DNA of 48,671 nucleotides from a virus. Numbering within the stretch: position 1 is the first letter of the stretch; each line of letters opens with the position of its first letter. The position numbers were made by a program, and so were the translations under genes. The DNA lies in the IMG/VR virus record IMGVR_UViG_3300020454_000020, positions 1-48,671 of that record; one strand, written 5' to 3'. Below, piece after piece: positions 1 through 48,671 of the stretch. The notes beneath the pieces are model-generated. The model was not told the DNA's origin and did not search any database. It worked only from the letters and a program-made list of their open reading frames with translations.

Positions 1-113
1 ATAGCACCCATAACAATGCCTAGTTCACACAGAACAACAATAAAGATTAACTTTAATGCCCACTGTCCTGTGTTAAAAAACTTTTTGATTTGTTCTGTTG
101 CGAATTTAGTCAT
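1..113 (-). CDS. small membrane protein, N-terminal fragment (runs off window)
   Basis: An ATG at 113 opens a reading frame that stays open to the window edge, giving 37 residues. The fragment starts MTKFATEQIKKFF and then has a hydrophobic stretch (ALKLIFIVVLCELGIVMGA) that looks like a membrane segment. The start overlaps the stop of the preceding gene as TAATG, a coupling arrangement used throughout this genome. The C-terminus lies outside the window and I do not recognise the family. Confidence 0.6.
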   Translation of the reverse strand, partial: MTKFATEQIKKFFNTGQWALKLIFIVVLCELGIVMGA

Positions 114-412
114 TAGTCTCTTTGCCTCCAGTCTTTAGGTCTATCCTGTCTAAACCAGTCTACAATATCTTCAGGATCTGTGAACCCCTTTTTATGTTTA
201 CTTGAATCGGGGTTTCCAATATTCAAGTTATTCAGAAAAGAGTCGTTTGGATTCGTTGCCAACCTCCTTGCTGTTTGCAACATCCCTCTTGCTGATGTAT
301 TTGTTTTTCCTAATTTTTCTGCCCAAATCATATCTTCCAAACTAACTTCCATGCCTGCTGCAATACTCTTACAAATTTCCTGTAAGCGGAGACGATACTG
401 GGTTGATAACAT
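113..412 (-). CDS. hypothetical phage protein, 99 aa
   Basis: A small soluble protein. The N-terminal half is predicted helical (MLSTQYRLRLQEICKSIAAG) and the C-terminus is charged and rich in Asp, Arg and Trp (ending DWRQRD). There is no membrane segment and no recognisable catalytic motif. It sits between the DUF1825-like gene and a small membrane gene and overlaps the next start by TAATG, so it is probably co-transcribed with gp59. Function unknown; it is real on the grounds of tight packing and coding direction. Confidence 0.65.
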   Translation of the reverse strand: MLSTQYRLRLQEICKSIAAGMEVSLEDMIWAEKLGKTNTSARGMLQTARRLATNPNDSFLNNLNIGNPDSSKHKKGFTDPEDIVDWFRQDRPKDWRQRD

Positions 413-434
413 ACACTAATGAGTAATATTATTA

Positions 435-764
435 TTATGTATGCAATTTATCAGACAAATTCTCTAGTGTCTGTCTCATATTATTGAAAACTGTGTTCAT
501 ATTAACGTTTTTGAATCCCATGGCAGCAGAAGTCATTTGAATTTTATCTTTCATTTGTTTTGCTTCAGGATCATCTGATAATGATAACCTTGTCCACATG
601 ACTTCTTGTTTATCAATTAGTGATATGAGTTTTTTCATATGATCTTTCTTCTCTTCATCAGTCATTGATGGAAATCTCATGATGATTGCATAAAGGTCTT
701 TCTGTGTGTCAAATATATCCTGCATTTCTTCTTGAATGATTTGTGATCTGAAGAATTTACTCAT
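435..764 (-). CDS. DUF1825-like cyanophage protein
   Basis: A 109-residue, largely helical protein. It resembles the DUF1825 family shared by cyanobacteria and cyanomyoviruses: an N-terminal FRSQIIQEEMQDIFDTQKD segment, a central TRLSLSDDPEAKQMK segment and a C-terminal VFNNMRQTLENL segment. The identification is from memory of the family pattern, not a search. The biochemical role of the family is unknown; its occurrence supports a cyanobacterial host. It overlaps the end of gp59 by 8 bases and is probably translated from the same message. Confidence 0.75.
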   Translation of the reverse strand: MSKFFRSQIIQEEMQDIFDTQKDLYAIIMRFPSMTDEEKKDHMKKLISLIDKQEVMWTRLSLSDDPEAKQMKDKIQMTSAAMGFKNVNMNTVFNNMRQTLENLSDKLHT

Positions 765-1341
765 ACAGTTGTTCCTTTAGGTGAGTTTTGTATTTGAATA
801 TATCAATATTTAGAAACGGTGAATACTTATACATTTTCATACTAATTTTCTCCCATACAGGGTCAGTCAAAGTCTTATCAAAGTTCTTCTTATATCCAAA
901 CACCCTATCTAAAATTATCATATTCTCAATACTCAATTCATCTCTTAGATGGCACTTGAGTATGTGTGGGTGACCTTTACCTGTGAACCACTCTGCAAAA
1001 GGAACCTTACACAATTCATCCATCTCTTGAGTAAACTTATAATATAAACTCTGCTGTCTCTTCTGCCATGCTGAATAGGTTGTATCACCTGTCCTAGCAA
1101 TCGTACCTATCCAAAGACTCTGAGGATCAGTTGACTCTACAAAATTAGCAACAAAGAATTGTTTGACCTCTTCATCAGGATACTTTCTTGAGGTTTTTTC
1201 AAAAAAATATCTATCCTTTCTCTTATAAAATGAATCTATACTAGCATTAGTCTTACCACCATACTGAAAGTAATCATACTTTTCTCTGGTGAAGTGACTC
1301 TTCATCGCAAGATATATTTTATAAGTGTCAAAGGGAGTCAT
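757..1341 (-). CDS. 59: gp59-like DNA helicase loader
   Basis: Resembles T4 gp59, which loads the replicative helicase gp41 onto gp32-coated forks. The N-terminal part (TPFDTYKIYLAMKSHF, KYDYFQYGG) and the block KRKDRYFFEKTSRKY follow the T4 pattern of VYKLYLMIKQH and KRRDKYFFQKLSEKY. The segment LWIGTI matches the T4 AWIGDI region, and the C-terminal helical region is similar in layout. An in-frame ATG also exists at 1368, but the start at 1341 (MTPFDTYK) puts the conserved region at the N-terminus and leaves a 14-base overlap with the upstream glycosyltransferase. Length is about 194 residues against 217 in T4. In T4, gene 33 lies next to 59; here a five-gene sugar cassette separates them. 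Confidence 0.85.
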   Translation of the reverse strand: MTPFDTYKIYLAMKSHFTREKYDYFQYGGKTNASIDSFYKRKDRYFFEKTSRKYPDEEVKQFFVANFVESTDPQSLWIGTIARTGDTTYSAWQKRQQSLYYKFTQEMDELCKVPFAEWFTGKGHPHILKCHLRDELSIENMIILDRVFGYKKNFDKTLTDPVWEKISMKMYKYSPFLNIDIFKYKTHLKEQLYE

Positions 1342-2080
1342 TCCATATCTTGTATAGGATGTGATCATGATCTAGTTCGTGTACTTCAGGTTCTTGATGG
1401 AACGAACAAACAGAATACTCTGGCATGAATTTGAGATAAGGTATCTCACCACCATCCCAAAAGTGTTCTGGTTCTGATCCCTCTCTGTAAGAATAAAAAA
1501 CATCTGGTAGGAATTCAAAATCAGAAAAATGATTTTGATTTAGATAGGGATCTATTCCTTTATACATCCTAACATGCTTTTGCCAATTTGGTATATACTT
1601 TTCGTAAATGAACTTGATATCTCTCCAAACAACAGTGTCTGTATTGAATGAAAAAGCAGGTTTCTTATCTGTGTGATTTCTCTTCACCCAATCAGGTGAC
1701 TTCCACTTGCAAGGTGAAACTGCAAAATTAGTTTCAAAATCTAGTATGGGTGTGATGTCACCTTGAATGATTACATCAAGATCAAAAAATATTTTCTTAT
1801 CATACTTATCTAACTCTTCACGAGCAAATAGTTCTAATTTATTCCATGCTGGCCACCAAGAATGTATACCTATACGCATCCTCTTAGGTTCTCTCCACTT
1901 GGATGAGTCTTTTACTAGAGGTTGCATATCATATACAATTACATTGGGATCTATGCCAGAAGGATTATCTGTAAAGCATATGAAATCATCATCACTATAT
2001 TTTCTTACTGCATTATATAATTTGTTGACATAGATAGAAGGATATTTTTTCCCTATCTTTGCACAGGTAATACAATTCAT
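1328..2080 (-). CDS. glycosyltransferase (GT-A, DxD type)
   Basis: A 250-residue protein starting MNCITCAKIGKKYPSIYVNKLY. The segment KIFFDLDVIIQGDITPIL contains a DxD motif typical of metal-dependent GT-A glycosyltransferases, followed by a SFNTDTVVWR block seen in GT8-like enzymes, where an acceptor-side Asp follows. It probably transfers a sugar from a nucleotide donor onto a surface or virion glycan; donor and acceptor cannot be told. The start overlaps the stop of the deacetylase-like gene (ATGA), so it is the last gene of a coupled five-gene cassette placed directly before gp59. Confidence 0.75.
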   Translation of the reverse strand: MNCITCAKIGKKYPSIYVNKLYNAVRKYSDDDFICFTDNPSGIDPNVIVYDMQPLVKDSSKWREPKRMRIGIHSWWPAWNKLELFAREELDKYDKKIFFDLDVIIQGDITPILDFETNFAVSPCKWKSPDWVKRNHTDKKPAFSFNTDTVVWRDIKFIYEKYIPNWQKHVRMYKGIDPYLNQNHFSDFEFLPDVFYSYREGSEPEHFWDGGEIPYLKFMPEYSVCSFHQEPEVHELDHDHILYKIWNDSL

Positions 2081-2766
2081 TTATAGTGAGTGCATTCAGA
2101 ATGTAAAGTATCAATAAATTGTTCTGAATGTTCCTCCTTTATGTTGTCCCAATGATTTGTCTCTTTATCAGACCACTCATCAACATGAGTGTTTAGTTGT
2201 ATTTTTTTATGATAAGTATAAGGATCACCATAGTTCCACTGGTGTCTACTGTCAGCGATGTACCTAATATGAATTGGGAGACGGTGATACTCAAAGAAAC
2301 TAGGTCCGTACATATTCAACATCCCACCAATAAAATCTGTTCTATTTTCTAACACCCAACTAGGTGGTCTATGAAAACTAAATCTATCACAATGCATTTC
2401 TAAACCATCTTCAAAAATTCTTCTTTGTGATTGTAGTTCTTTTTCTAATGATCTCCAATCCCATACGTCACCTACGTACACATGTAATCCTATCTTTGCA
2501 CCAAGTATCCTAAGATTTTTTATCAATTGTTTATTACGAGCAGAGAATATATTGTATGCATTTGATCTAACTTGAAAAACATAACTTGCAGATACTCCAT
2601 AGAACTTTTCAATCTTTGCTAATTCAAATGCTCTGTTAGGAATAAATTCCACATCATGTCTAAGCACTGTCCACTCATCTTTCTTCAATGATTCATAGAA
2701 ATCACACACCCTATCCTTATGGTGTTTGATTATTTTTCTGTACTCTTGAAGGGTAAAGTCACTCAT
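2077..2766 (-). CDS. polysaccharide deacetylase-like protein
   Basis: The segment VLRHDVEFIPNRAFELAKIE carries an RHDVE motif like the metal-binding HD of NodB-type carbohydrate esterases (CE4-related), in the divergent form often found in surface-polysaccharide clusters. Later, IGLHVYVGDVW and FSFHRPPSW supply histidines consistent with a metal-site H-x-H region and an FHRP block. The likely role is N- or O-deacetylation of a sugar, as an inference from family. It overlaps the dehydrogenase-like gene upstream by 8 bases and the glycosyltransferase downstream by 4. Confidence 0.65.
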   Translation of the reverse strand: MSDFTLQEYRKIIKHHKDRVCDFYESLKKDEWTVLRHDVEFIPNRAFELAKIEKFYGVSASYVFQVRSNAYNIFSARNKQLIKNLRILGAKIGLHVYVGDVWDWRSLEKELQSQRRIFEDGLEMHCDRFSFHRPPSWVLENRTDFIGGMLNMYGPSFFEYHRLPIHIRYIADSRHQWNYGDPYTYHKKIQLNTHVDEWSDKETNHWDNIKEEHSEQFIDTLHSECTHYK

Positions 2767-3484
2767 AATCTAACAGTCCATCTATTAATTTTGTTCTTGG
2801 TAACAATTTAGCATTAGGAATAACACAATGTCCACCTATCTTATCGGTAGGATAGAGAACAGGTCTAACAACATTGAGTTTACCCAGTTTTGTATAACCT
2901 TCATTGTATGTATTATTATATTTTGTCATAACCTCCATGAAATCTAAATTATGTTCATCACATAATTTTTTCATGTCAGACGTAAATGCTATACACAATC
3001 CATAGTAGGTAGTGTCTGCTAATTTTGAAAGTTCTGTTGTCTTAGCATCCTTACATATATGTGTTTCTATTCCTAAAGTTTTTAGATGTCCTGAGTATGC
3101 TTCGGCAAGTTGTTCATTGCCACCAATAAATTTTACAAAGGTTTTCAAACCTTCATAAAGATTTGGATGCACTCCTCTTACAGGTGAGTGTAAAAATTTA
3201 TGTCCAAATTTTTCTGTTGTTCCTACTGGAACAGTTGAATGTATAACAGTATACCAATTTGGAGTTGGCAAATCCTTTACCACTGATACAAAATCTTCAC
3301 CGTATGGTATACAAACATTCAATATATCTACGTTAGATATATCATCCATCTTACCCTGATCTGGGTCGTAGATAAGAATTTTATCAAAATCAAACCAAGA
3401 CTCTGAAGTATCAGTTTCAAAATACAATTTTGCTACTGCTTGACCAACTTGACCATACCCAACAATACCAATTTTCATAATCAT
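2759..3484 (-). CDS. short UDP-glucose/GDP-mannose dehydrogenase-like protein
   Basis: The N-terminus has a Rossmann NAD-binding glycine motif (GIVGYGQVGQAVA, about residues 6-18), then HSTVPVGTT and a late KIGGHCVIP block. In UDP-sugar 6-dehydrogenases these are the dinucleotide-binding, middle, and catalytic-Cys (GGxC) regions. At 241 residues it is much shorter than the usual 390-450, lacking the C-terminal UDP-binding domain, so its substrate may differ. It starts at an ATGA overlap with the radical SAM stop. A second in-frame ATG lies two codons downstream. Confidence 0.7.
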   Translation of the reverse strand: MIMKIGIVGYGQVGQAVAKLYFETDTSESWFDFDKILIYDPDQGKMDDISNVDILNVCIPYGEDFVSVVKDLPTPNWYTVIHSTVPVGTTEKFGHKFLHSPVRGVHPNLYEGLKTFVKFIGGNEQLAEAYSGHLKTLGIETHICKDAKTTELSKLADTTYYGLCIAFTSDMKKLCDEHNLDFMEVMTKYNNTYNEGYTKLGKLNVVRPVLYPTDKIGGHCVIPNAKLLPRTKLIDGLLDYE

Positions 3485-4632
3485 ATAATAAGTTCTGGAA
3501 AAACTTTAGTGTAGTCTGTCTTATTTACTTGGTCTAATGCCCTGAGATATCTTAACAATTCCTCCCATCTGTCTTGCCAATCTTCTACATTTGCAGATAA
3601 AGCACTCTCTAATTCTGTGTTTATATACATGGGCAGAAGTTGTTCTCTTATTTTTGGATGAAGTGAATCAATCCTACATGGTCTAGGTTCTAAAATATTA
3701 TTAATAGTGTATGAGAGACCCTCACTTTTCATCCATTCTATAGTCTTATGAAGAGACAAAATTGATAAAGATGAGGCACATACGTTTGCCCAAACTCTAG
3801 CATGTTTCTTTATCTTATAATAATTTTCTAAGTTTGATTCCCAGTTTGATCCAAATCTTATATAATCATTCTGCTCTCCCAACCCTTCTAATGACCAATT
3901 GATATCACAACTCTTGAATTTTTTTATGTAATCAAAAATATGATTTCCCTTCCACTCTAGTTTTGTAAGATTTGTATGGTACTTTAGTATAATATTTTTT
4001 GCCTGATCAATTTCAATTAGAGCATTCAAGATTTCATAATGTTTAGGCATGATAAATGGTTCACCACCAATGATGTATATCTTTTGAATTCTTGATGCTA
4101 ATTTTTTTATATCTTCTGTGACATTATAATTGAAACCACCATGTTTCATTTCATCAGTCAACTTATCATACTCTAACATCTCACCAAACTCAGGATCTAT
4201 TTCAATTAATTTTTCAGTCTGTTTTATTCTTGAACTTGAGTCTTTTATCCTACACATATAACATGATAAATTACATGCATTACCAAATAATCTCAACTTT
4301 ACTTCTATAACTCTACCCAATGGTTCTTTCCATTGAGGATCTCTCATACCTTTTCTACCTTCTTTCTCTTCGTAAATACAATTTGCACAAACTTTTTCAA
4401 TAAGAGGAGTTGTTTCACCACCTCTCATATCAGATCTTAATTGTTTCATATAATCTGAATAGAAAAATTCAGACGGTGGAACTTCACTCACTTTTGGTGC
4501 AGGAAAATCTGATTTAGCACCGTGCCAACATCCATTGTGAGGGTGATCTACAGTTGCCATACAGCAAGGCATATAGACACCATAAGAATCACTAAACAAT
4601 TGTTTCCATGGATATGTGCAAAAAACACTCAT
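3481..4632 (-). CDS. radical SAM enzyme (first copy), next to NodU-type carbamoyltransferase
   Basis: A 383-residue protein with the radical SAM cluster motif CNLSCYMC (Cys120, 124, 127), which binds the [4Fe-4S] cluster that cleaves S-adenosylmethionine. A later YIIGGEPFI follows the family's GGEP segment. The N-terminus carries extra cysteines (CTYPWK, MPCC, and VCANC near residue 82) that could bind a second cluster, as in SPASM/twitch proteins, but placed N-terminally. Substrate unknown. The start is an ATGA overlap with the carbamoyltransferase stop, so the two are translated in succession. The same pairing recurs at 8021-10287. Confidence 0.85.
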   Translation of the reverse strand: MSVFCTYPWKQLFSDSYGVYMPCCMATVDHPHNGCWHGAKSDFPAPKVSEVPPSEFFYSDYMKQLRSDMRGGETTPLIEKVCANCIYEEKEGRKGMRDPQWKEPLGRVIEVKLRLFGNACNLSCYMCRIKDSSSRIKQTEKLIEIDPEFGEMLEYDKLTDEMKHGGFNYNVTEDIKKLASRIQKIYIIGGEPFIMPKHYEILNALIEIDQAKNIILKYHTNLTKLEWKGNHIFDYIKKFKSCDINWSLEGLGEQNDYIRFGSNWESNLENYYKIKKHARVWANVCASSLSILSLHKTIEWMKSEGLSYTINNILEPRPCRIDSLHPKIREQLLPMYINTELESALSANVEDWQDRWEELLRYLRALDQVNKTDYTKVFPELII

Positions 4633-6071
4633 GTCAAATTACCTATGAACAATGCATCAAGACCCGGAACATCGGCATCCTCTAGTCTCCCTGCAATTGG
4701 TTTGCCACCAATATTCAAGGATGTATTGAGAAGAATGGGACAACCAGTTTTCTTTTCAAAAGCACTTATTAATTTGTAGTATATAGGATTCGATTCGTAT
4801 GTGACAGTTTGATGTCTGCATGTACCGTCAACATGTGTGATAGGATCTAGTCCTGATTGTTTTACTTTTGCATTATATAACATATATGGAGAGTCTTCAA
4901 TGTCAAAATACTCTCCTGCTTTCTCCCTCAATACTGATGCTCCAAAGGGTCTCCACCATTCTCTTTTTTTGACACGAGTGTTCAAAATATCTTTACCATT
5001 TTTGATCATTGGATTCATTAGTATACTTCTATTACCTAGTGCCCTAGGTCCTATCTCACCATGCCCTTGATACCACCCAATAATTTTACCCTGTGCTAAT
5101 AGTTCTGCTGCTTGTTCAATAGTTTCATCATATACCTCCTCCGGAGCATAGTCATCTTGACAGTATGGAAACTTACCCATATCAAAGTCATGTCCTACAG
5201 CATATCTGAGTGCACCAATACTGAGACCACCATCATATACATGAGGTAGTATGTCTATATCGTAAGTCTTTCTTAGTTCGGTGTTGATGACTGTGTTCAA
5301 CATCACACCACCGGAGCAAGAAATCTTCTTATCTGTATCAAATACCTTAAAATATTCTAATTGTATTAGTTCACATGCCTTATGCACAGTTGCCACAAAG
5401 TCTTGGAACTTTGAATCTTTACTGTCAACACCTCTATGCATCCACTCACCACAGAGATCGAGAATATTATCTTGATTGATCTGCCTTGCTAATTCTATAT
5501 CAGGTGTGCCATATGCCTGCAGTCCCATGACCTTACCGGGAAAGTCTACTTCCATACCTTTGAAGTCCATAGCATATCCAACATATGATAAGAATTTACC
5601 AATAGATAGATCTTTATATCTTTTCTGTCCATCAGAAGTTATTGTCAGACCAGTATTTCTACCTGATCCCCAACCATCAAAGGCAGCATGCTGTGAACAA
5701 TCGGATAAGGCAGAATGTATATGTGCAGTGTGATGATCGATACAAATTCTATCACCCTCTATAATATAATCTTCATCGTTATATGGTTTCCTTACTCTCT
5801 CATTAAATCCTATATGGTCAAAAAATTTGGCGAATTTTTTTTGCCCTTTTTTGTAAACAAAAAGTCGATTTTCCCCTGAGTCAGTGTACACAACCTTTGA
5901 ATCTTTCTCATCAATACCCCACTCATCTAGCACAGACTTGAACCATTTATCATCTGCTTTATGATGTTTGATTCCGAAGGCACGTTCACTTTTTCTATAC
6001 CTGAACCTACCATCAATTAATGCAGCGATACTTGTATCATGACGGGCACCACCTATGCCAATAAAATTCAT
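4629..6071 (-). CDS. NodU/CmcH-type O-carbamoyltransferase, full length
   Basis: The 480-residue protein has the family's normal domain order. The N-terminal Kae1-like domain holds the metal-binding HHTAH (residues 113-117), FPGKVMGLQAYG (177-188) and SGGVMLN (253-259). The C-terminal domain holds EIGPRALGNRSI (339-350) and the later LNTSLNIGGKPI. NodU-type enzymes use carbamoyl phosphate and ATP to make a carbamoyl adenylate and pass the carbamoyl group to a hydroxyl of a sugar or antibiotic. The target here is unknown. It begins 1 base after the end of gp33 and is followed by the radical SAM gene with a 4-base overlap. Confidence 0.9.
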   Translation of the reverse strand: MNFIGIGGARHDTSIAALIDGRFRYRKSERAFGIKHHKADDKWFKSVLDEWGIDEKDSKVVYTDSGENRLFVYKKGQKKFAKFFDHIGFNERVRKPYNDEDYIIEGDRICIDHHTAHIHSALSDCSQHAAFDGWGSGRNTGLTITSDGQKRYKDLSIGKFLSYVGYAMDFKGMEVDFPGKVMGLQAYGTPDIELARQINQDNILDLCGEWMHRGVDSKDSKFQDFVATVHKACELIQLEYFKVFDTDKKISCSGGVMLNTVINTELRKTYDIDILPHVYDGGLSIGALRYAVGHDFDMGKFPYCQDDYAPEEVYDETIEQAAELLAQGKIIGWYQGHGEIGPRALGNRSILMNPMIKNGKDILNTRVKKREWWRPFGASVLREKAGEYFDIEDSPYMLYNAKVKQSGLDPITHVDGTCRHQTVTYESNPIYYKLISAFEKKTGCPILLNTSLNIGGKPIAGRLEDADVPGLDALFIGNLT

Positions 6072-6072
6072 C

Positions 6073-6336
6073 TCAGATAGAGAATTTTGCTTTAGAAGTT
6101 CTTTTTAAGTAGTTTAGATTGATAGCATTACACTTTAACTTTTCCTTTAGTGGTTTGGATATAAGTTTGTTTATATTGTCGATCTCAATATGATTCTCTT
6201 CACAATAGTGACAGATTGCTTCGATATAATTCATCGACTCATTCTCCTTGACAAGTTTCTCGATCTCCATAGCAAACTTCTCTGAACATAAGAAGTTCTT
6301 TTTGAGCATCTCTTTGACTTCACTTTTGGATTTCAT
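6073..6336 (-). CDS. 33: gp33-like late transcription co-activator
   Basis: An 87-residue protein. The segment MEIEKLVKENESMNYIEAICHYCEENHIEID, read in parts, follows T4 gp33 (IEKMVEEFGMSYLEAT, FLEENSIPE), and KLISKPLKEKLKCNAI follows the T4 KFIPSGIIEKIQSEAI region. In T4, gp33 binds the RNA polymerase beta-flap and links the late sigma factor gp55 to the sliding clamp gp45, allowing late transcription. It overlaps the nuclease gene by 17 bases. In T4 it is followed by gene 59; here the carbamoyltransferase cassette is inserted immediately downstream. Confidence 0.8.
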   Translation of the reverse strand: MKSKSEVKEMLKKNFLCSEKFAMEIEKLVKENESMNYIEAICHYCEENHIEIDNINKLISKPLKEKLKCNAINLNYLKRTSKAKFSI

Positions 6337-6988
6337 TTAGTTTTTCCTCGACAAATAATTGGATGTACTGGACAAGTTTTTTCATATACTTCATTTTATC
6401 ATACTCTTCGTAAACTTTCACCTCTCCGTTGGCACATGTCATAAGAATAACAAGTTTCTTGACGGGTATATCTGTAATCTCATAGAACATACAAGCATAT
6501 GCTGCTGCTTGTACAAAATAGTTCTCGATCCAATCAACAGGTTTAGGTTTCTCTGCAGTTTTGAAGTCAATGATTGCAAGTTCTCCTTTATATTCTGCAA
6601 TACAATCAACTGTTCCTGCTACTCCTAATTCTCTACTGTATAAAGATTTCTCTAATGCATAGATGTTATCTATATTTTTCAATTCTTTTTTTGCTTGAGT
6701 GAATAGCATCTTGGTGCTAGGGTTGTCTAACACAACCTCCTCATTAAGTAAGAAGTTTTCTATCAATTCGTGAGTTTTTGTACCACGATTAGTTGCTCTC
6801 TTAGTGATTCTGTTTGCTTCCTCCTCACCAACTCTTGCTCTCCACTTCTTGAAAATCCCTCGATTCCAATATGATGTAACAGATGTGATGGATACCATCG
6901 GTCTATCATCAACCGAATAATACCGAACACCATCAATATTCTTCCTTGATAGTGCAGGAAGATCACACTCTACATGATTAAACATCAA
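6320..6988 (-). CDS. PD-(D/E)XK nuclease (RecB/Cas4-like exonuclease)
   Basis: A 222-residue protein. The core motif is GTVDCIAEYKGELAIIDFKT: Asp128 followed by Asp141-Phe-Lys143, the D...DxK arrangement of RecB-type nucleases. An upstream TKTHELIENFL segment could supply the first acidic residue. An AAYACMFYE helix after the core matches the family's QxxxY helix in placement. The likely role is DNA end processing or host DNA degradation. It sits between phoH and gp33 and overlaps both by 11-17 bases. No Cys cluster is seen, so a Cas4-type Fe-S centre is unlikely. Confidence 0.8.
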   Translation of the reverse strand: MMFNHVECDLPALSRKNIDGVRYYSVDDRPMVSITSVTSYWNRGIFKKWRARVGEEEANRITKRATNRGTKTHELIENFLLNEEVVLDNPSTKMLFTQAKKELKNIDNIYALEKSLYSRELGVAGTVDCIAEYKGELAIIDFKTAEKPKPVDWIENYFVQAAAYACMFYEITDIPVKKLVILMTCANGEVKVYEEYDKMKYMKKLVQYIQLFVEEKLNEIQK

Positions 6989-7739
6989 TACTCATTGCTA
7001 GTTTGTTGAGAATATAACTCTTGACTAATCCTGATCTTACTATATCCTCAATACCAAATTCAATAGAATCAAATTCGGGCATTGCTGAAAGTATTTTCAT
7101 AAAGTCAAGGATACCATTTTTCTCATTTGTTTTTACAAGGTCGGTTTGTGCAGCGTCACCACAGAAGTGGATCTTACAGTTTTCTCCTACTCTTGTTATT
7201 ATACTATCTAACTCATGAAAATTCAAGTTCTGACACTCATCAACAATCATGATGCAATCATCTAGTGTTGTGCCTCTGACAAAACTGGTTGACCAAAACT
7301 TGACACTCTCCTGTGTCTTGAGATTACCCCACAACATTTCAAAATCACTATCTGTAGGTAACTCAAACATATACTTGACCATATTCTTATATGGTATCTG
7401 ATATAATGCTGCCTTGTCATCATGATCACCGGGTAGGAAACCAATCTCTCTTGTGGATACTAAAGATCTTACTATTACAATTCTATTATATGGTGTAATA
7501 GGATTGAGAACTTCTTTGAGGGCATGATATAAAATAACAAAAGTTTTACCAGTTCCTGCCACTCCATACGTGTATACATTCTTACCCTCATCGAGTGATG
7601 CAAATAGTTTTTTCTGATTCTCGGTCAATGCCTCGATCGGAATCATCATGTCAGCGTTGTATGGTTTTTTCCTTCTCAGTTGTTTAGCAGTCATACCAAC
7701 CCCAACTTGATTGGAAGTTTTCTTTTTTCTAGTAGGCAT
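6978..7739 (-). CDS. phoH: PhoH-like ATPase
   Basis: A 253-residue P-loop protein with Walker A GVAGTGKT (59-66) and Walker B IMIVDECQN (163-171), followed by HFCGDAAQTD (a sensor-like block). This layout is the PhoH family, very common in marine phages, and often called a phosphate-stress gene although its function in phages is not settled; RNA-related ATPase activity has been proposed. The N-terminus is basic. It shares a TAATG junction with the upstream small gene and overlaps the nuclease by 11 bases. Confidence 0.92.
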   Translation of the reverse strand: MPTRKKKTSNQVGVGMTAKQLRRKKPYNADMMIPIEALTENQKKLFASLDEGKNVYTYGVAGTGKTFVILYHALKEVLNPITPYNRIVIVRSLVSTREIGFLPGDHDDKAALYQIPYKNMVKYMFELPTDSDFEMLWGNLKTQESVKFWSTSFVRGTTLDDCIMIVDECQNLNFHELDSIITRVGENCKIHFCGDAAQTDLVKTNEKNGILDFMKILSAMPEFDSIEFGIEDIVRSGLVKSYILNKLAMSIDV

Positions 7740-7990
7740 TAGAAATGTGTAATCTTTTGAGGTTTTACTTTTGAACCGGGCATTGACCCAACTCTTGAGA
7801 GAACTTCATTCCATCCACCATCTGTTTTACTGTATACGTCACCTGTAGAACTGACAGTTCCACCTGTTCCTTGTGACCAATCTTTATCCCAGTCTGGATT
7901 CTCCTTTCTCCACTCGTCATACTTTTTCATAGACATGTTGAGTTCTTTAGTTTCTCCAGTCTTCAAATTTTTTACAGGATAAGTTGGCAT
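7739..7990 (-). CDS. small conserved phage protein, 83 aa (FmdB-like N-terminus)
   Basis: The protein begins MPTYPVKNLKTGETKE, resembling the MPTYEYRN...GE start of FmdB-type putative regulatory proteins, but it has none of the zinc-binding cysteines of that family. The middle is rich in Trp, Lys and Asp, and the end (GSKVKPQKITHF) is basic. A late-type promoter motif lies about 30 bases upstream of the start, overlapping the end of the radical SAM gene. Function unknown. Confidence 0.65.
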   Translation of the reverse strand: MPTYPVKNLKTGETKELNMSMKKYDEWRKENPDWDKDWSQGTGGTVSSTGDVYSKTDGGWNEVLSRVGSMPGSKVKPQKITHF

Positions 7991-8017
7991 GATAATAAGA
8001 TTTTGTTTAGATACGAT

Positions 8018-8025
8018 TATTTATT
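8018..8025 (-). promoter_or_regulatory. T4-type late promoter motif (AATAAATA)
   Basis: The minus strand reads AATAAATA, matching the NATAAATA late promoter pattern of T4-like cyanophages, about 28 bases upstream of the ATG at 7990. It overlaps the stop codon of the radical SAM gene. The motif is short and AT-rich, so chance matches are expected in this genome; its placement in a gap in front of a start is the supporting fact. Confidence 0.45.
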
Positions 8026-8812
8026 TGGTAATAATAACTTTACGTTTTACCTTTTGTTGGATAGCAGCATTGAAATGTAGTGGTCGAGAAGTGCACATGT
8101 TGCATACTTTATCAGGTAGTCTACTCTGCACACAAAACTTTGTCAACTCATCATCACTACAATTGACATCAAGTCCATCAACAAGATACTCTTGCCACTC
8201 TTCTTCTTCACTCTGTTCTGTGACTGACAATAACTCTTTCAAATATGCAGTGTTAGGGCACTTCCATAACTTACCATTATATAATTGAGTATTGGGACAT
8301 GAGCAAACGTTATAACTTCTACTAATATTATTATGATTGTAAGGATATACTTTATCATCCTTCTTCTTTATACTATTGAACCACCTATCGTTTCCAGTAT
8401 GATGTTCGGTCACCAGTACTTTAGGATGATTGAATTTCTTTATTATATCTTCCACTTCCTTGAGGTGTATGCTGATGCGAAGAAATACCCTAGGATCTTC
8501 TAATACTTTTCTGATCCAGTCTTCATTCTGAAAGAGAAGTAAACCATTGGTATAAAGATATACAGGAGAAGTAGTATGTAATCTACATGCATTGAGTATT
8601 TCCTCACATCTTGGATTGAGTAATGGTTCGCCACCTATGACAGATACTCTCTCAACATCTAATCTTGGTAAGATAACTTCTATATCTTTCAACAAGGCAT
8701 CAGTATCTAACTGACTACTTGGTGCAAAGTAATTACTAAAGTGATTGCATCCTTTACATGATAGATTACAACCTATAGTTGTGTGTACATCAAGTATTTT
8801 CAGTGTGGGCAA
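8021..8812 (-). CDS. radical SAM enzyme (second copy), next to split carbamoyltransferase
   Basis: A 263-residue protein with the radical SAM motif GCNLSCKGC (Cys15, 19, 22) at the very N-terminus, then VIGGEPLLNP and a YLYTNGLLL block typical of the core barrel. The C-terminal third has further cysteines (NVCSCPN, LWKCPN, DVNC, KFC, KVCNMC) suggesting a SPASM-like auxiliary cluster domain. Such enzymes with CNxxCxxCNH starts occur in surface-polysaccharide loci; the substrate is unknown. It follows the N-domain half of the split carbamoyltransferase by 16 bases, repeating the radical SAM plus carbamoyltransferase pairing seen at 3481-6071. Confidence 0.85.
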   Translation of the reverse strand: MPTLKILDVHTTIGCNLSCKGCNHFSNYFAPSSQLDTDALLKDIEVILPRLDVERVSVIGGEPLLNPRCEEILNACRLHTTSPVYLYTNGLLLFQNEDWIRKVLEDPRVFLRISIHLKEVEDIIKKFNHPKVLVTEHHTGNDRWFNSIKKKDDKVYPYNHNNISRSYNVCSCPNTQLYNGKLWKCPNTAYLKELLSVTEQSEEEEWQEYLVDGLDVNCSDDELTKFCVQSRLPDKVCNMCTSRPLHFNAAIQQKVKRKVIITK

Positions 8813-8828
8813 AGTATTCTGCTCCCCA

Positions 8829-9665
8829 TTAGAAAGATTTTATTTTAGGATTGTTGTGAAGTATATATGCTGCTCCGATAGCAGTTCCTCCATCGAAAGA
8901 TATCGGGTCAACATAAAAATTCAAATCAGGAAATTCCTTCAATAGTTTATAGTTCACCACAACATTCAGAAAACATCCCCCTGTCAAAACAATATTATTA
9001 CATTTTTTTGCTGCTATTTTGACTAATTCTACTGCCCTATCCTCCCATTCCTTTTGTATAGTAGCAGCAGCGTTCTCATTACTAGATGCTAGGTATTGTC
9101 CCTCAACATATTTTCCATATGGAGCAAGACCCATGACCTTTCCTGCTTCCATACGTCCCCACTTACATTTCTCTGATACCAAATCAAACTGAAGACCTAT
9201 ACCATAATCATCTACTGTATTATATCTCTTGTGCAACACCTTCCAATGAAATCTTCTTCCTCGTTTGACGTGCATAATAGTTTCACACTCGTCTCCTTCC
9301 TTAAAATTAGATCCACTTGAATCAACTACGATGACTGATGCCTCTTCAAACTCTGAATTGTAGAACCCACATGCAGCATGAGTTAGATGGTGTCTGTCTC
9401 TAAAATCATATCTCTCAGCGTTGGGAAACTTCTTCTTGAGTGTTGCTATGTTCTTTGCAGATATAAGATTTTTCTTCTTATCACTCCAACAACAATCACT
9501 TATAGCAACCTTATCTACATCCTTTACCAACCCAAATAGTTTGGTACAATTATAATCTCTTTTCTTTCTTGTCAATCTCTCTGCTTCTAAGTATAATTCT
9601 ATCTCACCATCGTTGAGTAGACATATAGAACCATTGTTTGATAGATTGACTCCTAAAATTCTCAT
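8829..9665 (-). CDS. split carbamoyltransferase, N-terminal (Kae1-like) domain
   Basis: This 278-residue protein is only the N-terminal catalytic domain of a NodU-type carbamoyltransferase: HHLTHAACG (residues 92-100) is the metal site, AGKVMGLAPYG and TGGCFLNVVVN follow in family order, and it stops after the FDGGTAIGAAY block where a full-length enzyme would continue into the C-terminal domain. That missing domain is encoded by the gene immediately upstream (9667-10287). The two are separated by one base (TGA, t, ATG), so they are probably translated in turn and work as a complex. Confidence 0.88.
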   Translation of the reverse strand: MRILGVNLSNNGSICLLNDGEIELYLEAERLTRKKRDYNCTKLFGLVKDVDKVAISDCCWSDKKKNLISAKNIATLKKKFPNAERYDFRDRHHLTHAACGFYNSEFEEASVIVVDSSGSNFKEGDECETIMHVKRGRRFHWKVLHKRYNTVDDYGIGLQFDLVSEKCKWGRMEAGKVMGLAPYGKYVEGQYLASSNENAAATIQKEWEDRAVELVKIAAKKCNNIVLTGGCFLNVVVNYKLLKEFPDLNFYVDPISFDGGTAIGAAYILHNNPKIKSF

Positions 9666-9666
9666 A

Positions 9667-10287
9667 TCAATCGCCTAAAGATGAACTCTTATACATTCTT
9701 TTTGCTTCGGGAAACCATAGCACATGAATATCAGATTCCTTCCATGTATCTATAGCATCTTGCGGTGTCTCAACTAGAGGTTGACCTGCAAGATTGAATG
9801 ATGTATTCAATACCATAGGAACTTTAGTATACTTGTAAAACTCCTCTATGACTTCATAAAGATGAGGTATGTTTTTCTCTACTGTTTGAACTCTACATGT
9901 ATCATCAATGTGAACCACTCCGGGTATCAGATCTTTCTTATCTTCTCTTGTATGTACTGCATATGACATTGTAGGGGATCTATTCAGTCCAGACATGTCA
10001 AACCATTCATCTGCACATTGCTTCAATACAGCAGCAGCAAAGGGTCTAAAACGCTCTCTCTTTTTTACCTTATTGATTGTTTCTTTTGTACAGTTATCTC
10101 TTGGGTCATATAATATACTCCTATTTCCTAGTGCTCTAGGACCTGCTTCCGATCTACCATTGTAGACTGCTACAATCTCATCTTGCATGATGAATGTAGC
10201 AATCTCCTGTGGTGTGACTCTCATCGCTTCTTGATCATCATATAAGAAACTCAAATCATGAGTTGGTCCTAAAAATAAATCTACCAT
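9667..10287 (-). CDS. split carbamoyltransferase, C-terminal domain (encoded first)
   Basis: This 206-residue protein is the C-terminal domain of a NodU-type carbamoyltransferase. It has SEAGPRALGNRSI (47-59), KKRERFRPFAAAVL, HIDDTCRVQTV and LNTSFNLAGQPLV, all seen in the same order in the C-terminal half of the full-length copy at 4629-6071. It is a separate gene with its own ATG and lies upstream of the N-terminal-domain gene, so the usual domain order is reversed along the transcript. Together the halves total 484 residues, like the 480-residue intact copy. It overlaps thyX by 7 bases. Confidence 0.88.
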   Translation of the reverse strand: MVDLFLGPTHDLSFLYDDQEAMRVTPQEIATFIMQDEIVAVYNGRSEAGPRALGNRSILYDPRDNCTKETINKVKKRERFRPFAAAVLKQCADEWFDMSGLNRSPTMSYAVHTREDKKDLIPGVVHIDDTCRVQTVEKNIPHLYEVIEEFYKYTKVPMVLNTSFNLAGQPLVETPQDAIDTWKESDIHVLWFPEAKRMYKSSSLGD

Positions 10288-10910
10288 TCAAGTGCTTCAG
10301 ATACAACAGGGAATTTATCTACGAATACATCCTTACATGACTCAGCAATTTCCATGTGCTCTTTCTGAGTGCCATGTGCTGAACGTAAGTTAATATAATG
10401 TATCCAAGATCTTACTGATCCTGTCATATATATCCGAGTTGGAGTGCATAATGGTAGAACCATTCTTGCACACTCTTTAGCAACTCCCTCTTCTATCATT
10501 TGCTTATAAAGACTTTCAGCAGAACTAAAGAGAGTGATCATCTGACGGTTAAGTTTATCAACAACCTTTTCATCTAGATCATCTATACTATTCTGTCTAT
10601 TCTTTACGTCTTGTCTTCTGAGTTCTGGTAATTGTATCTCTCCAAGTTCATTGCTCTTAGCATATCTTTGAGAGAACTCTTGGAATGTGAAACTACGATG
10701 TCGTAGAATTTGTGCTGCAATAGCACGAGTAGTTTCAATCTCTAGAGTCATGTGTGCCTGTTCAAATACAGACCAGTGTTGATGTTTGATGCAGTATGCT
10801 AACAAACCAGAGAAGTTTTCGTTAGTCTGATTGTTAGGATTAGAAACTCTGGCAACAAATGCCATATTCTTTTCAGCATCAGGTGTCACTGTTATTAGTT
10901 GAACTTTCAT
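10281..10910 (-). CDS. thyX: flavin-dependent thymidylate synthase ThyX
   Basis: A 209-residue protein with the ThyX signature RHRSFTFQEFSQRY (residues 70-83, family form RHRxxSxxExSxRY). A C-terminal RSAHGTQKEH segment supplies the conserved Arg and His region near the substrate. ThyX makes dTMP from dUMP using FAD, NADPH and methylenetetrahydrofolate. With NrdAB and glutaredoxin in the same window it supplies deoxynucleotides for phage replication. The length is usual for the family. It is coupled to the C-domain carbamoyltransferase downstream. Confidence 0.95.
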   Translation of the reverse strand: MKVQLITVTPDAEKNMAFVARVSNPNNQTNENFSGLLAYCIKHQHWSVFEQAHMTLEIETTRAIAAQILRHRSFTFQEFSQRYAKSNELGEIQLPELRRQDVKNRQNSIDDLDEKVVDKLNRQMITLFSSAESLYKQMIEEGVAKECARMVLPLCTPTRIYMTGSVRSWIHYINLRSAHGTQKEHMEIAESCKDVFVDKFPVVSEALEW

Positions 10911-11064
10911 TTTCTTTTAATGACTTGACAGACTTATGTAGTCTCAATTGTTTCTTTGCCTCCTTCAGTGAATTTTTCATGTAGAAAACTTCTTTCTTAG
11001 AATAAAGATGTTTTTGTTTGAGTGCTGCCTTGATTAGTTTTAGTGTTTCTTTTTGTATATTCAT
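10879..11064 (-). CDS. small basic phage protein, 61 aa
   Basis: A Lys-rich helical protein (MNIQKETLKLIKAALKQKH, then KNSLKEAKKQLRLHK) with an acidic Ser/Asn tail. It overlaps the ThyX start by 32 bases in another frame and starts just downstream of a clear terminator. No obvious ribosome binding site. Small Lys-rich proteins of this kind are common in cyanophages; function unknown. The overlap lowers confidence slightly. Confidence 0.55.
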   Translation of the reverse strand: MNIQKETLKLIKAALKQKHLYSKKEVFYMKNSLKEAKKQLRLHKSVKSLKENESSTNNSDT

Positions 11065-11078
11065 ATATTATATTGGAT

Positions 11079-11105
11079 AAAAAAAGGAGTGTCAAGCACT
11101 CCTTT
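11079..11105 (-). terminator. factor-independent terminator
   Basis: Read on the minus strand, a perfect 9-base stem (AAAGGAGTG / CACTCCTTT) with a 5-base loop is followed by a run of T. It lies between the 30-residue membrane peptide gene and the 61-residue gene upstream of thyX, ending the transcript of the small-gene group at 11116-11531 or reducing read-through into thyX. Confidence 0.85.
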
Positions 11106-11115
11106 GATCTTTTGT

Positions 11116-11208
11116 TTAGAACTTGTAACCGTACAAGAACCTAGCTTCAGCGTATATGATAGTTAGAAATATAGCAGATGCTGCTAAAATCTCTGCAGTA
11201 ACTAGCAT
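11116..11208 (-). CDS. 30-residue membrane peptide
   Basis: Starts at the ATG overlapping the stop of the 35-residue TYRG gene (TAATG). The peptide begins MLVTAEILAASAIFLTIIYA, a single membrane-spanning helix, and ends with an aromatic, basic tail (EARFLYGYKF). It is too short for standard gene finders, but translational coupling and the terminator directly after it support a real gene. It lacks the chlorophyll-binding ExxN motif of high-light-inducible proteins. Function unknown. Confidence 0.6.
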   Translation of the reverse strand: MLVTAEILAASAIFLTIIYAEARFLYGYKF

Positions 11209-11315
11209 TACTTAGCGTGAGCGATGCCACGGTATGTGAGTTCGACCTCTTTTGCTTGCTGAGCTTTTTTGTTGTTGGTGTCATATACAACACCACGGTA
11301 AGTGACTTTTGCCAT
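11208..11315 (-). CDS. 35-residue TYRG-repeat peptide (DUF4278-like)
   Basis: The ATG at 11315 is preceded by a good ribosome binding site (TGGAG, seven to eight bases upstream). The peptide begins MAKVTYRGVVYDTNNK and ends ELTYRGIAHAK, so the TYRG element appears twice, at residues 5-8 and 27-30. Peptides with a TYRG(V/I)xY pattern are widespread in cyanobacteria and cyanophages (DUF4278-like, from memory). Function unknown. It is coupled to the 30-residue membrane peptide that follows. Confidence 0.75.
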   Translation of the reverse strand: MAKVTYRGVVYDTNNKKAQQAKEVELTYRGIAHAK

Positions 11316-11354
11316 TTGGTTTCTCCAAAGTAGTAGGGTTTTTACTCCGTTCCT

Positions 11355-11531
11355 TTAGTCAACTTGTGCGTCCCCAAAACATACTGGATCAGTATGTGCT
11401 ACCACAACCCTTGCTATCTCCAATCTCTCAGATTTATCAGGATTGTTTGCTGCTATATCTAATAGTTCGGCAGCATGCTCACAATCAAGTGGTGCTCCAA
11501 TTGCTATTAGACTAAGAAGAATTTGGTACAT
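11355..11531 (-). CDS. hypothetical phage protein, 58 aa
   Basis: An ATG at 11531 opens a 58-codon frame ending TAA at 11355. The protein begins MYQILLSLIAIGAP, then has CEHAAELLDIAANNPDKSERLEIARVV, two predicted helices with an Ala/Leu pattern, and ends FGDAQVD. It fills the gap between the TYRG peptide and the next small gene. The leader just before the ATG shares the octamer GTTCATCC with the leader of the next upstream gene. Function unknown. Confidence 0.6.
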   Translation of the reverse strand: MYQILLSLIAIGAPLDCEHAAELLDIAANNPDKSERLEIARVVVAHTDPVCFGDAQVD

Positions 11532-11559
11532 AGGGATGAACGATCCGTTCCGAGTCGGC

Positions 11560-11766
11560 TTACTTGCGTCCTAACATCATTGGTTTACAATTTTTATCTT
11601 CTACTTTGCTATAAAAGTAATCTATAAGATACTCTTTAGCATCAGGAGTGTGATTATCATCGCTGATAATCTCTGCCCTGTTGTTATTCCACTCTTGACA
11701 GGTCATTGTCCAATGGGACGGATGATGCTGTGTGAGTAGCGAAGATAGTAATGCAACTTCTAACAT
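11560..11766 (-). CDS. small phage protein with hydrophobic N-terminus, 68 aa
   Basis: I choose the start at 11766 (MLEVALLSSLLTQH) instead of 11799, because a late-type promoter motif at 11803-11810 would place the transcript start at about 11793, downstream of the longer start. The N-terminus is hydrophobic and followed by WTMTCQEW, so a signal or membrane-anchor role is possible. The rest is polar. It is one of a run of tiny cyanophage genes with unknown function. Confidence 0.55.
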   Translation of the reverse strand: MLEVALLSSLLTQHHPSHWTMTCQEWNNNRAEIISDDNHTPDAKEYLIDYFYSKVEDKNCKPMMLGRK

Positions 11767-11802
11767 TAGGATGAACGTATCGATATGATAACATATCAAT
11801 AC

Positions 11803-11810
11803 TATTTATG
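11803..11810 (-). promoter_or_regulatory. T4-type late promoter motif (CATAAATA)
   Basis: The minus strand reads CATAAATA in the 76-base gap between the starts and ends of neighbouring small genes, about 37 bases upstream of the ATG at 11766. This matches the NATAAATA late promoter pattern. It would drive the small-gene group at 11116-11766, which ends at the terminator at 11079-11105. Confidence 0.5.
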
Positions 11811-11842
11811 CAAGTGTTTCCTAACATTACTGTAACATCTTG

Positions 11843-12088
11843 TTACTTTTTCTGTCGTGGTCTATCTTTCCACTGTCTAGGATTGACTCGACCTCCTGCC
11901 TGAACCATGTTAACAAACTTACTACTCTTATCATAATAATGATCGAATATATCAACTGACTTATCTCCGATAGCAATATCAAAGAAATGCTCCTCACCTT
12001 CCTTATACTCTATAAGATATGCAGTATAAGGTAGTTTGGGGTCGTCTGCTAACTTTTTATCACACTTCTCATGAAGAACTTTGATCAC
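11843..12088 (-). CDS. hypothetical cyanophage protein, 81 aa
   Basis: The protein starts MIKVLHEKCDKKLADDPKLPYTAYLIEY and has a compact central strand-rich segment (FFDIAIGDKSVDIFDHYYD), then a basic tail (VNPRQWKDRPRQKK). The pattern KVLHExCDKKL...LPYTAY is familiar from cyanomyovirus hypothetical proteins. It shares a TAATG junction with the gene upstream (12088). No catalytic motif is visible. Confidence 0.65.
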   Translation of the reverse strand: MIKVLHEKCDKKLADDPKLPYTAYLIEYKEGEEHFFDIAIGDKSVDIFDHYYDKSSKFVNMVQAGGRVNPRQWKDRPRQKK

Positions 12089-12537
12089 TACTTATCTCTC
12101 CAAACGATATCTTTAAATACATCCTCTACCAATGCTCTGGTAATTCTGTATTTTGATTGTAATTTTTTATCTTTTACTAACAACAGTAGTTCCGCTTCAG
12201 ACTCATGTAAACCTTCAAGTAATTGAATGAACATAGTTTCTCTTTTCATCTGAGATATTTGATCATTACCACCTCTTATATAATTATAAAGAGTTCTCCA
12301 CTCATGAATAAGACGTGTGTGTCCACCCGCATTGATAGGGGAATCATTCTTTTTGTAAGGTACTTCTCCCTCTGGGATAGCACTTTTGATTTCTTTGTCA
12401 AAGTTCCATATCAATAATGCTTTGACATCATCACGTTTGTATTGTGCTAGAAGGTCTGTCTTTCCCTTCTTATCTTTCTTACCATGAACTGCTTTGAATA
12501 GTTCAGATACTAAAGGATTGTCAGGTAGTTTTGTCAT
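12088..12537 (-). CDS. DUF6433-like T4-type phage protein
   Basis: A 149-residue, mostly helical protein. The blocks ALLIWNFDKEIKSAIPEGEVPYKKN, MKRETMFIQLLEGLHESEAELLLLVKDK and YRITRALVEDVF, in that order, match my memory of the DUF6433 family found in T4-like cyanophages. Function is unknown; the family is common near nucleotide metabolism genes. It overlaps the next gene by one base (TAATG) and follows the small membrane gene by 2 bases. Confidence 0.65.
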   Translation of the reverse strand: MTKLPDNPLVSELFKAVHGKKDKKGKTDLLAQYKRDDVKALLIWNFDKEIKSAIPEGEVPYKKNDSPINAGGHTRLIHEWRTLYNYIRGGNDQISQMKRETMFIQLLEGLHESEAELLLLVKDKKLQSKYRITRALVEDVFKDIVWRDK

Positions 12538-12539
12538 AA

Positions 12540-12758
12540 TTAATCTTCAAGTTCAGTTTTTTCATCCCCTTCGAGTCTGAATGAAATAATATCGTCGGGA
12601 ATTAATTGTCCGTCTTCATCAAACATCTCTGGATGATATGTGTATGCTTGACGTTCATTGTCCTGTATATAGGTGCGTAGAATATACCCTAATATTACCC
12701 CTACAGAAAGGGTGAGAATGCCTGTGAATACACCGATCGTTATGAGTGCTGCTTCCAT
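12540..12758 (-). CDS. small membrane protein with single N-terminal helix
   Basis: The start at 12758 is chosen over 12887 because it has a strong ribosome binding site (AGGAG, seven bases from the ATG), lies downstream of a late-type promoter motif at 12830-12837 and avoids a 46-base overlap with glutaredoxin. The protein of 72 residues opens MEAALITIGVFTGILTLSVG, a membrane helix, followed by an acidic cytosolic tail (YHPEMFDEDGQLIPDD). This layout recurs in cyanophages. Function unknown. Confidence 0.75.
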   Translation of the reverse strand: MEAALITIGVFTGILTLSVGVILGYILRTYIQDNERQAYTYHPEMFDEDGQLIPDDIISFRLEGDEKTELED

Positions 12759-12829
12759 TTGTCTTCTCCTAGTAAGGTTTTCAATTGGAGGACGACTAGT
12801 CTCCCTCCGCATTAAGAGTTCTACCCCTT

Positions 12830-12837
12830 TATTTATT
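12830..12837 (-). promoter_or_regulatory. T4-type late promoter motif (AATAAATA)
   Basis: The minus strand reads AATAAATA between the end of the glutaredoxin gene and the ATG at 12758, about 72 bases upstream. It fits the NATAAATA late promoter and supports the shorter start of the membrane-protein gene. Confidence 0.5.
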
Positions 12838-12841
12838 TCTC

Positions 12842-13078
12842 CTAGATCAAGTTCTTCTCTTGGAGATACTTCAATGTCTCTTTGCATCCACCTATGTGTT
12901 TGTTTTCAAGTTGAACCTGTGGAAAGGTAGCACCCTCCTCAAATTCCTCGTAGAACTGGAGACGAGTGAAGTCTACGTCCAGTTTATACTCTAAGTATTC
13001 TATTTTAGTGGCAGCAAAAAGTTGTCTCACTCTTTCACACCACTGACAATTGTCTCTCGACCAAAGCACTGCTTTCAT
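12842..13078 (-). CDS. nrdC: glutaredoxin
   Basis: A 78-residue thioredoxin-fold protein with the redox motif CQWC (residues 11-14), followed by a YLEYKLDVDF strand, the cis-proline block TFPQVQLENKHIGG and a final helix. It follows the glutaredoxin pattern (CxxC, TVP-like, GG). It probably reduces the phage ribonucleotide reductase. It is coupled to the oxygenase gene upstream by a 4-base overlap. The symbol follows T4 usage for its reductase partner and is tentative. Confidence 0.85.
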   Translation of the reverse strand: MKAVLWSRDNCQWCERVRQLFAATKIEYLEYKLDVDFTRLQFYEEFEEGATFPQVQLENKHIGGCKETLKYLQEKNLI

Positions 13079-13635
13079 TTTAGTCTCATTACGTTTCCTG
13101 CTACAACAATCCTTTCTTCCTGTGACTCGACTGGATCAACACCATGCCATGTCCAAGGAATAAAGAAGATCAATTTACCTGATCGTTGAGGTTGAGGGTA
13201 AATCTTGTTACCACTGTTCATCTCCCAATAGAGACAGTCCTCATCGGGCACATCAACAAAATGAATCCATGAAAATAAATTTGATGGGTCTGGATAGTGA
13301 TGGTGTGCATCAATACCCTTACCTAGATTCTTTGTATATATCTGTGCCCAGATATGTTGGTATGAATAGATCGCTGATGGATCTGCTTCAAACAAACGTT
13401 GTTCAATAAGTTCTCTTTTTATAATTGGACTGTAAATTTGTAACAGTCTTGTGTCTAGAAACTTCTGAACACTTCTACCAGTTCTGTTTTGAGAGGTAGG
13501 TGAGTGATGATAACCTGTGTAGTACAGAGGTTTATCTTTCAAAGTCTTTCGAGTGAATCTATCTGTGAGGTAAGTATCCCTTATGTATTGTTTGTCATCA
13601 TCAGACAATTCAAAGTCAATCGAATGAAAAATCAT
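13075..13635 (-). CDS. 2-oxoglutarate/Fe(II) oxygenase-like protein
   Basis: A 186-residue protein. KGIDAHHHYPDPSNLFSWIHFVDVP gives the first metal-side histidine region and a following double-stranded beta-helix strand; GKLIFFIPWTWHGVDPVESQEERI gives the distal His and the Arg that would hold 2-oxoglutarate. This is the typical layout of small phage oxygenases of the prolyl-hydroxylase type, common in cyanophages. Substrate unknown. It is outside the main glycan block and coupled with glutaredoxin, so it need not act on sugars. Confidence 0.7.
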   Translation of the reverse strand: MIFHSIDFELSDDDKQYIRDTYLTDRFTRKTLKDKPLYYTGYHHSPTSQNRTGRSVQKFLDTRLLQIYSPIIKRELIEQRLFEADPSAIYSYQHIWAQIYTKNLGKGIDAHHHYPDPSNLFSWIHFVDVPDEDCLYWEMNSGNKIYPQPQRSGKLIFFIPWTWHGVDPVESQEERIVVAGNVMRLK

Positions 13636-13880
13636 ATTCCCTGATCTTTGTGTCTTTTGAAAAACTCTTGTAGAGTAGATTGATTCTGACCTTCATTAGG
13701 TTTAGGATCAAATTTATCGTACCCCTTGATTTTTTTCCATTTATTATACAATGCACCTAACACCCATGCCTGAGACAATTGTTTAGGTCCATTCTCTAAT
13801 AATTCAAGATGACGTTTGTTGTTACAAAAGTTTTTAGCATAGTCCTCTCTCCAGTTGGAATCATCATAAGGTTTAGTCAT
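13632..13880 (-). CDS. hypothetical cyanophage protein, 82 aa
   Basis: I take the ATG at 13880 (MTKPYDDSNWREDYAKNF), which overlaps the upstream stop as ATGA; the longer start at 13985 would overlap the membrane gene by over 100 bases. The protein is charged, with a LSQAWVLGALYNKW helix and a polar C-terminus (LQEFFKRHKDQGI). No known motif. It is coupled to the oxygenase gene downstream. Confidence 0.65.
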   Translation of the reverse strand: MTKPYDDSNWREDYAKNFCNNKRHLELLENGPKQLSQAWVLGALYNKWKKIKGYDKFDPKPNEGQNQSTLQEFFKRHKDQGI

Positions 13881-14101
13881 GATTTTAGTAACATGTATAT
13901 GAGACCGGGAACTATAATAAAAAATTGTGGAAGGAAGTTCAATACTATTGCCCTTTCTCTCCACTTGATGCCTACGTATGTCCATCCGGAAGCACCCACT
14001 AATTGTAGCATACTATTCCATGGTGTCAATCCAAGCACATGAAAAACCATAGCGGTTAATATCACCATAGCACTAAACCATTTTACAGTTCTAACGCTCA
14101 A
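13877..14101 (-). CDS. small multi-pass membrane protein (DUF6552-like)
   Basis: A 74-residue protein with about three hydrophobic helices: WFSAMVILTAMVFHVLG, NSMLQLVGASGWTYVGI and LNFLPQFFIIVPGLIYML. It has the layout of the DUF6552-like small membrane proteins of cyanophages and marine bacteria (from memory). The WxxR(E)RAIVLNF segment between helices 2 and 3 is typical. Function unknown. Confidence 0.65.
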   Translation of the reverse strand: MSVRTVKWFSAMVILTAMVFHVLGLTPWNSMLQLVGASGWTYVGIKWRERAIVLNFLPQFFIIVPGLIYMLLKS

Positions 14102-14540
14102 TGATTCTCTCCTTCATCTTAGGAGTCCAGTTCTCATAGTAGGTGGTCTCCTTCAATTTATCTCTCGCATCTTCTAATGGTTTTCTTTCTTGTACAATTA
14201 GTAATATTAGTTCTCCCTCATTGACAACAAACCCTCCCACATCCTCAACAAGGTCAGGATGCTCTTCTAAAAAAAGGTAGTTGGGATACTTCTTGTTATA
14301 ATATAATGCCATCTCTGATAGTAGTTCTGCTGACATCCATGGGTTCATAACATATATGTTGACCTCTTTATCCCACTCCTCCGGAGCGAATGATTGAATG
14401 TCATCGAACATCTTTACACTTACATTACCATCCAACCATGCCTTCTTAGCATAAGGACATGGAGGTAGGTCACCAAATTTATTATTGGGTTCACTCAGTG
14501 TAGTGAGAATCCATTTTTCTATTTTATCTTTAGAAGTCAT
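14091..14540 (-). CDS. hypothetical protein with PYAKKAWLDG motif, 149 aa
   Basis: The start at 14540 (MTSKDKIEKWI) overlaps the stop of the upstream gene as ATGA, so it is preferred over 14561. The N-terminus reads NNKFGDLPPCPYAKKAWLDGNV, a block I recall from marine phage and bacterial hypothetical proteins, followed by an alternating strand/helix body (EVNIYVMNPW, NYLFLEEHPDLVED, LILLIVQERKPLEDARDKL). No catalytic motif is obvious. It marks the left edge of the glycan block. Confidence 0.65.
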   Translation of the reverse strand: MTSKDKIEKWILTTLSEPNNKFGDLPPCPYAKKAWLDGNVSVKMFDDIQSFAPEEWDKEVNIYVMNPWMSAELLSEMALYYNKKYPNYLFLEEHPDLVEDVGGFVVNEGELILLIVQERKPLEDARDKLKETTYYENWTPKMKERIIER

Positions 14541-15286
14541 ATACTTCTTTTTATACAGCATGGTCTATACCTAAAGGTAGATAGTCCTGTCATTTTACAA
14601 AGAACTTCTAAAACCTTGTCACTTTCTTCTGGTTTATAATATGAGTAGTCACCTTGTCTAATATTCCACCACTCACCTTTGTATCCTGCGTTAGTAAAGT
14701 TGTTCAAAAATTTTATAGAGTCATCATATCTAAAATTCATCTTCAATGCTTGCAATGTTGTAGAAAATGACATCTGATCTCTCACACCACCTCGTTGATA
14801 CCATCTCCACCACATGTCATTAAATTCTTTACGATCTTTTCTCCATAAAATTGTACATAATGGTGAAAAAAACTTTTTGAAATCAAATCCATAGTCCTTC
14901 AACTCAGATGTATACTGAATGATTTCATCCTTAGACCACCAACCATTATTATAATACTCCATCATCTCATTGAGATAGGAGTGTTTATGTGGGTGTTCCA
15001 TACAGAACATCTTATCATCATAAGTATTCAATATCTCCTCACTGATAGCGAAGAATGGTTCTTTCAGCAAGTGTAATCTAGTTGCATCAACATATACACT
15101 TGAGTTAAAAGGACAATTAATCTTATAATATCTTGACGATCTTACTGGGTCACCACAATCCTTTCCGGGAAGCACCTTCCATGGTCCTACCGCTTCTGCT
15201 TCACCAAAACAATAGTACTCATGACCATCAGGCATGGTTTCTGGTAATTTACCATAACCATTAGTGATGCAGGTGTATATTATCAT
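14537..15286 (-). CDS. DUF616-like glycosyltransferase (copy 1)
   Basis: A 249-residue protein. It begins MIIYTCITNGYGKLP and has SSVYVDATRLHLL, a MEHPHKHSYLNEM block and a late GGVRDQMSFSTTL segment. These are the hallmarks of DUF616 (TOD1/MUCI70) glycosyltransferase-like proteins: a donor-site strand with Asp, an HP..H.. block and an RDQ segment. The donor is unknown. It is the first of two tandem copies (the next starts at 16002) with near-identical N-termini but otherwise diverged. Confidence 0.75.
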   Translation of the reverse strand: MIIYTCITNGYGKLPETMPDGHEYYCFGEAEAVGPWKVLPGKDCGDPVRSSRYYKINCPFNSSVYVDATRLHLLKEPFFAISEEILNTYDDKMFCMEHPHKHSYLNEMMEYYNNGWWSKDEIIQYTSELKDYGFDFKKFFSPLCTILWRKDRKEFNDMWWRWYQRGGVRDQMSFSTTLQALKMNFRYDDSIKFLNNFTNAGYKGEWWNIRQGDYSYYKPEESDKVLEVLCKMTGLSTFRYRPCCIKRSI

Positions 15287-16002
15287 AGTGCTGCTCCTAA
15301 TATACGACGTACATTTTTAGTAAATTTTTCCTCATCATAATTCGTAATCATTTCATAAGATTCTTCATATGGTTTTATTCTATTACTCTTTTCAAGATTA
15401 ACTTGCAAAGGAACTCTAGGTAATTTTTTACCATATACTTCCCACTCAGCAATAGCACTTGTAAGTTGACATCCATGAAATAATTCATACTCTACATACC
15501 AATGCCAATATCTCTCATTCCATTCTCTTACCTTTGGTGTATTGTGTCTCCATATACAGCAGTTGATAGTGTGATCAAAAAAAGAAGGTTTGAATCCTGT
15601 CTTAGCAAGATCTTCACAGAATTTATATAATCTTTTCTCTGGCACAAAACCCCACGTATATAATTTTAGTATCTCCTTCAATAAAGTCCTCTTTGTAGGA
15701 TGAGTCATCAGTGTTATTTCATTCTGTTTCAAAAATTCTTTTGAGTTCTTTACGAACTGTTCTGTCATAGTATAACATCCATCTATCCATACATGTGGTT
15801 CATCAAACCAAAGATGAGAAAGACATCTAGTATGATATGCATTGAGCACTGGATGATCATACTGACAATCTAATTTTCTAAATTCCCATGGTCCTTTTTG
15901 TTTTATAGGTTTATCATAGAACATCACATACTTAATATCCCCATCATAAAAATGATCGGGGATATTGTCATAAGCATTTATATTAGTAGTGAATATTATC
16001 AC
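15283..16002 (-). CDS. DUF616-like glycosyltransferase (copy 2)
   Basis: A 239-residue paralogue of the gene at 14537-15286. It shares the MIIFTTNINAYDNIP start, VWIDGCYTMTEQF in place of the YVDA block, LMTHPTKRTLLKEI in place of HPHKHSYLNEM, and the same overall spacing. It lacks the RDQ segment (YELFHGCQLTSAI is at that position), so catalysis or donor binding may differ. It overlaps both neighbours by 4 bases. Confidence 0.7.
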   Translation of the reverse strand: MIIFTTNINAYDNIPDHFYDGDIKYVMFYDKPIKQKGPWEFRKLDCQYDHPVLNAYHTRCLSHLWFDEPHVWIDGCYTMTEQFVKNSKEFLKQNEITLMTHPTKRTLLKEILKLYTWGFVPEKRLYKFCEDLAKTGFKPSFFDHTINCCIWRHNTPKVREWNERYWHWYVEYELFHGCQLTSAIAEWEVYGKKLPRVPLQVNLEKSNRIKPYEESYEMITNYDEEKFTKNVRRILGAAL

Positions 16003-16751
16003 TGATTAAGTTTAGGAATAGATGGTATATTACCAAGTTCCTGCCCTATAATTCTGTTCGTAACATTACCGGGTTCTCTAAGGAACCAACCTGTAGCAAT
16101 ATATTTCGGTGTGTCACCTGTCAAAAATGCTCCTCGATGCATGTGAGTATATGTCGCAGGCCACATAACCATAGTTCCCGTAGTAGGTTGAAAGGAACAA
16201 TTTTGATGTAAGAAATCTGTTGCCCCACCATTCTCGTGTGGAATATCATTCAAATACATCATCCATGTTAAGACTCTATCCCTATAAACAAAAGCACCAT
16301 CTTCACAATGCCATATATGATACCCTCCCCCTGATTGTGTCTTCTGTAATTTACAAGTCCATGATGATACGGGGTCAGCACTATTTGTAACTCCTTGATA
16401 TTCCCGTGCATATAATTCAAAGGCACTACCTATAATCGCATTAGTATTAGATGCTAATGTTGTATCTGCTACCTCAAGAAATAGTTGCTCATCCTTTCTC
16501 CCAAGACTCCCTTGAGCGAATTGAGTTTCTCCCTCACCAGTTGTGCTCATATTGAAATGATCATCCAATATATTTTTTTTTAATTTTGTCGAATTATACA
16601 TCTCAAAAGCATCAATTAATATTTGACACCATTCTTTACTTCCATAATTTTCTAGAACTCCGATACCTTCGTTGAAGACCATCTTATGCTCCCTTTCTAT
16701 ATTCAAAAGTGGAGGAAGTGGTTTACCTACTGGTGGTGTTTGATCTGTCAT
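15999..16751 (-). CDS. 2-oxoglutarate/Fe(II) oxygenase, prolyl-hydroxylase type (HxE)
   Basis: A 250-residue protein with the prolyl 4-hydroxylase layout: GGGYHIWHCEDGAF for the first metal site, VLTWMMYLNDIPHENGGAT (strand then GGxT turn), TGTMVMWPATYTHMHRG for the distal His, and KYIATGWFLRE for the end. The first site reads H-x-E, where most family members have H-x-D. It would hydroxylate a substrate using oxygen and 2-oxoglutarate; protein, sugar or lipid are all possible. Its 5' end is part of a 32-base repeat shared with the next oxygenase. Confidence 0.8.
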   Translation of the reverse strand: MTDQTPPVGKPLPPLLNIEREHKMVFNEGIGVLENYGSKEWCQILIDAFEMYNSTKLKKNILDDHFNMSTTGEGETQFAQGSLGRKDEQLFLEVADTTLASNTNAIIGSAFELYAREYQGVTNSADPVSSWTCKLQKTQSGGGYHIWHCEDGAFVYRDRVLTWMMYLNDIPHENGGATDFLHQNCSFQPTTGTMVMWPATYTHMHRGAFLTGDTPKYIATGWFLREPGNVTNRIIGQELGNIPSIPKLNQ

Positions 16752-16766
16752 TTTTAAGTTGTTGTG
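16735..16766. repeat. 32-base direct repeat, copy 1 (oxygenase gene junction)
   Basis: The first copy of an imperfect direct repeat; 29 of 32 bases match the second copy at 17418-17449. It covers the start codon region of the gene at 15999-16751 (MTDQTP) and the last bases of the gene at 16754-17434. The two copies are 683 bases apart, almost exactly one gene length. Confidence 0.85.
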
Positions 16767-17434
16767 TAATCAGCAGTAAAAGAAATGCTTAGTCTTTGCA
16801 TTTTTTCTGTAAACGGTGTTACAGTATGTATTAGGTATGATGGAAATATAATAAGAATTCCGGCGACAGGATATGTGTAATATGCATCTAAGTTATATGC
16901 AGTTGGAGCATCATTAATTTTCCTTAGTCTTGATTTTAATCCATATGAAGGATCTTGAAAGTAAATAGATCCTCCATTCTCACCATCCCATATTCCCGGT
17001 TGAATAGGGTTCTTATCAGTATAGTTGAAAATACCCTTTTTGTCAATTATTTTTTCTACTGGATAATAAACTCCAGTCAAGGCAGAATTACCATGATGAT
17101 GTCCGACATTCATATGACCAGACTCATTGATGTTTGTCCACAAACTTTTACATTCTAACCCAGATTCATATCCATGTTTAGTGCAATAATCATTTGAAGA
17201 ATCTTGTATTTGATTTCTCAATTGATTAAAACTTTCATACTTATTTTCCAGATTACTATGACTATGCCAACCACCAAAATTACTACGTTGTTTTCCTAGT
17301 GGATCATTATTAACTTCAGTTGAAATATCACTAATCAAAGAAAGATTTAATTCATGATTATCCTCACCATAATTATATAAAGATATAGGTATAGGAAATA
17401 ATGGTATTGATATGCTAGGTGTTTGATCTTTCAT
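16754..17434 (-). CDS. 2-oxoglutarate/Fe(II) oxygenase, TIGR02466-like
   Basis: I use the start at 17434 (MKDQTPSISIPLFPIPISLY), since 17524 would overlap the GT25 gene by 110 bases. The segment HMNVGHHHGNSALTGVYYP, then GGSIYFQDP, then AGILIIFPSYLIHTVTPF and MQRLSISFTADY match the TIGR02466 layout (HxH..S.LSGVYY, DP, FPS...H.V.P, R.SISFN). It is a different subfamily from its neighbour at 15999-16751, although their first residues match (MTDQTP and MKDQTP). The gene is bounded by a direct repeat. Confidence 0.78.
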   Translation of the reverse strand: MKDQTPSISIPLFPIPISLYNYGEDNHELNLSLISDISTEVNNDPLGKQRSNFGGWHSHSNLENKYESFNQLRNQIQDSSNDYCTKHGYESGLECKSLWTNINESGHMNVGHHHGNSALTGVYYPVEKIIDKKGIFNYTDKNPIQPGIWDGENGGSIYFQDPSYGLKSRLRKINDAPTAYNLDAYYTYPVAGILIIFPSYLIHTVTPFTEKMQRLSISFTADYTTT

Positions 17435-18230
17435 TTTCAAATTGTTGTGCGTAAACGGAAGGTGGAATACGTCCAACGTACTCATCCAATTCCATAATCT
17501 GATCAAGTAAAATATCTTGACCATTTAGTTTCCAATACTCTTCGAGTCCTTGCTTACTATCCTTGTGGAATATATCTATATGTTCCTCGTGAATAGCAGA
17601 ACCCATATCAAGTCTGTAATTGAATAGTGGCACAGAATAACTCTTACCGCTATCTAATATAAGATCTTCTGATACTGCTCGTGGTCTGATGTTTTGATCT
17701 ATCTTCCACAAGTTACCACGTTGATGACATTTTAGCACTTTTGTAGCATGATGTCTAGTAATAATATAGCATGCAGCAGAGAAATCATTAATGAATCTAT
17801 GATGCAATTTTATATGAATACCATTAGGATTTATGATCGTAAATTGACAAGTGTCAAAATTTATAGGTAATTTTTTTCTAACATCTCTCCATGTAAAAGT
17901 CCAATGTTTTGCAGGAGATAAATCTATATCATCCTCCATAACTATGATCTCATCATAATCAGTCTCTTCCACAAAATGTTTGATTGCTGAGAGATGAGTG
18001 AGAACACAACCTATCTCACCGGGGTTCATATTGTCTGGAACTCTTCCCTTCAAATATGAAGATGGGTCATCCTCCTTACCATCAATACCAGATATTCTAG
18101 TATGATTATCAATACCCCAGTACTGAAGTTGCTCCTCCATATAATTCTTTCTATCAGTATACCTATCTAAATTCAACCAATAGACATGAGGAAGTCCTGC
18201 AAGTTTATATTTACTTTTGTTCTTGTCCAA
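17415..18230 (-). CDS. glycosyltransferase family 25 (LPS type)
   Basis: A 271-residue protein with the GT25 pattern: HVYWLNLDRYTDRKNYM near the N-terminus, PGEIGCVLTHLSAIKHF (70-86), and IIVMEDDIDLSP (96-107) carrying the acidic metal site. GT25 enzymes add galactose or glucose to lipooligosaccharides. Its last codons overlap the oxygenase start and contain the second copy of the direct repeat. Confidence 0.85.
   Translation of the reverse strand: MDKNKSKYKLAGLPHVYWLNLDRYTDRKNYMEEQLQYWGIDNHTRISGIDGKEDDPSSYLKGRVPDNMNPGEIGCVLTHLSAIKHFVEETDYDEIIVMEDDIDLSPAKHWTFTWRDVRKKLPINFDTCQFTIINPNGIHIKLHHRFINDFSAACYIITRHHATKVLKCHQRGNLWKIDQNIRPRAVSEDLILDSGKSYSVPLFNYRLDMGSAIHEEHIDIFHKDSKQGLEEYWKLNGQDILLDQIMELDEYVGRIPPSVYAQQFENERSNT
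17418..17449. repeat. 32-base direct repeat, copy 2 (oxygenase gene junction)
   Basis: The second copy; it covers the start region of the gene at 16754-17434 (MKDQTP) and codons near the end of the GT25 gene. Similarity extends upstream of the start codon although the codons there belong to different genes, so shared protein function cannot explain it. Confidence 0.85.
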
Positions 18231-19164
18231 ATCGCCTCTTCATATAATCAATGTTTTTATAATACTCTTCAAGTTTTGCTTTACCATAGAACTTTAATTT
18301 TTCCCACTCCTTACGGTTACCCTCTATGTGAGGATTGGTAAACCAAGAGTTCTCACTTCGCTTATGCTCTAAGTGAAAAATAGTATCATTTATTCTAACA
18401 ACATCAGAACACATATTGAATCTATGATATCTTTCATCGTCCTCATATCCATACGATATAAAATTTTCATTCTCCATTCCTAGTCTGATATATTCTTCTC
18501 TATTGAAAAACTGACAGAAACCAAACTTTGCATCATAAGGTCTCAACTTACCATCGAATGCATGAAAATTAAAATTGCTATTGATAAAATTACTGACAGT
18601 TTGATCATCAGCAAACACTTGTTGTTGAAACTGACCATAACCATATGGATAAACAACCTTTACTGGTTGTAGTGGACTATCTGGGGGTGCAGTTGGTGGG
18701 CGATATCCCTTTATTAAAAATGTATTAGCATAAAAATGAGTCTGAAAAGGTAGAATCACATCACAATCATAATTACATACAATTGGGGTGTCTGCCATCA
18801 TGATCATATCATTGATCAATCTAGTTCTATGAAAAACAAAATCATCACTTTGTTCAAACACATGTGTAATTTGATTTAGTTCTTCCTCTGTGGCAACCTG
18901 TTTTAATTGTGGTAGAACACTCGCCTCATATATTGATTCTACATCAAACTCTTTTACTATTATAGGTGCCTTTATATTTTTTATAAAATATAATAATACT
19001 GTTATTATATTTCTCATTCTGTCTGGAGTTTCAACTCTCAGTGGAATCATATATGTACAATCAGGAAGTTCCATCACGCTATCATCTTCACTACGCTGAA
19101 GATCTTTACCTAATTGAGGTGATTCTGTTTCTCTAAGTTCTTCTTGTTTAGTTTTTTTCTTCAT
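18211..19164 (-). CDS. GT-A glycosyltransferase, galactosyltransferase/chondroitin-synthase-like
   Basis: A 317-residue protein with CTYMIPLRVETPDRMRNI at the start of the GT domain, a CNYDCDVILP strand giving the D-x-D metal site, and GFCQFFNREEYIRLGMENE followed by ISYGYEDDERYHRF. The latter is the GT7-type C-terminal acceptor block (FxxxNxxFxGWGxEDD in vertebrate enzymes, here YGYEDDE). The donor is probably a UDP-sugar. It overlaps GT25 by 20 bases and the fucosyltransferase by 4. Confidence 0.78.
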   Translation of the reverse strand: MKKKTKQEELRETESPQLGKDLQRSEDDSVMELPDCTYMIPLRVETPDRMRNIITVLLYFIKNIKAPIIVKEFDVESIYEASVLPQLKQVATEEELNQITHVFEQSDDFVFHRTRLINDMIMMADTPIVCNYDCDVILPFQTHFYANTFLIKGYRPPTAPPDSPLQPVKVVYPYGYGQFQQQVFADDQTVSNFINSNFNFHAFDGKLRPYDAKFGFCQFFNREEYIRLGMENENFISYGYEDDERYHRFNMCSDVVRINDTIFHLEHKRSENSWFTNPHIEGNRKEWEKLKFYGKAKLEEYYKNIDYMKRRFGQEQK

Positions 19165-19946
19165 AATACCTCCCAGTTATCACAGTATAGGTCAGATGTA
19201 TTGTGGTTCTTAGTATACCCAGTACCAAACCACTTCTTAGGTGCAATGATTCTCTTATCAGGATTTCGTGAAAGGTAAGATCCCCACCATGAGAATGATG
19301 AATTAGCAATAATAAAATCAGAACACATAGTCATCATGCACAGGTCTGCAAGATTGTCACCACCTTCTGAGATAAGGAACCTGTCATCAGGGAACTCAGT
19401 ACCACACCATTTAGGATCATCAGAAAAAACAACCACTGTACGATTGTTATCAAACTTTGACAGTGCAGTATCATAATATTCTTTAGGACAAGGTGGATGA
19501 TTATCGCTGTTTTGTATATAGTCTCCTCTACGAACATGCAATGCTATAGGTTTGTCCAAGGTTGACATCATCTCTTTGCATGGTAAATTTATATCATTCT
19601 TGAACTCAAAGTCTTCTCTTATCTCTTCTTCTATGTGCTCAAAATATTTTGTACTCTGAAGATATGCATACACATTATGTCCGTCCGGCATATTGTCAAA
19701 TAAGTTTTGATCAAAATGAAAATGTGCTTCCTGTACATATGGTCCGGGAATCTCTTTTATATTTGTAAGACCGATGAGTTTGAATGCCTCAAATAATTGA
19801 TGATCATTCCACTCATCGTTGAAGTCACTAGGAGGGATAGCAAAGTCATATCCTTTATGTGCTGCGATGCCTCGTAGTCCTGCATACTGAAACATTTGAT
19901 TGCCCAGTCTACCGTGTCTTCCTAAATGGTTGAATCCTATAGTCAT
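19161..19946 (-). CDS. alpha-1,2-fucosyltransferase-like (GT11)
   Basis: A 261-residue protein with the GT11 hallmarks: GRLGNQMFQYAGLRGIA (11-27), PIALHVRRGDYIQ (GDP-fucose-binding HxRRGDY) and ANSSFSWWGSYLSR. GT11 transfers fucose from GDP-fucose to galactose. No GDP-fucose synthesis genes are in the window, so the donor would come from the host or elsewhere in the phage. Confidence 0.88.
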   Translation of the reverse strand: MTIGFNHLGRHGRLGNQMFQYAGLRGIAAHKGYDFAIPPSDFNDEWNDHQLFEAFKLIGLTNIKEIPGPYVQEAHFHFDQNLFDNMPDGHNVYAYLQSTKYFEHIEEEIREDFEFKNDINLPCKEMMSTLDKPIALHVRRGDYIQNSDNHPPCPKEYYDTALSKFDNNRTVVVFSDDPKWCGTEFPDDRFLISEGGDNLADLCMMTMCSDFIIANSSFSWWGSYLSRNPDKRIIAPKKWFGTGYTKNHNTSDLYCDNWEVL

Positions 19947-20632
19947 GATGAATGTTTTTCTTTCAAGTATTCAATCTCCTTTGGTAGGAGGTGTTCATAA
20001 GTTCTCTGTGTTTGAGATTTATGTTCTCTGTTTGAGATGTGATAATCCTTTAGTATCACTGGGTCTCCATGATATTTATAGAGTCTATAATACATATCAC
20101 AGTCCATCAACATGGTCAAATCTTCATCAAAATACATGTCAATCCCTCGCTTCAATGCAAGGATAGATGGTGAACTCAAAGTATTCACACCCTCCAATAA
20201 CTTATCATTATGATAAGGAATTTTCGGATTGTAATGTGTTTGACCATCATCAACTGTATGAGCATAACCTGTGACTGCCCACTTGATATCATCAGTAAAT
20301 GCTTTGTCTAGTTCCTCCACTAAATTATTCGTGAGGATAAAGTCATCTGAAAATAAAACCTTTAGGATTTCACCATCAGCATTCTGTAATGCATTATTAG
20401 TATTAGCAGATATATTACCTTTCTTCTTATCATTTGGTATGTACATGATCTCAAATAGATCAGCATACTCTGTACAAGCATTGATAATTTTATCAGATTC
20501 ACTATGGTCTGATACCCACACATTGAAACCTTTATTGGTTTGCTGTGAAAGAGCATGAAAGATATCAAACAAATAGTTTTGACATCTTACATTACCATCG
20601 TGAGTAGGGATACAAAAACTAACTCTCGGCAT
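19943..20632 (-). CDS. glycosyltransferase family 2
   Basis: The 229-residue protein starts MPRVSFCIPTHDGN, the typical GT2 first strand, then has NVWVSDHSESDKIIN and DGEILKVLFSDDFIL, with the metal-binding D-D in place of DxD. GT2 enzymes are inverting transferases of many donors. A TATAAATA occurs inside the gene (20073-20080, minus), but its use is uncertain. It overlaps GT11 by 4 bases. Confidence 0.82.
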   Translation of the reverse strand: MPRVSFCIPTHDGNVRCQNYLFDIFHALSQQTNKGFNVWVSDHSESDKIINACTEYADLFEIMYIPNDKKKGNISANTNNALQNADGEILKVLFSDDFILTNNLVEELDKAFTDDIKWAVTGYAHTVDDGQTHYNPKIPYHNDKLLEGVNTLSSPSILALKRGIDMYFDEDLTMLMDCDMYYRLYKYHGDPVILKDYHISNREHKSQTQRTYEHLLPKEIEYLKEKHSS

Positions 20633-21419
20633 TCACATCATCTCTAATAGTTTTGGTCAATCGAGGAACCACATCATTCTCACCATAAAATTGCTTGGCA
20701 ATTTCAAAGTTCTTTTCAATAACTTCCTTTTTACTATGATAAAACTCTTCGTCTAGTTTGTCAAATATTTTCTTGAGTTCACTGACATGATCGAATGTAA
20801 TGATACCATCCATATCAAACCAATTACCAAGATTAGGACAACCCCAGTAGATTGGTATAGTTCTACTAGCAAAACAATCTATGATCTTCTCTGTAAAGTA
20901 GTTTTTTTGCTTTGAGTTCTCTACTGCAATATGATACATTGCATTCTCAAAGAAATCATTTCTTCTTTGATGGAACGGTGGTGATTTGTGTGCATATACT
21001 TCCATACCGTTTACATCTTCTATGTCCTCTAACATATCCATGATAAGATTTCTAGTCTTATGTCCTGTAGTCTGTAACTTAGAACTGGTAACAAATGTGA
21101 TGTGTGGTTTCTTCTCTATGTTTAGGTCATCAAAATCTAACCATGAAGAACCCCACTCGAACAATTTCGCAGTGGGATACTTATCTAATATTGATTGTGT
21201 AAATGTATAGATTCGATTAAAATTATGTGAATTTCTAAGAGCACCCTCGTTGACTGATGGTGCTACTGCATATGGTTCTGCTAAAAATAATATTCTATAT
21301 GATGCTGCTCTGTCAAATGCTAAGTTGTCAATGGATATACTGACATGTTTATCATCAAAGTCTAGTCCACCCTCAGTTGCCCATGGATCCCACCATAGGT
21401 GATTGATAGTCGCTTTCAT
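20619..21419 (-). CDS. alpha-1,3-fucosyltransferase-like (GT10)
   Basis: A 266-residue protein. The stretch HIAVENSKQKNYFTEKI with IDCFASRTIPIYWGCPNLG is the GT10 donor-binding signature (FxIxxENSxxxxYxTEKI...G.xPVYWG). It would add fucose from GDP-fucose in alpha-1,3 or alpha-1,4 linkage. It is shorter than bacterial enzymes with C-terminal repeats. It overlaps the next gene by 14 bases. Confidence 0.85.
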   Translation of the reverse strand: MKATINHLWWDPWATEGGLDFDDKHVSISIDNLAFDRAASYRILFLAEPYAVAPSVNEGALRNSHNFNRIYTFTQSILDKYPTAKLFEWGSSWLDFDDLNIEKKPHITFVTSSKLQTTGHKTRNLIMDMLEDIEDVNGMEVYAHKSPPFHQRRNDFFENAMYHIAVENSKQKNYFTEKIIDCFASRTIPIYWGCPNLGNWFDMDGIITFDHVSELKKIFDKLDEEFYHSKKEVIEKNFEIAKQFYGENDVVPRLTKTIRDDVNAES

Positions 21420-22084
21420 CGTATTTCTTGAAAATGATAATGGAAACCAAAGGTCTCTTGTTCACTGTCAGGTAGCGTGTCTTCCCTAGAAAATTTACTC
21501 GCCACCTCGACGGGAGCATACACACATCCCTGTTCCTCGAAGATGTGTCGGTTGTGGCAGCATATGTTCCCGTCCTCATTATATAGTCCTGCATTCATGT
21601 GCTTATAGAAATCTCCTTCATTTACTTCCCAAGGGACGGTGACTTTACCGGGGACATCGAGTAATTTTTTGGAGCGTAAGGAAAATCCTCCATTCCCGAC
21701 TCGATGATTCTTTCCCCACGGGTCGAGGTAGGCATTTGGGTCATCTCTCCACGGTGCACCGATATAGTCGTAATCAAGAAACTTACTATCCCATAACTGA
21801 GGACGAATAACATAGCCGTCTGGATGTATGAGGAGGCAGTGCGAGGTCCTGACGTGATTAGTAAGATTATAGATACAATAAAAATTAAAGTCATTGATAC
21901 TTTGAATTGGATAAACTTCTTCATAATCCACATTGGGATTCAAACCGTTAGGTCTCCCCTTACTACTAAGAAACTTAGCAGCACCCCATTGAATACCTTC
22001 ACATGATTTATTGACTGCATAAACAGCATCTTCAATATCAAGATCAGCGAGCATGACCAATGTGACTTCAGGAATTTTTAGCAT
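21416..22084 (-). CDS. DUF5672-like glycosyltransferase-associated protein
   Basis: A 222-residue protein with the DUF5672 blocks YDYIGAPWRDD and RVGNGGFSLRSKKLL, which occur in many proteins of surface-glycan clusters; a glycosyltransferase role is inferred. Base composition is unusual: lines from about 21480 to 21780 are about 43-53% GC by count, whereas nearby genes drop to 20-36%. A recent recombination or transfer is likely in that part. The start overlaps the exostosin-like stop by 17 bases. Confidence 0.72.
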   Translation of the reverse strand: MLKIPEVTLVMLADLDIEDAVYAVNKSCEGIQWGAAKFLSSKGRPNGLNPNVDYEEVYPIQSINDFNFYCIYNLTNHVRTSHCLLIHPDGYVIRPQLWDSKFLDYDYIGAPWRDDPNAYLDPWGKNHRVGNGGFSLRSKKLLDVPGKVTVPWEVNEGDFYKHMNAGLYNEDGNICCHNRHIFEEQGCVYAPVEVASKFSREDTLPDSEQETFGFHYHFQEIR

Positions 22085-22994
22085 TCTTTACAGCACGGTT
22101 GAATATAGTATAGAGATCAAGTAAGTTGTTGTCAATTTTTTGTGCTTGTTCAAACAAATGATTGTTATCAGACAGCAAAGTTTTTGTGCAGTCCATAAAA
22201 TCATTGACCCATAAGATCGGATAGTCTTTATATAACCTTTGGAGATACTTAGACTTCTTCATTACAGGAACTCTTCCTAAGTATAACACCTCCCAGTTTC
22301 TATGGCAATCAACACCATTTCCCTGTGGACATATCATAAACTTATGATCTAATATCTGCTGACAATACAGATCATAGTGAACTCTTTCTCCTATAGTAAC
22401 ATAGTTCCTACCTGAGAACTTCTTTCTTACATTACCTCTCTCACTTATATTAGTATGCTCTGAGTGATTAATGTAAAGTAACTTCTTAGGTTTTACATTC
22501 TCCTGTTGTAGGTATTTCTTGAGTATTCCGATTCGATTGTCACTGGGATGTATGATTCTCTGTACACCATATGGAAATGGGTGAACCTTGCCACCAAATC
22601 CAACAGCATTTGTTCCATAGATTGCAACAACGTTTTCAGGAATTTTATCATGAACATCCTCTGTAATAGGAGTATCTTCTAAGTTTGTAAATATACAAAA
22701 TTTCGTGTCAGGATAGTTGCCACATGTCTTCAGAAGATCATTGGTCTCCATCAAACCATCTATCCATTTTTGGTCACTCTCAGTGTCTGCCTTGAGTGGT
22801 CTATTATAAAGTCGTATGTTATCTATAAACACTGTCATGAATGGTTTACCTTCCTTCACAAGGTCACTAAACTCTGTATTGCATGGGTCTGCCTGCTTCA
22901 TGTAGGCACCTGCCACATTACCTATACATCCCGACTGATCCCCAAAAGAATAGTCACAATGATTTGATATTGCTACACCTTCTATCAGATTCAT
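22068..22994 (-). CDS. exostosin-like glycosyltransferase (GT47-like)
   Basis: A 308-residue protein. The C-terminal block DHKFMICPQGNGVDCHRNWEVLYLGRVPVM follows the exostosin/GT47 donor-site pattern (FxLxPxGxGxDxxRxWExxxxGxIPVI), read here in parts. The N-terminal part carries HPFPYGVQRI, often seen in this family. Donor unknown. It overlaps the GT17 gene by 4 bases. Confidence 0.75.
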   Translation of the reverse strand: MNLIEGVAISNHCDYSFGDQSGCIGNVAGAYMKQADPCNTEFSDLVKEGKPFMTVFIDNIRLYNRPLKADTESDQKWIDGLMETNDLLKTCGNYPDTKFCIFTNLEDTPITEDVHDKIPENVVAIYGTNAVGFGGKVHPFPYGVQRIIHPSDNRIGILKKYLQQENVKPKKLLYINHSEHTNISERGNVRKKFSGRNYVTIGERVHYDLYCQQILDHKFMICPQGNGVDCHRNWEVLYLGRVPVMKKSKYLQRLYKDYPILWVNDFMDCTKTLLSDNNHLFEQAQKIDNNLLDLYTIFNRAVKNAKNS

Positions 22995-23830
22995 TTAATG
23001 AACCTCGCTAATTTTTCCTTATTCTTTTGAACATAGTCTGGGTATGAACTGTCGATAGATACCACAGTTGGTTGATACAAATAATCTCTACCAAATGGAT
23101 CAAGTCCTGCCTCGATACGTTGTTCCATTGTATCTCTGAACTGAGGTAAATTGTTCTCTTGGTGTTCATAAGCATCCATCTTGGCACGTACAGTGTCAGC
23201 ATCACCAAAGAAACTCCAATGCCATGAAGCATTGTCAATCTTCCAAGCATCTTGATGTGATTGCCTCAACTTATCTATGCTCATAGTCTTGAGAGTTTTC
23301 ATGGTGCAAACTCTTGTACCCATCCATTCCTTTTCGCATAATAGATTGAGGTAGTAATAGTATACAGGACCTCTCAACACATAATGATTCTCAGGTTTGA
23401 ACCACTCATCTATGGCGAGCAGTGCCTCTGGATTTGCTATCTCATCTGCATCACTTGATAGTATAATATCATCATCCTTTGCCTTACCAAGAAATCCATA
23501 TATTGCAGAGTCTTTATGGAAACATGCCCTCTGATAATGTACTGGTAATTGATATATGTTCTCTTCTTTCATGCTCCTGTGATAAGGAACACCTTCCCAA
23601 TATTCTTCTAATGTTTTATTGTCGTCATGTGTGACATGATGAATGATTTTATGTTCCCACTTCTTGAAACGTTCCTTATTCTCAAAGTAGTATAAAGGTT
23701 TCGTCTTACCGGTAAATGTTATTGTTGCTTCATTGATGACAAAGTAATCTACAACATCGCCTAGTATATTCAGTCTAAGTTCTAGTAAATCGAGTTCATT
23801 ATAAAAAGTGAACGTATCAAAGATGGTCAT
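22991..23830 (-). CDS. glycosyltransferase family 17 (GlcNAc-transferase III-like)
   Basis: A 279-residue protein starting MTIFDTFTFYNELDLLELRL, the GT17 hallmark. It then has VINEATITFTG (E-x-x-x-T-F-T-G) and ILSSDADEIANPEAL with the DxDE acid cluster, and GPVYYYYLNL. GT17 enzymes transfer N-acetylglucosamine to mannosyl glycans in eukaryotes, and occur in bacterial and giant-virus clusters with unknown acceptors. It overlaps the oxygenase by 14 bases. Confidence 0.88.
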   Translation of the reverse strand: MTIFDTFTFYNELDLLELRLNILGDVVDYFVINEATITFTGKTKPLYYFENKERFKKWEHKIIHHVTHDDNKTLEEYWEGVPYHRSMKEENIYQLPVHYQRACFHKDSAIYGFLGKAKDDDIILSSDADEIANPEALLAIDEWFKPENHYVLRGPVYYYYLNLLCEKEWMGTRVCTMKTLKTMSIDKLRQSHQDAWKIDNASWHWSFFGDADTVRAKMDAYEHQENNLPQFRDTMEQRIEAGLDPFGRDYLYQPTVVSIDSSYPDYVQKNKEKLARFIK

Positions 23831-24362
23831 AGTTAATGTTCAAAGTCATTCTAATGTTTTTAGTCGGTGAAGAACTAGCATGGTATGTATGTAAACCTTC
23901 AAAGATTACACACTTGCCTTTCTTAGGAGTTTCTCTATGTATGATCTTTGAATGATCATGTTCGTCACAGAAAATAGTATCACCATCAGCATCATTAATA
24001 TAATATAATGCCACGATATGTGGAAATTGCTGATCTATATGAAAGTTATGTGGTATGCCAAATTTTTTAGGATTTGGATAGTGCATGGTAACATGTGCTC
24101 TTGCCATTGTATGTTTCTGCATTCTAATATACTTATTAAAGAATGACAAGTTGTAATTTTGCATTACCGGTTGAGGGATACGATCTTTTATTATAGTACA
24201 AGAAAAATACGGATTCGTATCATTCTGCAATTCATGACCTATAGGATGTGCACAATCTGGTAGATACCACCATGGACCAGTAGTTGCTGCCTCTTCAATT
24301 TTCTCAGCAATTTTCCTAGGAAATTGAATCGTATTCAAGAATAAATTTTCGTTGTTCTTCAC
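23817..24362 (-). CDS. 2-oxoglutarate/Fe(II) oxygenase (HxD type)
   Basis: A 181-residue protein. IPHNFHIDQQFPHIVALYYIND supplies the HxD metal site and the following strand; DGDTIFCDE is the turn, and KCVIFEGLHTYHASSSPTKNIRMTLNINY gives the distal His and the Arg that binds 2-oxoglutarate. It overlaps the upstream transferase gene by 47 bases, an unusually long overlap, with no good internal start. It lies inside the glycan block, so it may act on a sugar or lipid intermediate. Confidence 0.78.
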   Translation of the reverse strand: MKNNENLFLNTIQFPRKIAEKIEEAATTGPWWYLPDCAHPIGHELQNDTNPYFSCTIIKDRIPQPVMQNYNLSFFNKYIRMQKHTMARAHVTMHYPNPKKFGIPHNFHIDQQFPHIVALYYINDADGDTIFCDEHDHSKIIHRETPKKGKCVIFEGLHTYHASSSPTKNIRMTLNINYDHL

Positions 24363-25095
24363 TGTTAGTCCATTCTCCTACGTTTATGTAGTCGTATAAG
24401 GGCATCAAATTTACTGTGACATCAGTGCCAAGAAGCATATTATAATTTAGATGCTCACTCATACTTACATCAGTACAATAAAAGGTTTCTATATTATCAC
24501 TGCATAGAGCAGCAGCAATCCCAAAAGTTCCAACCCCAGAATTAGCAAGATGTTTTGCTGACAATAATGTACCAAAATCTTCTGCCACACTTTTAGATTG
24601 TATCGTAACCTTTGGACTCTTTCTAAGTTCATCTAGTATTGGATTGTGATTGTCTCCTTCAGTAACTACTATCGCATGAGTAAATCTGTCAACCAGTTGC
24701 AAATAAAAATAAAGAGGATTAGGGATATAGTTGCTAGGGTTATCAACCCCTTTGTCAAAAACATCTCCACTCCTAATATGAATAACAATAGTATCATCAG
24801 GAATATCGACCCTCGGTGCTCGAATGTGAGGTCTGATATACGTCTTACAAATCTGACGTATGTTCTCATAAATGAATTCTTTCTCGATGTTGACTTCCTT
24901 ATACGGACCTTCCCAGTAGAAGAACTTTGATCGTACTTCCTGACTATTCTGTCCAAACGATGTCTTGTGTTTTTCGATAATGTCATGATCAATACTTTCA
25001 AATGTTGATTGTGTTAGTTGTGCTGCCATTGTACCGACTGCACACTGTTGTATGTTGTTTCCTAGTCTACCGTACCAGTGAGAAATTGTAATCAT
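24316..25095 (-). CDS. fucosyltransferase-like (GT11-related) protein
   Basis: A 259-residue protein starting MITISHWYGRLGNNIQQCAV, a GT11-type GRLGN start, then TIVIHIRSGDVFD (the HxRxGD donor block) and a late GVGTFGIAAAL. It differs from the other GT11 gene in having HIRSGD in place of HVRRGD and a weaker C-terminal SSFSWW equivalent. It may use GDP-fucose or a related donor. Overlaps both neighbours. Confidence 0.75.
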   Translation of the reverse strand: MITISHWYGRLGNNIQQCAVGTMAAQLTQSTFESIDHDIIEKHKTSFGQNSQEVRSKFFYWEGPYKEVNIEKEFIYENIRQICKTYIRPHIRAPRVDIPDDTIVIHIRSGDVFDKGVDNPSNYIPNPLYFYLQLVDRFTHAIVVTEGDNHNPILDELRKSPKVTIQSKSVAEDFGTLLSAKHLANSGVGTFGIAAALCSDNIETFYCTDVSMSEHLNYNMLLGTDVTVNLMPLYDYINVGEWTNSEEQRKFILEYDSIS

Positions 25096-25736
25096 TTTAT
25101 AAACAATGATCTTGCTTCAGCACCATGTGATATGAATGGTCCCCATGTAGTCTCATCTATGACTTGTGGATCTATCCACCAATCTTCATATGGGTTACCA
25201 CCATTAGCAACATCTCTCGCTACAATCTGATAACCTAGATCATTCAATATTCTTCTTTGTATATCTCTACACTCAGGTCCATGTGCATATAAATCTGATT
25301 CAAATGTAATCACAGAAAATCTATATTCATCTAGTGGTAGATTCTCTAACGCTTTGAGCGTAATGTTTGGTGGTTCACAATCTATTGACACATAATCAAA
25401 TCTCTTTTTCTTCCACCCCTTGTCCTTTATTGCTGATGCCCAATCAAAATCAGTAGCATCTGCAAGATGACATTCGTTCCCTCTTTGTAGTACAAACTCA
25501 CCTTGAAAATTTTCATCTATCTCTACTGAGATACCTTGCCAATTGAATTCAGATTCAAGTAACCATGTGTTGTTCAATTCAGTGGGATGATTAGCACCTA
25601 TCTCAAGATACCTACCATTCTTCTTACCACCCAACATAGTCAAGACAAATAGATCTTGATATGCTTGAGAGTAATTACCCCCTATATTCAAAGGATGAAT
25701 AAGTTCATCAGTTTTTTCATTGTACTTTGTATTCAT
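25092..25736 (-). CDS. FkbM-like methyltransferase
   Basis: The start at 25736 (MNTKYNEKTDELIHP) is taken because 25805 would overlap the epimerase gene by 89 bases. SQAYQDLFVLTMLG leads into GRYLEIGANHPTELNNT, an S-adenosylmethionine site of the FkbM type (DIGAN), then ISVEIDENF and FDYVSIDCE. Members methylate sugar hydroxyls in surface glycans or natural products. It lies between the epimerase and the fucosyltransferase-like gene. Confidence 0.78.
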   Translation of the reverse strand: MNTKYNEKTDELIHPLNIGGNYSQAYQDLFVLTMLGGKKNGRYLEIGANHPTELNNTWLLESEFNWQGISVEIDENFQGEFVLQRGNECHLADATDFDWASAIKDKGWKKKRFDYVSIDCEPPNITLKALENLPLDEYRFSVITFESDLYAHGPECRDIQRRILNDLGYQIVARDVANGGNPYEDWWIDPQVIDETTWGPFISHGAEARSLFIK

Positions 25737-26643
25737 CGATCCAATCACTAATTTCAATAGATGGCATGTATCCCAAAAGTTTTTTTGCTTTTGAAATATC
25801 AGCAAGAGTTATTCTTGCCTCTGCAGGTCTAGGTGGTATAAAGTTTTTAGTATATGTTGGAGAAATCATATTCGCTATTTGATTTACGGAATGATTATTT
25901 CCTGTACCAACATTAATAATTTCACCACTTATATCACTTGCTCTCTCTGCTGCTGCAATATTTGCTCTGACCACATCATTTACATGAGTAAAATCTCTTC
26001 GTTGTTCACCATCACCCACGATTGTGAATGATTCACCCCTTTTATATTGCTCTAAAAATAATCCTACGACAGGTGCATATTGTCCTTTGACAGGTTGTCT
26101 ATCACCATATACATTGAAGTATCTTAGATTTACTATATTCATATCAAATAGATCTGAATACATCTTACACATATTCTCTGCTGCTACTTTTGATACTGAG
26201 TATGGATTCAAACAATCAGGTGGCATATCCTCTCTAAGAGGTGGTTCATTTTTCAGACCATAAGATGATGATGTGGATGAGTTTATGAATACCTTGACAC
26301 CATGCTCACGAGCAAACTGTAATAGAGTTGTTGTCCCTAATACATTTGTCTTGACACATCCAACTGGATTCTGTAATGCAATTTGTATTCTAGAATAAGC
26401 AGCAAGATGAAACACCCAATCGATCTTTGGCATCCCCTCGTTGACACAAGAGAATACTTGCTCCATCATTTTCTCATCTGAAATATCTGCCTTGACATTC
26501 CATGCTTTATCATTCCAATAGAACTTTTCATTACATGTTGAGGATTCATTATCCACAACAGTAACTTGATGTCCCATCTCTAGTAGTGTGTCAACAAGGT
26601 GGGATCCTATAAATCCTGCACCTCCAGTAACGAGTGATCTCAT
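25717..26643 (-). CDS. NAD-dependent UDP-sugar 4-epimerase-like (SDR)
   Basis: A 308-residue extended SDR with the NAD motif TGGAGFIGSHL near the N-terminus, HLAAYS, the catalytic STSSSYG and YSVSK (Y-x3-K), and DFTHVNDVV. It most resembles UDP-glucose/UDP-GlcNAc 4-epimerases (GalE/WbpP). The exact sugar cannot be decided from sequence. It follows the GDP-mannose 3,5-epimerase gene by one base. Confidence 0.82.
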   Translation of the reverse strand: MRSLVTGGAGFIGSHLVDTLLEMGHQVTVVDNESSTCNEKFYWNDKAWNVKADISDEKMMEQVFSCVNEGMPKIDWVFHLAAYSRIQIALQNPVGCVKTNVLGTTTLLQFAREHGVKVFINSSTSSSYGLKNEPPLREDMPPDCLNPYSVSKVAAENMCKMYSDLFDMNIVNLRYFNVYGDRQPVKGQYAPVVGLFLEQYKRGESFTIVGDGEQRRDFTHVNDVVRANIAAAERASDISGEIINVGTGNNHSVNQIANMISPTYTKNFIPPRPAEARITLADISKAKKLLGYMPSIEISDWIDEYKVQ

Positions 26644-26644
26644 A

Positions 26645-27772
26645 CTAACCTGATGCTAATAAATCATATTCTTTAGTTTCAATAGCAGCAGAGTCTATAG
26701 TTTCCTTACAGATCTGCTGACTGATCCAATTATAGGTCTTTCTGATACCTTCTTCAAGTGTTTGTGAGTAATCCCAATCAAGTTTTTCTCTAATCAGATC
26801 ATTATTTGAGTTACGTCCTCTGACACCAAGTGGTCCATCTATATGATTTTTACCAACGGTCTTTCCTGATACCTTTGCAGCAGTGTCAACCAACTGATTG
26901 ATTGTTACCATCTCTTCAGAACCTATATTGACTGGTCCTTTGAAATCAGACTGCATCAGTCTCCAAGTTGCTTCAACACACTCATCGATGAAGAGAAAGG
27001 ATCTAGTTTGTTCTCCATCTCCCCAAACCTCAATATCTCCTCCGTTTGTTGGGAGATAAGCAACCTTTCTGCATATTGCTGCCGGTGCTTTTTCTCTACC
27101 GCCTTGCCATGTTCCCTCTGGACCAAAAATATTATGGTAACGAGCAACGCAAACAGGCATACCATAGTTACGACTGTACGTAAGATATAATCTTTCTGAA
27201 AATAATTTTTCCCATCCATATTCTGAGTCCGGTGCTGCAGGGTATGCTGATTCTTCACGACAATCTGGATTGTCGGGGTCTAATTGATTATATTCTGGAT
27301 ACATACATGCTGAACTAGAGTAGAAGATTTTAGTAATCCAATCTAGGCATGGTCTATTACACTCACTCCATCCTATTGACCCATCAAAAGTTTCATTCAA
27401 CTTCTGCTGTGCATCTAATAGGTTTAGATTTATACTTGCAGAGTTCTGCATAATATCAGCATCATTTTCACCTGTAAAGATAAAACCTGCACCACCCATA
27501 TCAGCAGCAAACTGATATATCTCATGGAATGGTTCAATGTATCTGTAAGGAACAGACTCATAAAAATTTCCTTGCTCTCCTTTATATTGTATGACTCTTT
27601 CAACAAAACTTTTATCTCGTAAGTCTCCTTGAATGAACTCGTCTGCTTCTGTATCAGAAAACTCTGGATACTTGAGGTCTACACCTCTAACCCAGTAACC
27701 TTCTTTCTTGAGTCTCTTGACCATGTGACTTCCAATGAAACCACCGGCACCTAGTACTAATGCTGTTTTCAT
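26645..27772 (-). CDS. GDP-mannose 3,5-epimerase-like (GME)
   Basis: A 375-residue SDR with GAGGFIGSHM at the N-terminus, then QFAADMGGAGFIFTGEND (88-104), SSSACMYPE (152-160) and EYGWEKL with Tyr185-x3-Lys189. The GGxGFI segment and the catalytic SSACxYPE are the GME signature, and ARYHNIFGPEGTWQGGREK follows. GME converts GDP-mannose to GDP-L-galactose and GDP-L-gulose. Its precursor fits the mannose genes at 30859 and 40087. A non-canonical hairpin follows the previous gene at 27809-27824. Confidence 0.9.
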   Translation of the reverse strand: MKTALVLGAGGFIGSHMVKRLKKEGYWVRGVDLKYPEFSDTEADEFIQGDLRDKSFVERVIQYKGEQGNFYESVPYRYIEPFHEIYQFAADMGGAGFIFTGENDADIMQNSASINLNLLDAQQKLNETFDGSIGWSECNRPCLDWITKIFYSSSACMYPEYNQLDPDNPDCREESAYPAAPDSEYGWEKLFSERLYLTYSRNYGMPVCVARYHNIFGPEGTWQGGREKAPAAICRKVAYLPTNGGDIEVWGDGEQTRSFLFIDECVEATWRLMQSDFKGPVNIGSEEMVTINQLVDTAAKVSGKTVGKNHIDGPLGVRGRNSNNDLIREKLDWDYSQTLEEGIRKTYNWISQQICKETIDSAAIETKEYDLLASG

Positions 27773-27808
27773 AAAAACCTTAATGAAGAATTTTTGTCGG
27801 AAAATTTT

Positions 27809-27824
27809 TTCCCAAAAGTGGGAA
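27809..27824. other. short hairpin in the 53-base gap before GME
   Basis: TTCCCA / TGGGAA form a 6-base stem with a 4-base loop in the gap between the RfbH-type gene and the GME gene. On the minus strand it is followed by A5T4, not a plain T run, so it may be a weak terminator, an RNA processing site, or chance. Confidence 0.35.
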
Positions 27825-27825
27825 T

Positions 27826-29124
27826 CTAAAGTCCATTTCTGAACTTAGTAACTACTTCCTCTATGTAGTCTATCATAGGATCAGTAACCACAGGAGAACA
27901 TCCTAAGAAAAATACATTATCTAACACCTTACTTGAGTTAGGATAATTAGCATATGATCCTAGACCACGGTAGGCGGGATGCATAAGAATATTCCCTGCA
28001 AAATAATTTCTTGTTTGTATCTTATTATCTTCTAAATATTTGACAAGTTGTACTTTATTACCTTCGTATACTATAGGTACACCAAACCAAGAAGTCTCTG
28101 CATGTTCTTTTTCTTCAATAACCCTCGCACCATCGATCTTAGAGAAGATCTCATGAAGTCGAGTTTTGTTGAGACGACGGATGCGATGTATCTCGTCCTG
28201 CTTAGTCAATTGTACAAGACCGATAGACCCTTGCAGATCGGCGGGTTTGAGATTATATCCTTGAACTCCGAAGACATACTTATGATCGACATCATGGTCG
28301 TACCCTTCCAACCAACGGTCAAATCTCTGCCCACAGACACCGTTGGGCAATTTGTTTTGGGATCCTACACAATAGCATCCTCTTCCCCACCAAGCATACG
28401 ATCTGGCGATCTGGATTATCTCTTGGATATTAGAGGAGACCATACCCCCTTCGATAGTAGAGATATGATGAGCTGGATAGAAAGAACAAGAAGCAGCGAC
28501 GGAGTGTTTGGTAAGAAACTGACCTCTCCACTTGCTACCGAGGGAGTCACAGTTGTCCGCGATGTATTCGAGTCCATAAACATCCAAAATTTCGAGAAAC
28601 TTATCGAAGTCGTAGGGATTTCCCAGAACAGGAGAAGAAAAACACGCTCTAGTTCTACTGGTGATCTTAGACTCTAGCATCTGAAGATCCCAATTCAAAT
28701 CCGTGTAATCAATATCTACAAATACAGGTTTCAGATTGTTCTGTATGATGGGATTGATAGTAGTAGGAAAACCACAGGCACATACTAATATCTCATCTCC
28801 ATCTGCCCATCCAAAATATTTTTTGAGTGCAGCAACCATGACAAGATTTGCAGATGATCCACTATTGACCATGAGATTGTGTCTAAATTTAAACCTTTTA
28901 CCAAACTGTGCTTCAAATTTATTGACCTGTTCTCCTGCAGGCAACCACTTACCATTCAATAAGGTTGTGATTGCAGCAATAGGTTCTTGCTCATCCCAGT
29001 ATGGACCAGAATAATAAATGTTGCTACCGGGTTTCCAATTTTTATTAGCAAGATATGGAAATAGATTCTCTCCATCATCTTGTAGTTCTGTTATAAAATC
29101 TGATACTTTATTTTTTATAGACAT
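27826..29124 (-). CDS. rfbH: RfbH-type 3-dehydratase (CDP-4-keto-6-deoxyglucose-3-dehydrase, PMP and Fe-S dependent)
   Basis: A 432-residue member of the DegT/StrS fold. SFYPAHHISTIEGG has His220 where aminotransferases carry the PLP lysine, a mark of the E1/RfbH dehydratases. Cysteines C192, C250, C252 and C264 lie at the positions of the [2Fe-2S] ligands of E1 (57 residues between the first two, one between the next). Family blocks such as LGNPYDFD, WGRGCYC and SWFGVPI are present. The enzyme removes the C3 hydroxyl of a CDP-4-keto-6-deoxyhexose. GC rises to about 45-53% in much of 28141-28560, against about 27% in the line at 28021. Confidence 0.88.
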   Translation of the reverse strand: MSIKNKVSDFITELQDDGENLFPYLANKNWKPGSNIYYSGPYWDEQEPIAAITTLLNGKWLPAGEQVNKFEAQFGKRFKFRHNLMVNSGSSANLVMVAALKKYFGWADGDEILVCACGFPTTINPIIQNNLKPVFVDIDYTDLNWDLQMLESKITSRTRACFSSPVLGNPYDFDKFLEILDVYGLEYIADNCDSLGSKWRGQFLTKHSVAASCSFYPAHHISTIEGGMVSSNIQEIIQIARSYAWWGRGCYCVGSQNKLPNGVCGQRFDRWLEGYDHDVDHKYVFGVQGYNLKPADLQGSIGLVQLTKQDEIHRIRRLNKTRLHEIFSKIDGARVIEEKEHAETSWFGVPIVYEGNKVQLVKYLEDNKIQTRNYFAGNILMHPAYRGLGSYANYPNSSKVLDNVFFLGCSPVVTDPMIDYIEEVVTKFRNGL

Positions 29125-29930
29125 AATTCGTATACGATAGATTCATTAGATACTGCTTGACGGAAACCAAGGTCTTGTATTTTTGTGGTGTCTAACCAGA
29201 AATTTCTAGTTTGAACATTGTTATGGAAAACAGGTGGTTCTATATTATGAACCTTACCTGTAGTCTTAGTATATTTTACAGCATTATCAATCAGTTCGCT
29301 GACTGCTGTAGGTTTACCAGACCCTATATTATAAATCTCATTCAATTCACCATGAGTTATAGCAAGATGAATGGCACGACACACATCATCTACATGCATC
29401 ACATCTCGTTGATGCGATCCATTGTCGTATATATTCACATCTCTATTCTCTTTCAACTCACCTATCATCCATTGTATAGCATTCTTCTTCTTACTTACCT
29501 TCGTATCACCAACACCCATGACATTACATAGTCTAAGTATTCTATACTTCATACCTGTGGTCTGTGCAAAAGACTTGATAAGATTTTCTGCACAATACTT
29601 AGTGATAGAATAGAATCCTGTAGGATTACAATGATCATTTTCTTTAGCAGGAACATTACCACCCTGTCCATATACAAACCATGATGATACAAAGTTGAAT
29701 GTGATATCTTCTGATCTACAGTAATCTAATGTTTCACAGAGCAATCGTAAATTAGTGTCAACATCAAGAGTTATCTTATCATGAACATGATAATTATTTG
29801 TAGTTGATATAAAGTAAAGAACATTCTTATTCTTAGGACATCTTTCATCACGTTTCTCTACATGAGTAAATGTAGGGTACAACTCTGCAAATCTACCACC
29901 TACAAATCCCGGACCAAATAAAGAAATCAT
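29115..29930 (-). CDS. NAD-dependent SDR, possible 4-ketoreductase/epimerase
   Basis: A 271-residue SDR with an atypical N-terminus (MISLFGPGFVGGRFAEL, GxxFVGGR in place of GxxGxxG), NFVSSWFVYG and FYSITKYCAE (Y-x3-K), and HQRDVMHVDDV. It lies directly after RfbH and before the RmlB-like gene, so a role as the last reductase in a 3,6-dideoxyhexose route (like abequose or paratose synthase) is plausible by context. Overlaps the neighbours by 4-10 bases. Confidence 0.75.
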   Translation of the reverse strand: MISLFGPGFVGGRFAELYPTFTHVEKRDERCPKNKNVLYFISTTNNYHVHDKITLDVDTNLRLLCETLDYCRSEDITFNFVSSWFVYGQGGNVPAKENDHCNPTGFYSITKYCAENLIKSFAQTTGMKYRILRLCNVMGVGDTKVSKKKNAIQWMIGELKENRDVNIYDNGSHQRDVMHVDDVCRAIHLAITHGELNEIYNIGSGKPTAVSELIDNAVKYTKTTGKVHNIEPPVFHNNVQTRNFWLDTTKIQDLGFRQAVSNESIVYELCL

Positions 29931-30859
29931 CTATTCAAATACCATTCTATAGTATGTTGCAACCCTGTATCAAAATCCATGATCGGTTTCCACCCAGTTT
30001 TGTTATACAACTTAGTATAACTCATAGCATATCTTTTATCAACCCCCGGTCTAGCATCTGACACACCTATAAGATCATGTGACTTACCTAGTATGGTAAG
30101 TATTTTTTTGACTACAGTTTCTACATCAAGTTCACAACCACCACCAATATTATAGGTGTCATTCATTATACCTTGCTCCTCTAACTTCCAAATAGCACGA
30201 CAATGATCCTCAACATACAACCAATCACGAATCAATCTTCCTTCACTATGCATATAAGTTTTCTTACATCTCATAGCGTTTATTATAGTAAGAGGTATAA
30301 GTTTTTCTAGATGTTGATGTGGTCCGTAGTTATTAGAGCAGTTGGTTATAAGATATGGAAGTCCGTATGTGTTATGCCATGCCTTCACAAAATAATCTGA
30401 TGCTGCTTTACTAGCAGAGTATGGATTTCGTGGGTCATAGGGTGTGGTCTCTGTAAATATCTCTTCATCATCATATTCTAACGAACCATACACCTCGTCA
30501 GTAGATACATGATGAAACTTATCCACTCCCACCTCTAGTGCAGCGTTCATCAAATTGATAGTCCCTATCACATTTGATTCTAAAAATGGTTTATAATTTT
30601 TGATTGAATTATCTACATGACTCTCTGCAGCAAAATGAAATACTTTGTTTGGTTTGTATGTATTAAAGATGTGATTGACATGTTTCTCGTTTGCAATATC
30701 ACACCACACAAATGTTGTCTTACTATCTTTCTTGATAAAGTTTATATCGGAAGCATACGATAAAGAATCTATGACGACAATCTCATCATCATAAACTCTC
30801 TGAATATAATTTACAAAATTACTTCCTATAAAACCGGCACCACCAGTAATCAGAATCAT
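29927..30859 (-). CDS. dTDP/CDP-glucose 4,6-dehydratase-like (RmlB family)
   Basis: A 310-residue SDR with GGAGFIGSNF (6-15), HFAAESHVDNS, HHVSTDEVYGSL with the active-site Thr-Asp-Glu (120-122) and Tyr147-x3-Lys151. These are the RmlB-type 4,6-dehydratase marks. The usual product is a 4-keto-6-deoxyglucose nucleotide, the required substrate of the RfbH enzyme in the adjacent gene. RmlB proteins are usually 340-360 residues, so it is slightly short. Whether the nucleotide is dTDP or CDP cannot be told. Confidence 0.88.
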   Translation of the reverse strand: MILITGGAGFIGSNFVNYIQRVYDDEIVVIDSLSYASDINFIKKDSKTTFVWCDIANEKHVNHIFNTYKPNKVFHFAAESHVDNSIKNYKPFLESNVIGTINLMNAALEVGVDKFHHVSTDEVYGSLEYDDEEIFTETTPYDPRNPYSASKAASDYFVKAWHNTYGLPYLITNCSNNYGPHQHLEKLIPLTIINAMRCKKTYMHSEGRLIRDWLYVEDHCRAIWKLEEQGIMNDTYNIGGGCELDVETVVKKILTILGKSHDLIGVSDARPGVDKRYAMSYTKLYNKTGWKPIMDFDTGLQHTIEWYLNR

Positions 30860-31245
30860 TATTCAGTCCCGTATTCGTTCATGCACATGTAGGTATTATC
30901 TTTCTTGATACGTCCGTAGTCATCCTCTAGTCTTATAATGTCACTCTCTATACATGTACCAATCTGAGTTTCAATAATCAATAACCCCTTTTCACCACCC
31001 TTCGCTCGATGTTTCATCTCTGTACTAATATGAAATGTGTCACCCACCTTGCATTTAGTTTCCATTCTATTCTGAGTTATAATACCACTGCCTTCCACAA
31101 TCACCCAATCTTCTGTCCTCAGATTATGATACTGAAATGACAGTCTCTGATCAGGTGCTATGAAAAGTCTTTTGACTTTATAATTGTCGTCCTCAACGAT
31201 GGTTTCATACCATCCCCAAGGACGCTCTCTTCTTACGAACATCAT
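30859..31245 (-). CDS. mannose-6-phosphate isomerase type II cupin domain
   Basis: A 128-residue stand-alone cupin beginning RERPWGWYETI, then RLFIAPDQRLSFQYHNLRTEDWVIVEGSG and GDTFHISTEMKHRAKGGEKGLLIIETQIGTC. This is the C-terminal isomerase domain of bifunctional GMP/PMI enzymes such as ManC/AlgA, without the guanylyltransferase. It would interconvert fructose-6-phosphate and mannose-6-phosphate, feeding PMM (40087). It ends on the start of the dehydratase. Confidence 0.85.
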   Translation of the reverse strand: MMFVRRERPWGWYETIVEDDNYKVKRLFIAPDQRLSFQYHNLRTEDWVIVEGSGIITQNRMETKCKVGDTFHISTEMKHRAKGGEKGLLIIETQIGTCIESDIIRLEDDYGRIKKDNTYMCMNEYGTE

Positions 31246-31913
31246 TTTGATTGTACTTGTGCCCAGTCCTGATCAAATAATTCAAGACCCTTATCAGTAA
31301 GTATATGGTTGTACATTTTCTCAAATATGGCAGGTGGCATGGTACAGATGTTCGCTCCATTTAGGAATGAGTCTGTTACATGTTGCACGTTACGAATAGA
31401 TGCAGATAGAACCTGTGTTTGAGAACCATGCATACGAAATATGCTTGCTATCTGATTTATAAGAGTAATACCATTGACAGATTGATCATCTAATCTACCT
31501 ACAAAAGGAGACACATATGATGCTCCTGCTTTTGATGCTAGAACTGCCTGTGCTGCTGAGAAAACAAGTGTAACATTTACTTTGATTCCCTCAAGAGCAA
31601 GTGCTCTACATGCAGTTAGACCATCAGGTGATAAAGGAACTTTGATAGTGGTAGGGTTGATGCTAAGTTGCTTGCTTTGGAATGCATACTTACTATGCAA
31701 TCTTTTACCTTCTTCTGTCATCTCATTGGCATCACCAACAACTTCCATACTGATGTCACGGACACCATAGTCTGCTAGTTCTTGGTAGACTTCTTCGGGA
31801 TCTCTGCCACTCTTACGGATAAGAGTAGGGTTTGTAGTAACACCGTCAACAAGACCAGTTCCATAATATTTCTTGATTAGATCTGTCTCTGCTGTATCTA
31901 GAAAAATCTTCAT
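31242..31913 (-). CDS. talC: transaldolase TalC
   Basis: A 223-residue class I aldolase fold: MKIFLDTAE start, GVTTNPTLI (24-32), INPTTIKVPLS with the Schiff-base Lys91, and KVNVTLVFSAAQAVLASKAG. This is the fructose-6-phosphate aldolase/transaldolase (TalC) type found in many cyanophages, where it is thought to steer host carbon into the pentose phosphate pathway for NADPH and nucleotides. It lies next to the sugar-phosphate isomerase-type gene, with a 4-base overlap. Confidence 0.95.
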   Translation of the reverse strand: MKIFLDTAETDLIKKYYGTGLVDGVTTNPTLIRKSGRDPEEVYQELADYGVRDISMEVVGDANEMTEEGKRLHSKYAFQSKQLSINPTTIKVPLSPDGLTACRALALEGIKVNVTLVFSAAQAVLASKAGASYVSPFVGRLDDQSVNGITLINQIASIFRMHGSQTQVLSASIRNVQHVTDSFLNGANICTMPPAIFEKMYNHILTDKGLELFDQDWAQVQSK

Positions 31914-32122
31914 GCTTCAAAATACTCCTTGAGAACTTGGATTTGCTCATGGTATCTTGAGATCTCATTCAACTCACTTTCAATAGCACTCATAACATCA
32001 GGATGTTCACCGATACCAACAGGGTATGTAAAGTAAACCTCTACGTTTGCTTTGTGCTTTGATATCTGCCCTTCTGCATGCTTGATAAGGGAGTTGACGA
32101 GACTATCTCGTAGGTGAATCAT
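31910..32122 (-). CDS. conserved cyanophage protein, 70 aa
   Basis: The ATG at 32122 (MIHLRDSLVNSLIKHAEG) is preferred over 32179 because homologues I recall begin there and the extra N-terminus would be unlike the family. The motif HKANVEVYFTYPVGIGEHPDV is a familiar conserved core, followed by a helical, acidic tail (ELNEISRYHEQIQVLKEYFEA). Function unknown. It precedes talC with a 4-base overlap. Confidence 0.7.
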   Translation of the reverse strand: MIHLRDSLVNSLIKHAEGQISKHKANVEVYFTYPVGIGEHPDVMSAIESELNEISRYHEQIQVLKEYFEA

Positions 32123-32154
32123 AATACAATATAAACTACATACATTATACTTTA

Positions 32155-32162
32155 AATAAATA
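32155..32162 (+). promoter_or_regulatory. T4-type late promoter motif (AATAAATA)
   Basis: The plus strand reads AATAAATA 41 bases upstream of the ATG of the plus-strand gene at 32203. Together with the ribosome binding site CAGGAG and the terminator at 32521-32546 it makes a one-gene late transcription unit. It lies in the 80-base gap between divergent genes. Confidence 0.55.
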
Positions 32163-32202
32163 ATCTTGTCAACGAACATGTTTAATTCAGGAGAATTACC
32201 CT

Positions 32203-32499
32203 ATGGCACTAACAAAAGCATCAGCGATCGATAAGATCGTTATCAGATCACCTTACAACAAACTGGAACTAAGAACAAAGACCTTAATAATTGATGATGA
32301 TGTTGATGGTGATACAAAAATATTAGCGGTGAATTATGATATCGCAAATATAAAATGCGGAACACTTGATGCAAGCGATAATCTAGTAGACACTGATATG
32401 TCTGGTTATTCAACAGAAATTCAAGGTGTAGCATCAGCAGTATGGACAGACGCTATTAAAACAGCTCAGAAGGAATACCTAATAGCAAACAAAACTTAA
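32203..32499 (+). CDS. plus-strand small protein, possible virion protein, 98 aa
   Basis: The ATG is preceded by AGGAG about 11 bases away. The 98-residue protein begins MALTKASAIDKIVIRSPYN and is rich in Asp, Ile and Thr with alternating strands, and has no catalytic motif. It has its own late-type promoter (32155-32162) and its own terminator, an isolated plus-strand gene in a leftward genome. A virion-structural or decoration role is possible but unproven. Confidence 0.75.
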   Translation: MALTKASAIDKIVIRSPYNKLELRTKTLIIDDDVDGDTKILAVNYDIANIKCGTLDASDNLVDTDMSGYSTEIQGVASAVWTDAIKTAQKEYLIANKT

Positions 32500-32520
32500 T
32501 TGAATAGCAAATATTATACA

Positions 32521-32546
32521 ACCTCCACGTAAGTGGGGGTTTTTTT
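32521..32546 (+). terminator. factor-independent terminator
   Basis: On the plus strand CCTCCAC / GTGGGGG (7 pairs, one a T-G wobble) with a 4-base loop is followed by seven T. It ends the transcript of the plus-strand gene at 32203-32499 and lies 5 bases before the end of the leftward gene at 32551. Confidence 0.85.
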
Positions 32547-32550
32547 ATTG

Positions 32551-32817
32551 TCAACACTCAAGATGATAGGATTTATACCAATGATACCACAAGTTCACTT
32601 GTTTTTTTGCTTCCATGTGCAATGGATCCATCGCCCACTTCATGACATCTCCCTTAGTTTTCCATTCACTTATTGTTATCTCAATACCTTCAACCACCTC
32701 ACTGTCAATACCAATGAATCCCTCTAGGGTTTTAGCACTAGCATATAGATCATCATTATATTTTTCATACTCAGGAGTCAACTCCTTGATACTACCAACA
32801 AAAACAACTCTATACAT
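32551..32817 (-). CDS. ABM-like (antibiotic biosynthesis monooxygenase) small protein
   Basis: An 88-residue protein with the dimeric alpha/beta-barrel layout: MYRVVFVGSIK, then EGFIGIDSEVVEGIEITISEWKTK and WAMDPLHMEAKK. The SEW(K/R) strand followed by a W..D..H helix block is the ABM/heme-degradation-like pattern. It has 8 bases of overlap with the amidinotransferase-like gene. Enzymatic activity is uncertain; the fold call is moderate. Confidence 0.6.
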   Translation of the reverse strand: MYRVVFVGSIKELTPEYEKYNDDLYASAKTLEGFIGIDSEVVEGIEITISEWKTKGDVMKWAMDPLHMEAKKQVNLWYHWYKSYHLEC

Positions 32818-34102
32818 TAAGTTGTTCTAAACTTGTTTGTTCTCCTTCTCTTGCGAGGTCAGCAGTGATACAATGTAATCCTCCATCCCAAAAGTATCTG
32901 TGTCTGAAGTTGACAATATGTGGTGTGATACCATGCCTCTCAAAAGCATCAAATGCTTTTTTATTAGGACCATTGACAATCACATTCTTTTCATCAATGA
33001 CAAGCATGTTAAGATCAAAGACTGTCTCTTCAACATAAGTTACCCAATCATCTAACCACTCATTCACATAATCATAAAAATCATCACCTGCATTCGGCAC
33101 CCAATATCTTCCATTCATTTTTTCTTTCTTCTTAGTAAATCCTTCCACCTTATCCCAACTCTCACCCTCTAGAGTTACGACTTCCCATCCCGGAAAAGTA
33201 TCTTTATAAGTTTCAGGATCTCTAAGACTCAAAATCAAACCGGGTTTTACAGGGCAGAAACTACCGTCATTATGTCCGGGAACAGATACTGGATGAATGT
33301 TATAGTCAGGAAATAATTTTTTCCATTTAGCTACAAAAGTGCCTTCATTAAGTTTAGTAATGATATTATTGAGACCAAAAAATAAATCCTTACCGACTCT
33401 TGTAATATTTGCAGTAGTAATGTATTGATCATAAACAATCTCATTACCATTATCTTTCATCAATTTTTCTATTGTCTTATAAGGATATGTTTTATCGTTG
33501 TGGACATACTTTGATATCTTTCCAATTGTATTTGTGTGTGCTTGTAATATAAGATTCCTGAGATCATCAATATCGATTCCCTGTAATAAGTTTCTAGAAC
33601 TATTCTTATTAGCAGCACTTTTCAGAAGCATTGCCTGAGTAATTGGTCCTACAGGTCTGCCGGGAAAAGTAAGATCATATATGTACTGTAATATATCTTT
33701 ATGATAATCCGCCATTTGTTTCATCTTTAATGAACTTGTGTTCATTATAGCACCAACTTCATATTCAATATTAATATTTTTTCCAAATTGTTGTCCGGGC
33801 ATATAAAACTTATTACCAATCATGGCAGTATAGTCTCTCGGAGTCATGGGTGGTGATATCATGAAACCTTCTGGTCTCATACAGTCCTCTGGATTGTCTG
33901 CGATATCGGTTCTTATTACTTCTACATCAAATTTTTCGAGAACTGATATAAGTTTCTGAAAGTCCTCTTCAGTTTCTTCAGCAAGACGATGAAAGACTCC
34001 TCTAACTTTTGGGTTCTGAACATAGTTGAAATATTCTGGTGGATAACACCGACCTACAGCACATATTTTAAGAGGGTCCCAATGCTGATGGACATTTAGC
34101 AT
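32810..34102 (-). CDS. amidinotransferase-like (pentein) enzyme
   Basis: A 430-residue protein. VPGHNDGSFCPVKPG supplies the His and Asp of the pentein active site, and a late FWDGGLHCITADL supplies the nucleophilic Cys in the GGxHC motif. N-terminal MRPEGFMISPPMTPRDY resembles glycine and inosamine amidinotransferases (MxPRD). Such enzymes transfer an amidino group from arginine. The substrate in phages is unknown; it may modify a glycan amino sugar or arginine pool. It lies next to the plus-strand exported protein island. Confidence 0.82.
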   Translation of the reverse strand: MLNVHQHWDPLKICAVGRCYPPEYFNYVQNPKVRGVFHRLAEETEEDFQKLISVLEKFDVEVIRTDIADNPEDCMRPEGFMISPPMTPRDYTAMIGNKFYMPGQQFGKNINIEYEVGAIMNTSSLKMKQMADYHKDILQYIYDLTFPGRPVGPITQAMLLKSAANKNSSRNLLQGIDIDDLRNLILQAHTNTIGKISKYVHNDKTYPYKTIEKLMKDNGNEIVYDQYITTANITRVGKDLFFGLNNIITKLNEGTFVAKWKKLFPDYNIHPVSVPGHNDGSFCPVKPGLILSLRDPETYKDTFPGWEVVTLEGESWDKVEGFTKKKEKMNGRYWVPNAGDDFYDYVNEWLDDWVTYVEETVFDLNMLVIDEKNVIVNGPNKKAFDAFERHGITPHIVNFRHRYFWDGGLHCITADLAREGEQTSLEQLNV

Positions 34103-34158
34103 AATAAATTAGTTGTATTAATACTTATATATAGATATAGCAAATAATCGGTAATTTC

Positions 34159-34653
34159 ATGAAGAAATACTTACCACTTATACTATTGGCAGGGTTTGGT
34201 TCTCCTGTATTTGCGGACATTACTCATAGAATGAGTAGTTCTCTACAGTTGACAACAAACGCTGCAGCGACTCAGGTTGAGCGAATTGGATCAACATACT
34301 CGGTCTCTGGATCAGGTGTTTCTACAGACGTAGGTGGTGGTGGATCTGCTGACCTAAACGTTGGTGGTCTAGGAACCCTAACAGATGGAGTAGGACAAGG
34401 TAGTATTGCTACTGCAACTCACACTGCAGGTACAGCGTTCTCATTCTCTCAGTCATTTATTGAAGGTGATGTTATATCTACCACAGCTCCTACTGTTGGT
34501 GCAGTAAGTGCTTATTCTAATCAGGTATCTACTGCTGTGGGTAGTGGAACTGGATCAGGTACAGTCTTAAGTTCTGGTGCTGTAACTGCAGTTGGTGGTG
34601 GATCTGGAACTTCAACTATAGGTCAATTTGTAACTGAATTACAGATCAACTAG
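34159..34653 (+). CDS. exported Gly/Ser/Thr-rich protein 1
   Basis: A 164-residue protein starting MKKYLPLILLAGFGSPVFA then DITHRM, a Sec-type signal peptide with a likely cleavage after VFA. The mature part is rich in Gly, Ser, Thr and Val (VSGSGVSTDVGGGGSADLN, AVGSGTGSGTVL), likely extended beta structure. Plus strand, in a group of three exported proteins. Similar proteins recur in marine T4-like phages; function unknown. Separated from the divergent amidinotransferase-like gene by 56 bases. Confidence 0.75.
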   Translation: MKKYLPLILLAGFGSPVFADITHRMSSSLQLTTNAAATQVERIGSTYSVSGSGVSTDVGGGGSADLNVGGLGTLTDGVGQGSIATATHTAGTAFSFSQSFIEGDVISTTAPTVGAVSAYSNQVSTAVGSGTGSGTVLSSGAVTAVGGGSGTSTIGQFVTELQIN

Positions 34654-34667
34654 GAGTATGGGAACAA

Positions 34668-35111
34668 ATGAGACCTCTTCGTGCGATACTTGTGGGTGCA
34701 ATTGCCCTTGCGAGTGCACCGACTGCACTGAATGCAGTCCCTGTAGTACCTAATTTTACTCAGGGATCGATGACTTCTCACACGGAGACCACTTCTACCG
34801 TGTCGGAGACCATTAATTCAATGGACTATAACACTGGGTATCAATACTCAGTAACGGGTGTTAACGTGCAGCACGATGGTTCTAGTATAACGCCGGATAC
34901 TGGAACTCAATCTATAACAAACAACGGTGTGAATTCAACATGGACAGACTTGAACACTTCACAAAAACCGAATTGGACTCTAACGACTCCCGGAGCAGCA
35001 TTTCAATTCACGGAGACGTACAAAGCCCCCGGTCTTTCGACTCATACTGTAATAACAAGAACCACCACAATCCAAAGCGTAACCGATACAACAAGTATAT
35101 TCAGTCAATAA
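34668..35111 (+). CDS. exported Thr/Ser-rich protein 2
   Basis: A 147-residue protein with a signal peptide (MRPLRAILVGAIALASAPTALNA) followed by VPVVPNFTQGSMTSHTETT and a Thr-rich beta-type body, ending TTIQSVTDTTSIFSQ. A ribosome binding site AGGAG lies 11 bases upstream. Homologues with the same ending are known to me from cyanomyoviruses. It overlaps the long reading frame of the third exported protein by 172 bases. Confidence 0.75.
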   Translation: MRPLRAILVGAIALASAPTALNAVPVVPNFTQGSMTSHTETTSTVSETINSMDYNTGYQYSVTGVNVQHDGSSITPDTGTQSITNNGVNSTWTDLNTSQKPNWTLTTPGAAFQFTETYKAPGLSTHTVITRTTTIQSVTDTTSIFSQ

Positions 35112-35812
35112 TCAAACTAGCAGCACTTAGTGCTATAACAATACCTTATACTGTAACTCCATCCTATGCATCTGATATAGGAGGAGTTTCTGCTACTGCA
35201 AATCCAGTCGCCAACTCTAGTGGGTCAGTGACCAATCAGGCAATACAGGTTTTACAAGGTCCTTATATGACTAACACATACGGTGATGGTATATCTTGTC
35301 AAGTTCCTACCATGAACATTACACCCTATGCCACTCGGACAGGATCATGGATGGATCCTTACGAAAGCGAATGGTTAGATCCTGTGTACAACAACTTAGA
35401 TGCCAATAATGATGATGTACCAGATAATCCCGGTCAAATTTTGTATTATAAACCAGTTCGTACAGGACAAAAAGCAAATCAAAATATAAACATAGGGTTC
35501 TCTGCAACCATGAGTTTCTCATTGAATAGAGATGCACAGAGAAAATGTCAGGAAGCAGCAACATTACACAATGAATACCGTGCACAGTTGACTGCCAATA
35601 AGCGATTAGACTTTGAACTTGCTAGACTTAAGAACTGTGGAGAACTTATGAAGGCAGGAGTTACCTTTCATCCAAAGTCACCTTATGCTAGTATATGTGC
35701 TGATGTTGTAGTAAATAATGTGAACACTATAAAAAACCACAAACATTCTATACCACCTGTAGCAAATGGTAATGCAGATGATCTAAAAGATATTTCTATC
35801 GGAGTAAAGTAA
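34940..35812 (+). CDS. exported protein 3 (start uncertain)
   Basis: The reading frame opens at ATG 34940, but the family-like part begins near 35096 with KYIQSIIKLAALSAITIP and a YTVTPSYA cleavage site followed by SDIGGVSATANPVANSSGS. No ATG, GTG or TTG occurs in frame between the TTG at 34973 and the signal peptide, so the true start is unclear (a non-standard ATT or ATA, or an upstream start). The body has a NKRLDFELARLKNCGELMK block and a Cys pattern as in homologues. Its 3' end overlaps the convergent deformylase gene by 17 bases. Confidence 0.65.
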   Translation: MDRLEHFTKTELDSNDSRSSISIHGDVQSPRSFDSYCNNKNHHNPKRNRYNKYIQSIIKLAALSAITIPYTVTPSYASDIGGVSATANPVANSSGSVTNQAIQVLQGPYMTNTYGDGISCQVPTMNITPYATRTGSWMDPYESEWLDPVYNNLDANNDDVPDNPGQILYYKPVRTGQKANQNINIGFSATMSFSLNRDAQRKCQEAATLHNEYRAQLTANKRLDFELARLKNCGELMKAGVTFHPKSPYASICADVVVNNVNTIKNHKHSIPPVANGNADDLKDISIGVK

Positions 35813-36236
35813 AATTATCCCCTTCTATATGATCATATTCATGTTGGAAAATTCTTGAAGCAAGTCCATCCAACTTTAACTTATGAGTATTTTTATCTAC
35901 ATCCTCATACTTAACAATAATTTTTTTTGGTCTTGATATATTTAAATATAAATCTGGGTATGATAAACACCCTTCTTCCATTTCAACTTCTTCTTTGTAT
36001 GTTTTAATAATTTGAGGATTAAAACAAACTATAATTTCATTAAGTTCTATATCCCTTATCATTACAAATACTCTTTCTGATATACCAATTTGATTAGCAG
36101 ATAAACCCACACCCTTGTGATGAATCATGTTATCAATTAATATCCTTGATAACTCCTGACGATTTAAATTATAACTACACGAATCAATTCGACGATGTAA
36201 TAAAAAATTTTCTGATTCAATTAATTCCTTTATCAT
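35796..36236 (-). CDS. def: peptide deformylase
   Basis: A 146-residue protein with all three deformylase motifs: GVGLSANQIG (42-51), EGCLSYP (88-94) and QHEYDHIEG (131-139). The Cys and the two His bind the metal, the Glu is catalytic. It removes the formyl group from nascent proteins. Phage deformylases in cyanophages are thought to help maturation of photosystem proteins such as D1. It is compact, lacking the C-terminal extension of bacterial enzymes. Confidence 0.93.
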   Translation of the reverse strand: MIKELIESENFLLHRRIDSCSYNLNRQELSRILIDNMIHHKGVGLSANQIGISERVFVMIRDIELNEIIVCFNPQIIKTYKEEVEMEEGCLSYPDLYLNISRPKKIIVKYEDVDKNTHKLKLDGLASRIFQHEYDHIEGDNFTLLR

Positions 36237-36886
36237 TTTTTCTTGATAGGTGATAAACCTTTTTTCTCTCGATATATATTAGTTTCAATCTCACTCTTCG
36301 ATAGTTTAGGAGGTTCTTTACCAAGAATCTTCTGAACTTTTTTTGTTAATTGTTTGATCACAGGTTTAACGACTCTTAATAATAAAGGTGTTGCTGCTGC
36401 AGCACCAGTTGCTATTACAGCAATAGCAGTCGTTGTGCTTACCTCGGCGGGAGAAGGTAGATACTCTTCAACCCAAGTTGAAGTTGGTTCTTCGGTGGAG
36501 ATAACTTCTTTAGATTCAGTTGTTGGTGGTATCTCAGGTATTGGAGGAGTTTCAAGGGTTGGTTGCTCCGTGTTTGCTACTGGTGGAGGTGGTGCCTCCT
36601 GTTCTATTATCAGGTCCTCTGGTGTATATTCAATAGGATTGAATGATGGAGTATCACCATCACAGAAGACTTGAGTTCCTTTTGGATCATCATCCTTTAG
36701 AACTCTATTCTTTTTACTATCTTTATGTGACTCTACACACCCCGGCATATTGATGATAGGAACACCGATGTAGAGAGTATTTGTTATTGATGGTACTCTT
36801 GGGATTGCTACATTAGGAGAGTTTACCCATACGTGTGGCACATATGGGATCGCTATTCCTTGTACTTCAATCTCAGGTACTTCCAT
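36233..36886 (-). CDS. Pro-rich protein with C-terminal membrane segment
   Basis: A 217-residue protein. The N-terminus repeats a short pattern (MEVPEIEVQGIAIPYVPHVW) and has IGVPIINMPGCVESHKD; the middle is rich in Pro, Glu and Thr (VANTEQPTLETPPIPEIPP); the end has STTTAIAVIATGAAAATPLLL and a basic tail (VVKPVIKQLTKKVQKILGK). This layout recurs in cyanophages as a probable membrane or virion protein. A TATAAATA lies only 3 bases upstream of the ATG. Confidence 0.7.
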   Translation of the reverse strand: MEVPEIEVQGIAIPYVPHVWVNSPNVAIPRVPSITNTLYIGVPIINMPGCVESHKDSKKNRVLKDDDPKGTQVFCDGDTPSFNPIEYTPEDLIIEQEAPPPPVANTEQPTLETPPIPEIPPTTESKEVISTEEPTSTWVEEYLPSPAEVSTTTAIAVIATGAAAATPLLLRVVKPVIKQLTKKVQKILGKEPPKLSKSEIETNIYREKKGLSPIKKK

Positions 36887-36889
36887 GAA

Positions 36890-36897
36890 TATTTATA
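36890..36897 (-). promoter_or_regulatory. late promoter motif TATAAATA, oddly close to a start
   Basis: A perfect TATAAATA lies 3 bases before the ATG at 36886, in the 12-base gap after the 98-residue gene. At normal spacing the transcript would begin within the coding region, so it may be chance, serve a leaderless message, or belong to an internal start. Confidence 0.3.
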
Positions 36898-36898
36898 G

Positions 36899-37195
36899 TT
36901 ACATAAAGGATATTCCTTCTTCATCTCCCAAGTCTCTATCCAAATCAGGTAGATGTGGTTCTACCCAGTGAGTTGAATTATCAATTTTTGCTGCCTCAAC
37001 ATACCTCATGATATGTTGATCCACTTGTTTGAATACGTCATGAAGATTCAAGTCCATACGTATATCATGTGCGATCTCTGCTATTTGTTTCTCTGTGAGA
37101 CAATGGTCTGGATGAAGAAGATCACAGCAGGGTATTCTCTTCTCAATAAGTTCGTTCAAATTTATACGAACTTCGTAGTCTTGGTAAACTGGCAT
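36899..37195 (-). CDS. conserved cyanophage protein, 98 aa
   Basis: Begins MPVYQDYEVRINLNELIEKRIPCCDLLHP and has EIAHDIRMDLNLHDVFKQVDQHIM, a helical centre, and an acidic end (PDLDRDLGDEEGI). It is soluble and has no known catalytic motif. It sits between the Pro-rich membrane protein and the 198-residue membrane protein. Function unknown. Confidence 0.65.
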   Translation of the reverse strand: MPVYQDYEVRINLNELIEKRIPCCDLLHPDHCLTEKQIAEIAHDIRMDLNLHDVFKQVDQHIMRYVEAAKIDNSTHWVEPHLPDLDRDLGDEEGISFM

Positions 37196-37220
37196 ACTTA
37201 ATATGTACTGTACTTATATA

Positions 37221-37817
37221 TTAGCAGTTTTTATTCAAATCTTCTGCCATGTTACCACCTATTTCAGCACCTTGATTACCACCAAACATTGCTACCCATC
37301 CTGCTGCTACCCATCCTATGAATGGAATATTAACAAGAGAAGGTGCAGCAGCAGCACCAACACTAGTTCCTACAAGTCTTCCTGTTCCTTTTGCAGCACC
37401 AACTGCTTCGATACAAGCAACAGTTTTAGATAATGCACCGTCTCCACTTTTCTCTACGATAGTGCTTGGATCTTGCCATGATCTCTGATTAGATACAGGT
37501 CCTCCTTGGTTTATCTTACCATCCATGAAGTACTCTTCAGTAACCTTAGTTGTGTTATTCGATAATCCTAAGAATCCACCCTTCTCTTTGATGTCCTTAG
37601 TGATAAATGCTGTCTTGGGATCGTTTGCTTTATATGAAATAACATAACCATCATCTGCTACACTTGCCTTATATGATGTGTAAGGACCTACAGGTATATT
37701 CAAGGTAGGTAACTTAGGTGTCTCTTTTCTGCTTGCAATATATCCAATCATTCCAATGTGCGAGACAGCACAAAGACTACCCACTACACCGATGGATATC
37801 CACTTTATATTATTCAT
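37221..37817 (-). CDS. membrane protein with two hydrophobic regions, 198 aa
   Basis: The N-terminus has a helix (MNNIKWISIGVVGSLCAVSH, GMIGYIAS), a beta-type middle (VGPYTSYKASVADDGYVISY), and a C-terminal Gly/Ala-rich hydrophobic stretch (LVGTSVGAAAAPSLVNIPF, GWVAAGWVAMFGG). Layout suggests an inner-membrane or virion-membrane role; a holin-like role is possible but not supported by a specific motif. It overlaps the upstream gene by 4 bases. Confidence 0.6.
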   Translation of the reverse strand: MNNIKWISIGVVGSLCAVSHIGMIGYIASRKETPKLPTLNIPVGPYTSYKASVADDGYVISYKANDPKTAFITKDIKEKGGFLGLSNNTTKVTEEYFMDGKINQGGPVSNQRSWQDPSTIVEKSGDGALSKTVACIEAVGAAKGTGRLVGTSVGAAAAPSLVNIPFIGWVAAGWVAMFGGNQGAEIGGNMAEDLNKNC

Positions 37818-38209
37818 TTTGTATCAGGAACAATTTTTACAGGACCTGATTCAATTCTAATGGTCTGAGCAGGTGCAGTCTCTGATGCTTTAGCAATAAG
37901 AAACTCCATATCCTTTTTAGATATGTTAGCACTTCCATCAGCACCATTCTTCTTCTTACCTCCTGCGGAGACACCGAAGGTAGCTACGACTCCTGTAAAG
38001 ACCGAAGCTATGAAAGTTGGATCCATGTCTTGTTTAGGAATTCCTAGTGCAGGTGGCAAATCAACATACGCTAATGTTAAAACTCCTCCAGACCAGATCA
38101 AAATTCCTAGTCGCACGAAAGTCGAGAGGATAGCAAGTTGCTCCTCCTTATCCTCAATACCATCTTTGATTTTACCGATGATACCTTTCTTTTCTTCTTT
38201 CTTTTCCAT
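37814..38209 (-). CDS. small membrane protein, 131 aa
   Basis: Begins MEKKEEKKGIIGKIKDGIED, charged, then two hydrophobic helices (STFVRLGILIWSGGVLTLAYV and ASVFTGVVATFGVSA) and a cytosolic tail. The pair of helices with charged ends resembles a small holin, but no class I/II holin signature can be confirmed. It forms a pair with the 198-residue membrane protein. Confidence 0.6.
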   Translation of the reverse strand: MEKKEEKKGIIGKIKDGIEDKEEQLAILSTFVRLGILIWSGGVLTLAYVDLPPALGIPKQDMDPTFIASVFTGVVATFGVSAGGKKKNGADGSANISKKDMEFLIAKASETAPAQTIRIESGPVKIVPDTK

Positions 38210-38239
38210 AGCAATTGGTATTATATAGTATATATCATA

Positions 38240-39163
38240 TCAGAATTCCCAAGGTCGGGTCCCAAATTCTTCGTGCCACTCATCATATACCCATTGAGTA
38301 TACTTTTTTCCAAAGGCATAATCTTCATCTGATAAATCTTGCATATCACTCATCCATTGATCTTCTAGATCTTCATATCTAGGTGCTTTTGTTCCCATTT
38401 CTGGGTAATAACAATTCTTATGAATACTATTAATTTTACACTCTAAAAAATTCTCTAAGGGTTCTATGTTACCACTCCACAAATCTTCCATGACAATAGG
38501 TAAAGTAGGAAAATGTGCTGCATATTTCTTATATGTTTGAACATAAGAAAACTTAGAGAAATTATATTCCTTTTTTTGTAATAGATCTTTCCAGTAAGAA
38601 ATACTATCGGGGAAATTTTTTCTCAGCAATCTCCATTGAAATCTAGATTGAGGATCATTGTCATTCCATTGTGAGCACACAACATCATTACTTTTTACCT
38701 TCAATCTATATTGTGCAGAACTATGAGAATAACCTCTTCTAACAGGATCTCTAAAAATCATGATGACCCTTACATCAAAATTCTCTTTTAATGTTGAGGA
38801 GATCTCTGATACAAACTGAGGACTCAACTCTGCATTAGTATTACTAAAATCACTAACATAGGGATAATCTTTACTAGACAATCGTTTGTAGTATTCTACA
38901 AAATCATCTAACGTGGTATCCTTTGAAAATAATAATTCTAAATTTTTTAATTTTAATTCTGATTTATTTTCCAAAAACCACTTACGTTGTGGACTCCTCC
39001 TGTAATTCCAAAAATCAGAAGTTTTATCTGATAACCAGTATAGTGTATTATGTTCTTTACCTATTCCACTATTAATAATTTGGTTTTCTTTTAAAGTTTT
39101 ATATAGAGGAGATGTGGCAGACCAACCTATACCTGTTGCTAAAAGTAACTTAGGTTTAGTCAT
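38240..39163 (-). CDS. sulfotransferase-like protein
   Basis: A 307-residue protein with a N-terminal LLLATGIGWSATSPLY, close to the phosphosulfate-binding P-loop (GxGWSGTTxLY), and MIFRDPVRRGYSHSSAQYRL (about 136-155), the 3'-phosphate-binding block of sulfotransferases. It would transfer sulfate from PAPS to a sugar or protein. It is placed among membrane and structural proteins, not in the glycan block, but fits the theme of glycan decoration. Confidence 0.8.
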   Translation of the reverse strand: MTKPKLLLATGIGWSATSPLYKTLKENQIINSGIGKEHNTLYWLSDKTSDFWNYRRSPQRKWFLENKSELKLKNLELLFSKDTTLDDFVEYYKRLSSKDYPYVSDFSNTNAELSPQFVSEISSTLKENFDVRVIMIFRDPVRRGYSHSSAQYRLKVKSNDVVCSQWNDNDPQSRFQWRLLRKNFPDSISYWKDLLQKKEYNFSKFSYVQTYKKYAAHFPTLPIVMEDLWSGNIEPLENFLECKINSIHKNCYYPEMGTKAPRYEDLEDQWMSDMQDLSDEDYAFGKKYTQWVYDEWHEEFGTRPWEF

Positions 39164-39172
39164 CCCCTTCGA

Positions 39173-39400
39173 TTAGAAAGGAGGTGTAGGTAGAACTGAT
39201 CCTGTGGCATCAGGAATTTCAGGAAGCATACCATCTCCACTTAGCACACTGGGTAGTGCACCAGTCACAGATTCCATAACTTTTCCTTTGACATCTTCAA
39301 TGATAGCATCCTTACGAATGAATACATATCCACCGAGTCCTACTACTCCAAGTGCTACAACACCTGAGAAGATAGCGATTCCATTAATTACTTTTTGCAT
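39173..39400 (-). CDS. small membrane protein, 75 aa
   Basis: MQKVINGIAIFSGVVALGVVG is a single N-terminal membrane helix; then a charged KDAIIEDVKGKVMES stretch and a Gly/Pro-rich tail (GMLPEIPDATGSVLPTPPF). Homologues with INGIAIFSGVV are familiar from cyanomyoviruses. Function unknown. It overlaps the next gene upstream by 17 bases. Confidence 0.65.
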   Translation of the reverse strand: MQKVINGIAIFSGVVALGVVGLGGYVFIRKDAIIEDVKGKVMESVTGALPSVLSGDGMLPEIPDATGSVLPTPPF

Positions 39401-39614
39401 AAGAATTTTCTATTTTGTTTTTTATATAGTCTTGAAAAGCAAGTTCTATATCAATATGCAGATCATCTAACTTTGTAGATGGATTCTCATCCTGAGTCCA
39501 AAAATTACAAAACTCATAGACATGTCTTGGAGACTGATCTAAGTATGGAGTGAGGGCACGAAATACTTTCTGCCTTAGTAACATTCGGTCTTCTGAGTGC
39601 ATCCAGTCATCCAT
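39384..39614 (-). CDS. hypothetical phage protein, 76 aa
   Basis: The start at 39614 (MDDWMHSEDRMLLRQK) follows the resolvase-like gene's TAA by one base, whereas the longer start at 39674 would overlap it by 59 bases. The protein is helical and acidic in its second half (KLDDLHIDIELAFQDYIKNK). No known motif. Confidence 0.6.
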   Translation of the reverse strand: MDDWMHSEDRMLLRQKVFRALTPYLDQSPRHVYEFCNFWTQDENPSTKLDDLHIDIELAFQDYIKNKIENSYAKSN

Positions 39615-39615
39615 G

Positions 39616-39945
39616 TTAGAGTTCGGTTCTGATAAAGTTTTCCGCGTCCAAGACGACCAATGGTTTCTTTCCATTTTTCTTCATGATAAGGATAGGTTCA
39701 TAGTCACCAGAGTTTTCAACTGCCTGCTGATATGCATCCCAAACATTTAATTTCTCTTGGTTCTTACATTCTATACTGAAAGGGAACTTTTGTCTAGCAT
39801 CTCGTGCCATTATCAGGTCTTCACCACCTGCACCCATACTTCTTGACTCAATGTCCTCTGGATGTACAGACCTATGTTCAATGAGCATGTCTCTTACCCA
39901 TTGCTGAAGTCTTCTACCCTTCGCTTTCGCACTCTGTGTTTTCAT
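39616..39945 (-). CDS. Holliday-junction-resolvase-like PD-(D/E)XK nuclease
   Basis: A 109-residue protein. ESRSMGAGGEDLIM contains Asp43, and FSIECKNQEKLNVWDAYQQA contains Glu59-x-Lys61, the D...ExK core of small phage resolvases. The N-terminal KAKGRRLQQWVRDMLIE helix matches the Hjc-type family. It probably resolves branched DNA before packaging, replacing T4 endonuclease VII, or trims DNA. It overlaps the 50-residue gene upstream. Confidence 0.78.
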   Translation of the reverse strand: MKTQSAKAKGRRLQQWVRDMLIEHRSVHPEDIESRSMGAGGEDLIMARDARQKFPFSIECKNQEKLNVWDAYQQAVENSGDYEPILIMKKNGKKPLVVLDAENFIRTEL

Positions 39946-40066
39946 TATCAGATGTTATATGATCGTATTTAGAGAAATAATCAACCTCGTAGTCTAAACC
40001 ATCATAGTCATACCACTCGTTCTCTGACCCTAGGTTGTAAGGATTCTTTATTTTTTCGTAATGCAT
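39914..40066 (-). CDS. acidic 50-residue phage protein
   Basis: An ATG at 40066 opens a 50-codon frame ending TAG at 39914, overlapping the resolvase start by 32 bases in another frame. The peptide reads MHYEKIKNPYNLGSENEWYD at the start and is strongly acidic and rich in Tyr and Asp. Too short for the usual gene finders. It fills a gap of about 140 bases between phosphomannomutase and the resolvase. Function unknown. Confidence 0.5.
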   Translation of the reverse strand: MHYEKIKNPYNLGSENEWYDYDGLDYEVDYFSKYDHITSDNENTECESEG

Positions 40067-40086
40067 TTGTCCTTATACTATAATAA

Positions 40087-40791
40087 CTATGTATATTTTG
40101 ACATCAATATTTCCCAAGTCTCGTTGTAATCATTGACTTGATGAACCTCACCGAGTTTTTGATTTATAATAGCATAAGCAATACTATGATCATTTCCACC
40201 TGCATAAGTTTTGTCTCCAAAGAAAGTTATAGTATCATGAGTCTCAAAGTCTTGTAATATCTGAGACTTGTCATGTCCTTTTTGAGAGATATCTAAACCT
40301 GTCTCACCACCAACTGTAACAGAAAGGTCAGGAAACAATCTTCTTATGTTTTGTGCTAATTTATCTCTCTCTTCTGCATCTTTATCCCATGCAACATATT
40401 CACTTCTATACTTCATATTGTCCTCTCCTCTTCCGAGAATACTAAAATTTATACACCCCGGTCTTTCTTCTATATGCTTACCTGTTCTAATATTAAATTT
40501 ACTTGCATTGAGTTCTAGTTCTAGGTACGATGAAAGGACAAAAGGACACTCCCATTGACTAGTGTATACATTTTTATGTTTTACCCAAACACTATTACCA
40601 GAACAGTTATATACTTTCTTTGCTTTATTATATAAAGTCTTACCTAATTGTTCAATAGTTTTATCTCTATCACTGCCTGTGACTAGGTAGACTTCATTAG
40701 TTTTACAAAATTTACTAAAAAATTTAGAGAACTCTTTGTCTATCTTTTGTCTAGAAGGAGTCAGAGTTCCGTCAACATCAAATAAAAACAT
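40087..40791 (-). CDS. phosphomannomutase (eukaryotic/HAD type)
   Basis: A 234-residue HAD protein with FDVDGTLTPSR (Asp5 the nucleophile and Asp7 the acid) and FFGDKTYAGGNDHSI with later Asp residues. CINFSILGR and GGETGLDISQKGHDKS are the cap and C-terminal blocks of eukaryotic-type phosphomannomutase (PMM), which converts mannose-6-P to mannose-1-P. It would complement the isomerase cupin (30859) and feed GDP-mannose use (GME). No guanylyltransferase is in the window. It sits one base after nrdB. Confidence 0.85.
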   Translation of the reverse strand: MFLFDVDGTLTPSRQKIDKEFSKFFSKFCKTNEVYLVTGSDRDKTIEQLGKTLYNKAKKVYNCSGNSVWVKHKNVYTSQWECPFVLSSYLELELNASKFNIRTGKHIEERPGCINFSILGRGEDNMKYRSEYVAWDKDAEERDKLAQNIRRLFPDLSVTVGGETGLDISQKGHDKSQILQDFETHDTITFFGDKTYAGGNDHSIAYAIINQKLGEVHQVNDYNETWEILMSKYT

Positions 40792-41940
40792 TTACAATTT
40801 GAATCCGGAGAATGCATTTTTCTTCATGTCCTGTTTGATACCACCGACAACATAGGATTCTACCTCTGTCTCTTGTGGTGCCACCTGTAATCCCTTAGAT
40901 GAAATCCAGTGTTCAGTCCATGGTAGTGGATTGTTTCTGATAGGTACATCATATGCAGGTGGGAGACCAAGTGCTCTCATCCTTTTGTTAGCAATCCATT
41001 CAACATATTTTACCAGAAGTTTATCATTAAGTCCAATCATACTACCATCTTTGAATAGGTATTGTGCCCACTCTTTCTCTTCATTGACAGCATTTTTGTA
41101 CATACCTATGACAGTATCTCTTTCCTCTTCTACAATCTGTGACATGATAGGATCATCACCCTCCATCCACTTCTTCAAGATTTGTTGAGTAAGAACAGTG
41201 TGTTGGTTCTCGTCTCTAGCAATGAGGGAGATAATTTTTGCTGATCCTTCCATAACTTTGAGTTCTCCGAAAGCAAAGCTACAAGCAAAACTAACGTAAA
41301 AGCGAATTCCCTCCAGTATGTTAACATTTGCTACTGCTAGATAAAGTTTTCTCTTCAATTCTTTCTCAGTCCACTCTGCTGTGGTGCTTCCCTTCATATC
41401 TGGTGACCACATTGAACCATTCCCCCACTCTTGTGCCACCTCTAGAAACTCATCATATGCTTTAGTTACTGACTGTGCACGAGCGATAATTCTTTGGTCG
41501 TCTAGTATAGTGTCAAAGACTTCTGTAGGATCAGGATATACATTCTTGATGATGTATGTGTATGATCTACTATGAATCATCTCCATAAACTGCCATACGT
41601 TCATCGCTGCTTCTAACTCAGGTAGAGCACAGTAAGGAGCGAATGCCATACCGGGACCTCTTCCCTGTACAGAATCAAGTAAGATTTGATACTTCAAATT
41701 AGAAGTGAATATATGTTTCTGTTCTGGGCGAAGAGTTTGATAGTCACCACGATCTTTCTGTAATGATACTTCTTCTGGTCTCCAGAAATATCCTAGCATT
41801 TGATTAGTAAGTTTATCAAACACAGGGTACTTGTAAGAGTCATATCTTTGAACTCCAAGAGGAGCACCGAAGAACATAGGTTGTGTCTTCGTATCAACCT
41901 TGTTCTGGTTGAATACAGTCATACCTCTTGGTTTTGACAT
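40792..41940 (-). CDS. nrdB: class I ribonucleotide reductase, small subunit
   Basis: The 382-residue protein has the beta-subunit blocks QFMEMIHSRSYTYIIKNVY and ISLIARDENQHTVLTQQI, which hold the di-iron carboxylates and histidines, and a GIRFYVSFACSFAFGE helix. It makes deoxyribonucleotides with NrdA, reduced by glutaredoxin. I use the ATG at 41940 (MSKPRGMTVFNQ); an upstream GTG at 41976 would extend into nrdA. It follows nrdA by 16 bases. Confidence 0.95.
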   Translation of the reverse strand: MSKPRGMTVFNQNKVDTKTQPMFFGAPLGVQRYDSYKYPVFDKLTNQMLGYFWRPEEVSLQKDRGDYQTLRPEQKHIFTSNLKYQILLDSVQGRGPGMAFAPYCALPELEAAMNVWQFMEMIHSRSYTYIIKNVYPDPTEVFDTILDDQRIIARAQSVTKAYDEFLEVAQEWGNGSMWSPDMKGSTTAEWTEKELKRKLYLAVANVNILEGIRFYVSFACSFAFGELKVMEGSAKIISLIARDENQHTVLTQQILKKWMEGDDPIMSQIVEEERDTVIGMYKNAVNEEKEWAQYLFKDGSMIGLNDKLLVKYVEWIANKRMRALGLPPAYDVPIRNNPLPWTEHWISSKGLQVAPQETEVESYVVGGIKQDMKKNAFSGFKL

Positions 41941-41956
41941 CTTTGGTTCGGTTGTT

Positions 41957-44248
41957 CTAAATTGCACAGGATTCACAGGTTTCGTCTTCGTTTTGTATTT
42001 GAGAGATAAGATCTGCGATAGGTGGGGGAGTATCCTCTACCTCATCAGATTTGTTATCGAATGTATTCTGATAATATGAGGTCTTCCATCCATACTTGTA
42101 TGTGGACAACAAATCCTGTGCCATGACTTCCATGGGGATCTGATTGTCTTCGTAATTAGTAGGGTTGTATGACCAGTTGCCAGATATACCTTGATCAAAG
42201 AATTTTTGCATGACTGATACAATTTTGATGTATCCATCATTGCTAGGCATATCCCATAATAAAGTGTAATTATTCTTCAATGACGAGTATTGAGGAACCA
42301 CTTGCTTAAGAGGTCCTTTCTTACTTTTTTTGACGGACAAGAACCCTCTAGGTGGTTCGATTCCATTGGTTGCATTAGACACAACGGAACTGCTCTCTGA
42401 AGGCATTTGTGCCGACAGTGTGCTGTGCCTGAGTCCATGTTTGGCAATGTCATTCCGTAAAGAATCCCAATCATGTTGATAAGAAATCTTAGTAATTTCG
42501 TCTACGTCCTTCTTATATGTATCAATTGGTAAAGTTCCAGTGGAGTACTTCGTACGATCAAAATATCCACACTTACCTTTCTCTTTTGCAAGAGTGTTTG
42601 ATGCCTTCAATAAGAAGTATTGGAATGACTCGGATAATGAATGAACAGCATCCCATGCTTCCTGTGAATCATAATCAAATCCTAACTTAGCAAGGTAATG
42701 TGCGAGACCTATATACCCAACTCCAAGACTACGACGGTTCTTTGTTCCTGTCTCTGCAGCAATGACTGGATACTTTTGATAGTCTATCAATTCATCTAGT
42801 GCACGGACAGTCAAGTCACATAGTTCTTCTAACTCATGGTCAGATCTCACCTTACCTACATTGATAGCAGATAGAATACACAATGCAATCTCACCATTGG
42901 GGTCGTCTATGTGCTGTAATGGTTTTGTAGGTAGAGTGATCTCTTGACATAGATTACTCATTTCAATCTTGTCTAAGAAGGAAGAGTGAGAGTTACAGTG
43001 GTCTATATTCATAATATAGATACGACCTGTCTCTGCTCTTTCTTTGATTAGTTGTCCAAATAATTCTTGAGCAGCGATTGTTCTTCTAGGAATTGTTGTG
43101 TCTGCCTCGTACTCTGTATAGAGTTCGTCGAATTCTTCGGTTCCAAAGACATCATAAAGATTAGGAACATCGTGAGGAGAGAAAAGACTGATATCACCAC
43201 CGGTAATGAATCTTTCATAGAATAATTTTGATATTTGTATACTGTAGTCTAGTTTCCGAACACGATTGTCTTCAGTTCCTTTATTGTTTTTGAGAACGAG
43301 AATGTCTTCGATTTCTTGGTGCCAGATTGGAAAGTGGACAGTCGCGGATCCCCCTCTAATGCCGTTCTGAGTGCAACATCTGACAGTCGCCTCAAACTTC
43401 TTGAGGAACGGTACAACACCTGTGTGTTGAACTTCTCCACCTCTGATTTTACTGTTGATCCCACGGATCCTACCTGCGTTGATACCAATTCCTGCCCTCT
43501 GTGCAACATAACGACCCACGGCCATATCAGAAGTAAAAATACTATCCAAGGTGTCGTCAATATCAACGAGAACACAAGACGCGAACTGCCGAATAGGTGT
43601 TCTGACACCTCCCATGATTGGGGTTGGTATGTTGATCTTGTGTTTGGAAATGGCATCGTAATAACGTCTAATGTAATTGATTCTTGTTTCTACAGGATAC
43701 TCTGCAAACATAGTCATTGCAATAAGCATGTACATAAACTGTGGTGTTTCATATACTTGACCACTGCTTCTGTCCTGTACAAGGTACTTATCAGCGACCT
43801 GACGGAGACCTGCATAGGTGAATAGTAAATCCCTATCATGATCGAGGAACTTACCTATCTCATGTATTTCCTCTGCTGAAAACTTATCGTTGACTGCAGG
43901 GTCATATACACCACTCTCAACACATTTTTGAATGTGATCCTGTAGTGATGGCATTTGAAATATCTTACCATATAAACTCTTACGTATTGAAAACAATAGA
44001 AGTCTTGCAGCAACGAACTGATAGTTAGGTTGATCTAAATTGATAAGATCACTGGCAGATTTGATAAGAATCTCCTGTATTTCATCTGTTGTGATGCCAT
44101 CATAGAACTGTATACCTGATTGCATCTCAACTTGTGATGGAGATACTCCTGCTATGTCCTTGCATGCATGTTCTACCATAACGTGCATTTTTTCAAGGTT
44201 CATGGGTTCAATAGAACCGTTTCGTTTTGTGACCCGTACGTTGCTCAT
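41957..44248 (-). CDS. nrdA: class I ribonucleotide reductase, large subunit
   Basis: A 763-residue protein. It begins with an ATP-cone-like domain (RVTKRNGSIEPMNLEKM), then the catalytic barrel (QFASCVLVDIDDTLDSI, AGIGINAGRIR, NLCQEITLP, LSAINVGKV, MPSESSSVVSNATNGIEPPR) and a C-terminal redox tail (DETCESCAI) used for thiol exchange. The start overlaps gene 61 by 41 bases. GC is locally high at 43310-43620, reaching 57% in the line at 43321. Confidence 0.96.
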   Translation of the reverse strand: MSNVRVTKRNGSIEPMNLEKMHVMVEHACKDIAGVSPSQVEMQSGIQFYDGITTDEIQEILIKSASDLINLDQPNYQFVAARLLLFSIRKSLYGKIFQMPSLQDHIQKCVESGVYDPAVNDKFSAEEIHEIGKFLDHDRDLLFTYAGLRQVADKYLVQDRSSGQVYETPQFMYMLIAMTMFAEYPVETRINYIRRYYDAISKHKINIPTPIMGGVRTPIRQFASCVLVDIDDTLDSIFTSDMAVGRYVAQRAGIGINAGRIRGINSKIRGGEVQHTGVVPFLKKFEATVRCCTQNGIRGGSATVHFPIWHQEIEDILVLKNNKGTEDNRVRKLDYSIQISKLFYERFITGGDISLFSPHDVPNLYDVFGTEEFDELYTEYEADTTIPRRTIAAQELFGQLIKERAETGRIYIMNIDHCNSHSSFLDKIEMSNLCQEITLPTKPLQHIDDPNGEIALCILSAINVGKVRSDHELEELCDLTVRALDELIDYQKYPVIAAETGTKNRRSLGVGYIGLAHYLAKLGFDYDSQEAWDAVHSLSESFQYFLLKASNTLAKEKGKCGYFDRTKYSTGTLPIDTYKKDVDEITKISYQHDWDSLRNDIAKHGLRHSTLSAQMPSESSSVVSNATNGIEPPRGFLSVKKSKKGPLKQVVPQYSSLKNNYTLLWDMPSNDGYIKIVSVMQKFFDQGISGNWSYNPTNYEDNQIPMEVMAQDLLSTYKYGWKTSYYQNTFDNKSDEVEDTPPPIADLISQIQNEDETCESCAI

Positions 44249-45224
44249 TCCTTTTCCAATTAGTAAATTTGAGTTCTGCTTGTAAGTTTTTATATGTATT
44301 AGATTCTAATATATTTTTTATATTTTGTCCACCTAATACCATGTCGTTAACATCTTTTTGTGGTATTGTGTGTGGAAATATAACTACCTGTTCACCTCTT
44401 CCAATACACTTGGAGATTTTTGTGACGATTTCTCTGTTACGTGGTTCGTTATCAAAAACCCAAATATAATCGCTCCAACCAAGCGTCCGAATATCAACAT
44501 CGGACCCACACATAGCAACCGAGTTTTCCACGAAGGTGGAATCGAAAGGTCCTTCAAGGATGTAAATAGGTTTCGTTTCATCTAGTGTGTCTAATCCGTA
44601 AAGTTTTGGTGCATCTTCATCTAACATGATAGTGAGATATTTAGGTTGTTGTATTGAATCAAGTGCTCTGCCTTGAAACCCAATTAACTTCTTATCCCTG
44701 TCATACATTGGTATGATTATTCTAGCATGATCATTCTTAGTTGTTTCAAATGTTGGTTTGAGAGTATTGCAATAGTGTTTGAATCTCTCAGCATAGTAAA
44801 ACTTAGTAGGATCTAACTTTCTTCTGACTAGATAATCCCTTGCTCTATCGTTAGTAGATGCCAAGGGAAGATTGATCTTCTTCTTGAAGACTGGTTTATT
44901 GATAATCTTTTTGAAATCTGGTTCAGGTGTGACGGATGCTTTCCCAGTAAGTCCTTCCTTGTATCTGTCTAAAACATATTGATCATAGAGTTGTCTATCT
45001 AGATCTTTGAGGAAGTATGTAAAGGACTTGGAAACGCCACAGTTGTGACACTTGAAGTTGAAATCAGTTTTTCTTTTGTATAGATATCCTCTCTTCTTAT
45101 TCTTATGCTTCTTTGAGTCTCCGCAATATGGACATCTGAAATTATATAAATCAGGTTTTACTTTCTTTATCTTATCTAATCTTGCTGATATGAGTCCAAT
45201 ATATTTGGAGTCTAAGAATATCAT
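44208..45224 (-). CDS. 61: DNA primase gp61-like
   Basis: A 338-residue protein with an N-terminal zinc ribbon (FRCPYCGDSKK then FKCHNCGVSK, residues 29-65) and a TOPRIM core (YILEGPFDSTF, GSDVDIRTLG, WVFDNEPRN). This is the T4 gp61 type of primase, which works with the gp41 helicase. It is followed by nrdA with a 41-base overlap and preceded by a coiled-coil protein. Confidence 0.92.
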   Translation of the reverse strand: MIFLDSKYIGLISARLDKIKKVKPDLYNFRCPYCGDSKKHKNKKRGYLYKRKTDFNFKCHNCGVSKSFTYFLKDLDRQLYDQYVLDRYKEGLTGKASVTPEPDFKKIINKPVFKKKINLPLASTNDRARDYLVRRKLDPTKFYYAERFKHYCNTLKPTFETTKNDHARIIIPMYDRDKKLIGFQGRALDSIQQPKYLTIMLDEDAPKLYGLDTLDETKPIYILEGPFDSTFVENSVAMCGSDVDIRTLGWSDYIWVFDNEPRNREIVTKISKCIGRGEQVVIFPHTIPQKDVNDMVLGGQNIKNILESNTYKNLQAELKFTNWKRNEQRTGHKTKRFY

Positions 45225-45619
45225 CTAGTGTCATTGAACGTCGGTTCTAGTAGTGTAGCAGTGCTTGATTCTGTTGTCAATGATTTCATGAACCTTTGTC
45301 CGAGTGGACTAACCATGAAACTAATAATAGCAAGAGCACCAAAAATAGACCACATTTTCTTTTCCATGAGTCTAAGACGGTCATCAACCTTACGTATATC
45401 TCTTTCACACCCTTTTTTAATATCCGTGCTTTGTCTATTAACTTCTCTATGTAACGATTCGATTTTTTCAAATAAAACTGCATCGATCCTGTCCTGTTTC
45501 TCTAATTTCTCATTATGAACTGCTAACAACTCACCCATCTTGACACTATTTTCCTGTAGACTTTCGACAATTTTCTCCAGTCGTTCCAATAGTGCAGTAT
45601 TGACGTTGTTGTTATCCAT
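45221..45619 (-). CDS. coiled-coil protein with C-terminal membrane helix, 132 aa
   Basis: A long heptad-type coiled coil (LERLEKIVESLQEN, NEKLEKQDRIDAVLFEKIES, KVDDRLRLMEKK) then a hydrophobic helix (WSIFGALAIISFMVSPLG) and a polar tail. The layout resembles XhlA-type membrane proteins that partner with holins, but this is a structural analogy only. It overlaps gene 61 by 4 bases and the basic protein by 8. Confidence 0.65.
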   Translation of the reverse strand: MDNNNVNTALLERLEKIVESLQENSVKMGELLAVHNEKLEKQDRIDAVLFEKIESLHREVNRQSTDIKKGCERDIRKVDDRLRLMEKKMWSIFGALAIISFMVSPLGQRFMKSLTTESSTATLLEPTFNDTR

Positions 45620-45821
45620 TCTTTTTCTTACGTTGAGACTGTAAACGTTTACGATAGAACATGTTTAGTTTTCTACCATGCTTTTTTCTAAGATCTAATG
45701 CAGGATCATATCCGGCAACGGGTCCTTTCGGATCTGCCTTCCCACTAAAACCGGGAGCACTAGCAGTACCACCAATACTCATCATCTCTCTTATTAGTTT
45801 TATTATCCTTTCGTTGTCCAT
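45612..45821 (-). CDS. small basic protein, 69 aa
   Basis: MDNERIIKLIREMMSIGG leads into a Gly/Pro middle (GFSGKADPKGPVAGYDP) and a highly basic end (KKHGRKLNMFYRKRLQSQRK). Highly basic, so DNA- or RNA-contacting or virion-core roles are possible. It shares a TAATG junction with the upstream helical protein. No family recognised with certainty. Confidence 0.6.
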   Translation of the reverse strand: MDNERIIKLIREMMSIGGTASAPGFSGKADPKGPVAGYDPALDLRKKHGRKLNMFYRKRLQSQRKKKNG

Positions 45822-46192
45822 TAAATTTTTTTGAGCAGATCAAGGCATTTTTTATCCACCTTCAAATCATCGATACCAGATTTAGGAAACTCAGGTATTC
45901 TATTAAGATATAATAAGAATGTTTTTATAAGAGACCAGTATTCCTTTTCTATTTTATAAAACAGTAATGGAATTGTGGCGTCTCCGAAGACATTGAAACA
46001 GATAATAAAATGATTTATTATCAAATGATATTTCAATTCACGTTTTACAACATACTTTTTTAGTAATCTTTTTATGTATTTGAATCTTTTGAGATCCTCA
46101 TGGAAGTCTTCGATGGTTACCGCTTGAGGATTGTCATAAAATTTAATAGCAAAAAGGAGATGATTTTCATCATTCAATTCATCAAATCTCAT
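45821..46192 (-). CDS. helical T4-like phage protein, 123 aa
   Basis: Begins MRFDELNDENHLLFAIKFYDNP, continuing to DLKRFKYIKRLLKKYV and LKYHLIINHFIICFNVFGD, then ATIPLLFYKIEKEYW. I recognise the RFKYIKRLL...YWSxxKTFLxYLN pattern from T4-like cyanophages; function unknown. It lies 6 bases after the end of the Ig-like virion protein. Confidence 0.65.
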   Translation of the reverse strand: MRFDELNDENHLLFAIKFYDNPQAVTIEDFHEDLKRFKYIKRLLKKYVVKRELKYHLIINHFIICFNVFGDATIPLLFYKIEKEYWSLIKTFLLYLNRIPEFPKSGIDDLKVDKKCLDLLKKI

Positions 46193-46198
46193 ATCATA

Positions 46199-46765
46199 TT
46201 ATGCTGCTACAGTTATTGTGCCTGCTGCTGTACCTATGGCAGCAACGTTTGTGATAGTAGACGCTGTGTTAGTGCCCTTATCTTTGATTGTTCCACCATT
46301 TAATCCTAGTGCATTAGTTCCAATTGATAGTATGTCACCTGCATTAGTTGCAGCATTATCTGCAGCAATTGTAAGTTGGAATCTCAATTCGTTACTACCT
46401 GTACCTGACGCATATGACAATGTGTGATTTGCCCTTTGGTCATTAACTACAGTAAGTTGTGGAGTACCTGTTACATCAACTTCTTCGTTGAATCTTGCAT
46501 CTACTGTCAATGTTACACCAGTGCCTTTACTAAAGGTTGTTGTTATGAACTCTATCTCTGTAATGTCTGCAGCACCAAGAGAAACTGCTAGTCCACTAAC
46601 TGCAACTAGAATCTCTGGGTCAGCGTTTGTATTGCCATTACCGGATAGTGCAGAACCTGCTTCTCTTACCCAACCAGTAGAGGTAGCATAGACTTCCTTC
46701 TTCTCTACAGTTGTTAAATTCTTAGGTTTTGATTCGTCTGAATCACTTGTTCCCCAAAGAGCCAT
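46199..46765 (-). CDS. Ig-like virion surface protein
   Basis: A 188-residue protein. The body GVTLTVDARFNEEVDVTGTP, LSYASGTGSNELRFQLTI and GDILSIGTNALGLNGGTIKD matches the repeat seen in SwmB-like/bacterial Ig-type adhesin domains (F(N/S)E.V.VTGTP.L, Y.SGSG, LNGGTI.D). Only one domain is present. It is preceded by a perfect late promoter TATAAATA 31-38 bases upstream of the start and a terminator before that, so it is a separate late unit, fitting a virion protein that could bind host glycans or decorate the capsid. Confidence 0.75.
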   Translation of the reverse strand: MALWGTSDSDESKPKNLTTVEKKEVYATSTGWVREAGSALSGNGNTNADPEILVAVSGLAVSLGAADITEIEFITTTFSKGTGVTLTVDARFNEEVDVTGTPQLTVVNDQRANHTLSYASGTGSNELRFQLTIAADNAATNAGDILSIGTNALGLNGGTIKDKGTNTASTITNVAAIGTAAGTITVAA

Positions 46766-46795
46766 TTTCGTTACTTATAATAATTTGTCTTTGAA

Positions 46796-46803
46796 TATTT
46801 ATA
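46796..46803 (-). promoter_or_regulatory. T4-type late promoter TATAAATA
   Basis: A perfect TATAAATA on the minus strand, 31-38 bases upstream of the ATG at 46765 and immediately after the terminator stem at 46806-46830, so the terminator's T run abuts the promoter. Spacing is right for a late start about 20 bases before the ATG. Confidence 0.7.
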
Positions 46804-46830
46804 AAAATACCACGGGGGACCCGTGGTATT
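46803..46830 (-). terminator. factor-independent terminator
   Basis: A perfect 11-base stem AATACCACGGG / CCCGTGGTATT with a 3-base loop (46806-46830), followed on the minus strand by a short T run. It ends the transcript of the 64-residue protein at 46845-47039 and lies directly before the late promoter of the Ig-like gene. Confidence 0.88.
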
Positions 46831-46844
46831 TGATATTGAAACTG

Positions 46845-47039
46845 TTATCTTGACTTGATTGCTGCTGAGACTTGCTCAAACAACTTGTCGTCTGCATCAG
46901 TTTTAGTTAGTTTTACTGCTTTCCCTATGATTACAAGGCAGATGTCGATGAGTTTCTCACCAAGTTCTGCATCTTCAGGGATTTTGTCTACTGCATCAGA
47001 GATAATCTTTGATGCTAGAGGTAATAGGAATGATAACAT
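46845..47039 (-). CDS. small helical protein with hydrophobic N-terminus, 64 aa
   Basis: MLSFLLPLASKIISDAVDK is an amphipathic, hydrophobic N-terminal helix; LIDICLVIIGKAVKLT is a second hydrophobic helix; the end (DADDKLFEQVSAAIKSR) is polar. Related small proteins with the same start are familiar from cyanophages. Function unknown; it is followed by a strong terminator. Confidence 0.7.
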   Translation of the reverse strand: MLSFLLPLASKIISDAVDKIPEDAELGEKLIDICLVIIGKAVKLTKTDADDKLFEQVSAAIKSR

Positions 47040-47075
47040 AATAATAAATGTGTTGGATCCACTCCTATATATGCA

Positions 47076-48671
47076 CTATGTTCCTAGACCTTTGCCTTTG
47101 TCATAATTATCTTTACCACCATATACTGACATGGTATTTGTATAGTCCTTAGTGCTCTTGAACCCACGTTTCTTAGCATCAGAAGCAGTTTTCTTTTTCT
47201 TATCTGCCATCATCTTGAACTTACCATCACCACTAGGTTTTGCACCCTTGACTTTCTTTGGTTGGTTACTACCACTTCTCATTATCTGACCCTTGTACTT
47301 CGCTTTTATAGCATCAAGTGCAGCATCCTTTGGTTTAGGACCCTTTGGTTTCTTTGAACCACCCTTATCATATCCCATCTCTTTCTTCATACGTGTCGCT
47401 TCGTCAACGTATGCACCTGCAACCTGATCTAAAAGAGATTCTTTCTTCAGTGATGCCAATCCCTTTTTGAGATTACTTGCTTTACCTGTCTTTGTGTGAC
47501 CATACTTAGCAAGATCTGTGTGGAGTTCTCTATTCTGTTTCTTACTATCTCCACCTCGCTTGTTTGACTGATCCATCTTAGTGGTCTTCTGATACCCACC
47601 CTTTTTCACATCATATTTTTTTCTATAGATATCTTCACCAACAACTGATGCAGTCCCCGGCATGACCTTATTGATTGCATCATTATTATCCTTTATCTTT
47701 CTATTATACTTGCCTACTGCATCCTTCGCTTTCTTTATTATGTTGAAGTCACCCTTGATCTTATCAACTAACCAGTTTTCTTTAAGTTTTTTTTTTCTCC
47801 TATCTATCTCCTTAGAGATTCTCTTAGTCATGAACTTGTTAGCAGGAGATGTCTGATCCATGCTACTGAACTTCTTATGTGCTGCTGCTAGTGCATCATC
47901 ACTTTGCTTTGCCATCTTAGCATCTTCAAACACATTGACACTCTCAACATTTACAATTGGATTGATAGTAATTTTATTTTTTACACCACTCTCCTTAATC
48001 TTCTCATCCTTTCTCATTGACTTTATAGGTTCTCCGGCAGGAGATATCTCTTCAATATATTCAAGATCTGCTCTCCAATTTTCCTTCTTCATACCTTTTG
48101 TTTTCTTACCTCTTCTCTCTGCATGATCTGCTCTTCTATCTCTTTGGATACCACCGCCAAGTGCAAGAGATCCATGAGGATTACCATAACGATCAAGTCT
48201 TTTACCTGATCTCTTATGATCGGGAACCATCTTGTCAACCTTTGCCTCAATCATCTCCATATCATCTGGATATTCATAAGATAACTTTTGAATCAAGTCC
48301 AGTCCAAAGTCATATAGTCTCTTACCTTTCTTATTCACACCCATTCTATTCTGCCATGCAGGTGTGTTACCTTTCATGTCAGCAACATGTAATGTTCCCA
48401 ATGTTCCTGCCTCATCTAATTCTAACTCTAGATGCTTCTCAAGATAATGATATTCATCAGTAAACTTTACAGGCATAGAGACAGTGCCCTTACCTTTGAC
48501 ATACTTAGTAGTTCTAGGATTCTTAGGATCATCACTTTTGAAGTCCTTATGAATCTTACTATATTCTTTACGAGACATCTTGACATCTTCCTTCGCCAAT
48601 TTATCACCTGCCTTCTCCATACCCTTCAGTCTTTTATTGACCTGCTTGAGTTTTATATCTTTTGCTTTCTT
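47076..48671 (-). CDS. large Lys-rich phage protein, probable virion structural protein (5' end outside window)
   Basis: The frame is open through position 48671, with 17 further codons before the first in-window ATG at 48620, so the N-terminus is missing. The protein is Lys- and Asp-rich, with low complexity (KKGKRLYDFG, GGSKKPKGPKPK, RKDEKIKESG). Short related segments recur: MKKENWRADLEYIEE, LKENWLVDKIKGDF and LKKESLLDQVAGAYVDEATRM. Such recurring WxxxL/ESL segments are known to me from large cyanophage virion proteins that may be cleaved. The role is inferred from resemblance only. Confidence 0.7.
   Translation of the reverse strand, partial: KKAKDIKLKQVNKRLKGMEKAGDKLAKEDVKMSRKEYSKIHKDFKSDDPKNPRTTKYVKGKGTVSMPVKFTDEYHYLEKHLELELDEAGTLGTLHVADMKGNTPAWQNRMGVNKKGKRLYDFGLDLIQKLSYEYPDDMEMIEAKVDKMVPDHKRSGKRLDRYGNPHGSLALGGGIQRDRRADHAERRGKKTKGMKKENWRADLEYIEEISPAGEPIKSMRKDEKIKESGVKNKITINPIVNVESVNVFEDAKMAKQSDDALAAAHKKFSSMDQTSPANKFMTKRISKEIDRRKKKLKENWLVDKIKGDFNIIKKAKDAVGKYNRKIKDNNDAINKVMPGTASVVGEDIYRKKYDVKKGGYQKTTKMDQSNKRGGDSKKQNRELHTDLAKYGHTKTGKASNLKKGLASLKKESLLDQVAGAYVDEATRMKKEMGYDKGGSKKPKGPKPKDAALDAIKAKYKGQIMRSGSNQPKKVKGAKPSGDGKFKMMADKKKKTASDAKKRGFKSTKDYTNTMSVYGGKDNYDKGKGLGT

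Follow-up and report, generated by a model that had tools for sequence, protein, structure and literature searches.

An island of three exported genes

The window analysed here is the whole 48,671-base IMG/VR virus record IMGVR_UViG_3300020454_000020, and its nearest named relatives at the island locus are the T4-like Prochlorococcus phages P-HM1, P-HM2 and MED4-213. Gene 1 of the island (34159-34653, plus strand; 164 aa, T4-GC 237, phrog_564) and gene 2 (34668-35111, plus strand; 147 aa, T4-GC 236, DUF6322, phrog_650) encode proteins with export signals and predicted cleavage after ..SPVFA and ..ALNA, respectively. The start of gene 3 (34940-35812, plus strand; 290 aa, T4-GC 235, phrog_848) lies out of frame within gene 2. 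The initial annotation described three consecutive plus-strand genes, and the open reading frames are present at these outer coordinates, but the genes are not simply consecutive, since gene 3 begins in another frame before gene 2 ends. The gene 2 product matches DUF6322 (PF19847) with 138 bits against a curated cut-off of 30.6, and the phrog_848 profile covers gene 3 in full length (residues 7-277, E 3e-119). With tblastn, homologs of gene 2 were found in 407 phage records, of gene 3 in 429 and of gene 1 in 210; gene 1 weakly resembles gene 2 and was seen in T4-like phages only.

A strict signal-peptide rule was satisfied by gene 1 (MKKYLPLILLAGFGSPVFA) and gene 2, and as only two of the 65 minus-strand genes of the window pass the same rule, the cluster of signal peptides is not due to chance. 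No classical N-terminal signal peptide is found in gene 3. Because its ATG lies inside gene 2, the hydrophobic signal segment ending in ..SYA (IIKLAALSAITIPYTVTPSYA; 35105-35170, plus strand, starting at the gene 2 stop codon) is situated at residues ~57-77, behind a basic leader of 56 residues. All three signals originally placed at VFA, LNA and SYA are of the Sec type, but only those of genes 1 and 2 are classical. The Thr/Ser/Gly-rich composition ascribed to all three bodies likewise applies to genes 1 and 2 and not to the mature gene 3 product, which contains cysteines and is predicted to form a beta region and a long helix. Its four cysteines (C120, C203, C233 and C253) are invariant, and its start is highly conserved, reading ANPVANSSGSVTNQAIQVLQGP in T4-like members. 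Gene 3 has one N-terminal hydrophobic segment with a conserved A-x-A-type cleavage site, which suggests cleavage; a cleaved gene 3 product would not be an inner-membrane anchor itself. Predicted export of the products of genes 1-3 to the periplasm or envelope during infection, as already proposed in the initial annotation, is well supported by the Sec signals in ~190 relatives, the invariant cysteines of gene 3 and the lack of transmembrane (TM) segments past the signal.

Structure prediction gave an all-beta fold with two strands of ~25 residues for gene 2 (pLDDT 76), and for gene 3 an AlphaFold model of low overall confidence (pLDDT 58) with a beta region and a helix at residues 197-238. Together with pTM values of 0.33-0.35, these scores make both models weak, and gene 2 is predicted to be a beta-rich, putative outer-membrane protein at most. 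No structural homolog was found in the PDB by sequence, and none significant by fold; gene 2 weakly matched a PHROG tail-tube family (E 0.015). Matches to PHROGs, Pfam and NCBIfam carried no lysis annotation, and models of defence, anti-defence and RNA families gave zero matches.

The promoter region of the island (34100-34133, plus strand) has a degenerate TATATATA-like version of a motif that in relatives reads [ACT]TAAATA or ATAAATA, 30-36 nt before the gene 1 ATG. A motif resembling late promoters was found at -48..-18 in 36 of 42 distinct upstream regions (mean of 2.2 after shuffling), which suggests that genes 1-3 are expressed late. Just upstream of the island lies a minus-strand gene (32810-34102) for a 430-aa protein that by eye is amidinotransferase-like; its sole profile match is phrog_25854, of unassigned function, and P-HM1 has hli genes in that place.

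The overlap between genes 2 and 3

In the window, the dual-coding overlap of genes 2 and 3 (34940-35111, plus strand) comprises 172 nt read in the -1 frame, and every T4-like relative with a complete overlap region has the gene 3 ATG at one of two distances, 172 or 178 nt, ahead of the gene 2 end. Counted over sequences of common ancestry, which are not independent trials, the gene 3 frame is open across the overlap in 68 of 68 distinct T4-like pairs, while 1.4 would be expected with random synonymous gene 2 codons. Stops in this frame are absent from the 3,876 overlap codons of the 68 pairs, compared with 365 in 6,191 codons of the gene 2 part that precedes the overlap. Clusters formed at 80% identity still had an open overlap in 15 of 15 cases (0.33 expected), and the other out-of-phase frame was open in none of the 68.

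The gene 3 start almost always uses a gene 2 tryptophan codon in an R|TGG setting, in T4-like and T7-like phages, and is formed by ACA|TGG in the window. In the T4-like pairs the codon ahead of the invariant tryptophan always ends in A (ACA, TCA or CAA), which creates the ATG. A Shine-Dalgarno-like GGTGTGA (34926-34932, plus strand; GGAGTGA in many relatives) lies over the Gly-Val codons of gene 2 that precede the start, and these codons are mostly GGAGTG or GGTGTG. Pairing with the anti-Shine-Dalgarno sequence reaches -7.9 kcal/mol at the gene 3 start versus -3.0 kcal/mol at control positions. At fourfold sites, third-base variation drops from ~0.57 to ~0.28-0.30 near the start (codons 78-99) and is back at ~0.5-0.57 across the remaining overlap. 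Relative to stop-free synonymous nulls, the composition of the gene 3 leader is shifted towards basic (mean z +1.5) and hydrophilic (z -1.7) residues.

Judged from these patterns, the gene 2/3 overlap is a genuine and conserved out-of-frame pair. The constraint, as read from the codon variation, guards the initiation site, and in the leader an open frame and a basic character are what is mainly preserved; we thus read the overlap as an expression device and not as a second folded domain. Selection on the leader sequence itself was considered for T4-like phages and rejected, because fourfold variation in the overlap is similar to that outside it, start region excepted, which makes a specific leader domain unlikely in these phages. 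Chance or a gene-caller artefact was also set aside as the origin of the gene 3 start, given the open frame, the constraint on the start and the closed other frame. Programmed frameshifting is contradicted by the conserved start with its Shine-Dalgarno sequence, and no slippery site was seen by eye in the window.

The overlap varies in length between lineages. The estuarine and freshwater T4-like group around S-H38 has an overlap of 64 nt, with the ATG present in 50 of 54, and a leader of just ~20 residues. Among T7-like cyanopodoviruses, an ATG is found at -208 in 60 of 71 and AAG|TGG provides a GTG there in eight more. In these phages the gene 3 frame stays free of stops as far upstream as an ATG at -364 in 65 of 70 (1.5 expected), and the stretch from -364 to -208 by itself is open in 65 compared with 24 expected. 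None of them has the other out-of-phase frame open across the overlap. Shine-Dalgarno pairing prefers -364 over -208, and the overlap may extend to 364 nt, nearly all of gene 2. In the T7-like loci (L090-L169) the first 12 nt of gene 2 read ATGAA(A/G/C)AAATGG, with a second ATG, in the gene 3 frame, 8 nt downstream in 69 of 70. Since this second ATG is so close, a single ribosome-binding site may be used for starts in both frames. The overlap of P-SSP7 has no ATG, and a GTG on a tryptophan codon lies 112 nt before the end of gene 2. The MPP-C phage P-SCSP1c has an overlap of 56 nt with a different start context. In public records, gene 3 is annotated from a too-late start in S-TIP37, KBS-P-1A, S-H38 and P-SSP7, and P-SSP10 has a gene 2 homolog (L085:3717-4088) that is absent from its GenBank annotation.

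Neighbouring genes and distribution

The adjacent partner of the island is a minus-strand gene (36233-36886; T4-GC 234 position, phrog_570) for a Pro-rich protein with a C-terminal TM segment and a basic tail. A peptide deformylase-like gene (by eye; 35796-36236, minus strand), which is not there in P-HM1, lies between gene 3 and the Pro-rich gene; running on the opposite strand, it shares its last 17 nt with the end of gene 3. Further on is a DUF6450 protein (37814-38209, minus strand; 131 aa, phrog_2714/721) with two TM segments and holin-like size and topology. It is homologous to a protein of 71-101 aa encoded directly upstream of genes 2-3 in T7-like cyanophages, and Pfam and PHROG matches tie the DUF6450 proteins of both phage types together. 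The Pro-rich proteins of the two types belong to separate PHROG families (570 and 9426); what links them is solely their design and position. The minus-strand gene at 37221-37817 encodes a phrog_605 protein with an N-terminal TM segment and a hydrophobic Gly/Ala-rich C-terminal part; it adjoins DUF6450 in T4-like relatives and is possibly a further membrane part of the module.

The gene order of T7-like phages runs from the tail fibres through the Pro-rich C-terminal-TM protein, DUF6450, gene 2 and gene 3 to the small terminase gene, in some with small genes between, and in T4-like phages the module is split across two strands. At IMG/VR loci, DUF6450 was present in 51 of 85 T4-like (where many contigs are too short to reach it), 73 of 83 T7-like and 67 of 81 S-H38-like cases, and the Pro-rich protein in 80 of 85, 60 of 83 and 2 of 81, respectively. 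Genes 042-045 of P-SSP7 are a T7-like version of the module, and GenBank describes one TM segment in 042, two in 043 and a possible signal peptide in 044; the annotated start of 045 lies after gene 2, and the overlap is not in the GenBank description. A protein of ~53 aa (..RPVLMSFLNSDKVKRLIVDMLRKLAEQSDNTVDDQAVNFI..) is repeatedly encoded close to the module in T7-like cyanophages (L261:2914-3075, L086:4931-5092 and L085:4763-4927) and occurs as gp48 in Syn5 (L271:666-836), a phage without gene 3.

Genes 2-3 were found only in phages of Synechococcus and Prochlorococcus and in IMG/VR relatives. A host origin was rejected, as a scan of genome contigs gave only 10 loci, from one isolate assembly and otherwise from single-cell or MAG contigs. 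Gene 2 is present at every one of these loci, most of them also carry further genes of the cassette, and we read them as phage sequence. The module is not universal among cyanophages, since gene 3 and DUF6450 were not found in S-PM2 and Syn5, and genes 2 and 3 were undetectable in S-CREM2. A weak DUF6450 match in S-CREM2, gp131 (L270:580-774; E 1e-3), lies between tail and adaptor genes and is absent from the virion proteome. The same genes as in the island have previously been reported by Sullivan et al. (2010; PMC3037559), in which the hypothetical T4-GC 218, 219, 234, 235 and 237 formed a conserved and possibly mobile functional cluster in all but S-PM2 of 16 genomes. Their role was left unassigned there, and the export signals, the overlap and the T7-like connection, all absent from the main text of that study, are added by the present analysis.

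A candidate late module for envelope disruption

Our leading interpretation, held tentatively and at somewhat less than an even chance, is that genes 1-3 together with DUF6450 and the Pro-rich protein form a late envelope-disruption or lysis module that does the job of spanins without a lipoprotein. DUF6450 would act as the holin, and the secreted products of genes 1-3 would form an assembly, periplasmic or on the outer membrane, that disrupts this membrane at the end of infection, perhaps via the membrane-anchored Pro-rich protein. The overlap could couple translation of gene 3 to that of gene 2, and the basic leader of gene 3 might hold the N-terminus in the cytoplasm until Sec engages the signal segment. 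This reading is favoured because the late module occurs in two phage types whose main shared feature is the host, because DUF6450 has a holin-like shape, because the module adjoins the small terminase gene in T7-like phages, and because cyanophages bearing it are listed as spanin-less in PMC6139136. In that survey of 677 phages, no spanins were found in 20 phages of Prochlorococcus and Synechococcus, and it was suggested that these hosts might not need them. The list includes P-HM1, P-HM2, P-SSM2, P-SSM4, Syn9 and P-SSP7, all of which bear the module, as well as S-PM2, P60 and Syn5. The lysis claim is limited by S-PM2 and Syn5, which have neither gene 3 nor DUF6450 and must therefore use something else, and by S-CREM2, which lacks genes 2-3. 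Also speaking against it are the missing lipobox, the cleavage site of gene 3, the two-strand layout in T4-like phages, and searches that gave neither a lysis annotation nor a significant fold match.

DUF6450 proteins (71-131 aa) resemble two-TM (class II-type) holins in being short, with two TM domains and a charged C-terminus; the 101- and 131-aa forms have two hydrophobic windows and basic ends, and the 71-aa form has one clear window. We infer from these features that DUF6450 is a candidate holin. Genes 2 and 3 show the gene arrangement of spanins (embedded, overlapped or adjacent, usually in another frame), and the mature gene 3 product has the periplasmic cysteines, with putative intermolecular disulfides. 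Lambda Rz/Rz1 is the embedded spanin type and P2 the overlapped type, and like the latter the pair is made up of overlapping genes, read in different frames, for two exported proteins of the envelope. The predicted helical periplasmic part with cysteines in gene 3 and the small two-TM protein nearby in the late region are further similarities to two-component spanins. In contrast to these, gene 2 is mostly beta-rich, the overlap encodes a 56-residue leader ahead of the signal, the gene 3 signal is apparently cleavable and the pair has no lipobox (none in 193 gene 2 sequences and one match in 186 gene 3 sequences). Annotated spanin families gave zero sequence matches. As the lipoprotein signal that defines spanins was looked for and is missing, genes 2 and 3 are not filed as spanins, but by analogy the pair may work like one. 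In T7, holin 17.5 lies beside small terminase gene 18 and spanins 18.5/18.7 follow gene 18. The module of T7-like cyanophages shares this neighbourhood next to the small terminase gene; however, no sequence similarity to the T7 genes was found, and the cyanophage pair comes before the terminase gene and not after it. The broader proposal that two unrelated virion types share a lipoprotein-free disruption of the outer membrane, with a secreted beta-rich protein and its out-of-frame Cys partner, a DUF6450 holin and a Pro-rich inner-membrane anchor, is more doubtful.

Envelope remodelling or superinfection exclusion, by which the proteins would block re-adsorption or DNA entry of later phages, seems rather unlikely. 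Sec signals, mature parts without TM segments and the confinement of the genes to Synechococcus and Prochlorococcus phages and IMG/VR relatives would suit it, but exclusion genes are usually early, which does not fit the late-promoter motif, and the fixed linkage to a holin-like two-TM protein in two phage types and zero matches to defence or exclusion models argue against it. The initial annotation had suggested that the proteins might alter adsorption or act alongside the glycan genes. We do not retain this suggestion, as the gene pair is kept in ~45-kb T7-like cyanophages, adjoins DUF6450 and the Pro-rich membrane protein, and has the late motif.

It is also quite unlikely that the exported products form a complex with some other late function, for instance as a scaffold in the periplasm or outer membrane or in nutrient acquisition, with the overlap serving compact expression only. 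The late motif and the constant DUF6450 neighbour point to lysis instead, although the function is unassigned in every library searched, the gene 3 leader sequence is weakly constrained and the cassette has been termed mobile (PMC3037559).

An addition to virions via the periplasm at or after lysis, for example as tail or fibre decorations, we consider improbable. To our knowledge, tailed-phage virions assemble in the cytoplasm and use no Sec signals, and S-PM2, Syn5 and S-CREM2 make virions without gene 3, even if the late-promoter motif, the position of the T7-like copies near tail-fibre genes and the top, insignificant gene 2 fold match to a phage upper-tail protein (E 6e-3) would agree with such a role.

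Finally, a misplaced gene 3 start, with an accidentally open overlap and either a true start at a non-AUG codon close to the signal peptide or a frameshift from gene 2, would yield a classical signal peptide if beside the gene 2 stop and accord with the missing ATG in P-SSP7, but is highly improbable given an overlap always open against 1.4 of 68 expected, the other out-of-phase frame never open there in T4- or T7-like phages, the strong synonymous constraint on the ATG and Shine-Dalgarno region and the P-SSP7 GTG in the same R|TGG setting.

The overlap is a clear case of long-term dual coding across two phage types, with starts recruited from tryptophan codons, and it has as a consequence late gene 3 starts and an unannotated gene 2 in several public records. 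Marine cyanophages kill a large share of the main photosynthesisers of the ocean, and no cyanophage protein is known for opening the outer membrane. The lysis reading would give this step concrete candidates in a conserved, exported and overlapping pair that is predicted to be late and lies beside a holin-like protein.
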